DNA from: Aquitalea aquatilis
GTDB lineage: Bacteria; Pseudomonadota; Gammaproteobacteria; Burkholderiales; Chromobacteriaceae
Reading direction: 5' to 3'
DNA length: 64,000 nt
Assembly (NCBI RefSeq): GCF_005155025.1
Contig: NZ_CP039731.1
Coordinates: 1,550,001-1,614,000 of the forward strand
Below, piece by piece: positions 1 to 64,000 of this stretch (within the stretch, counting starts at the first letter, position 1; each line of letters starts with the position of its first letter). The notes below the pieces were generated by a model that was given only the letters and a program-made list of their open reading frames with translations, searched no databases and was not told where the DNA came from. The position numbers and the translations under genes were made by a program.

Positions 1-142
1 CCAGCTTGAGTAAGGTAGATTTGCCGGCACCGGAATGGCCGGCCAAAAAAGCCATTTCACCAGTGTCGATGGTAAAGGAAAGATTCTTCAGGGCTTCGTT
101 GCCACCGGGATAACGCTTGGTGACCTGGTCGAACTGAATCAT
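1..142 (-). CDS. ftsE: Cell division ATP-binding protein FtsE (partial, N-terminus only)
   Basis: Only the first 47 codons lie in the window; the gene runs off the left edge. The translation opens MIQFDQVTKRYPGGNEALKN and contains the Walker A motif GHSGAGKST at residues 35-43, as in ABC ATPases of the FtsE family. FtsE works with the membrane protein FtsX at the inner membrane to activate septal peptidoglycan hydrolysis. It lies directly downstream of ftsY on the same strand, 112 bases away, which is the classic ftsY-ftsE-ftsX order and supports FtsE over other ABC ATPases. Confidence 0.9.
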   Translation of the reverse strand, partial: MIQFDQVTKRYPGGNEALKNLSFTIDTGEMAFLAGHSGAGKSTLLKL

Positions 143-254
143 GCGCTGCATTCCCCTTGATCCTGAGCTGCAGGCCAGCGTATTCGCCAGGGCCTGCCGG
201 GTGAGGTGTCGCCGGCAAGCAATCACCGGCGCGGGTCTCTATAAAGTGTGTCGA

Positions 255-1373
255 TCAGTCGAACAGGGCGTCGACATAATCCTTGCTGTTGAACGGGCGC
301 AGATCGTCGATGCTTTCGCCCACACCGACAAACCGTAGCGGAATCGGCCGCTGCTTGGCAATGGCGGCAATCACACCACCCTTGGCGGTGCCATCCAGCT
401 TGGTCAGAATCAGCCCGGTCAGGCCCAGGGCGTCATCGAATACCTTGACCTGGCTGATGGCGTTCTGGCCGATGTTGGCATCCAGCACCAGGATGATTTC
501 ATGTGGCGCATCCGGCAGCGCTTTCTGGATGACGCGCTTTACCTTTTTGATTTCTTCCATCAGATGCAGCTGGGTCGGCAGGCGCCCCGCCGTATCCGCC
601 AGTACGATGTCGATGCCACGGGCGGTAGCCGCCTGGATGGCATCAAAGCACACGGCAGCAGCGTCGCCACCTTGCTGGGCAATTACGGTGACATTGTTAC
701 GTTCGCCCCAGGCCATCAGCTGTTCGCGCGCAGCTGCGCGGAAGGTATCGCCAGCAGCCAGCAGCACGCTCTTGCCTTGCTGCTGATAGTACTTGGCCAG
801 CTTGCCAATCGAGGTGGTTTTCCCGGCACCATTCACCCCAGCCATCATGATGACAAAAGGCTTCTTGCCGCTGACATCCAGCGGCTTTTCCAGCGGGTGG
901 ATCAGATCATTGAGCGAATCCTTGAGTGCGCCTTTCAGCTCACTGCCGTCTTTCAGGCCCTTCAGGCTGACGCGCTCGCGCACATCCTGCAGCAGGTGCA
1001 CCGTGGCATCCATGCCCATGTCGGCGGTCAGTAGTACGGTTTCCAGCTCTTCGTACAACTCCTCATCGATCTTGCCACCGCCAAACAGGCCAGCCAGCGA
1101 TTTGCCCAGTTTGTCACGGGTTTTGGACAGACCAGTCTTGAGGCGTTCGGTCCAGCTCTGCTTGCGTGCCGGCGGTTCTGCTGCGGCACTGACGGGGGGA
1201 GGAGTCGGGTTCTCCGGCGCGGGTACGGGCGCCTCAGGGATGTCGGGTGTAGCAAGCGGTGTGGCTTGCAAGGTGGCGGGAGCCGCCGCCGGGATGTCTG
1301 CCGGCTGGCTGGCTAGGGGTTCTGCAGCCGGGGTTTCAACCGGCTTTGGCTTTTTCTTGAAGAAACTGAACAT
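255..1373 (-). CDS. ftsY: Signal recognition particle receptor FtsY
   Basis: FtsY is the SRP receptor GTPase that docks ribosome-nascent chain-SRP complexes to the inner membrane and SecYEG. The 372-residue protein has an N-terminal Lys-rich start followed by a Pro/Ala-rich acidic A-region (about residues 8-70), then the helical N domain and the GTPase G domain. Visible nucleotide motifs are GVNGAGKTT (G1, 179-187), DTAGR (G3, 260-264) and TKLD (G4, 324-327). The length is within the range of proteobacterial FtsY. It precedes ftsE, as in many proteobacteria. The low-complexity A-region is typical and poorly conserved. Confidence 0.97.
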   Translation of the reverse strand: MFSFFKKKPKPVETPAAEPLASQPADIPAAAPATLQATPLATPDIPEAPVPAPENPTPPPVSAAAEPPARKQSWTERLKTGLSKTRDKLGKSLAGLFGGGKIDEELYEELETVLLTADMGMDATVHLLQDVRERVSLKGLKDGSELKGALKDSLNDLIHPLEKPLDVSGKKPFVIMMAGVNGAGKTTSIGKLAKYYQQQGKSVLLAAGDTFRAAAREQLMAWGERNNVTVIAQQGGDAAAVCFDAIQAATARGIDIVLADTAGRLPTQLHLMEEIKKVKRVIQKALPDAPHEIILVLDANIGQNAISQVKVFDDALGLTGLILTKLDGTAKGGVIAAIAKQRPIPLRFVGVGESIDDLRPFNSKDYVDALFD

Positions 1374-2077
1374 GCGTCTGCGTAGTCAACGGTAGGCGAT
1401 AAATGGCTAAATTGTATCCTTAAATCAGCCACTGGGCAGAAACGATGGTGATGAAAGCCAAAGCCGGGCTGATTGGCCGTGGTGAAGGGCGTTGGCACTG
1501 TCGATTGGAGGAGGGCATTTAGCCTAACCAGCATGCCTATGCTGCTGCGCCCATGTCTGAAGGTGAAGGCAGGTCGCGGCTGCGGATGAGGTGAGTGGGT
1601 GAGTTTGCCAGTCACGTTGATTGGACGAGATGGTGTGCAAGCTGGGTGTTCTCAGGCTACGTCACCCGGCTAGGTGGCAAGCACCGTGTGCCACGGTGGT
1701 TTGTAATGGCATGGTTCCGCCGAAGCGGCATGCGCTGTTGATCAGGCTGATCAATCAAGCATTGTCATTGGGGCTATTTATCAAGCGATGGCTAATCGGC
1801 ATGCAGAAACCGGGTGTGTGTGCTTTGCTACCCACACGTCTATATAGAGCATAGAGGATGTGCCTGGCGCAGGCAGATTGGTAATGGCGCTGATGGGGCA
1901 TGTTGTGCTTGCCTGTGGCATGGCTACGCGGCGCTGTCTGCTTGTTGGTCCAGGGTCTTGTCTGGATACGCACTGTGACGGCGGGTGCGACACCTTTGAA
2001 CGCCAATCTGCGTCAGATGCAGCATGCCGGACGGGAAACGGGTAAACTCTCGCCCTTGAGTTTTTAGCCCAAGCGTC
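1374..2077. other. About 700 bases with no recognisable gene
   Basis: The stretch between the divergent ftsY and rsmD genes holds only short open frames (up to about 80 codons) whose translations resemble nothing I recognise and that lack good ribosome binding sites. I see no tRNA, no strong terminator and no long repeat. Promoters for ftsY (near 1374-1450) and rsmD (near 2000-2077) must lie here, but I could not place confident -35/-10 pairs. It may hold a degraded gene or a small RNA that I cannot detect. Confidence 0.5.
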
Positions 2078-2638
2078 ATGAATCAACAGCGAAACAAAGT
2101 CCGAATCATCGGCGGCCAGTATCGTCGTCGCTTGCTGCCCTTTCCGGATGCCGAAGGTTTGCGCCCAACGCCGGACCGGGTGCGGGAGACGGTATTCAAC
2201 TGGCTGGGTCAGGAATTGCACGGCAAGCGCTGTCTCGACCTGTTCGCCGGCAGCGGCGCCCTCGGTTTCGAAGCGGCCTCGCGCGCAGCGGCACGTGTGG
2301 TCATGGTGGAAAAGTCGCGCAAGGTAGCGGAATCGCTCAAGGCCAATCGCCAGTTGCTCGCGGCGCATGCCATCGACGTCGTCCCAATGGATGCCTTGCT
2401 GTACCTGAAAAGCTGTCGAGAGCAATTTGACATCATTTTCGTCGATCCGCCGTATGACTCCAGCTTGCTGCAGCAGGCATTGCCCTTGTTGCAGCCGTTG
2501 CTGGCTACTGACGGCGTATTGTATTTCGAAGCCAGGCACTGGCCGGAAAGTTTGCCAGGCTGGCAGATCCTGAAGCAGGACAAGGCCGGCATGGTGCATT
2601 ACGCACTGGTCCGGCCTGCGACTGAAGAATCGCTGTAA
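2078..2638 (+). CDS. rsmD: 16S rRNA (guanine966-N2)-methyltransferase RsmD
   Basis: RsmD transfers a methyl group from S-adenosylmethionine to N2 of G966 in 16S rRNA during 30S assembly. The 186-residue protein shows the SAM-binding motif LDLFAGSGA (53-61) and the catalytic DPPY motif (123-126) characteristic of N2-guanine/N6-adenine methyltransferases. The early segment RIIGGQYRRRLLPFP is a family hallmark. The length matches the family. The partner gene coaD, often next to rsmD, is absent; a ferredoxin gene follows after 99 bases instead, an arrangement also common in betaproteobacteria. Confidence 0.95.
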   Translation: MNQQRNKVRIIGGQYRRRLLPFPDAEGLRPTPDRVRETVFNWLGQELHGKRCLDLFAGSGALGFEAASRAAARVVMVEKSRKVAESLKANRQLLAAHAIDVVPMDALLYLKSCREQFDIIFVDPPYDSSLLQQALPLLQPLLATDGVLYFEARHWPESLPGWQILKQDKAGMVHYALVRPATEESL

Positions 2639-2719
2639 TACGTAGGCAGGTCGCCGCATAAGGATATAACGGGGCGAACTTGCGACCGTGCTGCACGGAT
2701 GACAGAATCAATACTGTGA

Positions 2720-2989
<270 letters not shown>

Positions 2990-3019
2990 TTGAAGCTAAG
3001 TGCTTGATGAAAAAGACAG

Positions 3020-3051
3020 AGCCCCGCAGTTTGCGGGGCTTTGTTCTTTTT
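3020..3051 (+). terminator. Intrinsic terminator after the ferredoxin gene
   Basis: A perfect 9-base-pair stem (AGCCCCGCA / TGCGGGGCT) with a three-base loop is followed by a T-rich tract, TTGTTCTTTTT. It sits 30 bases after the ferredoxin stop codon and before the tRNA promoter, separating the two transcription units. Confidence 0.93.
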
Positions 3052-3087
3052 CTGGCAAAAATAATGAAAAAAATTGCAGCACAGGTG

Positions 3088-3116
3088 TTGACGAGGGAAG
3101 TGGGTATCTATACTAT
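3088..3116 (+). promoter_or_regulatory. Candidate sigma-70 promoter of the tRNA-tuf operon
   Basis: A TTGACG -35 box (3088-3093) is followed, after 17 bases, by TACTAT (3111-3116); an overlapping TATACT (3109-3114) gives a better -10 but a 15-base spacer. The position, just before tRNA-Tyr and after a terminator, fits a strong stable-RNA promoter. The choice of -10 is uncertain. Confidence 0.6.
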
Positions 3117-3128
3117 TCGGGTCTCTCA

Positions 3129-3214
3129 GGGGGGGTTACCCCAGCGGTCAACGGGTCCGGACTGTAAATCCGGCGGCTCAGCCTTCGAAGGTTCGAATCC
3201 TTCTCCCCCCACCA
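3129..3214 (+). tRNA. tRNA-Tyr (GTA)
   Basis: Class II tRNA of 86 bases with a long variable arm, anticodon GTA in the loop ACTGTAAATC, a seven-pair acceptor (GGGGGGG with TCCCCCC, one G-U pair), the T-loop TTCGAAT and an encoded CCA end. It is first in a tRNA-Tyr, tRNA-Gly, tRNA-Thr, tuf transcript, resembling the thrU-tyrU-glyT-thrT-tufB operon of Escherichia coli. Confidence 0.97.
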
Positions 3215-3267
3215 GAATTTTTTACGTCTTGGCGGCGTGTAGTTTGAAGGCCGTATAGTTGTTGCAG

Positions 3268-3341
3268 GCGGGTGTAGCTCAATGGTAGAGCAGAAGCCTT
3301 CCAAGCTTACGACGAGGGTTCGATTCCCTTCACCCGCTCCA
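3268..3341 (+). tRNA. tRNA-Gly (TCC)
   Basis: A 74-base cloverleaf with acceptor GCGGGTG/CACCCGC, D-arm GCTC...GAGC, anticodon TCC in CTTCCAA, T-loop TTCGATT and an encoded CCA. The outermost anticodon-stem pair is a G-A mismatch. It lies 53 bases after tRNA-Tyr in the same operon. Confidence 0.97.
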
Positions 3342-3362
3342 AGCGTTAATGCCTGTTAAAGG

Positions 3363-3437
<75 letters not shown>

Positions 3438-3476
3438 CCCATTTGTTTGTAGTTATTCAAATCAGGAAATTTTGCC

Positions 3477-4667
3477 ATGGCTAAGGAAAAGTTCGAGCGG
3501 ACCAAACCGCACGTAAACGTCGGCACCATCGGTCACGTTGACCATGGTAAGACCACCCTGACCGCAGCGATCACCACCATTCTGTCGAAGAAGTTCGGTG
3601 GCGAAGCCAAGGACTACTCCCAGATCGACAGCGCGCCGGAAGAAAAGGCACGTGGTATTACCATTAATACCGCGCACGTAGAATACGAAACCGAAGCACG
3701 TCACTACGCTCACGTAGACTGCCCGGGTCACGCTGACTACGTTAAGAACATGATTACCGGTGCAGCCCAGATGGACGGTGCTATCCTGGTATGTTCCGCT
3801 GCTGACGGCCCGATGCCGCAAACTCGCGAACACATCCTGCTGTCCCGTCAGGTTGGCGTACCGTTCATCATCGTTTACCTGAACAAGGCTGACCTGGTTG
3901 ACGACGCTGAGCTGCTGGAACTGGTTGAAATGGAAGTGCGCGATCTGCTGTCTTCCTATGACTTCCCGGGCGATGACACTCCGGTGGTAATCGGTTCGGC
4001 TCGTCTGGCACTGGAAGGCGACCAATCCGAAATGGGCGAACCGTCCATCTTTCGTCTGGCCGATGCTCTGGACTCCTACATCCCGACTCCGGAACGTGCA
4101 GTTGACAAGCCGTTCCTGCTGCCGATCGAAGACGTGTTCTCGATCTCCGGTCGCGGTACTGTAGTAACGGGTCGTGTAGAGCGTGGCATTGTTAAGGTTG
4201 GTGAAGAATTGGAAATCGTGGGCCTGAAGGCAACTGCGAAGACCACCTGCACCGGCGTTGAAATGTTCCGCAAGCTGTTGGACCAAGGTCAGGCTGGTGA
4301 CAACGTAGGCGTACTGCTGCGTGGCACCAAGCGTGAAGACGTAGAGCGTGGCCAGGTTCTGGCCAAGCCGGGCACGATCACCCCGCACACCAAGTTCGCT
4401 GCTTCGGTATACGTACTGAGCAAGGACGAAGGCGGCCGTCACACCCCGTTCTTCGCTAACTACCGTCCGCAGTTCTACTTCCGTACTACCGACGTGACTG
4501 GTGCAGTAACTCTGTCCGAAGGCGTGGAAATGGTAATGCCGGGTGACAACGTAGAAATCACCGTAGAACTGATCGCTCCGATCGCTATGGAAGAAGGTCT
4601 GCGTTTCGCCATCCGTGAAGGCGGCCGTACTGTTGGCGCCGGCGTGGTAGCAAAAATTCTTGCTTGA
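3477..4667 (+). CDS. tuf: Elongation factor Tu, copy 1
   Basis: EF-Tu is the GTPase that delivers aminoacyl-tRNA to the ribosomal A site. The 396-residue sequence has GHVDHGKT (G1, residues 19-26), DCPGHADY (G3) and NKAD (G4), followed by the two beta-barrel domains. It is cotranscribed with three upstream tRNA genes and is followed by tRNA-Trp. It differs from the second tuf gene (20069-21259) at only two residues, Thr9 versus Asn9 and Leu395 versus Ile395, and at DNA level the interior is almost identical, pointing to gene conversion. Confidence 0.99.
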
Positions 4668-4680
4668 TTAATAGGTTTAT

Positions 4681-4756
4681 AGGCCAGTAGCTCAATTGGT
4701 AGAGTATCGGTCTCCAAAACCGAGGGTTGGGGGTTCGAGACCCTCCTGGCCTGCCA
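4681..4756 (+). tRNA. tRNA-Trp (CCA)
   Basis: A 76-base cloverleaf with acceptor AGGCCAG/CTGGCCT, anticodon CCA in TCTCCAAAA, T-loop TTCGAGA, discriminator G and an encoded CCA. It lies 13 bases after the tuf stop codon, so it is almost certainly processed from the tuf transcript, and precedes secE-nusG as in many proteobacteria. Confidence 0.97.
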
Positions 4757-4761
4757 ATTAA

Positions 4762-4794
4762 GACCAGCCGGCGCTTTGCGCCGGTTGGTCTTTT
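4762..4794 (+). terminator. Intrinsic terminator between tRNA-Trp and secE
   Basis: A 13-pair stem (GACCAGCCGGCGC with GCGCCGGTTGGTC, one G-U) closes a TTT loop and is followed by TTTT. It ends only about 30 bases before the secE ATG. The T-tract is short, so partial read-through into secE is plausible. Confidence 0.85.
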
Positions 4795-4823
4795 GTCGCA
4801 TACGCGCAGAGAACATTCCGCAC

Positions 4824-5180
4824 ATGGAAATGCAAGATAAACTCAAGCTGGCTTTGGCCGGTCTGTTGGTAGTGGCCGGTGTTGTTGGCTTCTACATGAT
4901 TCCTGAAGACCAGGGCGTGTTGCGCGCGCTGGCATTCATTGCTGGCGTTGCGCTGGCGGCGGGTGCGGTTTGGTTGTCGCATCCGGGCAAGGATTTTGTT
5001 GCCTATGCCAATGACTCGCTGGTCGAGGCGCGCAAGGTTGTGTGGCCGACGCGCAAAGAAGCCATGCAAATGACCGGCATGGTTTTCGTCTTCGTTCTGG
5101 TATTGGCCCTGTTCATGTGGATGGTGGATTCGGGTCTGTCCTGGTTGTTTTACGATGTAATTCTTGGTCGAGGTAGATAA
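4824..5180 (+). CDS. secE: Preprotein translocase subunit SecE
   Basis: SecE clamps the SecY channel in the inner membrane and is essential for Sec-dependent export. I place the start at the ATG giving [16 protein letters not shown] (118 residues), because the longer in-frame extension runs back into the terminator hairpin. Three hydrophobic segments are visible (about 8-26, 33-51 and 86-112), as in E. coli SecE. The conserved cytoplasmic motif [13 protein letters not shown] (68-80) precedes the last segment. Its stop codon overlaps the nusG start (TAATG). Confidence 0.95.
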
Positions 5181-5713
5181 TGGCAAAGCGCTGGTATGTT
5201 GTGCATGCTTATTCTGGTTTTGAGAAGAGTGTGCAGAAGGCGCTGCGTGAGCGCATCGAGCGTTCCGAGGTTGCTGACCTGTTCGGTCAGATCCTTGTTC
5301 CGGTCGAAGAGGTGGTGGACGTCAAGAACGGTCGCCGCTCCATTACCGAGCGCAAGTTCTTCCCCGGTTACGTGCTGGTCGAAATGGACATGACCGACGA
5401 TACCTGGCACTTGGTGAAGAGCACTCCCAAGGTGACTGGTTTTGTTGGTGGTACGGCTAACCGCCCGGCGCCGATTTCCAAGAAGGAAGTCGAGGCCATC
5501 ATGCAGCAGATGCAAGAGGGTGTGGAGAAGCCGAAGCCGAAGGTGCTGTTTGAAGTGGGTGAGAAGGTCCGTGTTATCGATGGTCCCTTCAATGACTTCA
5601 ATGGCTCGGTGGATGAGGTTAATTACGAGCGCAACAAGTTGCGTGTGTCTGTGCAGATTTTTGGTCGCGACACGCCGGTTGAGCTTGAATTCAGTCAGGT
5701 AGAAAAGCTGTAA
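5180..5713 (+). CDS. nusG: Transcription elongation/antitermination factor NusG
   Basis: NusG binds RNA polymerase and couples it to Rho or to ribosomal protein S10. The 177-residue protein starts [16 protein letters not shown], the NGN-domain signature, and ends with a KOW domain containing [17 protein letters not shown]. The length matches the family. It overlaps secE by one base and is followed by a promoter for rplK, so secE-nusG forms its own short unit. Confidence 0.98.
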
Positions 5714-5719
5714 TTCTGC

Positions 5720-5748
5720 TTGGCAGTTAGTTTGTAAGCGTATATACT
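5720..5748 (+). promoter_or_regulatory. Sigma-70 promoter for rplK-rplA
   Basis: TTGGCA (5720-5725), a 17-base spacer and TATACT (5743-5748) form a near-consensus promoter immediately after the nusG stop codon. It would start transcription near 5755, about 57 bases upstream of rplK. Confidence 0.8.
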
Positions 5749-5763
5749 CTTGCGCTTTCGTCC

Positions 5764-5793
5764 GGGAAGCGAGTGCACGCTCGCGCTATACCC
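5764..5793 (+). promoter_or_regulatory. Candidate L1-binding leader hairpin upstream of rplK
   Basis: The short 5' leader holds a stem GCGAG/CTCGC (5769-5773 with 5780-5784) enclosed by GGG (5764-5766) and CCC (5791-5793), with an asymmetric internal loop. L1 represses the rplK-rplA operon by binding a leader hairpin of this general shape in other bacteria. The assignment rests on position and shape only. Confidence 0.35.
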
Positions 5794-5811
5794 ATTTTAG
5801 GAGTTTTAAAC

Positions 5812-6243
5812 GTGGCAAAGAAAATTGTCGGCTATGTAAAGCTGCAAGTGCCCGCTGGTAAGGCCAACCCGTCCCCTCCGATCGGTCCGGCCCTTGGTCA
5901 GCGTGGTCTGAACATCATGGAATTCTGCAAGGCGTTCAACGCCCAGACCCAAGGCATCGAGCCGGGCCTGCCGATTCCGGTTGTGATCACTGCTTATGCA
6001 GACAAGTCCTTCACCTTCATCATGAAGACGCCGCCGGCGACCATTCTGCTGAAGAAGGCTGCTGGTATCAAGTCCGGTTCCGCCAAGCCGCATACCGACA
6101 AGGTAGGCAAGGTAAGCCGTGCTCAGCTGGAAGAAATCGCCAAGACCAAGCAGCCGGATCTGACCGCTGCTGATCTGGACGCCGCTGTACGCACCATCGC
6201 CGGCTCCGCCCGTTCGATGGGTCTTGAAGTGGAGGGTGTGTAA
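5812..6243 (+). CDS. rplK: 50S ribosomal protein L11
   Basis: L11 forms the GTPase-associated stalk base with 23S rRNA and contacts EF-G and RelA. I start it at GTG 5812, preceded by TTAGGAG at 8-base spacing, giving 143 residues ([20 protein letters not shown]), the usual family length; the frame is open a little further upstream but that part overlaps the leader. The Pro-rich NTD ([15 protein letters not shown]) and the RNA-binding CTD are intact. The stop codon directly abuts the rplA ATG. Confidence 0.97.
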
Positions 6244-6939
6244 ATGGCCAAGCTTTCCAAGCGCCTGCAAACCCTGAAGGCAACTGTTGATCGCAACAAG
6301 CTGTACGCTGTTGAAGAAGCAATTGCTCTGGTTAAGACCGCAGCTACCGCCAAGTTTGATGAGTCGATCGATATCGCCATCAACCTGGGTGTTGATCCGC
6401 GTAAATCCGACCAAGTAGTTCGTGGTTCGGTTGTTCTGCCGCGTGGTACTGGTAAGTCGGTACGCGTTGCTGTATTTGCTCAAGGTGCCAACGCCGAAGC
6501 CGCCAAGGCTGCCGGTGCTGAAGTTGTCGGTTTCGACGACCTGGCCGAGCAAGTGAAAGCCGGCAACCTGAACTTCGACGTAGTCATTGCTTCCCCGGAT
6601 GCAATGCGCGTTGTTGGTCAGCTGGGTCAAATCCTCGGCCCGCGTGGCCTGATGCCGAACCCGAAGGTTGGTACTGTTACCCCGAACGTTGCCGAAGCCG
6701 TGAAAAACGCTAAGGCCGGTCAGGTTCAATACCGTACCGACAAGGCAGGTATCATTCACGCTACTATCGGTCGCGCTTCTTTCGAAGCCGATGCGCTGCG
6801 TGAAAACTTCACCGCTCTGGTTGATGCCCTGGTGAAAGCCAAGCCGGCAGCCTCCAAGGGCGTGTATCTGAAAAAGATCGCCGTATCCAGCACCATGGGT
6901 ATTGGCGCTCGTGTAGATACCAGCTCGATCAGCGCCTAA
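6244..6939 (+). CDS. rplA: 50S ribosomal protein L1
   Basis: L1 forms the mobile L1 stalk that guides tRNA out of the E site and is the translational autoregulator of the rplK-rplA operon. The 231-residue sequence shows typical family blocks such as [12 protein letters not shown] and the start [12 protein letters not shown]. The ATG follows the rplK stop codon with no gap, implying translational coupling. It is followed by hairpins and the rplJ leader, not by rplJ directly. Confidence 0.98.
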
Positions 6940-6953
6940 GCTGATGCGAGTTA

Positions 6954-7007
6954 GGCAGGGCGGTTCGCCGCCTTGCCATTGGCTTTGGGCTGGCAAGCTT
7001 GCTTGCC
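6954..7007 (+). other. Two stem-loops after rplA
   Basis: A 10-pair stem (GGCAGGGCGG/CCGCCTTGCC, one G-U) closed by a UUCG tetraloop occupies 6954-6977, followed by a second perfect inverted repeat, GGCAAGC/GCTTGCC, at 6992-7007. Neither has a clear T-tract, so they look like mRNA stabilising or processing structures or weak terminators between rplKA and rplJL. Confidence 0.6.
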
Positions 7008-7020
7008 GGATTGTCAAAGA

Positions 7021-7086
7021 CCGTAGGTGCCGCAAGGCTTAATCGCAAACCGCTGCCCAGCGGTAAGTATCCTACGCAGATGGTGT
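7021..7086 (+). promoter_or_regulatory. Ribosomal protein L10 leader (rplJL autoregulatory element)
   Basis: A closing stem CGTAGG (7022-7027) with CCTACG (7071-7076) encloses two hairpins: GCC-GCAA-GGC (7029-7038) and CCGCTG/CAGCGG (7050-7063). CAGATGGTG follows the closing stem. This matches the conserved kink-turn leader to which L10 or L10(L12)4 binds to repress rplJL translation. Unusually, it is separated from rplJ by a tRNA-Thr gene. Confidence 0.75.
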
Positions 7087-7115
7087 ACCCGTAGTAGGCT
7101 TCTGAAGAGTTCAGG

Positions 7116-7190
<75 letters not shown>

Positions 7191-7224
7191 GTTTCCCTTC
7201 TCTATGTTGTCTCCTGATAGGTCG

Positions 7225-7256
7225 CCGCTGCAAAGCGGAGCAGAAATTTTTCTGCT
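7225..7256 (+). other. Two small hairpins between tRNA-Thr and rplJ
   Basis: CCGCT-GCAA-AGCGG (7225-7238) is followed immediately by AGCAGAAA-TT-TTTCTGCT (7239-7256) and TTCATTTC. The second resembles a weak intrinsic terminator; both end just before the rplJ ribosome binding site (AGGAGG, 7269-7274) and could modulate rplJ expression. Confidence 0.5.
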
Positions 7257-7280
7257 TCATTTCAGTCTAGGAGGTAGACC

Positions 7281-7775
7281 TTGAGTCTCAATATCGAAGA
7301 TAAAAAGGCAGTCGTCGCTGCTGTAGCTGCCGAGCTGGCCGCTGCTCAGACCCTCGTCATCGCCGAATATCGGGGCATCGAGGTAAGCAGCATGACCAAG
7401 CTGCGCGCTCAGGCGCGTGCGCAAGGAGTTTACCTGCGCGTTCTGAAGAACACGCTGGTACGCCGTGCGGTAGCTGGTACCCAATTCGAAGCGCTGGCCG
7501 AACAAATGGTTGGCCCGCTCGTTTACGGTATCTCTACCGATCCGGTTGCTGCTGCCAAGGTGCTGCATCAATTTGCCAAGGCTGACGACAAGATCATCGT
7601 CAAGGCAGGTTCTTACAATGGCGACGTGCTGAATGCTGCTCAGGTTGCTGAGCTGGCTTCTATCCCGAGCCGCGAAGAACTGCTGTCCAAGCTTCTCTAC
7701 GTTATGCAGGCTCCGGTTGCAGGCTTCGCCCGCGCCCTGGCAGCACTGGCAGAGAAGCAAGCCGAAGCCGCTTAA
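7281..7775 (+). CDS. rplJ: 50S ribosomal protein L10
   Basis: L10 anchors L7/L12 dimers to the GTPase-associated centre and autoregulates rplJL. The start is TTG, chosen because a perfect AGGAGG lies six bases upstream and the resulting N-terminus ([19 protein letters not shown]) matches Neisserial L10; no in-frame ATG is available nearby. The 164-residue length is normal. The block [14 protein letters not shown] is the rRNA-binding signature. The rplL gene follows after 36 bases. Confidence 0.97.
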
Positions 7776-7811
7776 CTTATTTGATTCTTATAGAATTCAG
7801 GAGATTTTTAC

Positions 7812-8180
7812 ATGGCAATCACCAAAGAAGACATCCTCGAAGCCGTTGCTGGTCTGACCGTAATGGAACTGAACGACCTGGTTAAGGCGTTCGAAGAGAA
7901 GTTCGGCGTTTCCGCTGCTGCCGTTGCCGTTGCCGGCCCGGCTGCTGGTGCCGCTGCTGTTGAAGAAAAAACCGAGTTTGACGTTGTTCTGAACGCTGCT
8001 GGCGACAACAAGGTAAACGTGATCAAGGTTGTTCGTGCTATCACCGGTCTGGGCCTGAAAGAAGCCAAGGACATGGTTGACGGCGCTCCGAAGACCGTGA
8101 AAGAAGCCGTTTCCAAGGCTGAAGCTGAAGAAGTTCTGAAGCAACTGACCGAAGCCGGTGCCAAGGCTGAAATCAAATAA
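7812..8180 (+). CDS. rplL: 50S ribosomal protein L7/L12
   Basis: L7/L12 is the multi-copy acidic stalk protein that recruits translational GTPases. The 122-residue sequence has an N-terminal dimerisation domain, an Ala/Gly/Val-rich hinge (about 38-52) and the conserved C-terminal domain with [25 protein letters not shown] precedes the ATG by eight bases. A strong hairpin directly follows the gene, consistent with higher rplJL than rpoBC expression. Confidence 0.99.
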
Positions 8181-8202
8181 TCTTCTTTGAAAAAAGAAGG
8201 TG

Positions 8203-8232
8203 AGGCTGGCGGAGAAATCCGCCAGCCTTATT
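8203..8232 (+). terminator. rplL-rpoB attenuator hairpin
   Basis: A perfect 11-base-pair stem (AGGCTGGCGGA/TCCGCCAGCCT) with a GAAA tetraloop is followed by TATTGCG, a weak T-tract. This matches the partial terminator/RNase processing site known between rplL and rpoB in E. coli, which lowers rpoBC expression relative to rplJL. Confidence 0.75.
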
Positions 8233-8335
8233 GCGCTTGTAATTGGCCGAAACAAAGATAGTAAAAGCCAGCAATTACCCGGCGTGGCTGCTGACTTTTG
8301 GTTTCTTGCGCCACTACCACCTCGATGGAGACTCT

Positions 8336-11300
8336 ATGAGTTATTCGTTTACTGAGAAGAAGCGTATTCGTAAGAGCTTTGCGAAACGCGCCAGTGTTCT
8401 CGATGTCCCATTCCTGTTGGCGACCCAGATTGATTCTTATGCCGATTTCCTGCAACTGGGTGTACCGCTAGATCAGCGCAAGGATGCTGGTCTGCAAGCC
8501 GCGTTCAAGTCGATCTTCCCGATCAACAGCCATAATGGCTATGCGCGTCTTGATTTTGCTCACTACATCCTTGGCGAGCCGCCGTTTGACGTGCAGGAAT
8601 GTCAGCTGCGTGGCATTACCTATGCCGCTCCGCTGCGTGCCCGTATTCGTCTGACCATCCTGGACAAAGAGTCGTCCAAGCCGGTGGTAAAAGAAGTGCG
8701 CGAGAATGAAGTGTACATGGGCGAAATTCCGCTCATGACCACCAATGGTTCTTTCATCATCAACGGTACCGAACGCGTTATCGTTTCCCAGCTGCATCGT
8801 TCCCCGGGCGTGTTCTTCGAGCACGACCGCGGCAAGACCCACTCCTCTGGCAAGCTGCTGTTCTCCGCCCGCGTGATTCCTTACCGCGGTTCCTGGCTGG
8901 ACTTCGAGTTTGACCCGAAAGACCTGCTGTACTTCCGTATCGACCGTCGCCGCAAGATGCCGGTGACCATCCTGCTGAAGGCACTGGGTTACAGCAACGA
9001 ACAGATCCTGTCCGAGTTCTACAGCTTCGATACTTTCTATCTGACCAAGACCGGCGTATTCATGCGCGTGGTGCCGGAACGTCTGAAGGGCGAAGTGGCC
9101 AAGTTCGATATCGTGGCTGCCGATGGCAAGCTGATCGTGGCCAAGGACAAGCGCATTACCGCCAAGCACATCCGTGATATCCAGACTGCACAGCTGGATC
9201 GCATCGAAGTGCCGGCTGACGTGTTGCTGGGCAAGGTGCTGTCGCACAACGTCACCAATGTGGATACGGGTGAAGTGCTGGCGCGCGCCAACGAAGAAAT
9301 CACCGAAGAGCTGCTGGCCAAGCTGGCACTGGCCGAGATCGACCAGGTGGAAGTGCTGTTCACCAACGATCTGGACCAGGGCGGTTATATTTCGCAGACC
9401 CTGCGTACCGACGACAGCCTGGACCGCCTGCAGGCTCGCGTTGCCATCTACCGCATGATGCGTCCTGGCGAACCGCCGACTGAAGACGCGGTGGAAGCAC
9501 TGTTCCAGCGTCTGTTCTTCAGCGAAGAAACTTACGATCTGTCGCGCGTGGGCCGCATGAAGTTCAGCTCGCGTACTTATCAGTACAAGTTCGATGAAAA
9601 GACCCCGGAGTGGTTCAAGTCGCTGATTGGCGAGAAATTCGCCCATCGCCGCGACGTGATGGAAGGCACGTTGTCGACTGAAGACATCGTTTCCGTCATT
9701 GCCATCCTGTGCGAACTGCGTAACGGCCGTGGCGAAGTCGATGACATCGACCATCTGGGTAACCGTCGCGTGCGTTCCGTGGGCGAACTGGCCGAGAACC
9801 AGTTCCGTGCCGGTCTGGTACGTGTTGAGCGCGCAGTGAAGGAACGCCTGAATCAGGCCGAGTCCGACAACCTGATGCCGCACGACCTGATCAATGCCAA
9901 GCCGGTGTCGGCCGCGATCAAGGAATTCTTCGGTTCCTCGCAGCTGTCGCAGTTCATGGACCAAACCAACCCGCTGTCGGAAATCACCCACAAGCGCCGT
10001 GTATCGGCCCTTGGCCCGGGTGGTCTGACCCGCGAACGCGCCGGCTTCGAAGTGCGTGACGTACACCCGACCCATTATGGCCGTGTATGCCCGATCGAAA
10101 CCCCGGAAGGTCCGAACATCGGTCTGATCAACTCGCTGTCCGTGTTTGCACGCACCAACGAGTTCGGTTTCCTGGAAACACCGTACCGCAAGGTGGTGGA
10201 CAGCAAGGTCACCAACGAGATCGACTACCTCTCGGCGATTGAAGAAGGTCGTTACGTCATTGCTCAGGCCAATGCCGAGCTGGGCGAAGACGGTACCCTG
10301 ATCGACGAACTGGTTACCTGCCGTGAAAAAGGCGAAACCATTCTGGCTACCCCGGACCGCGTGCAGTACATGGACGTGGCCACGGGTCAGGTGGTGTCGG
10401 TTGCTGCCTCGCTGATTCCCTTCCTGGAACACGATGACGCCAACCGTGCCTTGATGGGTGCCAACATGCAACGTCAGGCCGTACCGTGCCTGCGCCCGGA
10501 AAAGCCGTTTGTCGGCACGGGTATCGAACGTTCGGTCGCTGTTGACTCCGGTACCACCGTGGTTGCCCGTCGCGGCGGCGTGGTGGACTACGTTGATGCC
10601 AGCCGCGTTGTGGTGCGTGTCAACGATGAAGAAGCGGTTGCTGGTGAAGTGGGTGTGGATATCTACAACCTCACCAAGTTCACCCGTTCCAACCAGAACA
10701 CCAACATCAACCAGCGTCCGGTGGTGAAGGTGGGCGACAAGATCGCCAGTGGCGACGTGGTAGCCGATGGTGCTTCCACTGACCTGGGCGAACTGGCGCT
10801 GGGTCAGAACATGACCATCGCCTTCATGCCGTGGAATGGTTACAACTACGAAGACTCGATCCTGATCTCCGAGAAGCTGGTGGCAGAAGACCGCTACACC
10901 TCGATCCATATCGAAGAACTGTCGGTTGTCTCCCGTGACACCAAGCTGGGACCGGAAGAAATCACCCGTGATATTCCGAACCTGTCCGAGCGCATGGCAG
11001 GCCGTCTGGATGAAGCCGGTATTGTCTACATCGGTGCCGAAGTGGAAGCCGGTGACGTACTGGTGGGCAAGGTAACACCGAAGGGTGAAACCCAGCTGAC
11101 GCCGGAAGAAAAGCTGCTGCGCGCGATCTTCGGCGAAAAAGCCTCCGACGTGAAGGATACCTCGCTGCGTGTTCCGACCGGCACCGTAGGTACCGTGATC
11201 GACGTGCAGGTGTTCACCCGCGAAGGTATCGAGCGCGACAAGCGCGCCCAGTCCATCATTGATGCCGAACTGAAGCGCTACCGTCTCGACCTGAACGACC

Positions 11301-12511
11301 AGCTGCGTATTTTCGAAAACGATGCCTTCAGCCGTATCGAACGTCTGATCCTGGGCAAGGTTGCCAATGGTGGTCCGAAGCGTCTGGCCAAGGGTACTGC
11401 CATCGACAACGAATACCTGGACAGCCTGCCGGTCAAGCACGACTGGTTCGACATCCGCATGAGCGACGAAGACATCGCCAAGCAGCTGGAGCTGATCAAG
11501 GAAAGCCTGGTACAGAAGCGCGAAGAATTCGACCTCAAGTTCGAAGACAAGAAGCGTAAACTGACCCAGGGCGATGAATTGCCGCCTGGCGTGCAGAAAA
11601 TGGTCAAGGTTTACCTGGCCGTGAAGCGTCGCCTGCAGGCCGGTGACAAGATGGCTGGTCGTCACGGTAACAAGGGTGTGGTTTCCCGCATCCTGCCGAT
11701 CGAAGACATGCCCTATATGGGCGATGGCCGTCCGGTCGACATCGTGCTGAACCCGCTGGGCGTACCGTCGCGTATGAACATCGGTCAGATTCTGGAAGTG
11801 CATCTGGGTTGGGCTGCCAAGGGTATTGGTGAGCGCATCGATCGCATGATCAAGCAACAGAAGGATGTTGCCGACGTTCGCGCCTACCTGGAGCAGCTGT
11901 ATAACGATACTGGCAAGACCGAAGATCTGGCAGGCCTTTCCGATGCCGAGATCCTGGATCTGGCGGACAACCTGCGCAAGGGCATGCCGTTTGCCACGCC
12001 GGTATTCGACGGCGCCAAGGAAACCGAGATCAAGCACATGCTGAATCTGGCTTATCCGAGCGGCGACGAACTGACCGAGCAGATGGGCTTTAACGAGTCC
12101 AAGACCCAGATGACCCTGTACGATGGCCGCTCCGGCGAAGCTTTCGACCGCAAGGTTACCGTGGGTGTGATGCACTATCTGAAACTGCATCACCTGGTTG
12201 ATGACAAGATGCACGCCCGTTCCACCGGCCCGTACTCCCTGGTTACCCAGCAGCCGCTGGGTGGTAAGGCGCAGTTCGGTGGCCAGCGTTTCGGTGAGAT
12301 GGAAGTGTGGGCGCTGGAAGCGTATGGCGCCGCCTACACTCTGCAGGAAATGCTGACGGTGAAGTCCGACGACGTAACCGGCCGTACCAAAGTTTACGAA
12401 AACATCGTCAAGGGCGAACACAAGATTGACGCGGGCATGCCGGAATCCTTCAACGTGTTGGTGAAGGAAATCCGCTCGCTCGGCCTGGATATCGACCTGG
12501 AACGTTATTGA
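8336..12511 (+). CDS. rpoB: DNA-directed RNA polymerase subunit beta
   Basis: The beta subunit forms half of the catalytic cleft of RNA polymerase. I start it at ATG 8336 ([18 protein letters not shown]) with GGAG five bases upstream, giving 1391 residues, close to Neisserial RpoB; a longer in-frame extension to 8243 has no family resemblance. The rifampicin-resistance region (about residues 530-560) reads [18 protein letters not shown] then [11 protein letters not shown], with the sensitive-type Asp, His and Ser residues intact. It is followed by rpoC after 56 bases with an intervening hairpin. Confidence 0.99.
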
Positions 12512-12521
12512 TTGGGTGAGA

Positions 12522-12544
12522 AGGCGCGGCATCATGCCGCGCCT
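12522..12544 (+). other. rpoB-rpoC intercistronic hairpin
   Basis: AGGCGCGGCA and TGCCGCGCCT form a perfect 10-pair stem around a TCA loop, between the rpoB stop and the rpoC ribosome binding site. There is no T-tract, so it is more likely an mRNA stability or processing element than a terminator. Confidence 0.7.
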
Positions 12545-12567
12545 CCTGTCCCCTGACTGGAGACGCA

Positions 12568-15500
12568 ATGAAAGCTCTGCTCGACCTCTTTAAGCAAGTA
12601 ACGCAAGAAGAAGAGTTTGATGCGATTAAAATCGGCATCGCCTCACCCGACAAGATCCGTTCCTGGTCTTATGGTGAAGTTAAAAAGCCGGAAACCATCA
12701 ACTATCGTACCTTCAAACCGGAACGTGACGGCCTGTTCTGCGCCCGCATTTTCGGACCGGTAAAAGACTACGAATGCCTGTGCGGCAAGTACAAGCGTCT
12801 GAAGCACCGTGGCGTGATCTGCGAAAAATGCGGCGTGGAAGTGACCTTGTCCAAGGTTCGCCGCGAGCGCATGGGCCACATCGAACTGGCTAGCCCGACC
12901 GCGCACATCTGGTTCCTGAAGAGCCTGCCGTCCCGTCTGGGTATGGTGCTGGACATGACCCTGCGCGACATCGAACGCGTACTGTACTTCGAAGCATTTG
13001 TCGTGACCGATCCGGGCATGACCCCGCTGCAATATCGTCAGCTGCTGACCGAAGAAGACTTCCTGGACAAGGAAGACCAGTACGGTGAAGAGTTCGTCGC
13101 CATGATGGGTGCCGAAGCCGTACGCGAACTGCTCAAGCGTCTGAATCTGGATACCGAGATCGAGACCCTGCGTCGCGAGCTGGAAGCCACCAATTCCGAT
13201 ACCAAGATCAAGAAGATTGCCAAGCGCCTGAAGGTGCTGGAAGCCTTCCAACGTTCCGGCATGAAGCCGGAATGGATGATTCTGGAAGTGCTGCCGGTGC
13301 TGCCGCCGGAACTGCGTCCGCTGGTACCGCTGGATGGCGGCCGTTTCGCCACCTCCGACCTGAACGACCTGTATCGCCGCGTCATCAACCGTAACAACCG
13401 CCTGAAGCGTCTGCTGGAACTGCGTGCACCGGACATCATCGTGCGCAACGAAAAGCGCATGCTGCAGGAATCGGTTGACTCGCTGCTGGACAACGGTCGT
13501 CGCGGCAAGGCCATGACCGGCGCCAACAAGCGTCCGCTGAAGTCGCTGGCCGACATGATCAAGGGCAAGGGCGGTCGTTTCCGTCAGAACTTGCTGGGTA
13601 AGCGCGTGGACTACTCCGGTCGTTCCGTGATTACCGTAGGCCCGACCCTGCGTCTGCATCAGTGCGGTCTGCCGAAAAAGATGGCGCTGGAACTGTTCAA
13701 GCCTTTCATCTTCCACAAGCTGGAAGTCATGGGCCTGGCCTCCACCATCAAGGCTGCCAAGAAGCTGGTCGAGCAGGAAGTGCCGGAAGTATGGGACATC
13801 CTGGAAGACGTGATCCGCGAACATCCGGTGCTGCTGAACCGTGCGCCGACGCTGCACCGTCTGGGTATCCAGGCATTCGAGCCGGTACTGATCGAAGGCA
13901 AGGCCATCCAGCTGCATCCGCTGGTCTGCGCGGCATTCAATGCCGACTTTGACGGTGACCAGATGGCCGTTCACGTGCCGCTGTCGCTGGAAGCGCAGAT
14001 GGAAGCCCGCACCCTGATGCTGGCTACCAACAACGTGCTGTCCCCGGCCAACGGCGACCCGATCATCGTACCGTCCCAGGATATCGTGCTGGGTCTGTAC
14101 TACATGACTCGCGACAAGGTAAACGGCAAGGGCGAAGGCATGGTGTTTGCTGACACCAAGGAAGTGCATCGTGCCTACGAAACCCGTCAGGTCGAACTGG
14201 CTACCCGCATTACCGTCCGCCTGAAGGAATGGGAAAAGGACGAGCAGGGCGAATTCCAGCCGGTGATCAAGCGCTACGACACCACTGTCGGCCGCGCCAT
14301 CCTGTCGGACATCCTGCCGAAGGGCCTGCCGTTCGAGCACATCAACAAGGCGCTGAAGAAGAAAGAAATCTCCAAGCTGATCAACGTATCGTTCCGCCGT
14401 TGCGGCATTCGCGATACCGTGATCTTTGCCGACCAGTTGATGTACACCGGTTTTGCCTACTCCACCCGTGGCGGTATCTCGATTTGCGTGGACGACATGC
14501 AAATCCCGGGCAAGAAGGTCGAGCTGCTGGGCGAAGCTCAGAAAGAAGTCAAAGAGATTGAAGAGCAGTACCGTCAAGGTCTGGTTACCCAGGGCGAACG
14601 CTACAACAAGGTTGTGGATATCTGGGGCCGTACCGGCGACAAGATCGCCAAGGCCATGATGGACGAGCTGTCCAAGCAGAAGGTGCTGGATCGCGACGGC
14701 AAGGAAGTGGATCAGGAATCCTTCAACTCCATTTACATGATGGCCGACTCTGGTGCGCGGGGTTCCGCAGCACAGATCAAGCAGCTGGCCGGTATGCGGG
14801 GTCTGATGGCGAAGCCGGACGGTTCCATTATCGAAACGCCGATTACTGCCAACTTCCGTGAAGGTCTGACGGTTCTGCAGTACTTCATCTCCACTCACGG
14901 TGCCCGTAAGGGTCTGGCGGATACGGCCTTGAAGACGGCTAACTCCGGTTACCTGACACGTCGTCTGGTTGACGTGACGCAGGATCTGGTGGTGATTGTG
15001 GATGATTGCGGCACCAATAATGGCTTCGTGATGAAGGCGGTTCTGCAAGGCGGCGACGTGATCGAAGCCCTGCGTGACCGTATCCTGGGTCGCGTGACCG
15101 CGGTAGACGTGGTGGATCCGTCCACTGGCGAAACCGTACTGGAAGCCGGCACCCTGCTGGACGAGCACATGGTTGATGTGATCGACAGCCTGGGTATCGA
15201 TGAAGTCAAGGTTCGCACCGCCATTACCTGCGACACCCGCTATGGTCTGTGCGCCAAGTGCTACGGTCGTGACCTGGCACGTGGCAAGCGCGTCAATGCT
15301 GGTGAAGCTGTTGGCGTGATTGCAGCCCAGTCGATTGGTGAGCCGGGTACCCAGCTGACCATGCGTACCTTCCACATTGGTGGTGCTGCGTCGCGAAATG
15401 CCGCTGCCAGCCAGGTAGAAGGCAAGTCGAACGGTACCGTACGCTTCTCCAGCCAGATGCGTTATGTGGCCAACTCCAAGGGCGAGCTGATCGTGATCAC

Positions 15501-16761
15501 CCGCTCTGGCGAGGTGGTGATCCATGACGACATGGGCCGCGAGCGCGAACGTCACAAAGTACCGTACGGTGCCACACTGATGGTGACTGATGGTCTGGTG
15601 ATCAAGGCTGGTGCAGTCCTGGCAACATGGGACCCGCATACCCGTCCGATCATTACCGAATACGCTGGCCGCGTGAAGTTCGAAAACGTGGAAGAGGGCA
15701 ATACCGTTGCCAAGCAGACCGACGAAGTGACCGGTCTGTCCACTCTGGTCGTGATCGATCCGAAGCGTCGTGCCGGTTCGCAGTCCAAGATGCTGCGTCC
15801 GCTGGTGAAGCTGCTGGACGAAAATGGTCTGGAAGTGAAGCTGGCTGGTTCGGATGCCTCGGTATCCATTACCTTCCAGGTTGGCGCCATCATTACCGTG
15901 CGTGACGGTCAGGATGTGGGCAAGGGTGAAGTACTGGCCCGTATCCCGCAGGAATCCTCCAAGACCCGCGATATTACCGGTGGTCTGCCGCGTGTGGCCG
16001 AGCTGTTCGAAGCCCGTTCGCCGAAGGATGCCGGCATGCTGGCCGAGGTGACTGGTACCGTATCGTTCGGTAAGGACACCAAGGGCAAGCAGCGCCTGAT
16101 CATTACCGATCTTGAGGGTAGCGGTTACGAAAACCTGATCCCGAAAGACAAGCACGTACTGGTGCACGATGGTCAGGTGGTCAACCGTGGTGAATCCATT
16201 GTCGACGGTCCGGTTGATCCGCACGACATCCTGCGTCTGCAGGGTATCGAGGCGCTGGCCCGCTACATCGTGCAGGAAGTGCAGGAAGTGTACCGTCTGC
16301 AGGGTGTGAAGATTAACGACAAGCACATCGAGGTGATCATTCGCCAGATGCTGCGTCGTGTCATCATCTCCGACAGCGGCGACACCGAGTTCATCCAGGG
16401 CGAACAGGTAGAACGCGCCGATGTACTGGAAATGAACGACAAGATGCTGGCGGAAGGTAAGGAACCGGCTCAGTACGAAAACGTACTGCTGGGTATTACC
16501 AAGGCATCCTTGTCCACCGACTCCTTCATCTCGGCGGCTTCCTTCCAGGAAACTACCCGTGTACTGACCGAAGCGGCCATCATGGGCAAGAAGGATGATC
16601 TGCGCGGTCTGAAGGAAAACGTGATCGTGGGCCGTCTGATTCCGGCTGGTACCGGTCTGGCTTACCACCGTACCCGTCGCCGTCAAGGCCTGGGTCTGGA
16701 CACCACGCATTCGCAATTGCTGGAAGAACAGCCAGTAGACGAAGTGGAAAACAACAGCTGA
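12568..16761 (+). CDS. rpoC: DNA-directed RNA polymerase subunit beta'
   Basis: The beta' subunit carries the catalytic Mg2+ site. The 1397-residue protein contains an N-terminal zinc site ([19 protein letters not shown]), the invariant NADFDGDQ active-site loop at about 457-464, and the second zinc site ([11 protein letters not shown]) near residue 887 with an upstream Cys in VDDCGTNNG. The start [18 protein letters not shown] and length match Neisserial RpoC, which lacks large insertions. A strong terminator follows the gene and closes the rplJL-rpoBC unit. Confidence 0.99.
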
Positions 16762-16791
16762 TTTTGCTAAAGCCAGCTGAGTGTTGAAAAA

Positions 16792-16836
16792 ACGCTGCGC
16801 CATCAACGGTTAACGTTGAGGGCGTAGCGTTTTTTA
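16792..16836 (+). terminator. Strong intrinsic terminator after rpoC
   Basis: A 17-pair stem starting ACGCTGCGCC with a single A-G mismatch and one G-U pair closes a five-base loop and runs into a tract of seven Ts; an A-run precedes the stem. It lies 30 bases after the rpoC stop and immediately before the rpsL promoter. Confidence 0.95.
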
Positions 16837-16837
16837 T

Positions 16838-16867
16838 TTGACGGTAAGTGATTGACTAAAATATAAT
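16838..16867 (+). promoter_or_regulatory. Sigma-70 promoter of the str operon
   Basis: TTGACG (16838-16843), an 18-base spacer and the perfect -10 TATAAT (16862-16867) lie directly downstream of the rpoC terminator and about 60 bases before rpsL. This is the strongest-looking promoter of the window. Confidence 0.88.
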
Positions 16868-16925
16868 CCTCCGTCCTTCTGGAGACGTGTTGTCTGCAGA
16901 ATGAATCAACTAGGAACTGATAGTA

Positions 16926-17297
16926 ATGCCAACCATTAACCAACTCGTTCGCAAGGGCCGTACGGTCCTGACCGTGAACAGCAAGGTGCCTGCGCTGGAA
17001 GCTTGCCCGCAGAAGCGTGGCGTGTGCACCCGTGTTTACACCACCACCCCGAAAAAGCCGAACTCCGCTCTGCGTAAAGTGTGCAAAGTTCGTCTGACCA
17101 ACGGCTTCGAAGTGATCTCCTACATCGGTGGTGAAGGCCACAACCTGCAGGAACACTCCGTAGTGCTGATCCGTGGCGGTCGTGTAAAAGACTTGCCGGG
17201 TGTGCGTTACCACACTGTGCGCGGTTCCCTGGATACCGCCGGTGTTAAAGACCGTAAGCAGTCCCGCTCCAAGTACGGTGCAAAGCGTCCTAAGTAA
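16926..17297 (+). CDS. rpsL: 30S ribosomal protein S12
   Basis: S12 lies at the decoding centre and controls accuracy. The 123-residue sequence contains [12 protein letters not shown] and [12 protein letters not shown], so Lys43 and Lys88, the positions commonly changed in streptomycin resistance, are wild type. The C-terminal [13 protein letters not shown] is typical. It starts the rpsL-rpsG-fusA-tuf operon under the promoter just upstream. Confidence 0.99.
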
Positions 17298-17395
17298 TTG
17301 GGATGTATTAGCGGCGGCCTGAGGTCGTCGAGTAAGTGACTGCTTTTAATGGGTGGTCATGAGCCCAAGCTCAACTGAATATTGAAGGAAGTAAC

Positions 17396-17866
17396 ATGCC
17401 AAGACGCAGAGAAGTCCCCAAGCGCGAGATTCTGCCGGATCCGAAGTTCGGTTCCCAAGATCTGTCCAAGTTCATGAACGTAGTGATGATCGACGGCAAA
17501 AAAGCTGTTGCAGAACGCATCATCTACGGCGCACTGGCCCAGATCGAAAAGAAGACCGGCAAAAACGCACTGGAAGTGTTCAATAGCGCACTGACCAATG
17601 CCAAGCCGGTTGTAGAAGTAAAAAGCCGCCGTGTAGGTGGTGCTAACTATCAAGTTCCTGTTGAAGTTCGTCCGTCCCGTCGTATGGCTCTGGCCATGCG
17701 CTGGCTGCGTGACGCTGCGCGTAAGCGTGGCGAAAAGTCCATGGACCTGCGCCTGGCTGGTGAGCTTATCGATGCGGCCGAAGGCCGTGGCGGTGCCATG
17801 AAGAAGCGTGATGAAGTGCATCGTATGGCAGAAGCCAACAAGGCCTTCTCGCACTTCCGTTTCTAA
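17396..17866 (+). CDS. rpsG: 30S ribosomal protein S7
   Basis: S7 nucleates assembly of the 30S head and contacts E-site tRNA; in E. coli it represses the str operon by binding the rpsL-rpsG spacer. The 156-residue sequence starts [20 protein letters not shown] and includes [11 protein letters not shown], both family hallmarks. The 98-base spacer upstream could hold an equivalent S7 site, though I could not identify a specific structure. GGAAG precedes the ATG. Confidence 0.99.
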
Positions 17867-17893
17867 GCTCAACCACACAATAAGGTGTAGATC

Positions 17894-19993
17894 GTGGCTA
17901 GAAAGACCCCCATTGAGCGCTACCGTAACATCGGTATCTCCGCTCACATTGACGCCGGTAAGACAACCACTACCGAGCGTATTCTGTTTTACACCGGTGT
18001 TAACCACAAAATCGGTGAAGTTCACGATGGCGCCGCCACCATGGACTGGATGGAGCAGGAGCAGGAACGTGGTATTACCATTACCTCTGCTGCCACCACC
18101 ACCTACTGGAAGGGTATGGGCCTGCAGTACCCGGCTCACCACTTCAACATCATTGACACCCCGGGTCACGTGGACTTTACCATTGAGGTAGAGCGTTCCA
18201 TGCGTGTACTGGATGGTGCCGTGATGGTTTACTGCGCTGTGGGTGGTGTTCAGCCCCAGTCGGAAACCGTATGGCGTCAGGCCAACAAGTACAAGGTTCC
18301 GCGTATCGCTTTCGTGAACAAGATGGACCGTCAAGGTGCCAACTTCTTCCGTGCGGTTGAACAGGTGAAGACTCGCCTGCGTGGCAACCCTGTGCCTATC
18401 GTTGTGCCGATCGGTGCAGAAGACGGTTTCACCGGCGTGGTTGACCTGCTGAAGATGAAGGCCATTATCTGGGACGAAGCCTCGCAAGGCATGAAGTTCG
18501 AGTATGGTGACATCCCGGCCGACCTGGTTTCCGTAGCCGAAGAATGGCGCGAAAAGATGGTTGAAGCCGCTGCTGAAGTCAGCGACGAAATGATGGACAA
18601 GTACTTGGGCGGCGAAGCGCTGACCGAGGAAGAAATCGTTGACGGCCTGCGTCAGCGCACCCTGCGTTGCGAAATCCAGCCGATGCTGTGCGGTTCCGCG
18701 TTCAAGAACAAGGGTGTTCAGCGCATGCTGGATGCTGTGATTGAACTGCTGCCGAGCCCGCTGGATGTTCCGCCGGTTCCAGGTGAGCTGGACGATGGCT
18801 CTCCGGTTACCCGTCAGGCTTCCGACGACGAGAGCTTCTCCGCTCTGGCCTTCAAGCTGATGAATGACCCGTACGTAGGTCAGCTGACCTTCTTCCGTGT
18901 TTACTCTGGTGTGGTGAAGTCCGGTGATACCGTACTGAACTCCGTCAAGGGCAAGAAGGAACGTATCGGCCGTATCGTACAGATGCACGCCAACGACCGT
19001 AAGGAAATCGAAGAAGTACGCGCTGGTGACATCGCTGCTGCTATCGGCCTGAAGGAAGTGACCACCGGTGAAACCCTGTGTGCCGTTGATGCCCCGCTGA
19101 TTCTGGAGCGCATGGAGTTCCCGGATCCGGTGATTCACGTTGCCGTTGAGCCGAAGACCAAGGCTGACCAGGAAAAGATGGGCGTTGCCCTGAACCGCCT
19201 GGCCAAGGAAGACCCGTCTTTCCGCGTACGTACTGACGAAGAATCCGGCCAAACCATTATTTCCGGTATGGGTGAACTGCACCTGGAAATTCTGGTTGAC
19301 CGTATGCGTCGCGAGTTCGGCGTTGAAGCCAACGTGGGTGCTCCGCAGGTTGCTTACCGCGAAACCATCACCAAGACTGTTACTGATGTGCAAGGTAAGC
19401 ATGCCAAGCAGTCTGGTGGTAAGGGTCAGTACGGTGATTGTACGATTACTCTGGAGCCGTCCGGCGAAGGTCAGGGCTACAAGTTCATCGACGAGATCAA
19501 GGGAGGTGTGATTCCGCGTGAATTCATTCCTTCCGTTGACAAGGGTATCCGTAACTCGCTGAGCAACGGTATCTTGGCTGGGTTCCCGGTGGTTGACGTT
19601 ACTGTGCGTCTGACTTTCGGTTCCTACCACGATGTCGACTCTTCGCAGATCGCCTTCGAACTGGCTGGTTCCATCGCATTCAAGGAAGCCATGCGCCGTG
19701 CTGGTCCGTGCATCCTTGAGCCGATGATGGCCGTTGAAGTGGAAACGCCGGAAGAGTACATGGGCGATGTAATGGGCGACCTGAACCGTCGTCGTGGCAT
19801 CGTGCAAGGCATGGACGATGATGGTCTGGGTGGCAAGAAGATCAAGGCAGAAGTACCGTTGGCCGAGATGTTTGGTTACTCCACCGACCTGCGTTCCGCT
19901 ACTCAGGGTCGTGCTACCTACTCCATGGAGTTCAAGCACTACTCTGAAGCACCGAAGCATGTTGCTGAAGCGGTAATGGCTGCCAAGAAGTAA
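17894..19993 (+). CDS. fusA: Elongation factor G
   Basis: EF-G is the GTPase driving translocation and, with RRF, ribosome recycling. The start is GTG, giving [19 protein letters not shown], with AAGGTG upstream. G motifs [14 protein letters not shown] (about 17-30), DTPGHVDF and NKMDR are intact, and the 699-residue length with five domains is standard. It sits 27 bases after rpsG and 75 bases before the second tuf gene. Confidence 0.99.
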
Positions 19994-20003
19994 TGCGCGC
20001 TGA

Positions 20004-20032
20004 AGCTGACCGGAACCGGTTTTCGGTCAGCT
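20004..20032 (+). other. fusA-tuf intercistronic hairpin
   Basis: AGCTGACCG pairs with CGGTCAGCT (9 base pairs) around an 11-base loop that itself contains part of an alternative CCGG-AA-CCGG stem. There is no T-run; it is likely a processing or stability element between fusA and tuf. Confidence 0.55.
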
Positions 20033-20068
20033 CTGATCTAATGTTCTTTAATTAAGGATTTTTGCAAA

Positions 20069-21259
20069 ATGGCAAAAGAAAAGTTTGAGCGGAACAAACC
20101 GCACGTAAACGTCGGCACCATCGGTCACGTTGACCATGGTAAGACCACCCTGACCGCAGCGATCACCACCATTCTGTCGAAGAAGTTCGGTGGCGAAGCC
20201 AAGGACTACTCCCAGATCGACAGCGCGCCGGAAGAAAAGGCACGTGGTATTACTATTAATACCGCGCACGTAGAATACGAAACCGAAGCACGTCACTACG
20301 CTCACGTAGACTGCCCGGGTCACGCTGACTACGTTAAGAACATGATTACCGGTGCAGCCCAGATGGATGGTGCTATCCTGGTATGTTCCGCTGCTGACGG
20401 CCCGATGCCGCAAACTCGCGAACACATCCTGCTGTCCCGTCAGGTTGGCGTACCGTTCATCATCGTTTACCTGAACAAGGCTGACCTGGTTGACGACGCT
20501 GAGCTGCTGGAACTGGTTGAAATGGAAGTGCGCGATCTGCTGTCTTCCTATGACTTCCCGGGCGATGACACTCCGGTGGTAATCGGTTCGGCTCGTCTGG
20601 CACTGGAAGGCGACCAATCCGAAATGGGCGAACCGTCCATCTTCCGTCTGGCCGATGCTCTGGACTCCTACATCCCGACTCCGGAACGTGCCGTTGACAA
20701 GCCGTTCCTGCTGCCGATCGAAGACGTGTTCTCGATCTCCGGTCGCGGTACTGTAGTAACGGGTCGTGTAGAGCGTGGCATTGTTAAGGTTGGTGAAGAA
20801 TTGGAAATCGTGGGCCTGAAGGCAACTGCGAAGACCACCTGCACCGGCGTTGAAATGTTCCGCAAGCTGCTGGACCAAGGTCAGGCTGGTGACAACGTAG
20901 GCGTACTGCTGCGTGGCACCAAGCGTGAAGACGTAGAGCGTGGCCAGGTTCTGGCCAAGCCGGGCACGATCACCCCGCACACCAAGTTCGCTGCTTCGGT
21001 ATACGTACTGAGCAAGGATGAAGGCGGCCGTCACACCCCGTTCTTCGCTAACTACCGTCCGCAGTTCTACTTCCGTACTACCGACGTGACTGGTGCAGTA
21101 ACCCTGTCCGAAGGCGTGGAAATGGTAATGCCGGGTGACAACGTAGAAATCACCGTAGAACTGATCGCTCCGATCGCTATGGAAGAAGGTCTGCGTTTCG
21201 CCATCCGTGAAGGCGGCCGTACTGTTGGCGCCGGCGTTGTTGCCAAAATCATCGCCTAA
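20069..21259 (+). CDS. tuf: Elongation factor Tu, copy 2
   Basis: Second EF-Tu gene, 396 residues, in the canonical str-operon place after fusA. It carries the same GTPase motifs as copy 1 and differs from it only at residue 9 (Asn) and residue 395 (Ile). Nucleotide differences cluster in the first dozen and last eight codons; the interior shows only about seven silent changes by eye, the pattern expected if gene conversion homogenises the copies. It is followed after 14 bases by rpsJ. Confidence 0.99.
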
Positions 21260-21273
21260 TCGGAGCAGATAAT

Positions 21274-21585
21274 ATGCAAAGCCAGAAAATCCGCATCCGC
21301 CTGAAGGCCTTCGATTACAACCTGATCGATCGTTCCGCCCAGGAAATCGTTGAAACTGCCAAGCGTACTGGTGCTGTTGTTAAAGGCCCGGTTCCGCTGC
21401 CGACCAAAATCGAGCGTTTCAACGTACTGCGTTCCCCGCACGTGAACAAGACTTCCCGCGATCAGCTGGAAATCCGTACTCACCTGCGTCTGATGGACAT
21501 CGTAGATCCGACCGACAAGACTGTTGATGCTCTGATGAAGCTCGACCTGCCGGCCGGTGTGGATGTGGAAATCAAGCTGCAGTAA
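21274..21585 (+). CDS. rpsJ: 30S ribosomal protein S10
   Basis: S10 is a 30S head protein that also acts as the NusE antitermination factor and contacts NusG. The 103-residue sequence ([35 protein letters not shown]) matches the family over its whole length. GGAG precedes the ATG by nine bases and the gene lies 14 bases after tuf, so it is carried on the str transcript. A strong terminator hairpin separates it from rplC. Confidence 0.99.
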
Positions 21586-21648
21586 TTGCTGGAAACCTAG
21601 TAATTGTGAGCTAAGTGCTTGCGATTGCTAAATTTCTTGTGATACATT

Positions 21649-21681
21649 AGCGGACTCGCAATTTTGCGAGTCCGCTTTTGT
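21649..21681 (+). terminator. Intrinsic terminator/attenuator between rpsJ and rplC
   Basis: AGCGGACTCGCAA and TTGCGAGTCCGCT form a perfect 13-pair inverted repeat with a two-base spacer (a four- to six-base loop in practice), followed by TTTGTTTTTG. This is a textbook intrinsic terminator placed 64 bases after rpsJ and 49 bases before rplC. Confidence 0.9.
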
Positions 21682-21729
21682 TTTTGTATGCCGGTCAATC
21701 GTAATCGGCGCCTGCAAAAGGAAATAAAC

Positions 21730-22374
21730 ATGAGTTTAGGTCTTGTCGGTCGCAAAGTCGGCATGACCCGCATTTTTGCTGAAGACGGTGCATCCGTCCC
21801 GGTAACTGTGCTGGACATGTCTGCTAATCGCGTCACACAAATCAAAACCGCTGAAGTTGATGGCTATTCCGCCGTTCAAGTAACCTTCGGCACCCGTAAG
21901 GCAAACCGCGTTAATAAGGCGGCTGCCGGTCACTTTGCCAAGGCTGGCGTTGAGGCAGGTCTGGGTCTGAACGAATTCGTTCTGTCCGCAGAAGCCCTCT
22001 CCACCCTGAAGCCGGGTGATGCACTGTCCGTTGAAATCTTCGCCGTAGGCCAGCTGGTTGATGTAACCGGTACCTCCAAGGGTAAGGGTTTCTCCGGTGT
22101 GATCAAGCGTCACAACTTCTCTTCCAACCGTGCTTCCCATGGTAACTCGCGTTCGCATAACACGCCGGGTTCCATCGGTCAGGCTCAGGATCCGGGTCGT
22201 ATTTTCCCGGGTAAGCGCATGGCTGGTCAGTACGGCAACGTCAAGAGCACTGTTCAGTGCCTGGAAGTTGTTCGTGTTGATGCCGAGCGTCAGCTGCTTC
22301 TGGTTAAGGGTGCCGTTCCTGGCGCCAAGAACGGCGACGTAGTCGTTCGTCCTAGCGTGAAGGCAGGTGCGTGA
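21730..22374 (+). CDS. rplC: 50S ribosomal protein L3
   Basis: L3 is an early-assembly 50S protein whose loop reaches the peptidyl transferase centre. I start it at the ATG giving [20 protein letters not shown] (214 residues), preceded by AAGGAA; an upstream in-frame GTG would extend into the terminator arm. The hallmark [15 protein letters not shown] is present; its Gln (before AQDPG) is the residue methylated by PrmB in E. coli. The stop overlaps the rplD start (TGATG). Confidence 0.98.
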
Positions 22375-22994
22375 TGGAATTGAAAGTAATCAATAGCCAA
22401 GGTCAGGCTGCTGGCAGCCTGCAGGCATCCGAGACTCTGTTCGGTCGCGAATACAACGAAGCGCTGGTTCACCAGGTTGTGACTGCATTCCTGGCGAATG
22501 CTCGCAGTGGTAACCGTGCCCAGCTGACTCGTGCCGAAGTACATCATTCCACCAAGAAGCCTTTCAAACAGAAGGGCACTGGTAATGCGCGTGCTGGTAT
22601 GACCTCCACGCCGAACCGTCGTGGTGGTGGTCGTGCTTTCCCGAATAGCCCGGACGAGAATTTCTCGCAGAAGGTTAACCGCAAGATGTTCCGCGCTGGT
22701 ATGGCAGCTATTCTGTCCCAGCTGGTTCGCGACGAACGTCTGGTTGTGGTTGATTCGCTGTCGGTTGAATCGCCGAAAACCAAGGAATTCGTAGGTGTGG
22801 TTAAGTCCATGGGTCTGGAACAGGCTCTGTTCATTACCCGTGAACTGGACGAAAACCTCTATCTGTCTTCGCGCAATCTGCCGAACGTGCTGGTGATCGA
22901 AGCACAACAAGCTGACCCGTACAGCCTGCTGCGTTTCAAGAAGATCGTCATCACTCGTGAGGCGGTGCAGCATCTGGAGGAGCAGTGGGCATGA
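22374..22994 (+). CDS. rplD: 50S ribosomal protein L4
   Basis: L4 lines the exit tunnel and, in E. coli, autoregulates the S10 operon by attenuation and translation repression. The 206-residue start [11 protein letters not shown] at ATG 22374 overlaps the rplC stop and is preferred over GTG three bases earlier. The tunnel-loop region [15 protein letters not shown] is intact. Whether it regulates the rpsJ-rplC hairpin here is unknown. Confidence 0.98.
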
Positions 22995-23299
22995 ATCAAG
23001 AACGTCTGTTGCAAGTAATTCTGGCCCCGGTTGTTTCCGAAAAGAGCACCATGGTTGCTGAGAAGCATCAGCAAGTTGTATTCCGTGTTGCTACCGATGC
23101 TACCAAGCCGGAGATCAAGGCTGCGGTTGAAATGCTGTTCAACGTGAAAGTTGAAGGCGTATCCACCGTTAACGTCAAGGGCAAAGTAAAACGCTTTGGC
23201 CGTACCTTTGGCCGTCGTAAAGACTGGAAAAAGGCTTACGTTAGCCTGGTTCAGGGTCAGGAAATCGATCTGACCGCCACCCCGGCCGCTGCGGAGTAA
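22991..23299 (+). CDS. rplW: 50S ribosomal protein L23
   Basis: L23 lies at the tunnel exit and docks trigger factor, SRP and SecY. The start is ATG 22991 ([20 protein letters not shown], 102 residues), overlapping the rplD stop as ATGA, with GGAGGAG upstream. The rRNA-binding block [20 protein letters not shown] is present. Confidence 0.98.
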
Positions 23300-23310
23300 G
23301 GAGATAGAGC

Positions 23311-24144
23311 ATGCCTATCGTTAAAGTAAAACCGACTTCCGCGGGTCGTCGTGCAGTTGTCAAGGTGGTTCACCCTGATCTGCATAAAGGCGCTCCGCAC
23401 GCCGCTCTGGTAGAGAAAAAATCTTCCACTGCTGGCCGTAACAACAATGGCCGTATCACTACCCGTCACATGGGTGGTGGTCACAAGAAACATTACCGTC
23501 TGGTCGACTTCCGTCGCAACAAGGATGGCATCCCGGCAAAAGTGGAACGCATCGAATACGATCCGAACCGCACTGCCCACATTGCTCTCCTGTGCTACGC
23601 CGATGGCGAACGCCGCTACATCATCGCTCCGCGCGGTGTGAAGCCGGGTGCTGTTCTGCTGTCCGGTGCCGAGGCTCCGATCAAGGCTGGTAATACTCTG
23701 CCGATCCGCAACATCCCGGTGGGTACCACTATCCACTGCGTTGAGCTGCAACCTGGCAAGGGCGCCCAGATGGTTCGTTCCGCTGGTGGTTCCGCCATGC
23801 TGCTGGCCCGCGAAGGCGTTTACGCTCAGCTGCGTCTGCGTTCCGGCGAAATCCGCTTGGTGCATGTCGATTGCCGTGCGACTGTTGGCGAAGTGAGCAA
23901 CGAAGAGCATTCCCTGCGCAAGCTGGGTAAGGCTGGTGCTAGTCGCTGGCGTGGTATTCGTCCGACCGTTCGCGGTACGGCGATGAACCCGGTCGATCAC
24001 CCGCATGGTGGTGGTGAAGGCCGTACTGGTGAAGGCCGTGTGCCGGTTAGCCCATGGGGCACTCCGACTAAGGGCTTCCGTACCCGTCGCAACAAGCGTA
24101 CCGACAATATGATCGTACGCCGTCGCTATTCTACTAAAGGGTAA
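23311..24144 (+). CDS. rplB: 50S ribosomal protein L2
   Basis: L2 is required for subunit association and peptidyl transferase activity. The 277-residue protein includes the conserved [18 protein letters not shown] and the C-terminal [14 protein letters not shown] loop with the invariant His region. AAGGAG lies upstream of the ATG. It is followed closely by rpsS. Confidence 0.99.
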
Positions 24145-24150
24145 TTGACA

Positions 24151-24429
24151 ATGGCACGTTCGCAGAAAAAAGGCCCGTTCGTTGATCTGCACCTTCTGAA
24201 GAAGGTCGACGCGGCGCGTGCAACCAGTGACAAACGTCCGATCAAAACCTGGTCGCGTCGTTCGACCGTCCTGCCGGACTTCATTGGTTTGACCATCGCG
24301 GTTCACAACGGTCGCACCCATGTGCCTGTTTATGTTTCCGAAAACATGGTCGGTCATAAACTGGGCGAATTCTCGCTGACTCGTACCTTCAAAGGCCACG
24401 CGGCCGATAAGAAGGCGAAGAAGAGATAA
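24151..24429 (+). CDS. rpsS: 30S ribosomal protein S19
   Basis: S19 forms part of the 30S head and contacts 23S rRNA bridge B1a. I begin at ATG 24151 ([19 protein letters not shown], 92 residues), which matches the family start; a TTG two codons earlier abuts the rplB stop but is not needed. The motif [16 protein letters not shown] is diagnostic. It is part of the tightly packed S10 cluster. Confidence 0.98.
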
Positions 24430-24438
24430 GGTGAAGCG

Positions 24439-24768
24439 ATGAGAGTATCTGCAAATCTGAAAAGCGTCCGCCTGTCGGCACAAAAGTGCCGCCTGGTGGC
24501 CGATCTGATCCGCGGTCAATCCGTTGGTCAGGCTTTGAATATCCTGGCCTTCTCCCCGAAGAAGGGCGCGGTTATTGTGAAGAAAGTGCTGGAATCTGCC
24601 ATCGCTAACGCCGAGCACAACGAAGGCGCTGATATTGACACCCTGCGTGTCACCAGCATCTTTGTTGACAAAGGCGCTAGTCTGAAGCGTTTCACTGCCC
24701 GTGCTAAGGGTCGTGGCAATCGCATCGAAAAGCAGACCTGCCACATCTCGTTGACCGTTGGCAATTAA
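24439..24768 (+). CDS. rplV: 50S ribosomal protein L22
   Basis: L22 spans the 50S subunit with a beta-hairpin that forms the tunnel constriction with L4. The 109-residue sequence includes the [19 protein letters not shown] block and the C-terminal [19 protein letters not shown] hairpin. AAGGTG precedes the ATG. No deletion in the tunnel hairpin that might suggest macrolide resistance is seen. Confidence 0.98.
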
Positions 24769-24778
24769 GGGGTAAGAA

Positions 24779-25480
24779 ATGGGTCAGAAGATTCATCCGA
24801 CGGGATTCCGTCTTGCCGTTAACAAAAACTGGTCTTCCAAGTGGTTCGCCAATTCGAAGAATTTCCCGGAAATGCTGATGCAAGACCTGGAAGTCCGCGA
24901 ATACCTGAAGAAGCGCCTGGGTCATGCGGCTGTTGGTCGTGTCACCATCGAGCGTCCGGCTAAGTCGGCACGCATTACCATTCACAGTGCCCGTCCGGGT
25001 GTGGTGATCGGTAAAAAAGGTGAGGACATCGAAGTTCTGAAGCGCGAACTGCAAGCTCGTCTGGGCGTGCCGGTTCACGTGAATATCGAAGAAGTTCGCA
25101 AGCCGGAACTGGACGCGCAAATCATCGCCGACGGTATCGCTTCGCAGCTGGAAAAGCGTGTGATGTTCCGTCGTGCCATGAAGCGTTCCATGCAGAACGC
25201 CATGCGCATGGGCGCTCAGGGCATCAAGATCATGTCCTCCGGCCGTCTGAACGGTATCGATATCGCTCGTAGCGAATGGTATCGCGAAGGCCGCGTGCCG
25301 CTGCATACCCTGCGTGCCGATGTTGACTACGCTACCTCTGAAGCCAAGACTACCTACGGTATCATCGGCATCAAGGTATGGGTTTACAAAGGTGAGCTGA
25401 AGCCGGGTCAAGTAGCGCCGGCTCCGGTTGCGACCGAGAAGAAAACGAGAAAGGGCCCACGCAATGCTGCAGCCAACTAG
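24779..25480 (+). CDS. rpsC: 30S ribosomal protein S3
   Basis: S3 is part of the mRNA entry-site helicase. The 233-residue protein has the KH domain with [17 protein letters not shown] and the C-terminal S3 domain ending in a basic tail. It begins [20 protein letters not shown], the universal signature. Its last 17 bases overlap rplP in another frame. Confidence 0.99.
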
Positions 25481-25880
25481 ACTCAAGTACCGTAAACAGC
25501 ATAAAGGCCGCAACACTGGTATCGCTACCCGTGGTAACAAGGTCAGCTTTGGTGATTTCGGTTTGAAGGCTGTTGGTCGTGGTCGTCTGACTGCACGTCA
25601 GATCGAAGCGGCCCGTCGTGCCATGACTCGTCACATCAAGCGTGGCGGTCGTATCTGGATCCGTATTTTCCCGGACAAACCGATTACTTCCAAGCCTGCT
25701 GAAGTACGTATGGGTGGGGGTAAGGGTTCTCCGGAATACTACGTGGCCGAAATCCAGCCTGGCAAGATGCTGTACGAAATGGACGGTGTTAACGAGGAAC
25801 TCGCTCGTGAAGCTTTCCGTCTGGCCGCAGCCAAGTTGCCGATCGCCACTGTGTTTGTAACTAGACAGGTAGGTCAGTAA
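25464..25880 (+). CDS. rplP: 50S ribosomal protein L16
   Basis: L16 helps accommodate A-site tRNA at the peptidyl transferase centre. The ATG giving [19 protein letters not shown] (138 residues) matches the family start and overlaps rpsC by 17 bases; a longer in-frame extension inside rpsC is not conserved. Family block [14 protein letters not shown] is intact. The stop overlaps the rpmC start by one base. Confidence 0.98.
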
Positions 25881-26068
25881 TGAAAGCGTCCGAACTGAAA
25901 GCCAAAACTGTTGACGAGCTGAAAGTGGAACTGCTGAGCCTCCTGAAGGCCCAGTTTGCCCTGCGCATGCAGCACGCTACTCAGCAACTCGCCAAGACCT
26001 CTGAACTGAAGAAAGTGCGTCGCGATATCGCTCGTGTACGTACCGTTCTGAAAGAAAAGGCAGTTTAA
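25880..26068 (+). CDS. rpmC: 50S ribosomal protein L29
   Basis: A 62-residue helical-hairpin protein at the tunnel exit near L23. It starts [20 protein letters not shown] and ends with the [11 protein letters not shown] helix. It overlaps rplP by one base (TAATG) and lies one base before rpsQ. Confidence 0.98.
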
Positions 26069-26069
26069 G

Positions 26070-26333
26070 ATGAGCGAAACCAAAGTTGTACGTACGCTGA
26101 CCGGTACCGTCGTCAGCGACAAGATGGATAAGACTGTAACCGTTCTGGTCGAGCGCAAGGTTAAGCACCCGATCTACGGCAAAATTATCCGTCGTTCCAA
26201 GAAGTTCCACGCACACGACGAGAACAACGAGTTTAAGGCCGGTGACATCGTAGTAATCAGCGAGTCCCGTCCCCTCTCGAAGACCAAATCGTGGGTGGTA
26301 ACTGCCCTGGTAGAGAAATCTCGCCAGGTATAA
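26070..26333 (+). CDS. rpsQ: 30S ribosomal protein S17
   Basis: S17 is a primary 16S-binding protein with an OB fold. The 87-residue sequence includes [37 protein letters not shown] and [11 protein letters not shown], all family signatures. It is the last gene before a clear promoter and leader, so it probably ends the S10-type unit. Confidence 0.98.
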
Positions 26334-26336
26334 GAC

Positions 26337-26365
26337 TTGCAAGGGACGAAAGTCCCTTGTATAAT
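26337..26365 (+). promoter_or_regulatory. Sigma-70 promoter of the spc-type unit (rplN onward)
   Basis: TTGCAA (26337-26342), a 17-base spacer and perfect TATAAT (26360-26365) start three bases after the rpsQ stop codon. The spacer together with the -35 end contains the inverted repeat AAGGGAC-GAAA-GTCCCTT, so the same bases could also fold as a GAAA-capped hairpin in the upstream transcript. Confidence 0.8.
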
Positions 26366-26431
26366 GGCCATCTTCTTATCCGTGTCGGATAGGAATTCCG
26401 CCCTTACGGGGTCCAAAACTGGCCGTTTGAC

Positions 26432-26460
26432 ACGCCACAGTCTTGCTGTGGCGTTTCGTC
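26432..26460 (+). other. Leader hairpin upstream of rplN
   Basis: ACGCCACAG and CTGTGGCGT form a perfect 9-pair stem with a five-base loop, followed by TTCGTCTGTTTGG. It sits about 60 bases into the predicted rplN leader. It could be a weak attenuator or a binding site for a regulatory ribosomal protein; there is no solid T-run. Confidence 0.6.
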
Positions 26461-26537
26461 TGTTTGGTCTTGCTCTTATGCGAGAAACCGGCAGGTGAAA
26501 GTGACGGATAAAGTTGGATTAGAAAGGTAATCATCAA

Positions 26538-26906
26538 ATGATCCAAATGCAGACCATGCTTGAGGTCGCTGACAATACCGGTGCGCGTCACGTTATGTGC
26601 ATCAAGGTATTGGGCGGTTCCAAGCGTCGCTATGCAAGCGTTGGCGACATCATCAAGGTGAGCATCAAGGATGCTGCTCCGCGCGGTCGCGTCAAAAAAG
26701 GCGACGTGTACAACGCAGTAGTAGTACGCACCGCCAAGGGCGTGCGTCGTCCGGACGGCTCGTTGATCAAGTTTGATAGCAACGCTGCCGTTCTGCTCAA
26801 CAACAAGCTTGAGCCGATTGGCACTCGCATCTTCGGGCCCGTGACGCGTGAACTGCGTACCGAGCGCTTCATGAAGATCGTGTCGCTTGCTCCTGAAGTG
26901 CTGTAA
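26538..26906 (+). CDS. rplN: 50S ribosomal protein L14
   Basis: L14 sits at the subunit interface, and binds RsfS. The 122-residue protein begins [20 protein letters not shown] and contains [20 protein letters not shown]. It is preceded by a roughly 170-base leader from the promoter at 26337, unusually long for the tightly packed genes around it. GAAAGG lies upstream of the ATG. Confidence 0.99.
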
Positions 26907-26915
26907 GGAGGTCGC

Positions 26916-27230
26916 ATGCGCAAAATTCGTAAAGGTGATGAAGTCGTAGTAATCACCGGTAAAGACAAGGGTAAACGCGGCACCGTTCTGCGTGTTCTGG
27001 AAGAGAAACTGGTTGTTGAAGGTGTGAACATCGCCAAGAAACACCAGAAGCCGAATCCGGTACGTGGTGTTGCTGGTGGTATCGTCGAAAAGATCATGCC
27101 TGTTGACGCTTCCAACGTCGCTATTTTCAATCCGGCTAGCCAAAAGGCTGACCGCGTGGGCTTCAAGACTCTTGAAGACGGCCGCAAGGTACGCGTGTTC
27201 AAGTCCAACGGCGAAGTTATCGGCGCGTAA
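26916..27230 (+). CDS. rplX: 50S ribosomal protein L24
   Basis: L24 is one of two assembly-initiating 50S proteins. The 104-residue sequence has the KOW motif [20 protein letters not shown] and a basic C-terminal half. AAGGAGG precedes the ATG, nine bases after rplN. Confidence 0.98.
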
Positions 27231-27242
27231 GGAAAAGCAAAC

Positions 27243-27782
27243 ATGGCACGTTTCTACGATTTCTACAAAGACAGCGTAGTGCCGGAACTGATGAAACAGT
27301 TCGGCTACAAGTCGATCATGGAAGTACCGCGCATCGAAAAGATCACCGTCAACATGGGTGTGGGCGAAGCTGTTGCCGATAAAAAGGTAATGGAATTTGC
27401 CGTGGGCGATATGGAAAAGATCGCCGGCCAGAAGCCGGTTGTCACCACCGCTCGCAAATCCATCGCTGGCTTCAAGATTCGCGATGACTATCCGGTCGGC
27501 TGCAAGGTAACCCTGCGCCGTGAACGCATGTACGAATTCCTGGACCGTCTGGTGACCATCGCGTTGCCGCGTGTCCGTGACTTCCGTGGTGTTTCCGCCA
27601 AGTCTTTCGACGGCCGCGGCAACTACAACATGGGCGTCAAGGAACAGATCATCTTCCCGGAAATCGAGTACGACAAGATCGATGCTCTGCGTGGTATGAA
27701 CATTACTGTTACCACTACGGCGAAGACTGACGAAGAGGCCCGCGCACTGCTGGCCGCGTTCAAGTTCCCGTTCAAGGGTTAA
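27243..27782 (+). CDS. rplE: 50S ribosomal protein L5
   Basis: L5 binds 5S rRNA and the central protuberance. The 179-residue protein contains [18 protein letters not shown] and [16 protein letters not shown], both hallmarks. In E. coli S8 represses the spc operon at the rplX-rplE junction; the 12-base spacer here is too short for me to judge a site. Confidence 0.98.
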
Positions 27783-27786
27783 GCAC

Positions 27787-28092
27787 ATGGCAAAACTTGC
27801 ACTGATCAAGCGTGAAGAGAAGCGCGTTAAGGTGGCTGAAAAATTTGCCGCTAAGCGCGAAGCCCTCATCGCTACCATCAACAATCAAAGCCTCTCGGAA
27901 GAAGAACGCTTTGCCGCTCGCCTGCAACTGCAGCAGCTGCCGCGCAATGCTTCCCCGGTTCGCCAGCGTCGTCGCTGTGCTATCACCGGTCGTCCGCGTG
28001 GCGTGTTCCGTAAATTTGGTCTGGGTCGTAACAAACTCCGCGAAATCGCCATGAAGGGCGAAATTCCGGGTGTTGTTAAGGCCAGCTGGTAA
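27787..28092 (+). CDS. rpsN: 30S ribosomal protein S14 (zinc-independent type)
   Basis: S14 is a late-assembling head protein. The 101-residue long form lacks the CxxC pairs of the short zinc type; the C-terminal block [20 protein letters not shown] is diagnostic. It lies four bases after rplE and 14 before rpsH. Confidence 0.97.
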
Positions 28093-28106
28093 TAGGAGAT
28101 ACATAA

Positions 28107-28502
28107 ATGAGCATGCACGATCCTATTTCCGATATGTTGACCCGCATCCGTAACGGCCAAATGGCTTCCAAGGTGGCTGTTGCAATGCCGTCTTCCAAGC
28201 TGAAAATTGCGCTGGCACAGGTGCTGAAAGAAGAAGGCTACATCGAAGATTTCGCCGTTGCCGGCGAAGCCAAGAAGCCTGTTCTTGATATCCAGCTCAA
28301 GTATTACGCTGGCCGTCCGGTGATCGAGCGCATTGACCGCGTTTCGCGTCCCGGCCTGCGCGTATACAAGGGCTCCACCGAAATCCCGAAGGTAATGAAT
28401 GGTCTGGGTGTAGCGATTCTGTCTACTTCCAAGGGCATCATGACCGATCGTAAAGCACGCGCTGCCGGTATCGGCGGTGAGCTGCTCTGCGTCGTGGCGT
28501 AA
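28107..28502 (+). CDS. rpsH: 30S ribosomal protein S8
   Basis: S8 binds helix 21 of 16S rRNA and is the spc-operon autorepressor in E. coli. The 131-residue sequence starts [18 protein letters not shown] and contains [19 protein letters not shown] near the C-terminus. AGGAGA precedes the ATG. Confidence 0.98.
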
Positions 28503-28511
28503 GGGGGTCAA

Positions 28512-29045
28512 ATGTCTCGCGTAGCTAAGAATCCGGTGGCCATTCCGGCCGGCGTCGAAGTAAAATTCGGTGCTGCAGAAGTGACTGTTAAGGGTGCCCT
28601 GGGCAGCCTGAGCACCGCTCTGTGCCAAGAGGTTGAAGTCAAGTTCGACAACAATGAACTGACTTTCGCCGCTAAAAACGACAGCAAGTTCGCACGTGCC
28701 ATGTCTGGTACTCTGCGTGCTCTGCTGAACAATATGGTGATTGGTGTCTCCAAGGGCTTCGAGAAGAAGCTGCAGCTGGTAGGTGTGGGCTATCGTGCCC
28801 AGGCTCAAGGCGACATTCTGAACCTGTCTCTGGGTTTCTCTCACCCGGTAGCTCACCAGATGCCCGCTGGCATCCAAGCTGTGACACCGACTCAGACCGA
28901 GATCCTGATCAAGGGTGCTAACAAGCAACTCGTTGGCCAGATCGCTGCCGAAATCCGCGCATACCGCTCCCCGGAACCCTACAAGGGCAAGGGCGTTCGT
29001 TACGCTGATGAGGTTGTGGTTCTGAAAGAAACCAAGAAGAAGTAA
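28512..29045 (+). CDS. rplF: 50S ribosomal protein L6
   Basis: L6 lies near the sarcin-ricin loop and is built from two repeated alpha/beta domains. The 177-residue protein begins [17 protein letters not shown] and ends with [18 protein letters not shown], the family signature. GGGGG upstream serves as ribosome binding site. Confidence 0.98.
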
Positions 29046-29058
29046 CTGAGGCACTGAC

Positions 29059-29412
29059 ATGGACAAGAAACAAGCTCGACTCCGCCGTGCACGTAAAACC
29101 CGTGCTCGGATTGCGGAGCTCAAGATGGTGCGTCTCACTGTTTACCGCACCAACAGCCACATTTATGCCCAGATCATTGATGAAACTGGCAGTAAGGTAC
29201 TGGCAAGCGCTTCCACTCTGGAAGCCGAAGTACGCGCTGACGTTTCCAATGGTGGCAATGTGGCCGCTGCAGCCGTAGTCGGTAAGCGCATCGCTGAAAA
29301 AGCCAAGGCAGCCGGTATTTCGACCGTGGCATTTGACCGTTCCGGTTTCAAATACCATGGCCGTATGAAGGCTGTGGCAGACGCAGCCCGTGAACACGGT
29401 CTCGTATTCTAA
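29059..29412 (+). CDS. rplR: 50S ribosomal protein L18
   Basis: L18 binds 5S rRNA with L5 and L25. The 117-residue sequence starts with a basic segment ([18 protein letters not shown]) and includes [20 protein letters not shown], the C-terminal hallmark. It sits in the standard L6-L18-S5 order. Confidence 0.98.
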
Positions 29413-29425
29413 TTCGGAGTGAAGA

Positions 29426-29944
29426 ATGGCTAAGCACGAAATGGAAGATCGTGGCGACGGTCTGGTCGAGAAGATGATCAGCGTCAACCGCGTCACCAAA
29501 GTGGTTAAGGGCGGCCGTATTATGGCTTTCTCCGCCTTGACCGTCGTTGGTGATGGCGATGGCGGCATCGGTATGGGCAAAGGTCGTTCCAAGGAAGTTC
29601 CGGTTGCCGTACAAAAGGCAATGGAACAGGCCCGCCGCAATCTGGTAAAGATCCCGCTGCGTAATGGTACCCTGCACCACACCGTATCGGGTAAGCACGG
29701 TGCTACTACCGTCTTTATCCAGCCGGCTAAAGAAGGTACTGGCGTTAAGGCCGGTGGCCCGATGCGTGCAATTTTTGACGCAATGGGTATTCACAATGTT
29801 TCGGCCAAGATTCATGGTTCCACCAACCCGTACAACGTGGTTCGTGCAACTCTGGACGGCCTGAGCAAGATTAGCACCGCCTCTCAGGTTGCCGCCAAGC
29901 GCGGTCTGACCGTTGACGAGATCCTGGGGGTTAATCATGAGTAA
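29426..29944 (+). CDS. rpsE: 30S ribosomal protein S5
   Basis: S5 shapes the mRNA entry tunnel and affects fidelity. The 172-residue protein has the N-terminal dsRNA-binding fold ([20 protein letters not shown]) and the loop [16 protein letters not shown]. The spectinomycin loop shows no deletion. Its last eight bases overlap rpmD. Confidence 0.98.
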
Positions 29945-30122
29945 CGCCAACACTGTAAAGGTAACTCTGGTAAAGAGCCTGATCGGTCGTCTGGAATCCC
30001 ACAAGGCTTGCGCCCGTGGCCTGGGTCTGAAAAAGATCCGCCAGACTGTGGAAGTGCTCGATACCCCTGAAAACCGTGGCATGATCAACAAGATCAGCTA
30101 CCTGCTCAAATTCGAGGGCTAA
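29937..30122 (+). CDS. rpmD: 50S ribosomal protein L30
   Basis: A 61-residue protein at the 50S surface. The ATG giving [20 protein letters not shown] overlaps the rpsE 3' end by eight bases and is preceded by GGGGG; a start eight codons upstream lies deeper in rpsE and is not conserved. [20 protein letters not shown] matches the family. Confidence 0.97.
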
Positions 30123-30125
30123 GAG

Positions 30126-30557
30126 ATGCTGCTGAACACCATTCAACCCGGTGACGGCGCCAAGCATGCGAAGCGTCGTGTAGGTCGCGGTATTGGTAGC
30201 GGCCTGGGTAAGACTGCCGGTCGTGGCCATAAGGGTCAAAAGAGCCGTGCAGGTGGTTTCCACAAGGTCGGTTTTGAAGGCGGTCAAATGCCGCTGCAAC
30301 GTCGCCTGCCGAAACGTGGCTTCAAGTCGCTGACGGCTCGCTTCAATGCAGAGGTTCGCCTGTCCGAACTGAACTTGCTGCCGGTCGATGAAATCGATCT
30401 GTTGTCGCTCAAGCAAGCTGGTCTGGTTGCTGCTCAGGCTCTGGTAGCCAAGGTGGTACTGTCCGGCAAGATCGAGCGTGCTGTTAAGCTGCGTGGTATT
30501 GCAGCGACTGCTGGCGCTCGCGCTGCTATCGAAGCTGCCGGCGGCAGTATTGAATAA
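30126..30557 (+). CDS. rplO: 50S ribosomal protein L15
   Basis: L15 is a late-assembly protein with a long basic extension. The 143-residue sequence contains [20 protein letters not shown] and [20 protein letters not shown], both diagnostic. It immediately precedes secY, the universal arrangement. Confidence 0.98.
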
Positions 30558-30568
30558 GGCGCACTTAC

Positions 30569-31888
30569 GTGTCGAATACTTCTCTAGTTGGAAATACCAA
30601 TAAATTTGGTGATTTGAAGCGCCGTATCATGTTTTTGATCGGAGCTTTGATTGTTTACCGCATCGGCGCTCATATTCCGGTGCCTGGTATCAATCCTGCC
30701 GAACTAGCGAAGTTGTTCCACACGTCGCAGACGGGCCTGCTCGACATGTTCAACATGTTCTCGGGCGGTGCCCTCTCGAGATTTACGGTATTTGCCCTGG
30801 GCATCATGCCGTACATCTCTGCTTCCATCATTCTTCAGCTGGCTTCCGAGGTTCTGCCTAGTTTGAAGCAGCTGAAGAAGGAAGGCGACGCGGGACGTCG
30901 TAAGGTAACCCAGTACACACGTTATGCAACCGTATTGCTGGCCTCGTTTCAGAGTTTCAGTATCGCGGTAATGCTGTTTAAGCAGCCTAACCTGGTGGTG
31001 ACTGCCCAGTGGGAGTTCTACCTGACAACCGTGGTAACCCTGGTTACCGGCACCATGTTCCTCATGTGGCTGGGTGAACAGATTACCGAACGCGGTATCG
31101 GCAACGGTATCTCGCTGATCATCTGTGCAGGTATTGCATCAGGTGTTCCGGCTGCCATTGGCAAGACGCTCACGCTGACCAGTCAAGGCTCGCTGCCCAT
31201 CCTGTTTACCATCGTGCTGTTTGTTGGTGTTGCACTGATGACTTACGTTGTTGTGTTCGCAGAACGCGGTCAACGTAAAGTATTGGTCAACTACGCCAAG
31301 CGTCAGGTTGGTAATCGTGTCATGCAGGGCCAGAGCACGCACATGCCGCTCAAGCTCAACATGGCAGGGGTGATTCCGCCGATTTTTGCATCCAGCATCA
31401 TTCTGTTTCCTGCCACCATTCTTGGCTGGCTGGGCAACAATGAAAGCCTGGGTTGGCTCAAGGGCGTAGCTGACAAGCTGCATCCCGGACAGCCCATCTA
31501 TGTGCTGCTGTATGCAACGGCCATCATTTTCTTCTGTTATTTCTACACCGCTCTCGTTTTCAATCCGAAAGAGACGGCAGACAACTTGAAGAAAAGTGGT
31601 GCTTTCATCCCAGGTATCCGTCCAGGTGAGCAGACTTCGCGTTACATCGAGAAGATCATTCTGCGGCTGACACTTATCGGTGCGATCTACATTACGCTGG
31701 TTTGTCTGTTGCCGGAATTCCTCATCTTGAAGTGGAATGTACCGTTCTACTTCGGTGGTACATCACTGCTGATCATCGTGGTGGTCACCATGGATTTCAT
31801 GGCTCAGGTTCAGTCCTACGTACTGTCGCATCAGTATGAGAGCTTGCTGAAGAAGGCTAACTTCAAAGGCAATGCCCTTACCCGCTGA
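30569..31888 (+). CDS. secY: Preprotein translocase subunit SecY
   Basis: SecY is the ten-helix channel of the Sec translocon. The start is GTG ([19 protein letters not shown]), with AAGG upstream and no nearer ATG in frame. The 439-residue protein carries [28 protein letters not shown] and the cytoplasmic loop [19 protein letters not shown]. It is followed not by a functional infA but by an infA relic. Confidence 0.98.
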
Positions 31889-31911
31889 CACACGTGTTCT
31901 CGCTGGGTTAT

Positions 31912-32127
31912 ATGGCTAGGTAAGACACCATCCAGATGCAGGGTGAGATCAGGCAGGAGCACCTGGGTGCTGCTGCAGGATCAAACTTGAGAATGGACAC
32001 GTAGTAATTGGGCGTAAGCAGTAATGACACAGATGTTCGCATCTGTGCCCTGGCTGTTTACAAGGTTACGGTGGAACTAATTCCATCCGATTTGACCTCT
32101 GCCCGTATCGTGTTCCGTGCGAAATAA
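31912..32127 (+). pseudogene. infA: Decayed infA (translation initiation factor IF-1)
   Basis: The start reads ATG GCT AGG TAA, then codes DTIQMQGEI, matching the IF-1 N-terminus MAKEDTIQMQGEI except for a stop at codon 4. After about 11 bases (one short of the expected 12) the frame shifts; in the new frame the segment KLENGHVVIGRK is recognisable, followed by TAA and TGA codons and about two missing codons. A further net insertion of about four bases restores the original frame, in which the C-terminus KVTVELIPSDL...SARIVFRAK and stop are clear. This is the canonical infA position between secY and rpmJ. With a nonsense codon and several frameshifts it cannot encode IF-1; a functional infA must lie elsewhere. 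Confidence 0.88.
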
Positions 32128-32163
32128 CGCACTCGCTCTTTTAGAGTAACGAAAGGAACTGAC

Positions 32164-32277
32164 ATGCGAGTACAGCCTTCGGTAAAGAAGATTTGCCGTA
32201 ACTGCAAAATCATCCGTCGCAATCGCGTAGTTCGCGTGATCTGCACGGACCCGCGTCACAAGCAAAAGCAAGGCTAA
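32164..32277 (+). CDS. rpmJ: 50S ribosomal protein L36 (zinc-binding type)
   Basis: A 37-residue protein, [20 protein letters not shown] and a basic tail. The zinc ligands Cys11, Cys14, Cys27 and His32 are all present, so this is the C+ form. AAAGGA lies ten bases upstream of the ATG. It sits between the infA relic and the rpsM promoter. Confidence 0.97.
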
Positions 32278-32280
32278 CAT

Positions 32281-32309
32281 TTGTTAGACCTGACTTTGCG
32301 TGTTACAAT
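32281..32309 (+). promoter_or_regulatory. Extended -10 promoter of the alpha operon
   Basis: TTGTTA (32281-32286), 17 bases, and TGTTACAAT (TG at 32301-32302, -10 hexamer TACAAT at 32304-32309) form an extended -10 promoter three bases after rpmJ. It would drive rpsM-rpsK-rpsD-rpoA-rplQ. Confidence 0.7.
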
Positions 32310-32347
32310 CGCAAACTTTTCAAGGTCTTAAGGCTTAAGGAAAGAGT

Positions 32348-32710
32348 ATGGCCCGTATTGCAGGGGTAAATATCCCCAATCATGCGCATGCCGTTATCGG
32401 CCTGCAGGCAATTTTCGGCATCGGTCAGACTCGCGCCCAGCAGATTTGTGTTGCTGCCAGCGTGAATCCCTCCACCAAGGTGAAGGATCTGACAGAAGCT
32501 GAGATGGAAACTCTGCGTGAAGCAGTGGCGAAGTTCACCGTTGAAGGTGACCTGCGTCGCGAAATCACCATGAGCATCAAGCGTCTGATGGACATGGGCT
32601 GCTATCGCGGTCTGCGTCATCGTCGTGGCCTGCCGTGTCGCGGTCAGCGCACTCGCACTAACGCTCGTACCCGCAAGGGACCGCGTAAGGCGATCGCCGG
32701 CAAGAAGTAA
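32348..32710 (+). CDS. rpsM: 30S ribosomal protein S13
   Basis: S13 contacts P-site tRNA and 50S bridges. The 120-residue protein starts [20 protein letters not shown] and has the C-terminal [19 protein letters not shown] tail. AAGGAAAG precedes the ATG. First gene of the alpha operon. Confidence 0.98.
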
Positions 32711-32726
32711 CTAAAGGAACACAGAA

Positions 32727-33122
<396 letters not shown>

Positions 33123-33140
33123 TTCGGAGAGTGTGAGAAC

Positions 33141-33761
33141 ATGGCACGTTATATCGGCCCGAAATGTAAGCTCGCTCGTCGTGAAGGCACCGACCTTTTC
33201 CTGAAGAGCGCGCGTCGTGCACTGGATTCCAAGTGCAAACTGGACACCCCTCCTGGCCAGCATGGCGCTCGTAAGAGCCGCCTGTCTGACTACGGTGTCC
33301 AGCTGCGTGAAAAGCAGAAAATCCGCCGTATCTATGGCGTACTCGAGCGTCAGTTCCGCAACTACTTTGCGGAAGCTGTGCGTCGTAAAGGCTCCACTGG
33401 TGAAAACCTGCTGAAGCTGCTCGAGGCCCGTCTGGACAACGTTGTATATCGCATGGGCTTTGGCTCCACTCGTGCAGAAGCACGTCAGTTGGTAAGCCAC
33501 AAGGCTATCGTTGTGAACGGCCAGGTAGTTAACATTCCGTCTTTCCAGGTTAAAGCTGGTGACGTTGTGTCTGTCCGCGAAAAGGCCAAGAAACAGGCCC
33601 GTATCGTAGAAGGTCTGGCTCTGGCTGAGCAAGGTGGTTTCCCTACTTGGGTGTCGGTTGACTCCAAGAAGATGGAAGGCGTCTTCAAATCTGCTCCGGA
33701 ACGTTCCGAACTGTCTAGCGATATCAACGAACAACTCGTTGTGGAATTCTACTCCAAGTAA
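33141..33761 (+). CDS. rpsD: 30S ribosomal protein S4
   Basis: S4 initiates 30S assembly and, in E. coli, represses the alpha operon. The 206-residue protein lacks the N-terminal zinc cysteine cluster and has the S4 RNA-binding domain ([20 protein letters not shown]). CGGAGAG lies upstream of the ATG. Confidence 0.98.
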
Positions 33762-33784
33762 TCGCTAGCTCTTAGGGAATGACT

Positions 33785-34768
33785 ATGCAAAACAGCGCTT
33801 CGGAATTTTTGAAACCTCGTCTGATTGACGTGCAGCCGGTCTCCGCGACCCATGCACGCGTATCGATGGAGCCGTTCGAGCGTGGGTACGCCCATACTCT
33901 GGGAAACTCGCTGCGCCGCATTCTGCTGTCGTCGATGCCGGGCTTTGCTCCTACCGAAGTGACTATCGCTGGCGTTTTGCATGAGTATTCCGCACTTGAT
34001 GGCGTGCGTGAGGATGTCGTAGACATCCTCCTCAACCTCAAGGGCGTAGTGCTTAAGCTGCATGGTCGTGACAGTGTTGTGCTGACCCTGAAAAAGGAAG
34101 GCGAAGGCGCTGTCTTGGCTGGCGATATCGAGTTGCCGCATGACGTGGAAGTGATCAATCCGGAACACGTGATTGCTCATCTCTCCGTTGGTGGCAAAAT
34201 CGACATGGAGATCAAGGTCGAAAAAGGCCGTGGCTATCAGCCTGTGTCTGTTCGGTCCATGCATGAAGAAAACCGTTCCATCGGTACCATTCAACTGGAT
34301 GCTTCCTTCTCGCCGGTTCGCCGTGTGAGCTTTGCAGTGGAAAGCGCCCGTGTTGAGCAACGTACCGACCTCGACCGCCTGGTTCTCGATATTGAGACCA
34401 ATGGCGTCATCGAACCGGAACAGGCCGTGCGTAATGCTGCACGTATTCTGATGGATCAGCTGTCGATCTTTGCTGACCTCCAAGGCACAGCGGTTGAAGA
34501 AGTCGTTGAAAAGGCGCCGCCGATCGATCCGATCTTGCTGCGTCCGGTAGACGATCTTGAACTGACGGTTCGTTCGGCCAACTGCCTGAAGGCAGAGAAC
34601 ATTTACTACATCGGCGATCTGATCCAGCGTACTGAAACCGAGCTTCTGAAGACTCCGAACCTCGGTCGCAAGTCGCTGAACGAGATCAAAGAAGTTCTCG
34701 CTTCGAAGGGCCTGACTCTCGGCATGAAGCTCGAGAATTGGCCTCCGGCTGGTCTGGAAAAGCCGTAA
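33785..34768 (+). CDS. rpoA: DNA-directed RNA polymerase subunit alpha
   Basis: The alpha dimer scaffolds RNA polymerase and its C-terminal domain contacts UP elements and activators. I choose the second ATG ([17 protein letters not shown], 327 residues) since AGGGA lies six bases before it, while the ATG two codons earlier would have no spacer. The N-terminal domain has [20 protein letters not shown]; the CTD has [20 protein letters not shown] and [17 protein letters not shown]. Confidence 0.98.
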
Positions 34769-34792
34769 GTTTGAGACTAAAGGACATTAACA

Positions 34793-35188
34793 ATGCGTCA
34801 TCGTTACAGTAATCGTAAACTGAACCGCACGACCAGCCATCGTCTGGCGATGCTGCGCAACATGGCGAATTCGCTGCTGAAGCACGAAGTTATCGTGACC
34901 ACGCTGCCGAAAGCCAAGGAACTGCGTCGTGTGGCCGAGCCGCTGATTACGCTCGGCAAAAAGCCGTCTCTCGCCAACCGTCGTCTGGCGTTTGACCGCA
35001 CTCGTGACCGCGATATCGTGGTTAAACTCTTCGACGAACTCGGCCCGCGCTTCTCCGCCCGCAATGGTGGTTATGTGCGTATCCTGAAGTACGGTTTCCG
35101 CAAGGGCGACAACGCCCCGATGGCTCTGGTAGAGCTGGTGGATCGTGCTGAAGATGCCGTCGCAGTCGTAGATGACTCCGCTGAGTAA
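34793..35188 (+). CDS. rplQ: 50S ribosomal protein L17
   Basis: The 131-residue protein starts [20 protein letters not shown], the L17 signature, and ends with an acidic tail. AAAGGA precedes the ATG. It is the last gene of the ribosomal superblock and is followed by a terminator. Confidence 0.98.
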
Positions 35189-35210
35189 TTTTCAGTGAAG
35201 TTGTGAAAAA

Positions 35211-35234
35211 AGCCAGCGTAAGCTGGCTTTTTTC
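35211..35234 (+). terminator. Intrinsic terminator after rplQ
   Basis: AGCCAGC-GTAA-GCTGGCT, flanked by an A-run upstream and TTTTTT downstream, forms a GNRA-capped terminator 22 bases after the rplQ stop. The symmetric A/T flanks could also terminate transcription from the minus-strand MOSC gene. Confidence 0.95.
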
Positions 35235-35372
35235 ATTTCTGAGTCTGTTTCGCAGGCCAGAATCCCTTGTCGGGCAGCTCAAACCGGGCTGGTGGCCGGC
35301 CGATTTTCACACGAGACTAATCAAGTCTGATGTTTCGACCGCCGGGCATGACCGCTATGCTCTGTTATCTAT

Positions 35373-36170
35373 TCAGAAGGTGTAGCGTGATTCTACAACT
35401 TCCACCGCAGCACCCAGTTCCAGTATCCCTTCACTGCGGGCGACAAGGTTGACTCCAAAGCAGATGCCTTCGGGCAGCTGGCGGGTGCGAATCAGCGTGT
35501 GCATTGGCTCGTTGTCGCTGGAGAATTCACCGGTTTGTGGATCGACTGTGGTCAACTGGCAGCGGGTACATGGCTTTGCCACATCAAACAGGATGTCGCC
35601 AATGCGAATGACGCTCCAGTCATCTTCTTCATAAGGCATGGCGCCATCGATAACCAGATTCGGGCGGAAGTGGCGCAGGCTGACCGCCTGAGGCAAGTCC
35701 TGATTCAAGGCATCCAGCGAAGCCTGATTGACTAGCAGATAGGGGTAGCCGTCAGCAAACGACATTGGCGTATTGCCAGATTGCAGGGTGCGGCGGGAGT
35801 GCATGCCGAGCCACAGCAATTTGCAAGGAATGCCCATGTACTGGCTAAACCAGCCATCCACATGACTGTCACCGTGCAGCGCGCTGAATTCATCCTTCCA
35901 AACTGCAGTGACAACCGGCAGGGTATAAACCTGGGTCATGGCCATCACAGCTGGCATGCCGGGTGCTTTAAGCAGCATGCCGCCCGGAATCAGATCCATT
36001 TCAATCAGCACCATGCGCGGAAATTCGCGCGCGGTAAGAAAGCGGCCTTCCGGTGTGACCAGCAGCCATTCGCGGTCGTGCAGCAAGCCTTGCTGGCTGG
36101 CATAGGCACGGCTATAGCTAATACCACGGGCCGATTTCATCGGATGCACGAACATCTGGCTCAGTTGCAT
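35373..36170 (-). CDS. MOSC domain-containing protein (YcbX-like)
   Basis: A 265-residue protein with an N-terminal MOSC beta-barrel region (MQLSQMFVHPMKSARGIS) and a C-terminal MOSC domain with PCTRCQ (200-205), the putative molybdenum-cofactor ligand cysteine region. Family members such as YcbX detoxify N-hydroxylated bases using Moco. No clear partner reductase is adjacent. It lies downstream of the MocR-type regulator on the same strand, 36 bases away, so they may be cotranscribed, though a functional link is not obvious. Confidence 0.88.
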   Translation of the reverse strand: MQLSQMFVHPMKSARGISYSRAYASQQGLLHDREWLLVTPEGRFLTAREFPRMVLIEMDLIPGGMLLKAPGMPAVMAMTQVYTLPVVTAVWKDEFSALHGDSHVDGWFSQYMGIPCKLLWLGMHSRRTLQSGNTPMSFADGYPYLLVNQASLDALNQDLPQAVSLRHFRPNLVIDGAMPYEEDDWSVIRIGDILFDVAKPCTRCQLTTVDPQTGEFSSDNEPMHTLIRTRQLPEGICFGVNLVARSEGILELGAAVEVVESRYTF

Positions 36171-36206
36171 GAAAACTCCGCTAAAAATGGTGGTTTGCCG
36201 CTCATG

Positions 36207-37625
36207 CTAGCATTGCTGGCCAGCTCTGGCACTGGTGTGATCCTGCAGAAAGCGCCATAAGCGCTCATCCTGGCTGTAGGCAACATTGAAGCGTAGCCAG
36301 TGGCTGGCTTCACCGTAGGGGCGGAACAGGTGCCCCGGTGCCAGCAGGATATCCTGTTTCAAGGCTTGCTCGGCCAACTGCATGGTATCAATGGGCTGTG
36401 GCGGCCTGGCGCACAGGAACAGGCCGTTGCTGGGGCGGGTAAACAATTGCCAGTCCAGTGCCAATAAGCGTTCGGCTGCAAGAAACTGTGCTTCGGCCAA
36501 GCGTGACTTCAGTTTTTCCACCTGTCGCCGGTAGCGGCCTTCGTTGAGCATTTCCAGCACCACTCGCTCATTCAGCTCCGGTGTGGTCAGGCCGGACATC
36601 ATTTTGTAGCGCAGCAGCTTTTCCACACTATCCGCCGGGCAGGCAATAAAACCCACGCGCAAGCCTGGCGACAGCGTCTTGGAAAAACTGTCAATGTAGA
36701 TGACACGACGCAGGCCATCCAGTGCGGCCAGCGTGGGTTGGCGGCCATGGGTGAAGTCCCCCGAAACATTGTCTTCCACCAGCAACAAATCGTATTGCTC
36801 GGCCAGCTTGAGCACCTGATGCGCCGTTTGTACCGAATAACTGGCACCGGTAGGATTTTGCAGCCAGGGATTGGTGAAGAAGGCGCGCGGTCGGTGAGTT
36901 TCGAGTAAGGCCTGCAAGGTGGGGATGTCAGGTCCTTGCTCGGTCCAGGGGACGCCCACCAGGTTGAAGCCGCGAAATGCCAGGCAGGACATGAGATTGC
37001 AATAGCCGGGATCGTCTACCAGTATGGTATCGCCGGGGCGTAGCAGCGCGCAGGCCACCATATCCAGCGCTTTGCTGGCCCCCTGTGTCAACAGGATGTC
37101 GTCCCCCTGTACTGGTACACCTTTTTCTGCCAGTTGCTGTGCCAGCTGCCGGCGTAGCACCGGATAGCCTTTGGGGTCGCCATAGCGCAGATTCATATCA
37201 CCATGCCGCGCCAGTGCACGCAGGGCTTTCTGTTGCGCTTCGATGTCATACCAGGCGGAGGGCAGCCAGCCACAACCGGCCTGCAATGCCTGTTCTGAAT
37301 GCTCGTATACATTGCGCAGCAGCCAGTGCTCATCGATGGGCAAGTCTTCCAGACGCGCTGCCTGGCGCAGCGTACCGCTGCGTTGGCGCACTTCCACGTA
37401 AAAGCCCGAACCCGGACGCGAACGCAGATAGCCCTGTGACAACAGGCGGTCGTAGGCTTCAACCACGGTAAACGGGCTGACACCATTATCCGTGGCGAAG
37501 CGGCGTATCGAGGGAATGCGCGTGCCGGGCCGCCAGTGACCGGCATCGATGGCATGGCTAATGGCGCTGACAATGGCGTCGACCAGGGTCTGGCCGGCTT
37601 GTGGACTGATGCTCAGGCTGGTCAT
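36207..37625 (-). CDS. MocR-family (GntR/aminotransferase-like) transcriptional regulator
   Basis: A 472-residue fusion of a GntR winged helix (about 10-80, with GTRIPSIRRFATDNGVSPFT) and an aspartate-aminotransferase-fold domain that binds PLP; the Schiff-base lysine is Lys316 in SFSKTLSPGLRVGF, with NPTG at 257-260. MocR proteins sense amino compounds or PLP and regulate adjacent metabolic genes. It is divergent from the aminotransferase/dehydrogenase pair across a 178-base region containing three direct repeats, so it very probably controls that pair. It is not obviously GabR, TauR or PdxR. Confidence 0.93.
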   Translation of the reverse strand: MTSLSISPQAGQTLVDAIVSAISHAIDAGHWRPGTRIPSIRRFATDNGVSPFTVVEAYDRLLSQGYLRSRPGSGFYVEVRQRSGTLRQAARLEDLPIDEHWLLRNVYEHSEQALQAGCGWLPSAWYDIEAQQKALRALARHGDMNLRYGDPKGYPVLRRQLAQQLAEKGVPVQGDDILLTQGASKALDMVACALLRPGDTILVDDPGYCNLMSCLAFRGFNLVGVPWTEQGPDIPTLQALLETHRPRAFFTNPWLQNPTGASYSVQTAHQVLKLAEQYDLLLVEDNVSGDFTHGRQPTLAALDGLRRVIYIDSFSKTLSPGLRVGFIACPADSVEKLLRYKMMSGLTTPELNERVVLEMLNEGRYRRQVEKLKSRLAEAQFLAAERLLALDWQLFTRPSNGLFLCARPPQPIDTMQLAEQALKQDILLAPGHLFRPYGEASHWLRFNVAYSQDERLWRFLQDHTSARAGQQC

Positions 37626-37674
37626 GGTTGCTTTCCACGGGAGGCAAGCAGGCAGCTAACCGCTGTGCTTGCTG

Positions 37675-37745
37675 AACTGTACTGGTGAATTTACCGATAC
37701 GGTCATGACAAATATCTGCATAACTGTACCTGTAATTGTATTGGT
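37675..37745 (+). promoter_or_regulatory. Candidate MocR operator: three direct repeats
   Basis: AACTGTACTGGT (37675-37686), AACTGTACCTGT (37722-37733) and AATTGTATTGGT (37734-37745) are 12-base direct repeats, each at least 10/12 identical to the first; the last two are adjacent and the first lies 47 bases (start to start) upstream. MocR regulators typically bind direct repeats in the divergent promoter region. I could not assign a confident -10 box for the catabolic pair. Confidence 0.6.
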
Positions 37746-37803
37746 GTGATGACTAAATTGTCAGACATCAGGCAGAGACGACTGCCGTCAGGAGGAAGAA
37801 CAC

Positions 37804-39120
37804 ATGACCGAACTCAATATGGATGCATTCTGGATGCCGTTTACGGCTAACCGCCATTTCAAGAGCGCACCGCGCATGCTGGTGAGCGCTGATGGCATGT
37901 ACTACAAGGACGACGCTGGCCGCGAGATCATGGACGGCTGTGCCGGCCTGTGGTGTGTGAATGCTGGTCACAATCGCAAGCCCATCGTCGAAGCCATCCA
38001 GAAGCAGATTGCCACCCTGGACTATGCGCCGCCCTTCCAGATTGGCCATCCCAAGGCCTTCGAGGCAGCGGAAAAGCTGGCGGCCATGGCGCCCCAGGGT
38101 CTGTCCAAGGTGTTCTATGTCAACTCCGGTTCCGAAGCTGCCGACACCGCGTTGAAGATGGCGGTGGCCTATCACCGCGTGCGGGGCGATGCCGCAAGGG
38201 TCAAGCTGATCGGTCGCGAACGTGGTTATCACGGTGTCAACTTCGGCGGTATTTCGGTGGGCGGCATTGCCGGCAACCGCAAGCTGTTCCCGGTGGCCTT
38301 GCCGACGGTAGATCACCTGCGCAGCACCCATGACCTGGCCCGCAATGCCTTTACCCGTGGTGAGCCGGAATTCGGTGCCGAATTCGCCGATGAGCTGGAC
38401 GCCCGCATTACCACCCTGCACGACCCGTCCACCATCGCGGCAGTGATTGTCGAGCCGATGGCCGGCTCCACCGGCGTGCTGATTCCGCCGAAGGGCTATC
38501 TCAAGCGCCTGCGCCAGATCTGCGACAAATACGGCATTTTGCTGATTTTTGATGAAGTGATTACCGGTTTTGGCCGATTGGGTGCGGATTGGGCTGCCAA
38601 CAAATTCGATGTGCTGCCCGACATCATCACCTGCGCCAAGGGCCTGTCCAATGGCGTGGTGCCGATGGGCGCGCTGCTGGTCAAGCCGGAAATTCACGAT
38701 GCCTTCATGGCGGCTGCCGCCGACCGTGCCATCGAGTTCCCGCATGGTTATACCTATTCGGCACACCCGCTGGCCTGCGCTGCCTCGATTGCCACGCTGG
38801 ACTTGTACCAGGAAGAGGGCTTGTTCCAGCGCGCCGCCGCCTTGTCCGGCCTGTTCGAAACCAAGGCGCACCAGCTTAAGAGCGTGAAAAACGTCAAGGA
38901 CATCCGTAACCTGGGCCTGGTCGCCGGCATCGAACTGGACAGCCGTCCGGGTGCGCCGGGTGCGCGTGGCTTCGATGTCTTCCTCAAGTGCTGGGAAGCC
39001 GGCGTACTGGTGCGCTTTACCGGCGACATCATCGCCGTCTCGCCGCCGCTGATCATCAGCGAAGCCGAAATCGACCGCTTGTTTGCCGTGATTGGCGACG
39101 CTATCCAGGCCACGGCCTGA
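37804..39120 (+). CDS. Omega-amino acid (beta-alanine)--pyruvate aminotransferase
   Basis: A class III PLP-dependent aminotransferase, 438 residues. The start [20 protein letters not shown] and the block [13 protein letters not shown] are characteristic of beta-alanine/omega-amino acid:pyruvate transaminases. The PLP lysine is Lys279 in [10 protein letters not shown], and [10 protein letters not shown] supplies the PLP-contacting Asp. It would convert beta-alanine to malonate semialdehyde. GGAGGAAG precedes the ATG. The downstream dehydrogenase, 35 bases away, fits the next step of the pathway. Confidence 0.93.
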
Positions 39121-39155
39121 ACGTATACCTCCAGAAAGACCGGACAGGATTCAAG

Positions 39156-40643
<1,488 letters not shown>

Positions 40644-40686
40644 GGACGACCCAGAGGCGGAGCCTGCGGGCTACCCATCTCTTTTG

Positions 40687-40712
40687 ACCCGGCCCGAGGC
40701 CGGGTTTTTTTA
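40687..40712 (+). terminator. Intrinsic terminator after mmsA
   Basis: ACCCGGCC-CGA-GGCCGGGT followed by eight Ts: a perfect 8-pair GC-rich stem with a strong T-tract, 43 bases after the mmsA stop. Confidence 0.96.
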
Positions 40713-40916
40713 TGTCTGGTGTGGTCGCCCTGGTGGTAGAAAAAGCCGGATTTGATGAAATTGAGGATGTATTCTGAAAGATGCTCTTCTAATTTGAAAT
40801 ATATCCATGGGTAAACCCCTGTGGCGAGTGGCCTGCATCGCGGTAGAATGACGTCGTACTGATATTTAGAGCAGTTGCTTGCTAGAAACACTGCCAACGG
40901 GACCAGAGAGAAAACC

Positions 40917-42557
40917 ATGAAAACAAATACCGGAATGAGCTTGCGCGCTCGCCTGATCGCCTGGCTATTGCTGGTGGCCTTGCTGATCTGTGCCTTGAGC
41001 GGGTTGGCGCTATACAACCAGCGCAATGCCATGTTGCAGGACAGACAGGACAAGACGCGCAATCTGACGGAAAGCGCGCTGGGCGTCATCAGCAGTTATG
41101 AAGCGCTGGAAGCCAGTGGCAAGCTGAGTGAGGCGCAGGCCAAGCAGATGGCGGCCACCACCTTGATGGCCAGTCATTACGACAAGAAAGAATATTTCTT
41201 CGGCTACGACCAGAACTGGAACTACGTCATCCACGGTGCCAAGGCCGCCATGCTGGGCAAGAATGTCCAGGGGCTGAAGACGCCGACCGGTGTCGATCTG
41301 GGGCAGTTGTTCATCGATACGGTCAGCAAGGGCAATGGCCAGGGTTTTGCTGAATATGTGTGGGACAAGCCCGGCTTTGATCAACCCCAGCCGAAGATTT
41401 CCTACCTGATGACCAGCGCGCGCTGGCATTGGGTGATTGGTACCGGCATTTACCTGGATGATGTCCGTGCCGCCTTCATGCAGCAGCTGTGGCTGACGCT
41501 GCTGGAGGTTGGCGTCATTCTGCTGTTGTTGCTGATTGCCGGGGTGTTCCTGATGCGCAGCATCCTGGGACAGCTGGGGGCCGATCCTGGCGATACCATG
41601 CGCGTGGTGCGCCGTATTGCCGATGGCCATCTGGATACCGTGGTGCCCTTGCAAGCCGGTGACAAGAGCAGCGTGATGGCCGCCGTGGCCGACATGCAGC
41701 AGCACCTGAAGCAACTGGTGCGTGAGATTGCTGACGAGGCTGGTCGCCTGTCGCAGATGAGCTCCGATGTGGCGCGCCGCTCCGATGCCGTGGTCAGTGG
41801 CTCTGACCAGCAAAGTGAGGCTGCTGCGGCCATGGCGGCTTCGATCGAACAGCTCACGGTCAGCATCAATCATATTTCCAGCCATGCCCAGGATGCGCGC
41901 AATCTGTCGCAAGAGTCAGGCCGCTTGTCGCGGGAGGGTGGCGAAGTGATTTCCAGCGCGGTGAGTGAAATGCACCGCATCAATGAATCGGTGGATCAGG
42001 CGGCGGTCACGATTGCCGATCTGGCCAGCAAGACCCAGACCATTTCCAGCATCATGCAGGTGATCAAGGATATTGCCGACCAGACCAATCTGCTGGCGCT
42101 CAATGCGGCCATCGAAGCAGCACGCGCCGGAGAGATGGGCCGTGGCTTTGCCGTGGTGGCCGACGAGGTGCGCAAGCTGTCCGAGCGTACTGGCCAGGCG
42201 ACTCAGGAAATCGCCGGCATGATCCAGGAAATCCAGACCAGCTCGGACCAGTCGCGTGCTTGTATGGAAGAGGCGGTAGGACGAGTGAAAACCGGTTTGC
42301 AACTGGCGGTGCAGGGGGGCGAGGCCATCTCGCATATTCGCGACAGCGCCACCGGGGTGGTGGATGTGGTGAACGAAATTTCCCATGCGCTGAAAGAGCA
42401 GGGCAGTGCCAGTACCGAAATTGCCCAGCAGGTGGAACTGATTGCCCGCAGCGCCAGCAGCAATGCTGCCGAATCCGCTGGCACTTCGCAGGAAGTGCAG
42501 GCCATGCACACCCTGGCGGATGATCTGCGGCAGCTGGTCTCCCGCTTCCATGTCTGA
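40917..42557 (+). CDS. Methyl-accepting chemotaxis protein with single Cache domain
   Basis: A chemoreceptor of 546 residues, starting at the ATG for [15 protein letters not shown]1 (about 12-32) is followed by a periplasmic ligand-binding region of about 155 residues of sCache_2 type ([34 protein letters not shown]), TM2, a HAMP-like segment and the cytoplasmic signalling domain with the hairpin-tip [19 protein letters not shown]. It senses small molecules, possibly carboxylates or amino acids, and signals to CheA/CheW encoded elsewhere. No C-terminal CheR-tethering pentapeptide is seen. It is monocistronic, with a terminator downstream. Confidence 0.93.
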
Positions 42558-42574
42558 GTCTGGTGATCCAAACA

Positions 42575-42602
42575 GAAAAGCCCTCGCAGGAGGGCTTTTT
42601 CT
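42575..42602 (+). terminator. Bidirectional terminator between chemoreceptor and lnt
   Basis: AGCCCTC-GCAG-GAGGGCT flanked by AAAA and TTTTT sits between the convergent chemoreceptor gene and lnt. The symmetric A/T flanks let it act on both strands; its right edge touches the lnt stop codon. Confidence 0.93.
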
Positions 42603-44118
42603 ATGATGCCGCCTGCTCGGGCGGGCGGCTGCTTTGCCGCCGCTGCCAGGCCCCCAGGCCGATGGCCAGCAGTAGCAGGGCGATGCAGCTGCCGATCACC
42701 GGCTGGTTGCCGCGCTGCATATAGGGAGTGAGGCCCTGATAATCCTGCACCATGCCTTCCAGTACCTGCTGGGTAAAGGGTGCGGCCACGCTGGCGATCT
42801 CGCCATCCGGGCGGATGATAGCGGTCATGCCGGTATTGGTGGCACGCAGCATGAAGCGGCCGGTTTCCAGCGCCCGCGCCTGGGACAGCTGCAGATGCTG
42901 GCTCATCGCCACGCTTTTGCCGAACCAGGCCAGATTGCTGACATTGGCCAGTATGCCGGCCTGTGCCGCCGGGCCGATCAGCTCTTCACCAAAGCTGTCT
43001 TCATAGCAGATATTGAAGGCGATCTTGTGGCCGGCCAGCAGTAGCGGAGCCTGGTTGGCACCGCCGCGGCTGAAGCCGGACAGTGGCATGTTCATGTACT
43101 GGTAAATCCAGCCGATCAGCGCCGGCAGCGGAATGAATTCGCCAAAAGGCACCAGATGGTCCTTGGCGTAATAGGGCTGGGCGGTGTCAGTGAGGGTGAC
43201 CACCGCGTTCAGGTAGCCCCGGCCGTCGTTGGTGCGGCGTGGGATACCGGTGGCGAGTGCCATGTTCTTGCGGCGGGCATCGCCGGCGATCATGGTGAGA
43301 TAGCCGGAAGGCAGGTCGTCCAGGAATACCGGCAGTGCGGTTTCGGGCAGGATCATCACCTCGGCCTGCGTGCTGGCCACCTGCTGGTAATAAATCTTCA
43401 GGGTTTCCTCGAAGGTAGCCGGGTCCCATTTGATGGCCTGGGCAATATCACCCTGGGCCAGTGCCACCCGGTAGGGCTTGCCCGTCGGGGTGGTCCAGTT
43501 GATGGATTGCAGCCAGAAACCACCACTCCACAGCAGGGTGATGCCGACCACGGCGGCCATGCGTTGCAGGCGGTTGCCACTGGCGACCAAGACCAGTGCG
43601 CCGGCGGTAAGCGCCACCAGATAGCTGGCCAGGTGGACGCCACCAATGGGAATGAAGCCGGACAGCGGGCTTTCCGTTACCTGCGAATAGCCGATGGCCC
43701 CCCAGGGAAAGCCGGTCATCACCCAGCTGCGCAGCCATTCGCCCAGCTCCCACAGCGCGGGGAAGGCGAGCAGCCAGCGCACCCAGGGCCGCTGATCGAT
43801 GCGCGTGGTCAACCAGCAGGCAAGGCCTGGCCAGATGGCCAGATAGGCGGGCAGCAGCAGCACCAGCGGCGCGGCCAGCAGCGCGGGCAGGCCGGCGACA
43901 TCGTGCAGGCTGTGGTAGATCCAGTTGAAGTTGCTGGTGTAGGCCGCCACGCCCCAGACATAGCCTGTGCGGAAGGCGAGCTGCGGGTTGCGTTGCACCA
44001 GTTGTGCCAGCGCCGCCAGCGACAGCGGCAGCAGACCGTACAGGCGGTACGGCGCAAAGCCGTACAGGGTCAGGGTGCCGGCGAGGGCGGCGGCAATCAG
44101 CACAAACAGGGTGCGCAT
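42601..44118 (-). CDS. lnt: Apolipoprotein N-acyltransferase
   Basis: Lnt performs the last step of lipoprotein maturation in the inner membrane, N-acylating the lipid-modified cysteine. I start at MRTLFVLIAAALAGTLTL (505 residues); a longer in-frame extension overlaps corC and has no membrane or family character. Several N-terminal TM helices are followed by the nitrilase domain with the catalytic triad Glu259 (ILPETALP), Lys319 (YAKDHLVPFGEF) and Cys371 (NICYEDSFGEE), and a final TM helix. It is coupled to corC with a one-base gap. Confidence 0.96.
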   Translation of the reverse strand: MRTLFVLIAAALAGTLTLYGFAPYRLYGLLPLSLAALAQLVQRNPQLAFRTGYVWGVAAYTSNFNWIYHSLHDVAGLPALLAAPLVLLLPAYLAIWPGLACWLTTRIDQRPWVRWLLAFPALWELGEWLRSWVMTGFPWGAIGYSQVTESPLSGFIPIGGVHLASYLVALTAGALVLVASGNRLQRMAAVVGITLLWSGGFWLQSINWTTPTGKPYRVALAQGDIAQAIKWDPATFEETLKIYYQQVASTQAEVMILPETALPVFLDDLPSGYLTMIAGDARRKNMALATGIPRRTNDGRGYLNAVVTLTDTAQPYYAKDHLVPFGEFIPLPALIGWIYQYMNMPLSGFSRGGANQAPLLLAGHKIAFNICYEDSFGEELIGPAAQAGILANVSNLAWFGKSVAMSQHLQLSQARALETGRFMLRATNTGMTAIIRPDGEIASVAAPFTQQVLEGMVQDYQGLTPYMQRGNQPVIGSCIALLLLAIGLGAWQRRQSSRPPEQAAS

Positions 44119-44119
44119 G

Positions 44120-44974
44120 TCAGTCGTGGCTGCTATCGGTGGTATTGGGGTGCAGACGTTCCACCAGCAGGGTCTGCAGGCGGCGGCTGTCGGCACGCAA
44201 TACGGTGAAGCGCAGCGAGCCGGATTCCACGGTTTCACCACGCTTGGGCAGGTGGCCGATCAGCGAAATCACCAGGCCGCCTACGGTATCGACGTCGTCG
44301 TCGGCATAGTCGGTGGCGAAGTATTCGTTGAAGTCGGCCACTTCGGTGAGGGCGTTCACGCGGTAACGCTGGTCGCGCACCGGTACGATATTGTTGTCGT
44401 CTTCTTCGAAGTCGTATTCGTCTTCGATATCGCCGACGATCTGTTCGATCACATCCTCAATGGTCACCAGACCGGACACGCCGCCGTATTCGTCCACCAC
44501 GATGGCCATGTGGTTGCGGTTGGAGCGGAATTCGCGCAGCAGCACGTCCAGCGGCTTGGATTCCGGCACGAACACGCCGGCGCGCAGCGTGGCGCGCAGA
44601 TCGAAGGTTTTGGGCGCATGGAAGTAATGCAGCAGATCCTTGGCCAGCAGAATGCCCAGCACGTCGTCCTTGTTGTCGCCGATGACCGGAAAGCGCGAGT
44701 GACCGGTGCGCAGCACATCCGGCAGCAGGCGCTCGATGGGGTCGTCGATACGGATGACGTCCATCTGGCTGCGCGGAATCATCACGTCGCGAGCGGTCAG
44801 GTCACTGACTTCCAGCACGCCTTCGATCATGGCCAGCGCTTCAGCGTCCAGCAGATTGCGTTCAAAGGCGGAGTGCAACAGGGTAATCAGCTCCTCGCGG
44901 TCTTCCGGTTCGCGCAGGAGCATGGCGGACAAGCGTTCCAACAGGCTGGGCTTGTGTTTACTGGGGTCTTCCAT
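44120..44974 (-). CDS. corC: CorC/HlyC-family CBS-domain protein
   Basis: A 284-residue cytoplasmic protein with two CBS motifs (DVMIPRSQMDVIRIDDP and MAIVVDEYGGVSGLVTIEDV) and a C-terminal CorC_HlyC (TerC-associated) domain; no membrane DUF21 domain. Family members are linked to Mg2+/Co2+ handling and bind adenine nucleotides. It lies in the conserved phoH-ybeY-corC-lnt order, which supports a housekeeping role over a hemolysin. Confidence 0.92.
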   Translation of the reverse strand: MEDPSKHKPSLLERLSAMLLREPEDREELITLLHSAFERNLLDAEALAMIEGVLEVSDLTARDVMIPRSQMDVIRIDDPIERLLPDVLRTGHSRFPVIGDNKDDVLGILLAKDLLHYFHAPKTFDLRATLRAGVFVPESKPLDVLLREFRSNRNHMAIVVDEYGGVSGLVTIEDVIEQIVGDIEDEYDFEEDDNNIVPVRDQRYRVNALTEVADFNEYFATDYADDDVDTVGGLVISLIGHLPKRGETVESGSLRFTVLRADSRRLQTLLVERLHPNTTDSSHD

Positions 44975-44978
44975 GGGG

Positions 44979-45462
44979 TTAGCGTTTTTCCTCTAGATAG
45001 GGATCGGGATATCCTAACTTCGCAAGAATGACAGTTTCAAGCGTCTCCATGATTTCCGCTTCTTCGTCATCCTCGTGATCATAAGCTTGCAAGTGCAGCA
45101 TGCCGTGTACCAGCAGGTGGGCATAGTGGGCCATCAGGTCCAGTCCTTGCTCGGCGGCTTCTTTTTCCACCACCTCGGTGCACAGCACCAGATCGCCGAA
45201 CAAGGGCAGGCCGGCGACATTTTCGCCTTCATTCAGCGCAAAAGACAGCACATTGGTGGCGTAGTCCTTGCCACGGTAGGTGTTGTTGAGGCTACGGCCT
45301 TCCTCGCTGCCTACCAGCAGGATGCTGACCTGGGCCTGTTTTACATCAGCTTGCAGGGCGGCCTGGCAGCAACGGCGGATCAGTTTGTCGTCCGGCAGCA
45401 GCTGTGCCTGGCTGCGGTCTTCCAGTGTCAGCTGCAGGCGGGCGGCTAGGCGCGGCAGCGGA

Positions 45463-45485
<23 letters not shown>
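44979..45485 (-). CDS. ybeY: rRNA maturation endoribonuclease YbeY
   Basis: YbeY is a zinc-dependent single-strand endoribonuclease acting in 16S 3'-end maturation and ribosome quality control. The 168-residue sequence contains the metal motif [11 protein letters not shown] with His127, His131 and His137, and [18 protein letters not shown] upstream. It overlaps the phoH 3' end by 23 bases; a slightly later start is possible, but translational coupling to phoH is clear either way. Confidence 0.95.
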
Positions 45486-46422
<937 letters not shown>

Positions 46423-46441
46423 CGTGTAGGCGAAAGAGGGT

Positions 46442-46792
46442 TCAGTGGCTGAACAGCAAGGCAAACCAGAAACTGGCTTCCAGAACAAGCAGCACGCAGG
46501 CCAGCAGGGTCAGCAGCATGAACAGGCCATTGCGCAGGCCAGCCAGGGTGAGCTTGTCCAGCAAATACAGCAGCACGGCATACAGCCCCAGCGTGCCGCC
46601 AATGGCCGCCGGGCCGGTCAGCAGCAATAGCGAGCGGCTACCCCAGCCGCCATTCACGCCGGGCTGGCCCAGCAAGAGGCTGGGCAGCAGCAATAGCGGC
46701 AGGGCGATGAGGCAGGCCAGGGCAGCCCGGCGGGCATGCCGGCTGAGCGGACGGGGTGCCAGCAACAGCTGGCTAGCGGGGTTCTGGTTCAA
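46442..46792 (-). CDS. Small membrane protein of unknown function
   Basis: A 116-residue protein with three predicted TM stretches (about 24-41, 54-75, 86-112) and a short basic cytoplasmic N-terminus (PLSRHARRAAL). I do not recognise the family. Its ATG overlaps the stop of the YciI-like gene by four bases (ATGA), so it is translationally coupled inside the miaB-phoH operon. It is codon-matched to its neighbours and shows no signs of transfer. Confidence 0.75.
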   Translation of the reverse strand: MNQNPASQLLLAPRPLSRHARRAALACLIALPLLLLPSLLLGQPGVNGGWGSRSLLLLTGPAAIGGTLGLYAVLLYLLDKLTLAGLRNGLFMLLTLLACVLLVLEASFWFALLFSH

Positions 46793-47094
46793 GGAGCAGG
46801 CTCCACTGCAGTATCGGCCAGCCCTTCCAGCCCGGGGGCAGTTATGCTGGGGTGGAATTCGGTGATGTCATAACGCGCCAGCCCGGCCAGGGCGAACGGG
46901 TCTTGCGCCAGTCTTTGTTGTAGGGCCTGCCGTTCACCACGCGCCAGAATGATGCCGCCGGTGCGTGGTTCCTTGCGGCCGGAGGCGAGAAACAGCCCGT
47001 CGGCGTAGCACTGTTTCAACCACAGCACGTGCTGTGCCAGCTGGGCGTCGATCTCTTCCAGCGGGGCGATATAACTGAGTGCAACAATAAACAT
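46789..47094 (-). CDS. YciI-family protein
   Basis: A 101-residue cytoplasmic protein with a ferredoxin-like YciI fold: MFIVALSYIAPLEEIDAQ, HVLWLKQCYADGLFLASGRK (His and Ser/Gly loop) and a C-terminal DPFALAGLARYDITEF typical of the family. YciI proteins are small presumed enzymes, some with dehydrochlorinase-like activity; the substrate is unknown. It sits 22 bases downstream of miaB. Confidence 0.85.
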   Translation of the reverse strand: MFIVALSYIAPLEEIDAQLAQHVLWLKQCYADGLFLASGRKEPRTGGIILARGERQALQQRLAQDPFALAGLARYDITEFHPSITAPGLEGLADTAVEPAP

Positions 47095-47116
47095 GACGGG
47101 CCTTTGCGCGAGGGCT

Positions 47117-48451
47117 TTACGCGGTTTCTTGAGTCAGGATTTCACCCATCAGCGAGTGCGGACGGGCATCGGTAATCACCACATCCACCATCTGCTTGAG
47201 TAGGCGCGGCTGGCCGACAAAATTCACCACCCGGTTGTTGGCGGTGCGGGCTGCCAGCATGTTCGGGTCTTTCTTGGAGATATTCTCCACCAATACGCGC
47301 TGCACGCTGCCGACCATGCTCTGGTTGATGGCATAGCCGCGTGCCTCGATCACTTCGTTCAGTGCTTCCAGCCGCCGCACCTTTTCCGTGTGCGGGGTGT
47401 CGTCGACCAGATTGGCCGCCGGCGTGCCGGGACGGGCGCTGTAGATGAAAACATAGCTGAAGTCGAATTCCAGGTCTTTGACCAGCTTCAGTGTCTGTTC
47501 GAAATCAGCCTCGGTTTCACCGGGGAAGCCGACAATGAAGTCGGATGACAGGCACAGGTCCGGGCGCAGCGCGCGCAGCTTGCGGATGATGGACTTGTAT
47601 TCCAGCCCGGTATAGCCGCGCTTCATGGCGCTGAGGATGCGGTCGGCGCCGCTCTGCACCGGTAGATGCAGATGCGAGACCAGCTTGGGCAGCTTGCCAT
47701 AGCAGTCGATGATGCGCTGGGTGAACTCGCGCGGATGGCTGGTGGTAAAGCGCAAGCGCTCCACGCCCGGCATTTCGTGCACGTATTCCAGCAGCAGGGC
47801 GAAATCGGCGATCTCGCCATCCGCCATCAGGCCGCGATAGGCATTGACGTTCTGGCCCAATAGGGTGATTTCCTTCACCCCCTGCTGGGTGAGGCCGGCG
47901 ATTTCGGTCAGCACGTCTTCAAACGGGCGCGATACTTCCTCGCCACGGGTGTAAGGCACCACGCAGAAGGAGCAGTATTTGGAGCAGCCTTCCATGATGG
48001 AGACAAAGGCCGCCGCACCGTCGACCTTGGCCGGCGGGATGTGGTCGAATTTTTCGATCTCGGGGAAGGAAATATCCACCTGGGCCGCGCCGCTGTACTG
48101 GCGGGCGCGGATCATCTCCGGCAAGCGGTGCAGGGTTTGCGGGCCGAACACCACGTCGACATAAGGCGCACGCTTGACGATGGTGTCGCCTTCCTGGCTG
48201 GCCACGCAGCCACCGACGCCGATGATCAGGTCGGGGCGGGCTTCTTTCAGCGGACGGATGCGGCCGAGGTCGGAAAACACCTTTTCCTGGGCTTTTTCCC
48301 GCACGCTGCAGGTGTTGAACAGGATGACGTCGGCTTCTTCGGGATTGTCTGTCTTGATCATGCCTTCGGCATCGCCCAGAACGTCGACCATTTTGTCAGA
48401 GTCGTATTCGTTCATCTGGCAGCCGAAGGTCTTGATGTATACCTTCTTCAT
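47117..48451 (-). CDS. miaB: tRNA-2-methylthio-N6-isopentenyladenosine37 synthase MiaB
   Basis: MiaB is a radical-SAM methylthiotransferase modifying i6A37 of tRNAs reading U-starting codons. The 444-residue protein has the N-terminal MTTase domain with Cys11, Cys48 and Cys82 for the auxiliary cluster, the radical-SAM motif CSKYCSFC (Cys156, Cys160, Cys163) and a C-terminal TRAM domain. The start [20 protein letters not shown] is diagnostic. It heads the group miaB-yciI-membrane protein-ybeZ-ybeY-corC-lnt. Confidence 0.97.
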
Positions 48452-48487
48452 TGCTACGCGGATTCCAGCTGGTTCATGGGGTGGGCC

Positions 48488-48859
48488 TTACTGCTGACGC
48501 TGCTGCAGCAGCGCGATTTCAGCCTCGCTCAGCACCCAGATACGGTTGATATTGCCTTGCAGATCCAGCGTGATGCCGACTGTCTGTCCCACCAGGGTGG
48601 GCAACTGGCCGGTGAGCACGAAGCGGTTGTCACCGTCGAAAATGCGCAGGCCGGGCGCGGTGGCATAGCTCTGACCGGAGGGGATCAGCGTCGCCAGCAG
48701 CGCGCGCAGCAAGGAGCTTTCGCTCTTCACGAAAGTGACGGTGTTGTTGTCCACGCTGGAGATGGTGCCGGCCAGGATATTGGCGGGCAGCAGTCTGTTC
48801 ACGGCCATGGCTGGCAGTGACAGCAGGCAGAGCAAGAGGGCGATGATGAGTGTTTTCAT
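48488..48859 (-). CDS. Putative secreted protein of unknown function
   Basis: A 123-residue protein with a clear Sec signal peptide, MKTLIIALLLCLLSLPAMA, cleaved before VNRLLP. I chose this start because the upstream part of the open frame has no signal and no conservation. The mature region has alternating hydrophobic strands (ILAGTISSVDNNTVTFVKSE, FVLTGQLPTLVGQTVGITLD), suggesting a small periplasmic beta-rich domain. No cysteines occur in the mature part. It lies 36 bases upstream of miaB and could be the first gene of that operon. Confidence 0.75.
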   Translation of the reverse strand: MKTLIIALLLCLLSLPAMAVNRLLPANILAGTISSVDNNTVTFVKSESSLLRALLATLIPSGQSYATAPGLRIFDGDNRFVLTGQLPTLVGQTVGITLDLQGNINRIWVLSEAEIALLQQRQQ

Positions 48860-49009
48860 AATCAAATGAATGTGTTGGCCGATTTTAGCACAGCCGGCTT
48901 GCTGGCGCAGGGGACTTGTCGGCAGCGCGCGCGCGGAGTTTTCCTGCTGCGGTGCGACAAGGACAAGCAGGAATCCTTGCCGGACAAGGGGCTGATGATT
49001 TGTGCGCTG

Positions 49010-49123
49010 CAACTACATGGCGAGCGTCCTTGGCACCGCCGTGGTGCGTGCTACTGGCTAAAGCGCGCCGTTGGCTGGCAGTCTTGCACCACGGTGTGGT
49101 TTTTTTTCGCTGCCATGTAGTTG
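49010..49123. repeat. Nested inverted-repeat element ahead of the ribose operon
   Basis: CAACTACATGGC (49010-49021) and GCCATGTAGTTG (49112-49123) are perfect 12-base inverted repeats, extended by AGCG/CGCT after a one-base offset. Inside them CCGTGGTGC (49039-49047) and GCACCACGG (49086-49094) form a second inverted pair. The whole 114-base unit could fold into a long interrupted hairpin, with a T8 run inside the right arm. It could be a small palindromic mobile element, a structured RNA or a chance arrangement; no target duplication is evident. The surrounding 48860-49306 has no recognisable gene. Confidence 0.55.
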
Positions 49124-49170
49124 AAAACTTACATTTATTGCGTGTTGTGCTTCCACCGACATGCCGGCTC

Positions 49171-49207
49171 TGCTATAAGTTCACCCAATTGCTGAGTACG
49201 TTTTAGC
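49171..49207 (+). promoter_or_regulatory. Candidate promoter and Cra/LacI-like operator of the ribose operon
   Basis: TGCTATAAG (49171-49179) is an extended -10 element with no good -35. It is followed 11 bases later by GCTGAGTACGTTTTAGC (49191-49207), an imperfect palindrome resembling LacI-family Cra/FruR operators (GCTGAA...TTCAGC). The position over the likely start site would suit repression by the LacI-type regulator at the end of the operon. Assignment is by eye. Confidence 0.45.
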
Positions 49208-49306
49208 CTCTAATGAACAGCAGCCTGCCACTGCCTGCGCCCGCCGTGTCAAATGACACCGCCGCGCCTGGCCAAGTTGGTGGCGCTGCGCCTGGAAAGA
49301 CAAGAC

Positions 49307-50194
49307 ATGAGCCGAGTTTTGCTGATCGGTAGCGTCAACATGGACCTGGTGGTGGAAGCGGACAGCTTTCCGCGCCAGGGTGAAACCCTGTTTGGCCACC
49401 GCTTTGCCACTTATCCCGGCGGCAAGGGCGCCAATCAGGCGGTGGCCGCCGCCCGTCTGGGGGCCGAAGTCAGCCTGATCGCCTGCCTGGGCAAGGACGC
49501 TTTTGGCGACCAATTACTAGCCGGCCTCAAGAGCGAGGGTATCGATACCCGCTGGATCAGCCGTGTGGATGAAGCCACCGGCATGGCCAGCATTACCCTG
49601 GCCGGTGGTGACAATGCCATTCTGGTTGTACCCGGCGCCAACCACGCGCTGCTGCCGGCGCAGCTGGACGCCGCCGAGCAGGCCTTCATCGACGCCGACG
49701 TGGTACTGGCCCAGCTGGAAGTGCCGCTGGTCACGGTAGAGCATGCCGCCATGCTGGCCGTGCGCCACGGCAAGCCCTTCATTCTGAATCCGGCACCAGC
49801 GCAGCCCTTGCCGGAAAGCTTGCTGCAGCAGGTCAGCCTGCTGACCCCCAACGAATACGAACTGGCCGTCGCCCTGTCCAGTCAACAGCCCTGGCAGCAA
49901 TTGCTGGCCGGCCGTCCTGGCGGCATCGTGATGACCCAGGGCAGCCAGGGTGCCAGCTATGCCGACGCCCAAGGCAGCCTGCAGCAGATTGCCGGTTTCC
50001 CGGTGGTGGCAGTGGACAGTACCGGTGCCGGCGATACCTTTAATGGTGCGCTGGCGGCATTCTGGAGTATGGGGCTGGCCGCAGCGGTAGGGCGTGCCAA
50101 TGCCGCTGCCGCACTGTCGGTGACCCGGCGCGGTGCGCAGGGCGGCATGCCCACCCTGGAATCGCTGCAACAATTTCTGGAACAACAGTCATGA
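49307..50194 (+). CDS. rbsK: Ribokinase
   Basis: RbsK phosphorylates D-ribose to ribose-5-phosphate. The start ATG 49307 gives MSRVLLIGSVNMDLVVEADS and 295 residues; the upstream extension lacks conservation. PfkB-family motifs are GGKGANQAVAAARLG (38-) and DSTGAGDTFNGA (237-), with the catalytic Asp243. It opens the operon rbsK-rbsD-rbsA-rbsC-rbsB, an order different from E. coli rbsDACBKR. Its stop overlaps the rbsD start by four bases. Confidence 0.95.
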   Translation: MSRVLLIGSVNMDLVVEADSFPRQGETLFGHRFATYPGGKGANQAVAAARLGAEVSLIACLGKDAFGDQLLAGLKSEGIDTRWISRVDEATGMASITLAGGDNAILVVPGANHALLPAQLDAAEQAFIDADVVLAQLEVPLVTVEHAAMLAVRHGKPFILNPAPAQPLPESLLQQVSLLTPNEYELAVALSSQQPWQQLLAGRPGGIVMTQGSQGASYADAQGSLQQIAGFPVVAVDSTGAGDTFNGALAAFWSMGLAAAVGRANAAAALSVTRRGAQGGMPTLESLQQFLEQQS

Positions 50195-50589
50195 AGAAAC
50201 TGGGACATCTGAACCGCGACATCGCGCGGGTACTGGCCGGCATGGGGCATACCGATAGCCTGGTGATTGCCGACTGTGGCCTGCCGATTCCGCCCGGGGT
50301 GGAGTGCATCGACCTGGCGCTGGCGCTGGGCGAGCCGGGTTTTGCCCGGGTGCTGGACAGTGTTCTGGCTGATTTTCAGTGCGAACGCGCGGTGTTTGCC
50401 GACGAGTGTCGCGCACACAACCCGGCGGTGGTGGACACCGCCGCTGCCCTGTCACGGCAGGGTGTGGCGCTGGAGTGGATCAGTCATGAAGAATTCAAGC
50501 AACGCTGTCAGGCTGCGCGGGTGGTGATCCGCACCGGCGAGTGCACACCCTACGCCAATGTGATTTTGCATTCCGGCGTGATTTTCTGA
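50191..50589 (+). CDS. rbsD: D-ribose pyranase
   Basis: RbsD interconverts beta-pyranose and furanose forms of ribose so that ribokinase can use it. The 132-residue protein starts MKKLGHLNRDIARVLAGMGH, with the catalytic His20, and has the C-terminal GECTPYANVILHSGVIF signature. It is translationally coupled to rbsK. Confidence 0.96.
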   Translation: MKKLGHLNRDIARVLAGMGHTDSLVIADCGLPIPPGVECIDLALALGEPGFARVLDSVLADFQCERAVFADECRAHNPAVVDTAAALSRQGVALEWISHEEFKQRCQAARVVIRTGECTPYANVILHSGVIF

Positions 50590-50599
50590 GGGGCGGCGC

Positions 50600-52090
50600 A
50601 TGAATGTCGTAATGCAGGGCATCAGCAAGGCTTTTGGCCCGGTCCGCGTGCTGGAAGAGGTCGACTTTGCCATTGCCGGCGGTGAGATTCACGCCCTGAT
50701 GGGCGAAAACGGTGCCGGCAAATCCACGCTGATGAAAATCCTCAGCGGGGTATACCGCAGCGATGGCGGCTCCATCCGCATTGATGGCCAGCCGGTGGAG
50801 ATTCGCTCCACCCGTCAGGCGGAAGCCTGCGGCATTGCCATCATCCATCAGGAATTGAACCTGATTCCGCAGCTGTCGGTGATGGAAAACCTGTTCCTCG
50901 GCCGCGAGCCTTCCCGTTTCGGCGTGATCGACAGCGCGCGTATGCGACGCGAGGCATCGGCGCAGCTGGCGGCGCTGGGGGCTGGCAATATCGACCCGGA
51001 ATGCGAAGCCGGCCTGCTGTCCATCGGCCAGCAGCAGATGGTGGAAATCGCCAAGGCGCTGGCCATGGATGCACAGCTGCTGATCATGGACGAACCGACG
51101 GCAGCACTGACCGAGCGCGAGATCGACACCCTGTTCGGCCTGATGCGGGCGCTGAAGGCGCGCGGCGTGGCGATCGTGTACGTGTCGCACCGCATGGAGG
51201 AAATCTTCCGCATCTGCGACAAGATCAGCGTGTTGCGCGATGGTCGTTTTGTCGGCGAGCGGGTGATTGCCCACACCGACTTTGATGAAGTGGTGCGCAT
51301 GATGGTGGGGCGCGAGATTGGCGACCGCTTTCCCAAGCGCACCGTGCAGCCGGGTGCCGTACGCCTGCAGGTGGACGGGCTGGCTGACGAGCGTCATGTG
51401 CGCGACATCAGCTTTGCCGTGCGCGCCGGCGAAGTGCTGGGCGTAGCCGGGCTGATGGGTGCCGGGCGCAGTGAAATCCTCAAGACCCTGTTTGGCCTGA
51501 ACCGCCGCAGCGCAGGGACGGTGCTGCTGGACGGACAGCAAGTGGAGCTGGGCAGCCCCGGTGCGGCCATTGCGGCCGGGTTGGCTTTTGTGACGGAAGA
51601 CCGCAAGAGCCAGGGCCTGGTGCTGGGCATGTCGGTACGCGAAAACGCCACCCTGGTCCATCTGCCGCAGTATGCGCGGCTGGGCGTGGTATCGGACGCT
51701 GCCGAGCAGCAGGCAGTGGCCGGGCTGATCGAGCAATTGCGCATCCGCACCCGCGACGCCGAACTGGAAGTGAAATCGCTGTCTGGTGGCAATCAGCAAA
51801 AAGTGGTGTTTGCCAAATGGCTGGCACAGCCGCCCAAGGTGCTGTTGCTGGACGAACCCACCCGCGGGGTGGATGTGGGCGGCAAGGCCGAGATTTATCA
51901 CATCATCAACCAGCTGGCTGCCGCCGGTGTTGCCATCGTGATGGTGTCGTCGGAGCTGCCGGAAGTGATGGCCATGAGCAACAGCATCCTGGTGATCCAT
52001 GAAGGTCGTCAGACCGGTCTGTTCGAGGCGGCCAGCGCTACCCAGGAAAGCATCATGGCGGCCGCCACCGGCACCGCGCATGCCGCCTGA
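50600..52090 (+). CDS. rbsA: Ribose ABC transporter, ATP-binding protein
   Basis: RbsA is the double-ABC ATPase of the ribose importer at the cytoplasmic face. The 496-residue protein has Walker A GENGAGKST (35-43), signature LSIGQQQMVEIAKAL and Walker B LLIMDEPTAAL in the first cassette; the second has the typical degenerate P-loop GLMGAGRSE, signature LSGGNQQKVVFAKWL and LLLDEPTRGVDVG. A GAGGGGCGG precedes the ATG. Sugar specificity for ribose follows from rbsD and rbsK. Confidence 0.95.
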   Translation: MNVVMQGISKAFGPVRVLEEVDFAIAGGEIHALMGENGAGKSTLMKILSGVYRSDGGSIRIDGQPVEIRSTRQAEACGIAIIHQELNLIPQLSVMENLFLGREPSRFGVIDSARMRREASAQLAALGAGNIDPECEAGLLSIGQQQMVEIAKALAMDAQLLIMDEPTAALTEREIDTLFGLMRALKARGVAIVYVSHRMEEIFRICDKISVLRDGRFVGERVIAHTDFDEVVRMMVGREIGDRFPKRTVQPGAVRLQVDGLADERHVRDISFAVRAGEVLGVAGLMGAGRSEILKTLFGLNRRSAGTVLLDGQQVELGSPGAAIAAGLAFVTEDRKSQGLVLGMSVRENATLVHLPQYARLGVVSDAAEQQAVAGLIEQLRIRTRDAELEVKSLSGGNQQKVVFAKWLAQPPKVLLLDEPTRGVDVGGKAEIYHIINQLAAAGVAIVMVSSELPEVMAMSNSILVIHEGRQTGLFEAASATQESIMAAATGTAHAA

Positions 52091-52111
52091 TTTCAGAGCA
52101 AGGAATACACA

Positions 52112-53050
52112 ATGACTCCAAAACAAAAAGCCACCCTGCAGCGTCTGGGCCCCTTTATCGCCCTGGTGCTGGTGTCGGTGGGACTGGCCGTGCTCAGCCC
52201 GGATTTCCTCACCGTGGCCAATCTATTGAACGTGATGCGTCAGGTATCGATCAATGCGCTGATTGCCTTCGGCATGACGCTGGTGATCCTGCTGGGCGGC
52301 ATCGACCTGTCGGTCGGTTCCATTCTCGCCCTGTCCTCAGTCGCCATCGCCACGCTGATCCAGGCGGGCGTCAACCCGATGCTGGCTACCCTGTTGGGTG
52401 TAATCGGTGGCGGGCTGATGGGCCTGTTCAACGGGCTGGTGATCAGCAAGGGCAAGGTGGCCCCGTTCATCGCCACCCTGGCATCGATGACCATTCTGCG
52501 TGGCCTCGCGCTGGTGGTGTCCGGTGGTAGCCCGATTACCGGTTTCAACAGCGATCTGTTCTCCATGCTGGGCGGCGGCTATGTCGCCGGCCTGCTGCCG
52601 ATTCCGGTGCTGTGGATGCTGATCATGTTCGGCCTGTTTGCCTTCCTGCTGAAGAAAACCGTGTTTGGCCGGCATGTGTACGCCACCGGTGGCAATGAAG
52701 AAGCCGCCCGCCTGTCTGGCGTGAAGGTGGACCAGATCAAGCTGTGGGTCTACACCCTGTCCGGTGCCATGTCGGCCATGGCCGGCGTGGTGCTGACCTC
52801 GCGGCTGAATTCGGCCCAGCCTACTGCCGGCAGCGGCTACGAGCTGGATGCCATCGCTGCCGTGGTATTGGGCGGCACCAGCCTCACCGGTGGCCGCGGC
52901 TGGATCTTCGGCACGCTGATGGGCGCGTTGCTGATCGGCGTGCTGAACAATGGTCTTAATCTGCTGGGGGTATCGTCCTTCTATCAGCAGGTGATCAAGG
53001 GCGTGGTCATTCTGCTGGCGGTGCTGATCGACCGCAGCGGCAAGAAGTAA
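52112..53050 (+). CDS. rbsC: Ribose ABC transporter, permease
   Basis: RbsC is the membrane permease, 312 residues with about eight to ten hydrophobic helices; GGIDLSVGSILALSS is the BPD_transp_2 hallmark that contacts RbsA. It lies 21 bases after rbsA with AAGGAA upstream of the ATG. A hairpin separates it from rbsB. Confidence 0.95.
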   Translation: MTPKQKATLQRLGPFIALVLVSVGLAVLSPDFLTVANLLNVMRQVSINALIAFGMTLVILLGGIDLSVGSILALSSVAIATLIQAGVNPMLATLLGVIGGGLMGLFNGLVISKGKVAPFIATLASMTILRGLALVVSGGSPITGFNSDLFSMLGGGYVAGLLPIPVLWMLIMFGLFAFLLKKTVFGRHVYATGGNEEAARLSGVKVDQIKLWVYTLSGAMSAMAGVVLTSRLNSAQPTAGSGYELDAIAAVVLGGTSLTGGRGWIFGTLMGALLIGVLNNGLNLLGVSSFYQQVIKGVVILLAVLIDRSGKK

Positions 53051-53072
53051 GTACTGGTTTTCGCATCAACAA

Positions 53073-53091
53073 TGGCCCTGTGCCAGGGCCA
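53073..53091 (+). other. rbsC-rbsB intercistronic hairpin
   Basis: TGGCCCTG-TGC-CAGGGCCA is a perfect 8-pair stem with a three-base loop and no T-tract, 22 bases after rbsC and 38 before rbsB. It could protect or cleave the mRNA so that rbsB, needed in excess, accumulates separately. Confidence 0.65.
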
Positions 53092-53129
53092 GTCAACGCA
53101 AGCTAAATCATTAATCAGGGAGACTCACC

Positions 53130-54074
53130 ATGAATCGCATTCTTCACCCGCTGCTGGCCAGTCTGCTGGTATTCGGCATTGCCGCCTGTTCCAAGCAAGG
53201 CCCGGACAGTGCCGCACCGGCTGCCGCCAGCGCCCCCGCTGCTGCTGCCGCTGATGGCCAGGTGACCGTAGGCCTGGCGGTATCCACCCTCAACAATCCT
53301 TTCTTTGTTTCGCTGCGCAAGGGTGCAGAAGACGAAGCACAGAAGGATGGCATCAAGCTGATTACCGTGGATGCGCAGGACGACCCGGCCAAGCAGCAGG
53401 CCAGTGTGGAAGACCTGATCCAGAAGAAGGTCAGCGTCATCCTGATCAACCCGACCGACTCCGCCGCCGTGGCCAATGTGGTGAAGGAAGCTACTGGCAA
53501 GGGTATCAAGGTGGTATCGCTGGACCGTAGCGTGAACGGTGCCGAAGTCAGCGCCCACATTGCCTCGGACAACGTGGCTGGCGGCAAGATGGCTGGCGAG
53601 TTCCTGCTGCAAAAGCTGGGTGGCAAGGGCCGTATCGTCGAGCTGGAAGGCATTGCCGGTTCGTCTGCCGCCCGTGAGCGCGGCGAAGGCTTCCACAAGG
53701 TGGTGGATGGCAAGGCCGACGTGAAACTGCTGGCCAAGCAGCCGGCTGATTTTGACCGTGCCAAGGGCCTGTCGGTGATGGAAAACATCATCCAGGGCAA
53801 CAAGGACATCCAGGGTGTGTTTGCCCACAACGACGAAATGGCACTGGGCGCGCTCAAGGCCATTCAGGCGGCGGGTCTGAAAAACGTGGTGGTGGTGGGC
53901 TTTGATGCCACGGCCGATGCCGTTGCCGCAGTGAAAGCCGGCACGCTGGCCGCCACCGTGCAGCAGCAGCCCGAGCTGATCGGCCAGTATGGCATCCAGA
54001 CGGCCAAGAAGCTGGCTGCCGGCCAGAGCGTGGACAAGTTCATCCCGGTGCCGCTGAATCTGATCAAGCAGTAA
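53130..54074 (+). CDS. rbsB: Ribose-binding protein, lipoprotein-type
   Basis: The solute-binding component of the ribose importer, 314 residues, type I periplasmic-binding fold (VGLAVSTLNNPFFVSLRKGA, VVSLDRSVNGAEV, VVVVGFDATADAV). The N-terminus MNRILHPLLASLLVFGIAAC ends in a lipobox (IAAC) and is followed by a Ser/Pro/Ala-rich linker of about 20 residues. It is therefore predicted to be lipid-anchored, unlike the soluble E. coli RbsB. Asp/Glu at the +2 position is absent (Ser), which would favour outer-membrane sorting by Lol. A short imperfect inverted repeat (CCAGC...GCTGG around GCCGGAG...CTCCGGC) follows at 54076-54115. Confidence 0.92.
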   Translation: MNRILHPLLASLLVFGIAACSKQGPDSAAPAAASAPAAAAADGQVTVGLAVSTLNNPFFVSLRKGAEDEAQKDGIKLITVDAQDDPAKQQASVEDLIQKKVSVILINPTDSAAVANVVKEATGKGIKVVSLDRSVNGAEVSAHIASDNVAGGKMAGEFLLQKLGGKGRIVELEGIAGSSAARERGEGFHKVVDGKADVKLLAKQPADFDRAKGLSVMENIIQGNKDIQGVFAHNDEMALGALKAIQAAGLKNVVVVGFDATADAVAAVKAGTLAATVQQQPELIGQYGIQTAKKLAAGQSVDKFIPVPLNLIKQ

Positions 54075-54214
54075 ACCAGCCCTCTGCCGGAGCGGGGCTG
54101 CCTCACTCCGGCTGGCTTGTAATACAATTGCTACATCGCGCATAACCCCCGCTGCTGTCATGGTTGCCGGGGGTTGTTGCCATCTGTGATCAATTCCTGA
54201 CAGGAAAGCCCGCC

Positions 54215-55219
54215 GTGACTGCCTACAAGCGTCTCACCATCGATGATATTGCCAGTCTCGCCGGCGTCTCGCGCACCACGGCCAGCATGGTGCTGAACGG
54301 CCATGCCGAACGCTACCGTATTGCACCGGCCACGGTGGAGCGAGTGGAAAAAGTGGCGCGCGAGCATCACTTCAACCCGTCGCAGTCGGCGCGCTCCCTG
54401 CGCAGCAAGCGCAGCAACAGCATTGGGCTGGTGATTCCCGATCTGACCAACTCGGCCCATGCCGCGCTGGCCCAGGCCATGGAAAACCTGTGCCGCGCCC
54501 GCGATTACCAACTGGTGCTGGTCACCAGCGATGAGGACCCGGCACGAGAGGCCGAAGGCATGGCGCATCTGGTGGCGCGCCAGGTAGACGGCATGGCGGT
54601 GGTGCCCTGTAGCAGCGATGCTGCCCGCTATCAGCCGTGGACCACCCGGCTGCCGCTGGTGTTTGTCGACCGGCGCATTGACGGCAGTGGCATACCTTCC
54701 GTGGTGACCGATGCCACCGATACCGTGGCACGGCTGATCGGCAGCAAGCTCGCGCAGGACGTGCGCGAGGTGGTGTATTTCGGCGGCCAGCCCACGCTGT
54801 CGCCCAGCCGCGACCGTCTGGCCGGCTATCGTCAGGCCTTGCAGTCGCACGGGCTGGCCGAGCAGGCGCACTGGGTGCAGGAGCGCGATTTCCAGCGCGC
54901 CTCCGGTTTTGACATGATGCAGCAGTGGCATGCCCGCGAAGGGCGCTATCCGCAGGCGCTGTTTACCGCCTCCATCACCTTGCTGGAAGGGGTGCTGTCC
55001 TTCATGAGCCAGACCCACCGTCTGCGCGAAGCGCCATCCTGTCTGATGACCTTCGACGATCATCCGTTGCTGGACTGCCTGCCGATTCCGGTGGATGCCA
55101 TCGTGCAGGATGGCCAGGCCATGGCGGATCAATGCCTGCAACAGATCTTTTCCCTGTTGCAAGGCCAGCCACCGGCCAAGGCCGATGTGGCGATTCCCGC
55201 CAGAATCACCAGCCGTTAA
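54215..55219 (+). CDS. rbsR: LacI-family transcriptional regulator (Cra/FruR-like), probable ribose regulator
   Basis: A 334-residue regulator with an N-terminal LacI HTH (RLTIDDIASLAGVSRTTASM, hinge around 45-65) and a periplasmic-binding-fold effector domain. The start is GTG 54215, with AGGAAA nine bases upstream; a TTG farther upstream is less likely. The HTH and IGLVIPDLTNSAHAALAQ segment resemble Cra/FruR more than E. coli RbsR. By position, directly downstream of rbsB on the same strand, it likely controls the ribose operon. The symbol is assigned from context. Confidence 0.75.
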   Translation: MTAYKRLTIDDIASLAGVSRTTASMVLNGHAERYRIAPATVERVEKVAREHHFNPSQSARSLRSKRSNSIGLVIPDLTNSAHAALAQAMENLCRARDYQLVLVTSDEDPAREAEGMAHLVARQVDGMAVVPCSSDAARYQPWTTRLPLVFVDRRIDGSGIPSVVTDATDTVARLIGSKLAQDVREVVYFGGQPTLSPSRDRLAGYRQALQSHGLAEQAHWVQERDFQRASGFDMMQQWHAREGRYPQALFTASITLLEGVLSFMSQTHRLREAPSCLMTFDDHPLLDCLPIPVDAIVQDGQAMADQCLQQIFSLLQGQPPAKADVAIPARITSR

Positions 55220-55353
55220 GTCACGCCGCCCCGGCCATTTCATGGTCTGCGACGGGCGTATGCCATGAACATCTATTTTTCAGAGCGATGAGTGACGCTC
55301 TGCCCACGACATGCTAATGTCGGGCGGCTGTCATCTATCTGCAAGGACGTTCC

Positions 55354-58290
55354 GTGTCTGCTCGATTTCCCGCCATGTTGCGGCTGGCTGTGGTCTATGC
55401 CCTGATCGGCGTTCCTTCCCTGTACAGTGCCATTCCGCCGGGCTATACCGCACCGGTGTTTCCGGCTGCCGGCATCGCCATGATGTCCTTGCTGCTGTGG
55501 GGCCGCGCGCTGTGGCCGGGTGTGCTGCTGGGTTCGCTGCTGGTGCAGCTGGTGGCCAGCGGGCAAGCCGGCGTGCATGGCTGGGCATATCTTGCGCTGC
55601 TGGTGGTGCCGCTGGCAGCCACCGTGCAGGCGCTTGGCTCCTGCTGGCTGATCCAGCGCTGGATAGGCTGGCCCAATCCGCTGGATCGCGCAGACAGCGT
55701 GATCCGGCTGATGTTGTTCATCATTCCGCTGTCCTGTCTGCTGAGTAGCGGCATCAGCGTGCCGGCCTTGGCTGCGCTGGGTGTGCTGCCGGCCAGCGAT
55801 CTGCTGTTCAATGTCTGGAACTGGTGGCTGGGCGATACCTTTGGCTGTCTCATCATGCTGCCACTGATGCTGGCGTGGTTTGGCCGCCCGCGCAGCGAAT
55901 GGCGCGCCCGCAGCCCTGCCTTGCTGTGGCCGATGCTGCTGACCGCGCTGACCATGGTCGGTTTCAGCGCCCTGATTCATCACTGGGAAGCGCTGCGGGT
56001 GCAAAGCCAGTTCAACCGCGATGCCGGCCAGATCGAGCTGGCGCTGAAAAAGCGCCTGGACATGCAGCTGGATGGCATGCTGGCCCTGCAACAATTGCAG
56101 ACCCGCTCCCCGGGCGATTCCGCCAGCCAGTGGCGCGAAGTGACGGCATCCTGGCTGGCGCGTCTGCCGGGTACGCAAAGCCTGGGCTGGTGCCCGCTGG
56201 TGAGCGATGCCGAGCGTGTAGCATTCGAAGGCCACGCGCTGGCAGGCTCTTCCATTCTGGCACGTGATGCCGCCGGTCATGTCGCGCCGTCGCCGCAGCG
56301 TCCTTCCTATTTGCCGGTCCGCTATATCGAACCCTTGGCCAGCAACAAGCGTGCGCTGGGGCTGGACATCCTGTCCTCGCCCGAGCTGGCCACTACCATC
56401 CGGCACAGCTTGCAAAGTGGCCAGCCGATGGCCAGTCCGGCCATCCGGCTGGTGCAGGAAGCGCAGAAGCAAAAGGGCGTGGCGCTGTATCAGGCGGTAT
56501 ACGCCCCGACGGACGATAGCCAGCATCAGGTGCTGCGCGGGGTGATTTCCAGCCTGTTTCGCATGGATGACATTGTCAGCAGCACGCTGCAGCATGGCGT
56601 GCGTCACGATATCGAAGTGTGCTTGATTGATCGCGACGGCGCGCCCGGTTTCCACCGCCTGTCCGGCCCGGCCAATTGCGGCAAGGAGGGCTGGTTCGGT
56701 CAGCGGCCGCATTTGCTCAGCCAGTTTTCCTTTGCCGGGCGCAACTGGGCATTGCGCCTGCGTGCCAGCGAGGATTATCTGGCCGGGCTGCGCAGCTGGC
56801 TGGAGTGGATCACCTTTGTGGTGGGGCTGGCCATGACCGGCCTGTTTGGCGGTTTTCTGCTGATTGTCACCGGCTATACCCGACGCATGGAAGGCGAGGT
56901 GCAGCAGCGCACTGCCGAGCTGGCCGATATCAACCAGCAGCTGCAAACCCAGCTGGATGCCACCCGCAAGGCCGAGGCCAATGTGACTTACCTGGCCTTG
57001 CACGACAGCCTGACCAGCCTGCCCAACCGTGCCTGCTGGCTGACCATGGCACGCCATGCCATGGCCGAAGAGGACAAACGTCAGCTGGCGGTGCTGTTTC
57101 TGGACATGGATGAATTCAAGACGGTCAACGACAGCCTGGGCCATCCGGTCGGCGACCAACTGCTGGTGGGCATTTCACGCCGTCTGCAGCAGCCGCTGCC
57201 GCCGGATGCCATGCTGGCCCGCTTGGGTGGCGACGAGTTTGTCATCTTGCTGCCTTATCAGCAGCAGGCAGAGCTGGATGCGCTGGGCGAGCAATTGCTG
57301 GCCCTGTTCGACCCGGCGGTGGTGGTGGAGCAGCACGAGTTGCGCTGCACGGTCAGCATTGGGGTGGCACTGTTCCCGCAGGACGGGCAAGACCCGGACA
57401 CCCTGCTGCGCCATGCCGACATGGCCATGTATGCGGCAAAGGAAGCCGGCCGTGACACCCTGCGTTACTACACCCCGGACATGAATACCCAGGCCATGGA
57501 GCGCCTGACGCTGGAGCGCGACCTGCGCCGTGCCCTGCAGGACGACCCGGCCCAGCTGGTGCTGTATTACCAGCCGCAGCTGGATGCCGACAGCGGCCGC
57601 TGCATTGGTTGCGAGGCGCTGGTGCGCTGGCGTCATCCCTTGCGTGGGCTGATGTTGCCCGGTGAGTTCATCAGCCTGGCCGAGCGCAGCGGGCTGATTG
57701 TTGAACTGGGGCGCTGGGTGCTGGCCGAGGCTTGCGCCGAACAGGCGCGCTGGGCTGCGGCCGGCCTGATGCTGCCGGTATCGGTGAATCTGTCGCCGGT
57801 ACAGCTGGAACGCAGCGATCTCACCCCTTATGTGCGCGGGCTGGTGAAACGCTACCAGATCGCCCCCGGCATGCTGGAGCTGGAGCTGACCGAAGGCGCG
57901 CTGATGAGCGAGGATGCACGCCATCTGGAGGTATTCAATGCGCTGATGCAGCTGGGCTGCCGCTTTGCACTGGATGATTTTGGCACCGGCTATTCCTCGC
58001 TGTCGCGGCTCAAGCGCTTCCCCATCAGCCGCTTGAAGATAGACCAGGCTTTTGTCAGCACCTTGCCGGGCAGTGGCGATGACGAAGCGGTGGTGCGTGC
58101 CACGCTGTCGATGGCGCGCGACATGGGCATGGATGTGGTGGCCGAGGGGGTGGAAACCGAGGCCCAGCATCGCTGCCTGCAGGCCATGGGTTGCGCGCAG
58201 ATGCAGGGCTACCACTTTGCCCGCCCGATGCCGGCTGCCGAGCTGTTCCGTTTTGTGGCCCGGCTGCCGCAGGCGCAGGATTCGCGCTGA
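55354..58290 (+). CDS. MASE1-CHASE-GGDEF-EAL cyclic-di-GMP signalling protein
   Basis: A 978-residue inner-membrane protein, GTG start with AAGGA upstream. Residues about 1-205 form a multi-helix MASE1-type sensor (PPGYTAPVFPAAGIAMMSLL), then a periplasmic CHASE domain (about 215-470), a TM helix near 484-505, and a coiled linker. The GGDEF domain has the intact motif RLGGDEF (about residue 625) but no RxxD inhibitory site before it. The EAL domain has EALVRW (about 755), ELTEG, DDFGTGYSSL (about 874), LKID and AEGVET, so both synthase and phosphodiesterase motifs look intact. The ligand is unknown. Monocistronic by spacing. Confidence 0.92.
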   Translation: MSARFPAMLRLAVVYALIGVPSLYSAIPPGYTAPVFPAAGIAMMSLLLWGRALWPGVLLGSLLVQLVASGQAGVHGWAYLALLVVPLAATVQALGSCWLIQRWIGWPNPLDRADSVIRLMLFIIPLSCLLSSGISVPALAALGVLPASDLLFNVWNWWLGDTFGCLIMLPLMLAWFGRPRSEWRARSPALLWPMLLTALTMVGFSALIHHWEALRVQSQFNRDAGQIELALKKRLDMQLDGMLALQQLQTRSPGDSASQWREVTASWLARLPGTQSLGWCPLVSDAERVAFEGHALAGSSILARDAAGHVAPSPQRPSYLPVRYIEPLASNKRALGLDILSSPELATTIRHSLQSGQPMASPAIRLVQEAQKQKGVALYQAVYAPTDDSQHQVLRGVISSLFRMDDIVSSTLQHGVRHDIEVCLIDRDGAPGFHRLSGPANCGKEGWFGQRPHLLSQFSFAGRNWALRLRASEDYLAGLRSWLEWITFVVGLAMTGLFGGFLLIVTGYTRRMEGEVQQRTAELADINQQLQTQLDATRKAEANVTYLALHDSLTSLPNRACWLTMARHAMAEEDKRQLAVLFLDMDEFKTVNDSLGHPVGDQLLVGISRRLQQPLPPDAMLARLGGDEFVILLPYQQQAELDALGEQLLALFDPAVVVEQHELRCTVSIGVALFPQDGQDPDTLLRHADMAMYAAKEAGRDTLRYYTPDMNTQAMERLTLERDLRRALQDDPAQLVLYYQPQLDADSGRCIGCEALVRWRHPLRGLMLPGEFISLAERSGLIVELGRWVLAEACAEQARWAAAGLMLPVSVNLSPVQLERSDLTPYVRGLVKRYQIAPGMLELELTEGALMSEDARHLEVFNALMQLGCRFALDDFGTGYSSLSRLKRFPISRLKIDQAFVSTLPGSGDDEAVVRATLSMARDMGMDVVAEGVETEAQHRCLQAMGCAQMQGYHFARPMPAAELFRFVARLPQAQDSR

Positions 58291-58294
58291 TCTT

Positions 58295-58312
58295 GCTTGC
58301 GCCAGCGCAAGC
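58295..58312. other. Inverted repeat after the GGDEF-EAL gene
   Basis: GCTTGCGC-CA-GCGCAAGC is a perfect 8-base inverted repeat five bases after the stop codon, without a T-run. It may be a Rho-assisted 3' end structure. Confidence 0.45.
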
Positions 58313-58398
58313 CGCTGCCGGATGGCGCTGACGCCAGCGTAGCGGCTGTGGCATAACATGCCGGCTCACTATCCTGCCGTCCAAGGGAGAATCTTGCT

Positions 58399-59055
58399 GT
58401 GAAAATTCCATCCACTGTTGCCCTGCAACTGATGCATGGCAGCCATTACGCCACGCTGGCCAGCCATTCCATTCAGCTGCCCGGCTATCCTTATGCCACG
58501 GTATTGCCCTATGTGCTGGATCAGGCGCACCGGCCCCTGTTGCTGATCAGCGCGCTGGCCGAACACACCCGCAATCTGCTGGCCGATGGCCGTTGCAGCT
58601 TGTCCATCGTGGAAGACGGTGTGAGCGATGTGCAGGCTGGTGCCCGGCTGACCCTGGTGGCCGATGCGCAGCGTATCGAGCCTGAACCGGCGCTGCTGCA
58701 ACGTTTTTGTCGTTATCAGCCGGCGGCAGCGGATCTGTTGCAGCTGGATTTCATGTTCTTCCGCCTGCAGCCTTTGCGGCTGCGCTATATCGGCGGCGTC
58801 GGGCGCATGGGCTGGCTGGAAGCGCCCGAGCTGGATGGCTTGCCCTTATTGGCACTGGAAGACGAGGCTGCGCTGTTGCGCCAGGCGGTGGTGGCCGATG
58901 GCATCCAGCTGTTGGGGCTGGATGCGCTGGGGGTCGACTATCGGGTGGGAGAGGCTGCGGGACATCGGCGGCGGCTGTGGCCGGAGGCCATGCCCTCGGG
59001 CGAGGGCTTTGCTGCTGCGGCCTTGCAGGCAGTGGCAGCGCTGGCGGCTGACTAG
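58399..59055 (+). CDS. HugZ-like pyridoxamine-oxidase-fold protein
   Basis: A 218-residue cytoplasmic protein with the FMN-binding split-barrel fold. The segments HYATLASHSIQLPGYPYATV, ISALAEHTRNLLADGRCSLS and RIGGVGRMGWLE-like (YIGGVGRMGWLEAPEL) resemble HugZ-family putative heme oxygenases; the C-terminal tail (GLDALGVDYRVGEAAGHRRR) fits the CREG/DUF2470-like extension. GTG start with AAGGGAGA nine bases upstream. No heme-uptake gene is adjacent, so whether it degrades heme or has another flavin-linked role is open. Confidence 0.75.
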   Translation: MKIPSTVALQLMHGSHYATLASHSIQLPGYPYATVLPYVLDQAHRPLLLISALAEHTRNLLADGRCSLSIVEDGVSDVQAGARLTLVADAQRIEPEPALLQRFCRYQPAAADLLQLDFMFFRLQPLRLRYIGGVGRMGWLEAPELDGLPLLALEDEAALLRQAVVADGIQLLGLDALGVDYRVGEAAGHRRRLWPEAMPSGEGFAAAALQAVAALAAD

Positions 59056-59082
59056 CCACAGGCTGGCTGCCAGTTCTTGGGC

Positions 59083-59784
59083 CTAGAAGGACTCCATCGG
59101 CAGCAGGTAGCGCCATTGCCCGGCAGGCAGCTCGCCAATGCCCAGTTTGCCAATACGGATGCAGCGCAGGGCCAGCGGCTGCAAGCCCAGGCCCTGGCAG
59201 ATGGCGGCCAGTTGGCCGGCCTGTACTGCCGTCAGCACCAGTCGCAGCTGGCGGTCGCTCTGGCGGCTCACTTTCAGGCCACGCGGCGCTTTACCCGGTA
59301 GCTTCAGCTGTTGCAGAGCTTGTTTCAGGTCTTCTGCGCTGGGTGCTGCTTCCAGTTGAATCAGGTATTCCTGCTCGGCATCGGCCAGCTTGCGCGCCAG
59401 CTTCTTGTCCAGTGTCAGGGCCACCAGGCCATGGCAGCCCGGCTCCAGCGCGCCGGCCTGTTGCAGCGGCTTCAGGTGGCGCGGATTGAAGACCACCTCG
59501 CTGCCATCGCGCAGAGAGTGATTGTCCGGGGTAATCAGCGCGGCTAGCGGCAAGGGCTCGGCAGCGGCACGATGTAGCAGCAGGCTGATGCTCAGTTCGC
59601 CCAGCGTCATGCGCGGCTTGTCCAGCTCGATGCGCTGTTCCGGCCGCACGCGGCTGCCCAGTTGTTGCACCAGTTGGCCATCCACTCTGACCCGCCCCTG
59701 TTCGATGAAGGCATCGGCTTCGCGGCGCGAGCACAGCCCCAGCTCCACCATGCGTTTGGACAAACGCAGTTCCTGTTCACTCAT
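59083..59784 (-). CDS. RsuA/RluF-family pseudouridine synthase homologue, catalytically degenerate
   Basis: A 233-residue protein. The N-terminal S4 RNA-binding domain is good (LSKRMVELGLCSRREADAF, GRVRVDGQLV). In the catalytic domain the family motif RLDxxTxGL is replaced by ALEPGCHGL (112-120), putting Glu114 where the catalytic Asp should be and losing the Arg; the later RQIRRM motif is also replaced (VQAGQLAAICQ). The EYLIQLE strand and overall order are retained. It is therefore probably an RNA-binding pseudoenzyme. There is no frameshift, so it seems maintained. Confidence 0.75.
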   Translation of the reverse strand: MSEQELRLSKRMVELGLCSRREADAFIEQGRVRVDGQLVQQLGSRVRPEQRIELDKPRMTLGELSISLLLHRAAAEPLPLAALITPDNHSLRDGSEVVFNPRHLKPLQQAGALEPGCHGLVALTLDKKLARKLADAEQEYLIQLEAAPSAEDLKQALQQLKLPGKAPRGLKVSRQSDRQLRLVLTAVQAGQLAAICQGLGLQPLALRCIRIGKLGIGELPAGQWRYLLPMESF

Positions 59785-59868
59785 TGCGGTACTCCAGTGG
59801 GATCGACGCAGGGTCGGGGTCGGCGATTATCCGCCTGCGCCCGGGTGCTGGCAATCGTGCCGCCAGAC

Positions 59869-61161
59869 TCAGGCGGCTTTTCCTGCCGGCAGTGCGGCCG
59901 CCATGGCGCCATCCATGTCCTGCGCAGCCAGGGCCAGAATGGTCGGGTCGATGCGCTGTTGCGCCGCCAGTTGCTGCAGGGTGGCCAGCACTGCGTCGGC
60001 ACTGAGTCCGGCGCGGTAGGGCCTGTCCTGGGCCAGTGCCTGAAAGATGTCGGCCACGCGCAGGATGCGCGCCTCGATGCACATGCTGGCTGCGCTCAGG
60101 TGGAAGGGATAGCCGTGGCCATCCGGTTCTTCGTGGTGATAGGCCGCCCAGCAGGCGATTTCTTCAAAGCCGCGGATATGCCGCAGGATCTGGTAGGTTT
60201 CAAAGCTGTGGGCATTGATCAGGCTGCGTTCGCGGCTAGTGAGGCCGGCGGGCTTTTCCAGTATTTCATCCGGCACGCGCAGCTTGCCCAGGTCATGCAG
60301 CAGGGCGGCAATTTCCAGTTGATCACAACGTCCTGGCGTCAGCCCCAGTCGCTCGGCCAGCCAGCGCGACAGGCCGGCCACGCCTTGCGAGTGGCGCGCG
60401 GTAAACGGGCTTTTGGCATCGACAATGCAGGAAAACAGCGTGGCCAGTTGCTTGAGCTGCGCCGTGCTGGCCTGGCAGGGCAGGCTCAGTTCGCGCATGT
60501 CCTGCAACATGCCGGCAATGCCGCGTGGCTCCAGTTGCAACCAGAAGGCTTCGGCTTGCGACGCTTGCAGAAAAGCCTCGACCAACTGCGGGGCAAAGTG
60601 CTGGCCGCTACGCTGGGCGATCTGCTCACGGATGGCCGGCGTGTGGGTGAGCAATTCGCCGCTGCTGTAAAAGGCCGCTGCCATGGCGTCCACCCGGTCT
60701 ACCAGATAGATCAGGTTGGCCTGTTCGGCTATTTCGCGGCTGAGGCCAGGCATGGCCGCCAGTTTTTCCCATGGGGTGTGGTGATAGCGTACCGGCTCTG
60801 CCATGGCGGCCAGCGGGGTAAAGCTGGCCAGCAGGGCTGCGCCAGTCAGGCAATGCTGCTGGGAGCCGGCCCAGTCGAACTCGCTGACCAGATGCTGATG
60901 GGTGCGGGTGGAGGAGACGCCGATATCGTGCAGCAGGCCCAGATCGAACAGAAAATTGGCCTGTTGCCGGCTCAGGCCCAGCGTCAGTGCGCAGTGATAA
61001 GCCATGATGCCGACCCGCTTGCCGTGGGCCACATCATCGATGCCGACCAGATCAAGCGCATCGGACAGCGCGTGTATCACTTCGCGCAGGTCGACATGGA
61101 TGCTGCAGTCAGCAGCGGTGGCGGAAAGGGGGGAGGCGACAGGCATGGTGGTCTTTCGCAT
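59869..61161 (-). CDS. Tandem HD / HD-GYP domain protein, putative c-di-GMP phosphodiesterase
   Basis: A 430-residue soluble protein with two HD domains. The first (about 40-160) has His46, LLHDIG (78-79 HD), HH at 127-128 and a late Asp in DRVDAM. The second (about 250-415) is a full HD-GYP domain: HSQGVAGLS, LLHDLGKL, HHEEPDGHGYP (342-352) and ILRVADIFQALAQDRPYR. HD-GYP proteins hydrolyse c-di-GMP to GMP via pGpG. No receiver or membrane domain is present, so the first HD may sense or act itself. The start could also be the ATG five codons downstream; neither has a strong ribosome binding site. Confidence 0.9.
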   Translation of the reverse strand: MRKTTMPVASPLSATAADCSIHVDLREVIHALSDALDLVGIDDVAHGKRVGIMAYHCALTLGLSRQQANFLFDLGLLHDIGVSSTRTHQHLVSEFDWAGSQQHCLTGAALLASFTPLAAMAEPVRYHHTPWEKLAAMPGLSREIAEQANLIYLVDRVDAMAAAFYSSGELLTHTPAIREQIAQRSGQHFAPQLVEAFLQASQAEAFWLQLEPRGIAGMLQDMRELSLPCQASTAQLKQLATLFSCIVDAKSPFTARHSQGVAGLSRWLAERLGLTPGRCDQLEIAALLHDLGKLRVPDEILEKPAGLTSRERSLINAHSFETYQILRHIRGFEEIACWAAYHHEEPDGHGYPFHLSAASMCIEARILRVADIFQALAQDRPYRAGLSADAVLATLQQLAAQQRIDPTILALAAQDMDGAMAAALPAGKAA

Positions 61162-61296
61162 CAGATGATCGGGCAGTCCACTCAGGGGACTGTTCTCTCA
61201 ATCTAATGCATGCCGGTAGCGCCCGAAAGGCGGAATATTGCTTGTCCTTGACATGCCGCAGGCAGCGCGGTGGCCTGCGACGCACGTACAAAAGCA

Positions 61297-61324
61297 AAAG
61301 GCCAACTCCTTGGAGCTGGCCTTT
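61297..61324 (-). terminator. Intrinsic terminator of the tRNA-Met pair
   Basis: On the minus strand AAAGGCCAGCTCC pairs with GGAGTTGGCCTTT (one G-U) around AA, followed by TGCTTTTG. It lies 11 bases after the downstream tRNA-Met. Confidence 0.92.
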
Positions 61325-61334
61325 GCGGTAATGC

Positions 61335-61411
<77 letters not shown>

Positions 61412-61444
61412 GGGAGCTTTGCGTGAGCAAAACTCGGAAAACTG

Positions 61445-61521
<77 letters not shown>

Positions 61522-61618
61522 ACATTTCTCGATGCGCTTGCACCGAGACGCGAACTATACGCAGCGTTTTTTCGGCTGTCAACCAAAAATGCGTGCGATC
61601 TGCGGCGGGCTTGCTGCG

Positions 61619-62770
61619 TTACAGGGTGTGGCAGCGGTCGCCCTGGGTAAAGCCCAGCCAGTCGATGCTGATGCCACGGCCAAAGCCGATCACCTTGAAC
61701 AGTTCTCCCATCTCCTGCATGGACAGCAGCTTTTGCACCATGGCCACCACTGGCAGATAGCTGGCGCTGTCGTCGGCATCCAGTTCGCCCAAGAGCTGGG
61801 TGATGCCGGCATTGATCAGGAATTGCGCCTGGGTGGTGTAGCCGATCAGGTCCAGCCCGGCATCGATACCGGCCTGGGCAATGGCGGTGAAGTCCACGTG
61901 ACAGGTGAGGTCCATCAGGCCGGGCAGGAAGAAGGGATCGTCCACGGTGTGGTGGCGGTAATGGCCGATCAGCGTACCCATATGGCGTTGCGGGTGGTAG
62001 AACTCGGCTGCCGGGTAGCCATAGTCCACCAGCAGGATGGCCCCGCGCACCAGGTGGCGCGCCAGGGTGTGGATGAAGGCGGTGTTGCTCAGGCTCAGTT
62101 CGCTGATATAGCCGGCCTGGCTGATGTTCAGTGCCGCTGCCTGCCCTTGAAGGGCCGGGTCCTGGATGGGGCGGTCCTGCCAGATGAACTGCTCACCCTC
62201 CAGCGCCACGCCGCGTTGTTGCGGTTCGGGGGTCCAGTGCAACAGCTCGCAGGGCATGGCATCCAGCACTTCATTGCCGATCACCACGCCATCCAGTTCG
62301 GCCGGCAGCACGCTCAGCCATTGCAGGCGGTCCGCCAGATGGGGCAGGGCGGCGCGGATGGCGTTTTGCTGGCGCTCGATCAGGTCGGCCGACAGGTCGA
62401 TGATGATGTACTGTTCCGGCAGGCAGTCCAGCGCTTCCAGTTCGGTGAGGATGTCGATGGCCAGCTTGCCGGTGCCGGCACCGAATTCATACAGCTTGCC
62501 GGCCGTTTGCGGCAGCAGTTCGGCAATCTGTCTGGCCAGGGTGCGGCCAAAAAACGCCGACATCTCCGGCGCGGTGGTAAAGTCGCCGGCGCTGCCCAGC
62601 TTGTGGCTGCCGGCCGAGTAATAGCCCATGCCGGGTGCGTACAGCGCCAGTTCCATATAGCGTGAAAAGGGAATCCAGCCGCCGGCGTCGCTGATGGCCT
62701 GGCGGATATGGGTGCACAGTGCCTGGCTGGTGGCCAGTGCCGCCGTGCTGGGAGCGGGTAAGGTGGTCAT
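61619..62770 (-). CDS. MidA/NDUFAF7-family SAM-dependent methyltransferase
   Basis: A 383-residue class I methyltransferase of the Methyltransf_28 (DUF185) family. It has RYMELALYAPGMGYYSAG, the SAM motif YEFGAGTGKLAID, NEVLDAMPCE and GTLIGHYRHHTVDDPF, all hallmarks. Homologues methylate an arginine of the complex I subunit NDUFS2 in mitochondria; the bacterial target is not established. The ATG giving MTTLPAPST is chosen because AGGA lies eight bases upstream; an ATG three codons earlier abuts that site. Confidence 0.9.
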   Translation of the reverse strand: MTTLPAPSTAALATSQALCTHIRQAISDAGGWIPFSRYMELALYAPGMGYYSAGSHKLGSAGDFTTAPEMSAFFGRTLARQIAELLPQTAGKLYEFGAGTGKLAIDILTELEALDCLPEQYIIIDLSADLIERQQNAIRAALPHLADRLQWLSVLPAELDGVVIGNEVLDAMPCELLHWTPEPQQRGVALEGEQFIWQDRPIQDPALQGQAAALNISQAGYISELSLSNTAFIHTLARHLVRGAILLVDYGYPAAEFYHPQRHMGTLIGHYRHHTVDDPFFLPGLMDLTCHVDFTAIAQAGIDAGLDLIGYTTQAQFLINAGITQLLGELDADDSASYLPVVAMVQKLLSMQEMGELFKVIGFGRGISIDWLGFTQGDRCHTL

Positions 62771-62910
62771 GGAATGCATCCTGCTACAATGTGCGGCGAT
62801 TGTGGGCGAAAGCAGGGCGCGGGAGAAGAGGCCCCGCGCATTTTATCGCCGTCTAGCGCTGGCCGGTGCGTGTCGCCGGCAGTGGGTAACCATTCGGAGA
62901 TGAACAGCAG

Positions 62911-63684
62911 ATGGCGCGACAGCAAGAAGCCGCCGAGCAGGTGCTCGAGCAGCGCGTGGTGTTGATTACCGGTGCGGCGCGCCGGGTTGGTGCGGGCATT
63001 GCCCGGTTGTTGCATGCGCGCGGCCTGCGGCTTTTGCTGCATTATCGCGGCTCGCAGCGCGAGGCCGAGGCACTGGCGGCCGAGCTTAATGGCCGGCGGC
63101 CGGCTTCGGTGCGGCTGTTGCAGGCTGATTTGCTGGACATGCAGGGCTTGCAGCAGTTGGCAGCACAGGCGGTGGCCGCTTTTGGCCGGCTGGATGGCCT
63201 CGTCAACAATGCCTCCAGTTTTTTCCCTACCGAGCTGGGCGAGATCGACGAGCTGGCCTGGCACGACCTGATGGGCAGCAATCTCAAGGCACCGCTGTTT
63301 CTCAGCCAGGCAGTGGCCCCGGCCCTGCGTCGTAGTGGCGGGGCCATCGTTGGCATTTCCGACATTCACGTCGAGCGGCCCATGCGTCGCCACGTGGTGT
63401 ACAACCTGGCCAAGGCCGGCCATGCCCAGCTGATCCGCAGCCTGGCGCTGGAGCTGGCCCCGCTGGTGCGGGTGAACGGCGTGGCACCGGGGGTGAATCT
63501 GTGGCCGGAGGACGATGCCTCGTTTGATGCGGCCGAGCGTGCCAGTATCGAGGCCACCATTCCGCTGCAACGTACCGGCCAGCCGGATGACATTGCCCGC
63601 GCCGTGGCTTTCCTGTTGCTGGATGCCAGCTATGTCACCGGCCAGATCCTGGCGGTGGATGGTGGTCGCAGCATCGTGCTGTAG
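62911..63684 (+). CDS. Pteridine-reductase-like short-chain dehydrogenase
   Basis: A 257-residue SDR. The nucleotide motif reads TGAARRVG (20-27), the RR variant characteristic of pteridine reductase/FolM-type enzymes that use NADPH, with NNASSFFPT (99-), Ser150 and the catalytic Tyr164/Lys168 in YNLAK. It would reduce dihydrofolate or dihydromonapterin to the tetrahydro form. GGAGA lies ten bases before the ATG. ttcA follows 100 bases later. Confidence 0.88.
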   Translation: MARQQEAAEQVLEQRVVLITGAARRVGAGIARLLHARGLRLLLHYRGSQREAEALAAELNGRRPASVRLLQADLLDMQGLQQLAAQAVAAFGRLDGLVNNASSFFPTELGEIDELAWHDLMGSNLKAPLFLSQAVAPALRRSGGAIVGISDIHVERPMRRHVVYNLAKAGHAQLIRSLALELAPLVRVNGVAPGVNLWPEDDASFDAAERASIEATIPLQRTGQPDDIARAVAFLLLDASYVTGQILAVDGGRSIVL

Positions 63685-63784
63685 GTCTTGCCGCCACAGC
63701 CGCAGGCCATGCCGGGAAAGAGCGTGGATTTTGGCGGGGAAAAACAGTAAAATCGCCTGTTTTTCAATTTCTTAGCCGTACCCC

Positions 63785-64000
63785 ATGTCCGAACAGAACG
63801 CCGTACTCGACGACAAGGCCAAAAAGGCCGCCTTCGAGGGCAATAAACTGGCCAAGCGCCTGCGTCACCATGTGGGTGATGCCATCAATGATTTCAACAT
63901 GATCGAAGAGGGCGACCGGATCATGGTGTGTCTGTCCGGCGGCAAGGACAGCTATACCATGCTGGACATCCTGCTGGGTCTGCAAAAATCCGCCCCTATC
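63785..64000 (+). CDS. ttcA: tRNA 2-thiocytidine biosynthesis protein TtcA (partial)
   Basis: The first 72 codons are present; the gene runs off the right edge. TtcA is an iron-sulfur, ATP-dependent enzyme forming 2-thiocytidine at position 32 of some tRNAs. The PP-loop SGGKDS lies at 51-56 within [17 protein letters not shown], and [20 protein letters not shown] is a typical N-terminal segment. The cysteine pairs lie beyond the window. Confidence 0.95.

Follow-up and report, generated by a model that had tools for sequence, protein, structure and literature searches.

Ribosomal protein mRNA leaders, such as Alpha_RBS (RF00140) of the S4-controlled alpha operon, are structured cis-acting RNAs that lie beside a ribosome binding site within a ribosomal protein operon, and their distribution is described in one account as narrow and lineage-specific (PMC4137082). 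In dual-coding RNA elements, synonymous codon choice within a gene serves an RNA helix, while the ordinary functional replacement of infA, the gene for initiation factor IF-1, is backed by a second infA gene. One source holds infA to be ancestral to the proteobacterial spc operon (PMC8046335); in Escherichia coli, the regulation of secY and rpmJ is called unclear in a review (PMC10931766), and disruption of rpmJ is reported to lower secY expression (PMC10502375). A literature search, with most subscription journals outside its reach, turned up no publication about an RNA overlapping infA or about the pseudogene described here.

The window, a 64,000-nucleotide stretch of the Aquitalea aquatilis genome, contains an operon that is among the most conserved in bacteria, within which the following features frame the locus of interest.

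30569-31888, + strand: secY, intact, upstream of the remnant, with its stop codon at 31886-31888
31912-32127, + strand: dead operon copy of infA, with TAA as codon 4 and frameshifts interrupting its 72-codon frame
32164-32277, + strand: rpmJ (ribosomal protein L36), starting with ATG at 32164, the sole PF00444 match and hence the sole L36 gene found in the genome

The original prediction had called the operon infA a decayed pseudogene with recognisable ends in frame and a middle in another, and rechecking of the coordinates bore this out. The remnant, which lies between secY and rpmJ, opens with ATG (31912-31914), GCT and AGG followed by TAA (31921-31923); DTIQMQGEI remains readable in the start frame past this stop, KLENGHVVIGR is found in another frame, and the end reads KVTVEL and ARIVFRAK before terminating at TAA 32125-32127. 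The PF01176 profile gave no match at 31912-32127, and homology to infA covers the entire 275-nt secY-rpmJ spacer, so that the resemblance is not due to chance; IF-1 homology at the orthologous position with a broken frame marks the stretch as an infA pseudogene. Sequencing error is ruled out because the lesions recur in independently sequenced relatives, with lesion GCTAGGTAA common to eight of the nine closest dead copies (G000-G008, G000 being the present genome) and a different broken start in the ninth (G008). None of the six named Aquitalea loci (L015-L020) has an IF-1-like frame. A replacement open reading frame hidden in the remnant was rejected as well, since the longest frames vary in length and sequence among relatives and the hairpin indels do not come in threes; a 39-aa frame at 32008-32127 matched no NCBIfam family, and a promoter scan found none inside the remnant.

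Total loss of IF-1 is excluded by an intact infA away from the operon. The genome (4,359,891 bases in one contig, completeness 100) holds a single PF01176 match, and the intact gene of 87 codons (87 aa; G000:C1:4006963-4007154) scored 108.3 bits against TIGR00008, for which the NCBIfam cut-off is 61.15, and would thus supply the replacement that had been predicted. We extended the search to ten genomes from the genus and, with these counted in, 61 from the family, representing 10 genera, placing loci via rpsM and reading the secY-rpmJ spacers. Operon infA was normal in 37 of the 61 genomes and not normal in 24, and all 24 of the latter carried a full-length match to infA outside the operon. 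Two copies are common in the family, as had been said of related bacteria, with the operon copy being the only one in six genomes (G036, G038, G040, G045, G046, and G047). Comparison of the related spacers showed the loss to be common to G000-G008 and recurrent in the family, with at least five events on a tree of secY and rpsM-rpoA DNA, or six if G009 is counted as surviving, as counted by eye on a tree with some poorly supported inner branches. The original prediction of a lost operon copy therefore stands insofar as that copy is dead and the second gene intact, but the loss is neither confined to this genome nor recent, and what it left is not a random relic.

Spacers of the same kind with no IF-1-like frame occur in Aquitalea aquatica, A. 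palustris, A. magnusonii, and A. pelogenes, in Chromobacterium sphagni and C. aquaticum, in Crenobacter intestini and C. caeni, and in a Craterilacuibacter sp., and an IF-1-like frame is present in Chromobacterium vaccinii and C. sinusclupearum. Two operon copies (G021 and G025) gave partial profile matches of 39-40 bits. G009 (L104) retains a deviant frame that is still open over 71 residues and starts at TTG (57.2 bits) and looks like a transitional copy, in which a compensated frameshift makes a new perfect P6 hairpin. The 128-nt AT-rich spacer of G023 (L118) carries no trace of infA or of the RNA described below and serves as a natural null. Beyond the dead copy in the operon, two genomes (G002 and G004; L003, L004) hold two infA genes, of which the second lies within a longer open frame.

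The reading that we favor, with a probability of roughly 0.55, is that infA overlapped a cis-acting RNA before rpmJ and that this RNA outlived the protein. Alignment of the nine dead copies G000-G008 found 136 of 285 columns to lie in five runs without variation, of which the final one (40 nt) covers the rpmJ leader and start.

31892-31916, + strand: invariant block 1 of G000-G008, containing the former start codon as well as the 5' strand of helix P1 (31897-31902) and that of P2 (31903-31908)
31931-31949, + strand: invariant block 2, with the P2 3' strand (ATCCAG, 31930-31935) and the base of P3
31978-32002, + strand: invariant block 3, with the P1 3' strand (31988-31993) and the P7 5' strand (GGACACG, 31995-32001)
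32099-32125, + strand: invariant block 4, with the P7 3' strand CGTGTTCC (32109-32116), one U bulged
32127-32166, + strand: invariant block 5, with the rpmJ leader, the Shine-Dalgarno sequence GGAAC (32155-32159, which can pair with GUUCC of P7), and the rpmJ start

Among the remaining 149 columns, 97 were variable with a mean pairwise difference of 0.32, compared with 72 of 223 four-fold sites in secY (mean difference 0.135, about 0.14) and 11 of 66 in rpsM (0.077). With the rpmJ leader excluded, the probability that 96 columns stay unchanged was approximately 6e-17 at the secY rate and 2.5e-8 at the rpsM rate, values which assume independent sites and blocks chosen from the same data. Testing the Aquitalea-defined blocks in other clades avoids this selection: the blocks were better kept than the rest in all five genomes of the independently dead C. 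aquaticum clade (p 3e-5 to 1e-7), in G031 and G032 (p 6e-6 and 2e-5), and less strongly in G009 (p 0.007). Blocks and pairing are thus at odds with the unconstrained drift of a pseudogene, yet 6 of the 14 tested dead copies showed no block excess; four of these (G021, G025, G026, and G044) are still 60-82% like the living gene throughout, which leaves the test little power, and the other two (G029 and G030) are eroded throughout. Much of the element is lost in Crenobacter.

Between the blocks, hairpins have been rewritten with their pairing kept. The predicted fold of the remnant comprises the following elements.

31941-31989, + strand: hairpin P3, its tip rewritten and its base conserved in Aquitalea (z -3.75 in G000, matched by 0 of 500 shuffles)
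32010-32104, + strand: P4, a three-way junction enclosing P5 and P6 (32010-32013 with 32101-32104)
32014-32061, + strand: hairpin P5, with an inner stem 32026-32035 / 32040-32049 and a UUCG loop
32063-32098, + strand: hairpin P6, a predicted pairing
32117-32132, + strand: hairpin P8, built around the former stop codon of infA, with CUCUUUU coming next

In dead copies from separate lineages, P3 and the P4-P5-P6 junction both form despite rewritten sequence and differing loops and lengths, although single hairpins are not significant in every dead copy (for P3 of G026, 86 of 500 shuffles fold as well), and most of helix P2 is absent in Vogesella. A 43-pair structure, drawn up with sight of the ten well-aligning sequences among the 24 degenerate copies and applied to those ten, paired 89.3% of cells with 15 pairs changed on both sides; on four of five measures none of 500 shuffles reached this level, on the fifth, pair types, 44 did, and a slid-partner control paired 33-47% of cells. 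Variable pairs within three clades were still paired in 213 of 236 cells, some through G-U. The clade shuffle test, in which pairs with variation on both strands were absent from two sets, was clear for G002/4/6/7 (1 of 2000) and weaker for the others (45, 239, and 73 of 2000). Mean fold z was -3.84 for 26 dead spacers (the 24 of the family plus L038 and L087) and -3.58 for 37 intact ones, with -1.18 and -0.90 for the secY and rpsK controls (61 each). Secondary structure with covariation, as in leader RNAs, is therefore present, the kinship of the sequences being partly controlled, and we regard a selected RNA structure in the remnant as likely. P8 was rejected as a transcription terminator, since it has five pairs only and the scan that lists it returned 3 sites against 1.2 expected.

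That the RNA was already present while the gene lived is partly shown, the best evidence being helix P7, in which codons 29-30 (GGA CAC) pair with codons 68-70 (GTG TTC C). All seven P7 pairs are present in 35 of 37 intact family genes (six pairs in the other two) and in 0 of 48 infA genes outside the family, while the exact four codons GGA-CAC...GTG-TTC occur in 36 of the 37 family genes, which are related and do not represent 36 independent events, and in 0 of 48 outside; GGA makes up 5% of the glycine codons in neighboring genes. In dead copies, P7 is kept in 98.6% of cells. Under dinucleotide shuffling, the fold z of intact family genes was -3.72, that of 48 genes outside the family -1.92, weaker but still stronger than chance, and that of 15 second infA genes -0.52. 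Codon permutation gave no clear family excess (z -1.46, -1.18, and -1.13 for family, outside, and second genes, respectively); the similarity of the three groups indicates that most of the fold of the living gene comes with the protein sequence. Gene-wide synonymous constraint was also not seen, mean synonymous entropy being 0.52 for infA, 0.34 for rpsM, and 0.35 for rpmJ.

Model R1, built from 35 family sequences that were themselves included in the search, matched the secY-rpmJ place in 60 of 61 genomes, with weak matches in Crenobacter and relatives that fell partly at the second infA and not in the operon. No second copy of the element was found, R1 giving one match per genome in those 60, with the extra matches, below approximately 35 bits, either located in second infA genes or weak. 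Rfam had no family matching the remnant (window positions 25000-36000, E up to 10) and none at gathering score in 15 family loci.

Repeated loss, invariant blocks, pairing kept through rewriting, and family-specific synonymous codons that fit P7 are computed observations on which a mechanism may be modeled. The operon infA of the family would comprise two layers, one being the IF-1 protein and the other a structured RNA, some 250 nt long, that lies between secY and rpmJ; with a second infA supplying IF-1, the protein layer would be free to decay, and the RNA layer would stay under selection after that loss. The folded RNA would act in cis on rpmJ, a proposal that we hold tentatively, at slightly less than even odds. 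Pairing of GUUCC with GGAC(ACG) of old codons 29-31, forming P7, would leave the rpmJ ribosome site free, and pairing of GUUCC instead with the rpmJ Shine-Dalgarno sequence GGAAC would hide it, so that L36 translation would be set by the folded RNA, perhaps in concert with a protein ligand. The GUUCC within the 3' strand of P7 is complementary to GGAAC in 42 of 61 genomes. By computed energies only, forcing P7 in G000-G007 costs 1.0-2.3 kcal/mol over the state hiding the Shine-Dalgarno sequence, while in G008 and G009 it is the hidden state that costs 4-5 kcal/mol; intact Chromobacterium has GGATC instead and no GGAAC/GUUCC alternative. This particular switch is doubtful. The fullest version, in which the infA gene of this Chromobacteriaceae-like family has two layers, with the RNA forming a bistable switch for L36 (and perhaps SecY) at the end of the spc operon, and in which Aquitalea, the C. 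aquaticum clade, and the Craterilacuibacter group, at the least, have shed the protein layer and now hold a pure regulatory RNA, is conceivable but on the unlikely side.

Downstream of rpmJ, one further feature bears on what the element could control.

32281-32309, + strand: promoter-like site between rpmJ and rpsM, TTGTTA-17-TACAAT with extended -10 (TGnTACAAT); chance expectation of the scan, 1.0

Most of the family's 61 genomes conserve this site well. It suggests that the alpha operon would start after rpmJ; if real, such a start means that the infA element faces rpmJ alone. An Alpha_RBS-like match at 32313-32380 (28.9 bits, below the gathering score of 38) begins just after it, and 32281-32380 is a possible S4-controlled alpha operon start in the family. 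The remnant itself was rejected as the S4 alpha leader, since this match is sub-threshold, downstream, and apart from it. Several weak hairpin-type Rfam matches on both strands at 35166-35340, after rplQ, probably mark the operon terminator.

The alternative that survives best, though we consider it unlikely, is that an untranslated stretch of about 270 nt in a ribosomal operon invites Rho termination and RNase, so that any strong hairpins are selected with no specific ligand or switch, perhaps also protecting the 3' end of secY mRNA. Strong folds in dead copies despite unrelated hairpin sequences fit this well, as do the replacement of the Crenobacter 3' half by other strong hairpins, the well-folded dead spacers of other families (z -4.24 for L038 and -4.91 for L087; also L175 and L176), and the lower secY expression reported upon rpmJ disruption in E. 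coli (PMC10502375). It does not predict invariant unpaired blocks or the P7 codon pattern in a gene that is still translated, and clean deletions exist (L057, 76 nt; L084, 97 nt; L177, 76 nt; L183, 17 nt). A survey of the order covered 220 genomes each for PF01176 and rpsM; among the matches listed, 20 spacers from weak-match or comparison genomes were picked by hand, 18 of them usable, and no frequency can be derived from them. Outside the family, infA losses extended from clean deletion, with spacers of 17-97 nt, to spacers that are long and folded. L038 (Deefgea) and two further non-family genomes (L175 and L176) have strongly folded secY-rpmJ spacers of about 245-255 nt without infA and may be an independent case.

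Neutral hairpin copying, in which template switching at imperfect hairpins perfects them and produces "compensatory" change without selection, the blocks being less mutable parts of a slowly dying gene, is improbable. A long hairpin is inherent in the protein sequence of infA, rewritten tips arrive as clusters with indels, and the new P6 hairpin of G009 arose via a compensated frameshift, all as copying would have it; however, columns are invariant while four-fold sites diverge, point changes in stems keep pairs too (the 213 of 236 cells, G-U included), and the P7 strands lie about 110 nt apart and involve synonymous sites. A plain neutral pseudogene with unfinished decay, which is the picture of the original prediction, agrees with the broken frame, the intact second gene, four lineages without block excess, and the complete loss in G023, but the 136 invariant columns, fold z, kept pairing, P7 codons, and block retention in other clades make it very improbable.

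If the favored reading of an RNA that outlived its protein is correct, a candidate RNA sits between secY and rpmJ from which the protein hiding it has been repeatedly removed, so that the RNA can be studied alone. The remnant would then offer a natural experiment in the separation of two functions, protein and RNA, that one sequence had served; it would also caution that a functional RNA may lie behind an apparent "pseudogene" within an operon.

Set against described systems, the locus resembles ordinary functional replacement in that loss of infA is backed by a second gene, many family genomes having two copies, but most dead copies in Aquitalea and Chromobacterium still have a spacer of 260-277 nt, which has not been deleted. 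It resembles dual-coding elements in the synonymous choice that would serve helix P7, and differs in that the protein frame is dead and the RNA part is visible alone. There is also a likeness to the ribosomal protein leaders, since the candidate RNA would likewise be a structured cis RNA adjoining a ribosome binding site within an operon for ribosomal proteins and may work in their manner; unlike them, it stands before rpmJ, inside a former gene, and outside any Rfam family at gathering score.
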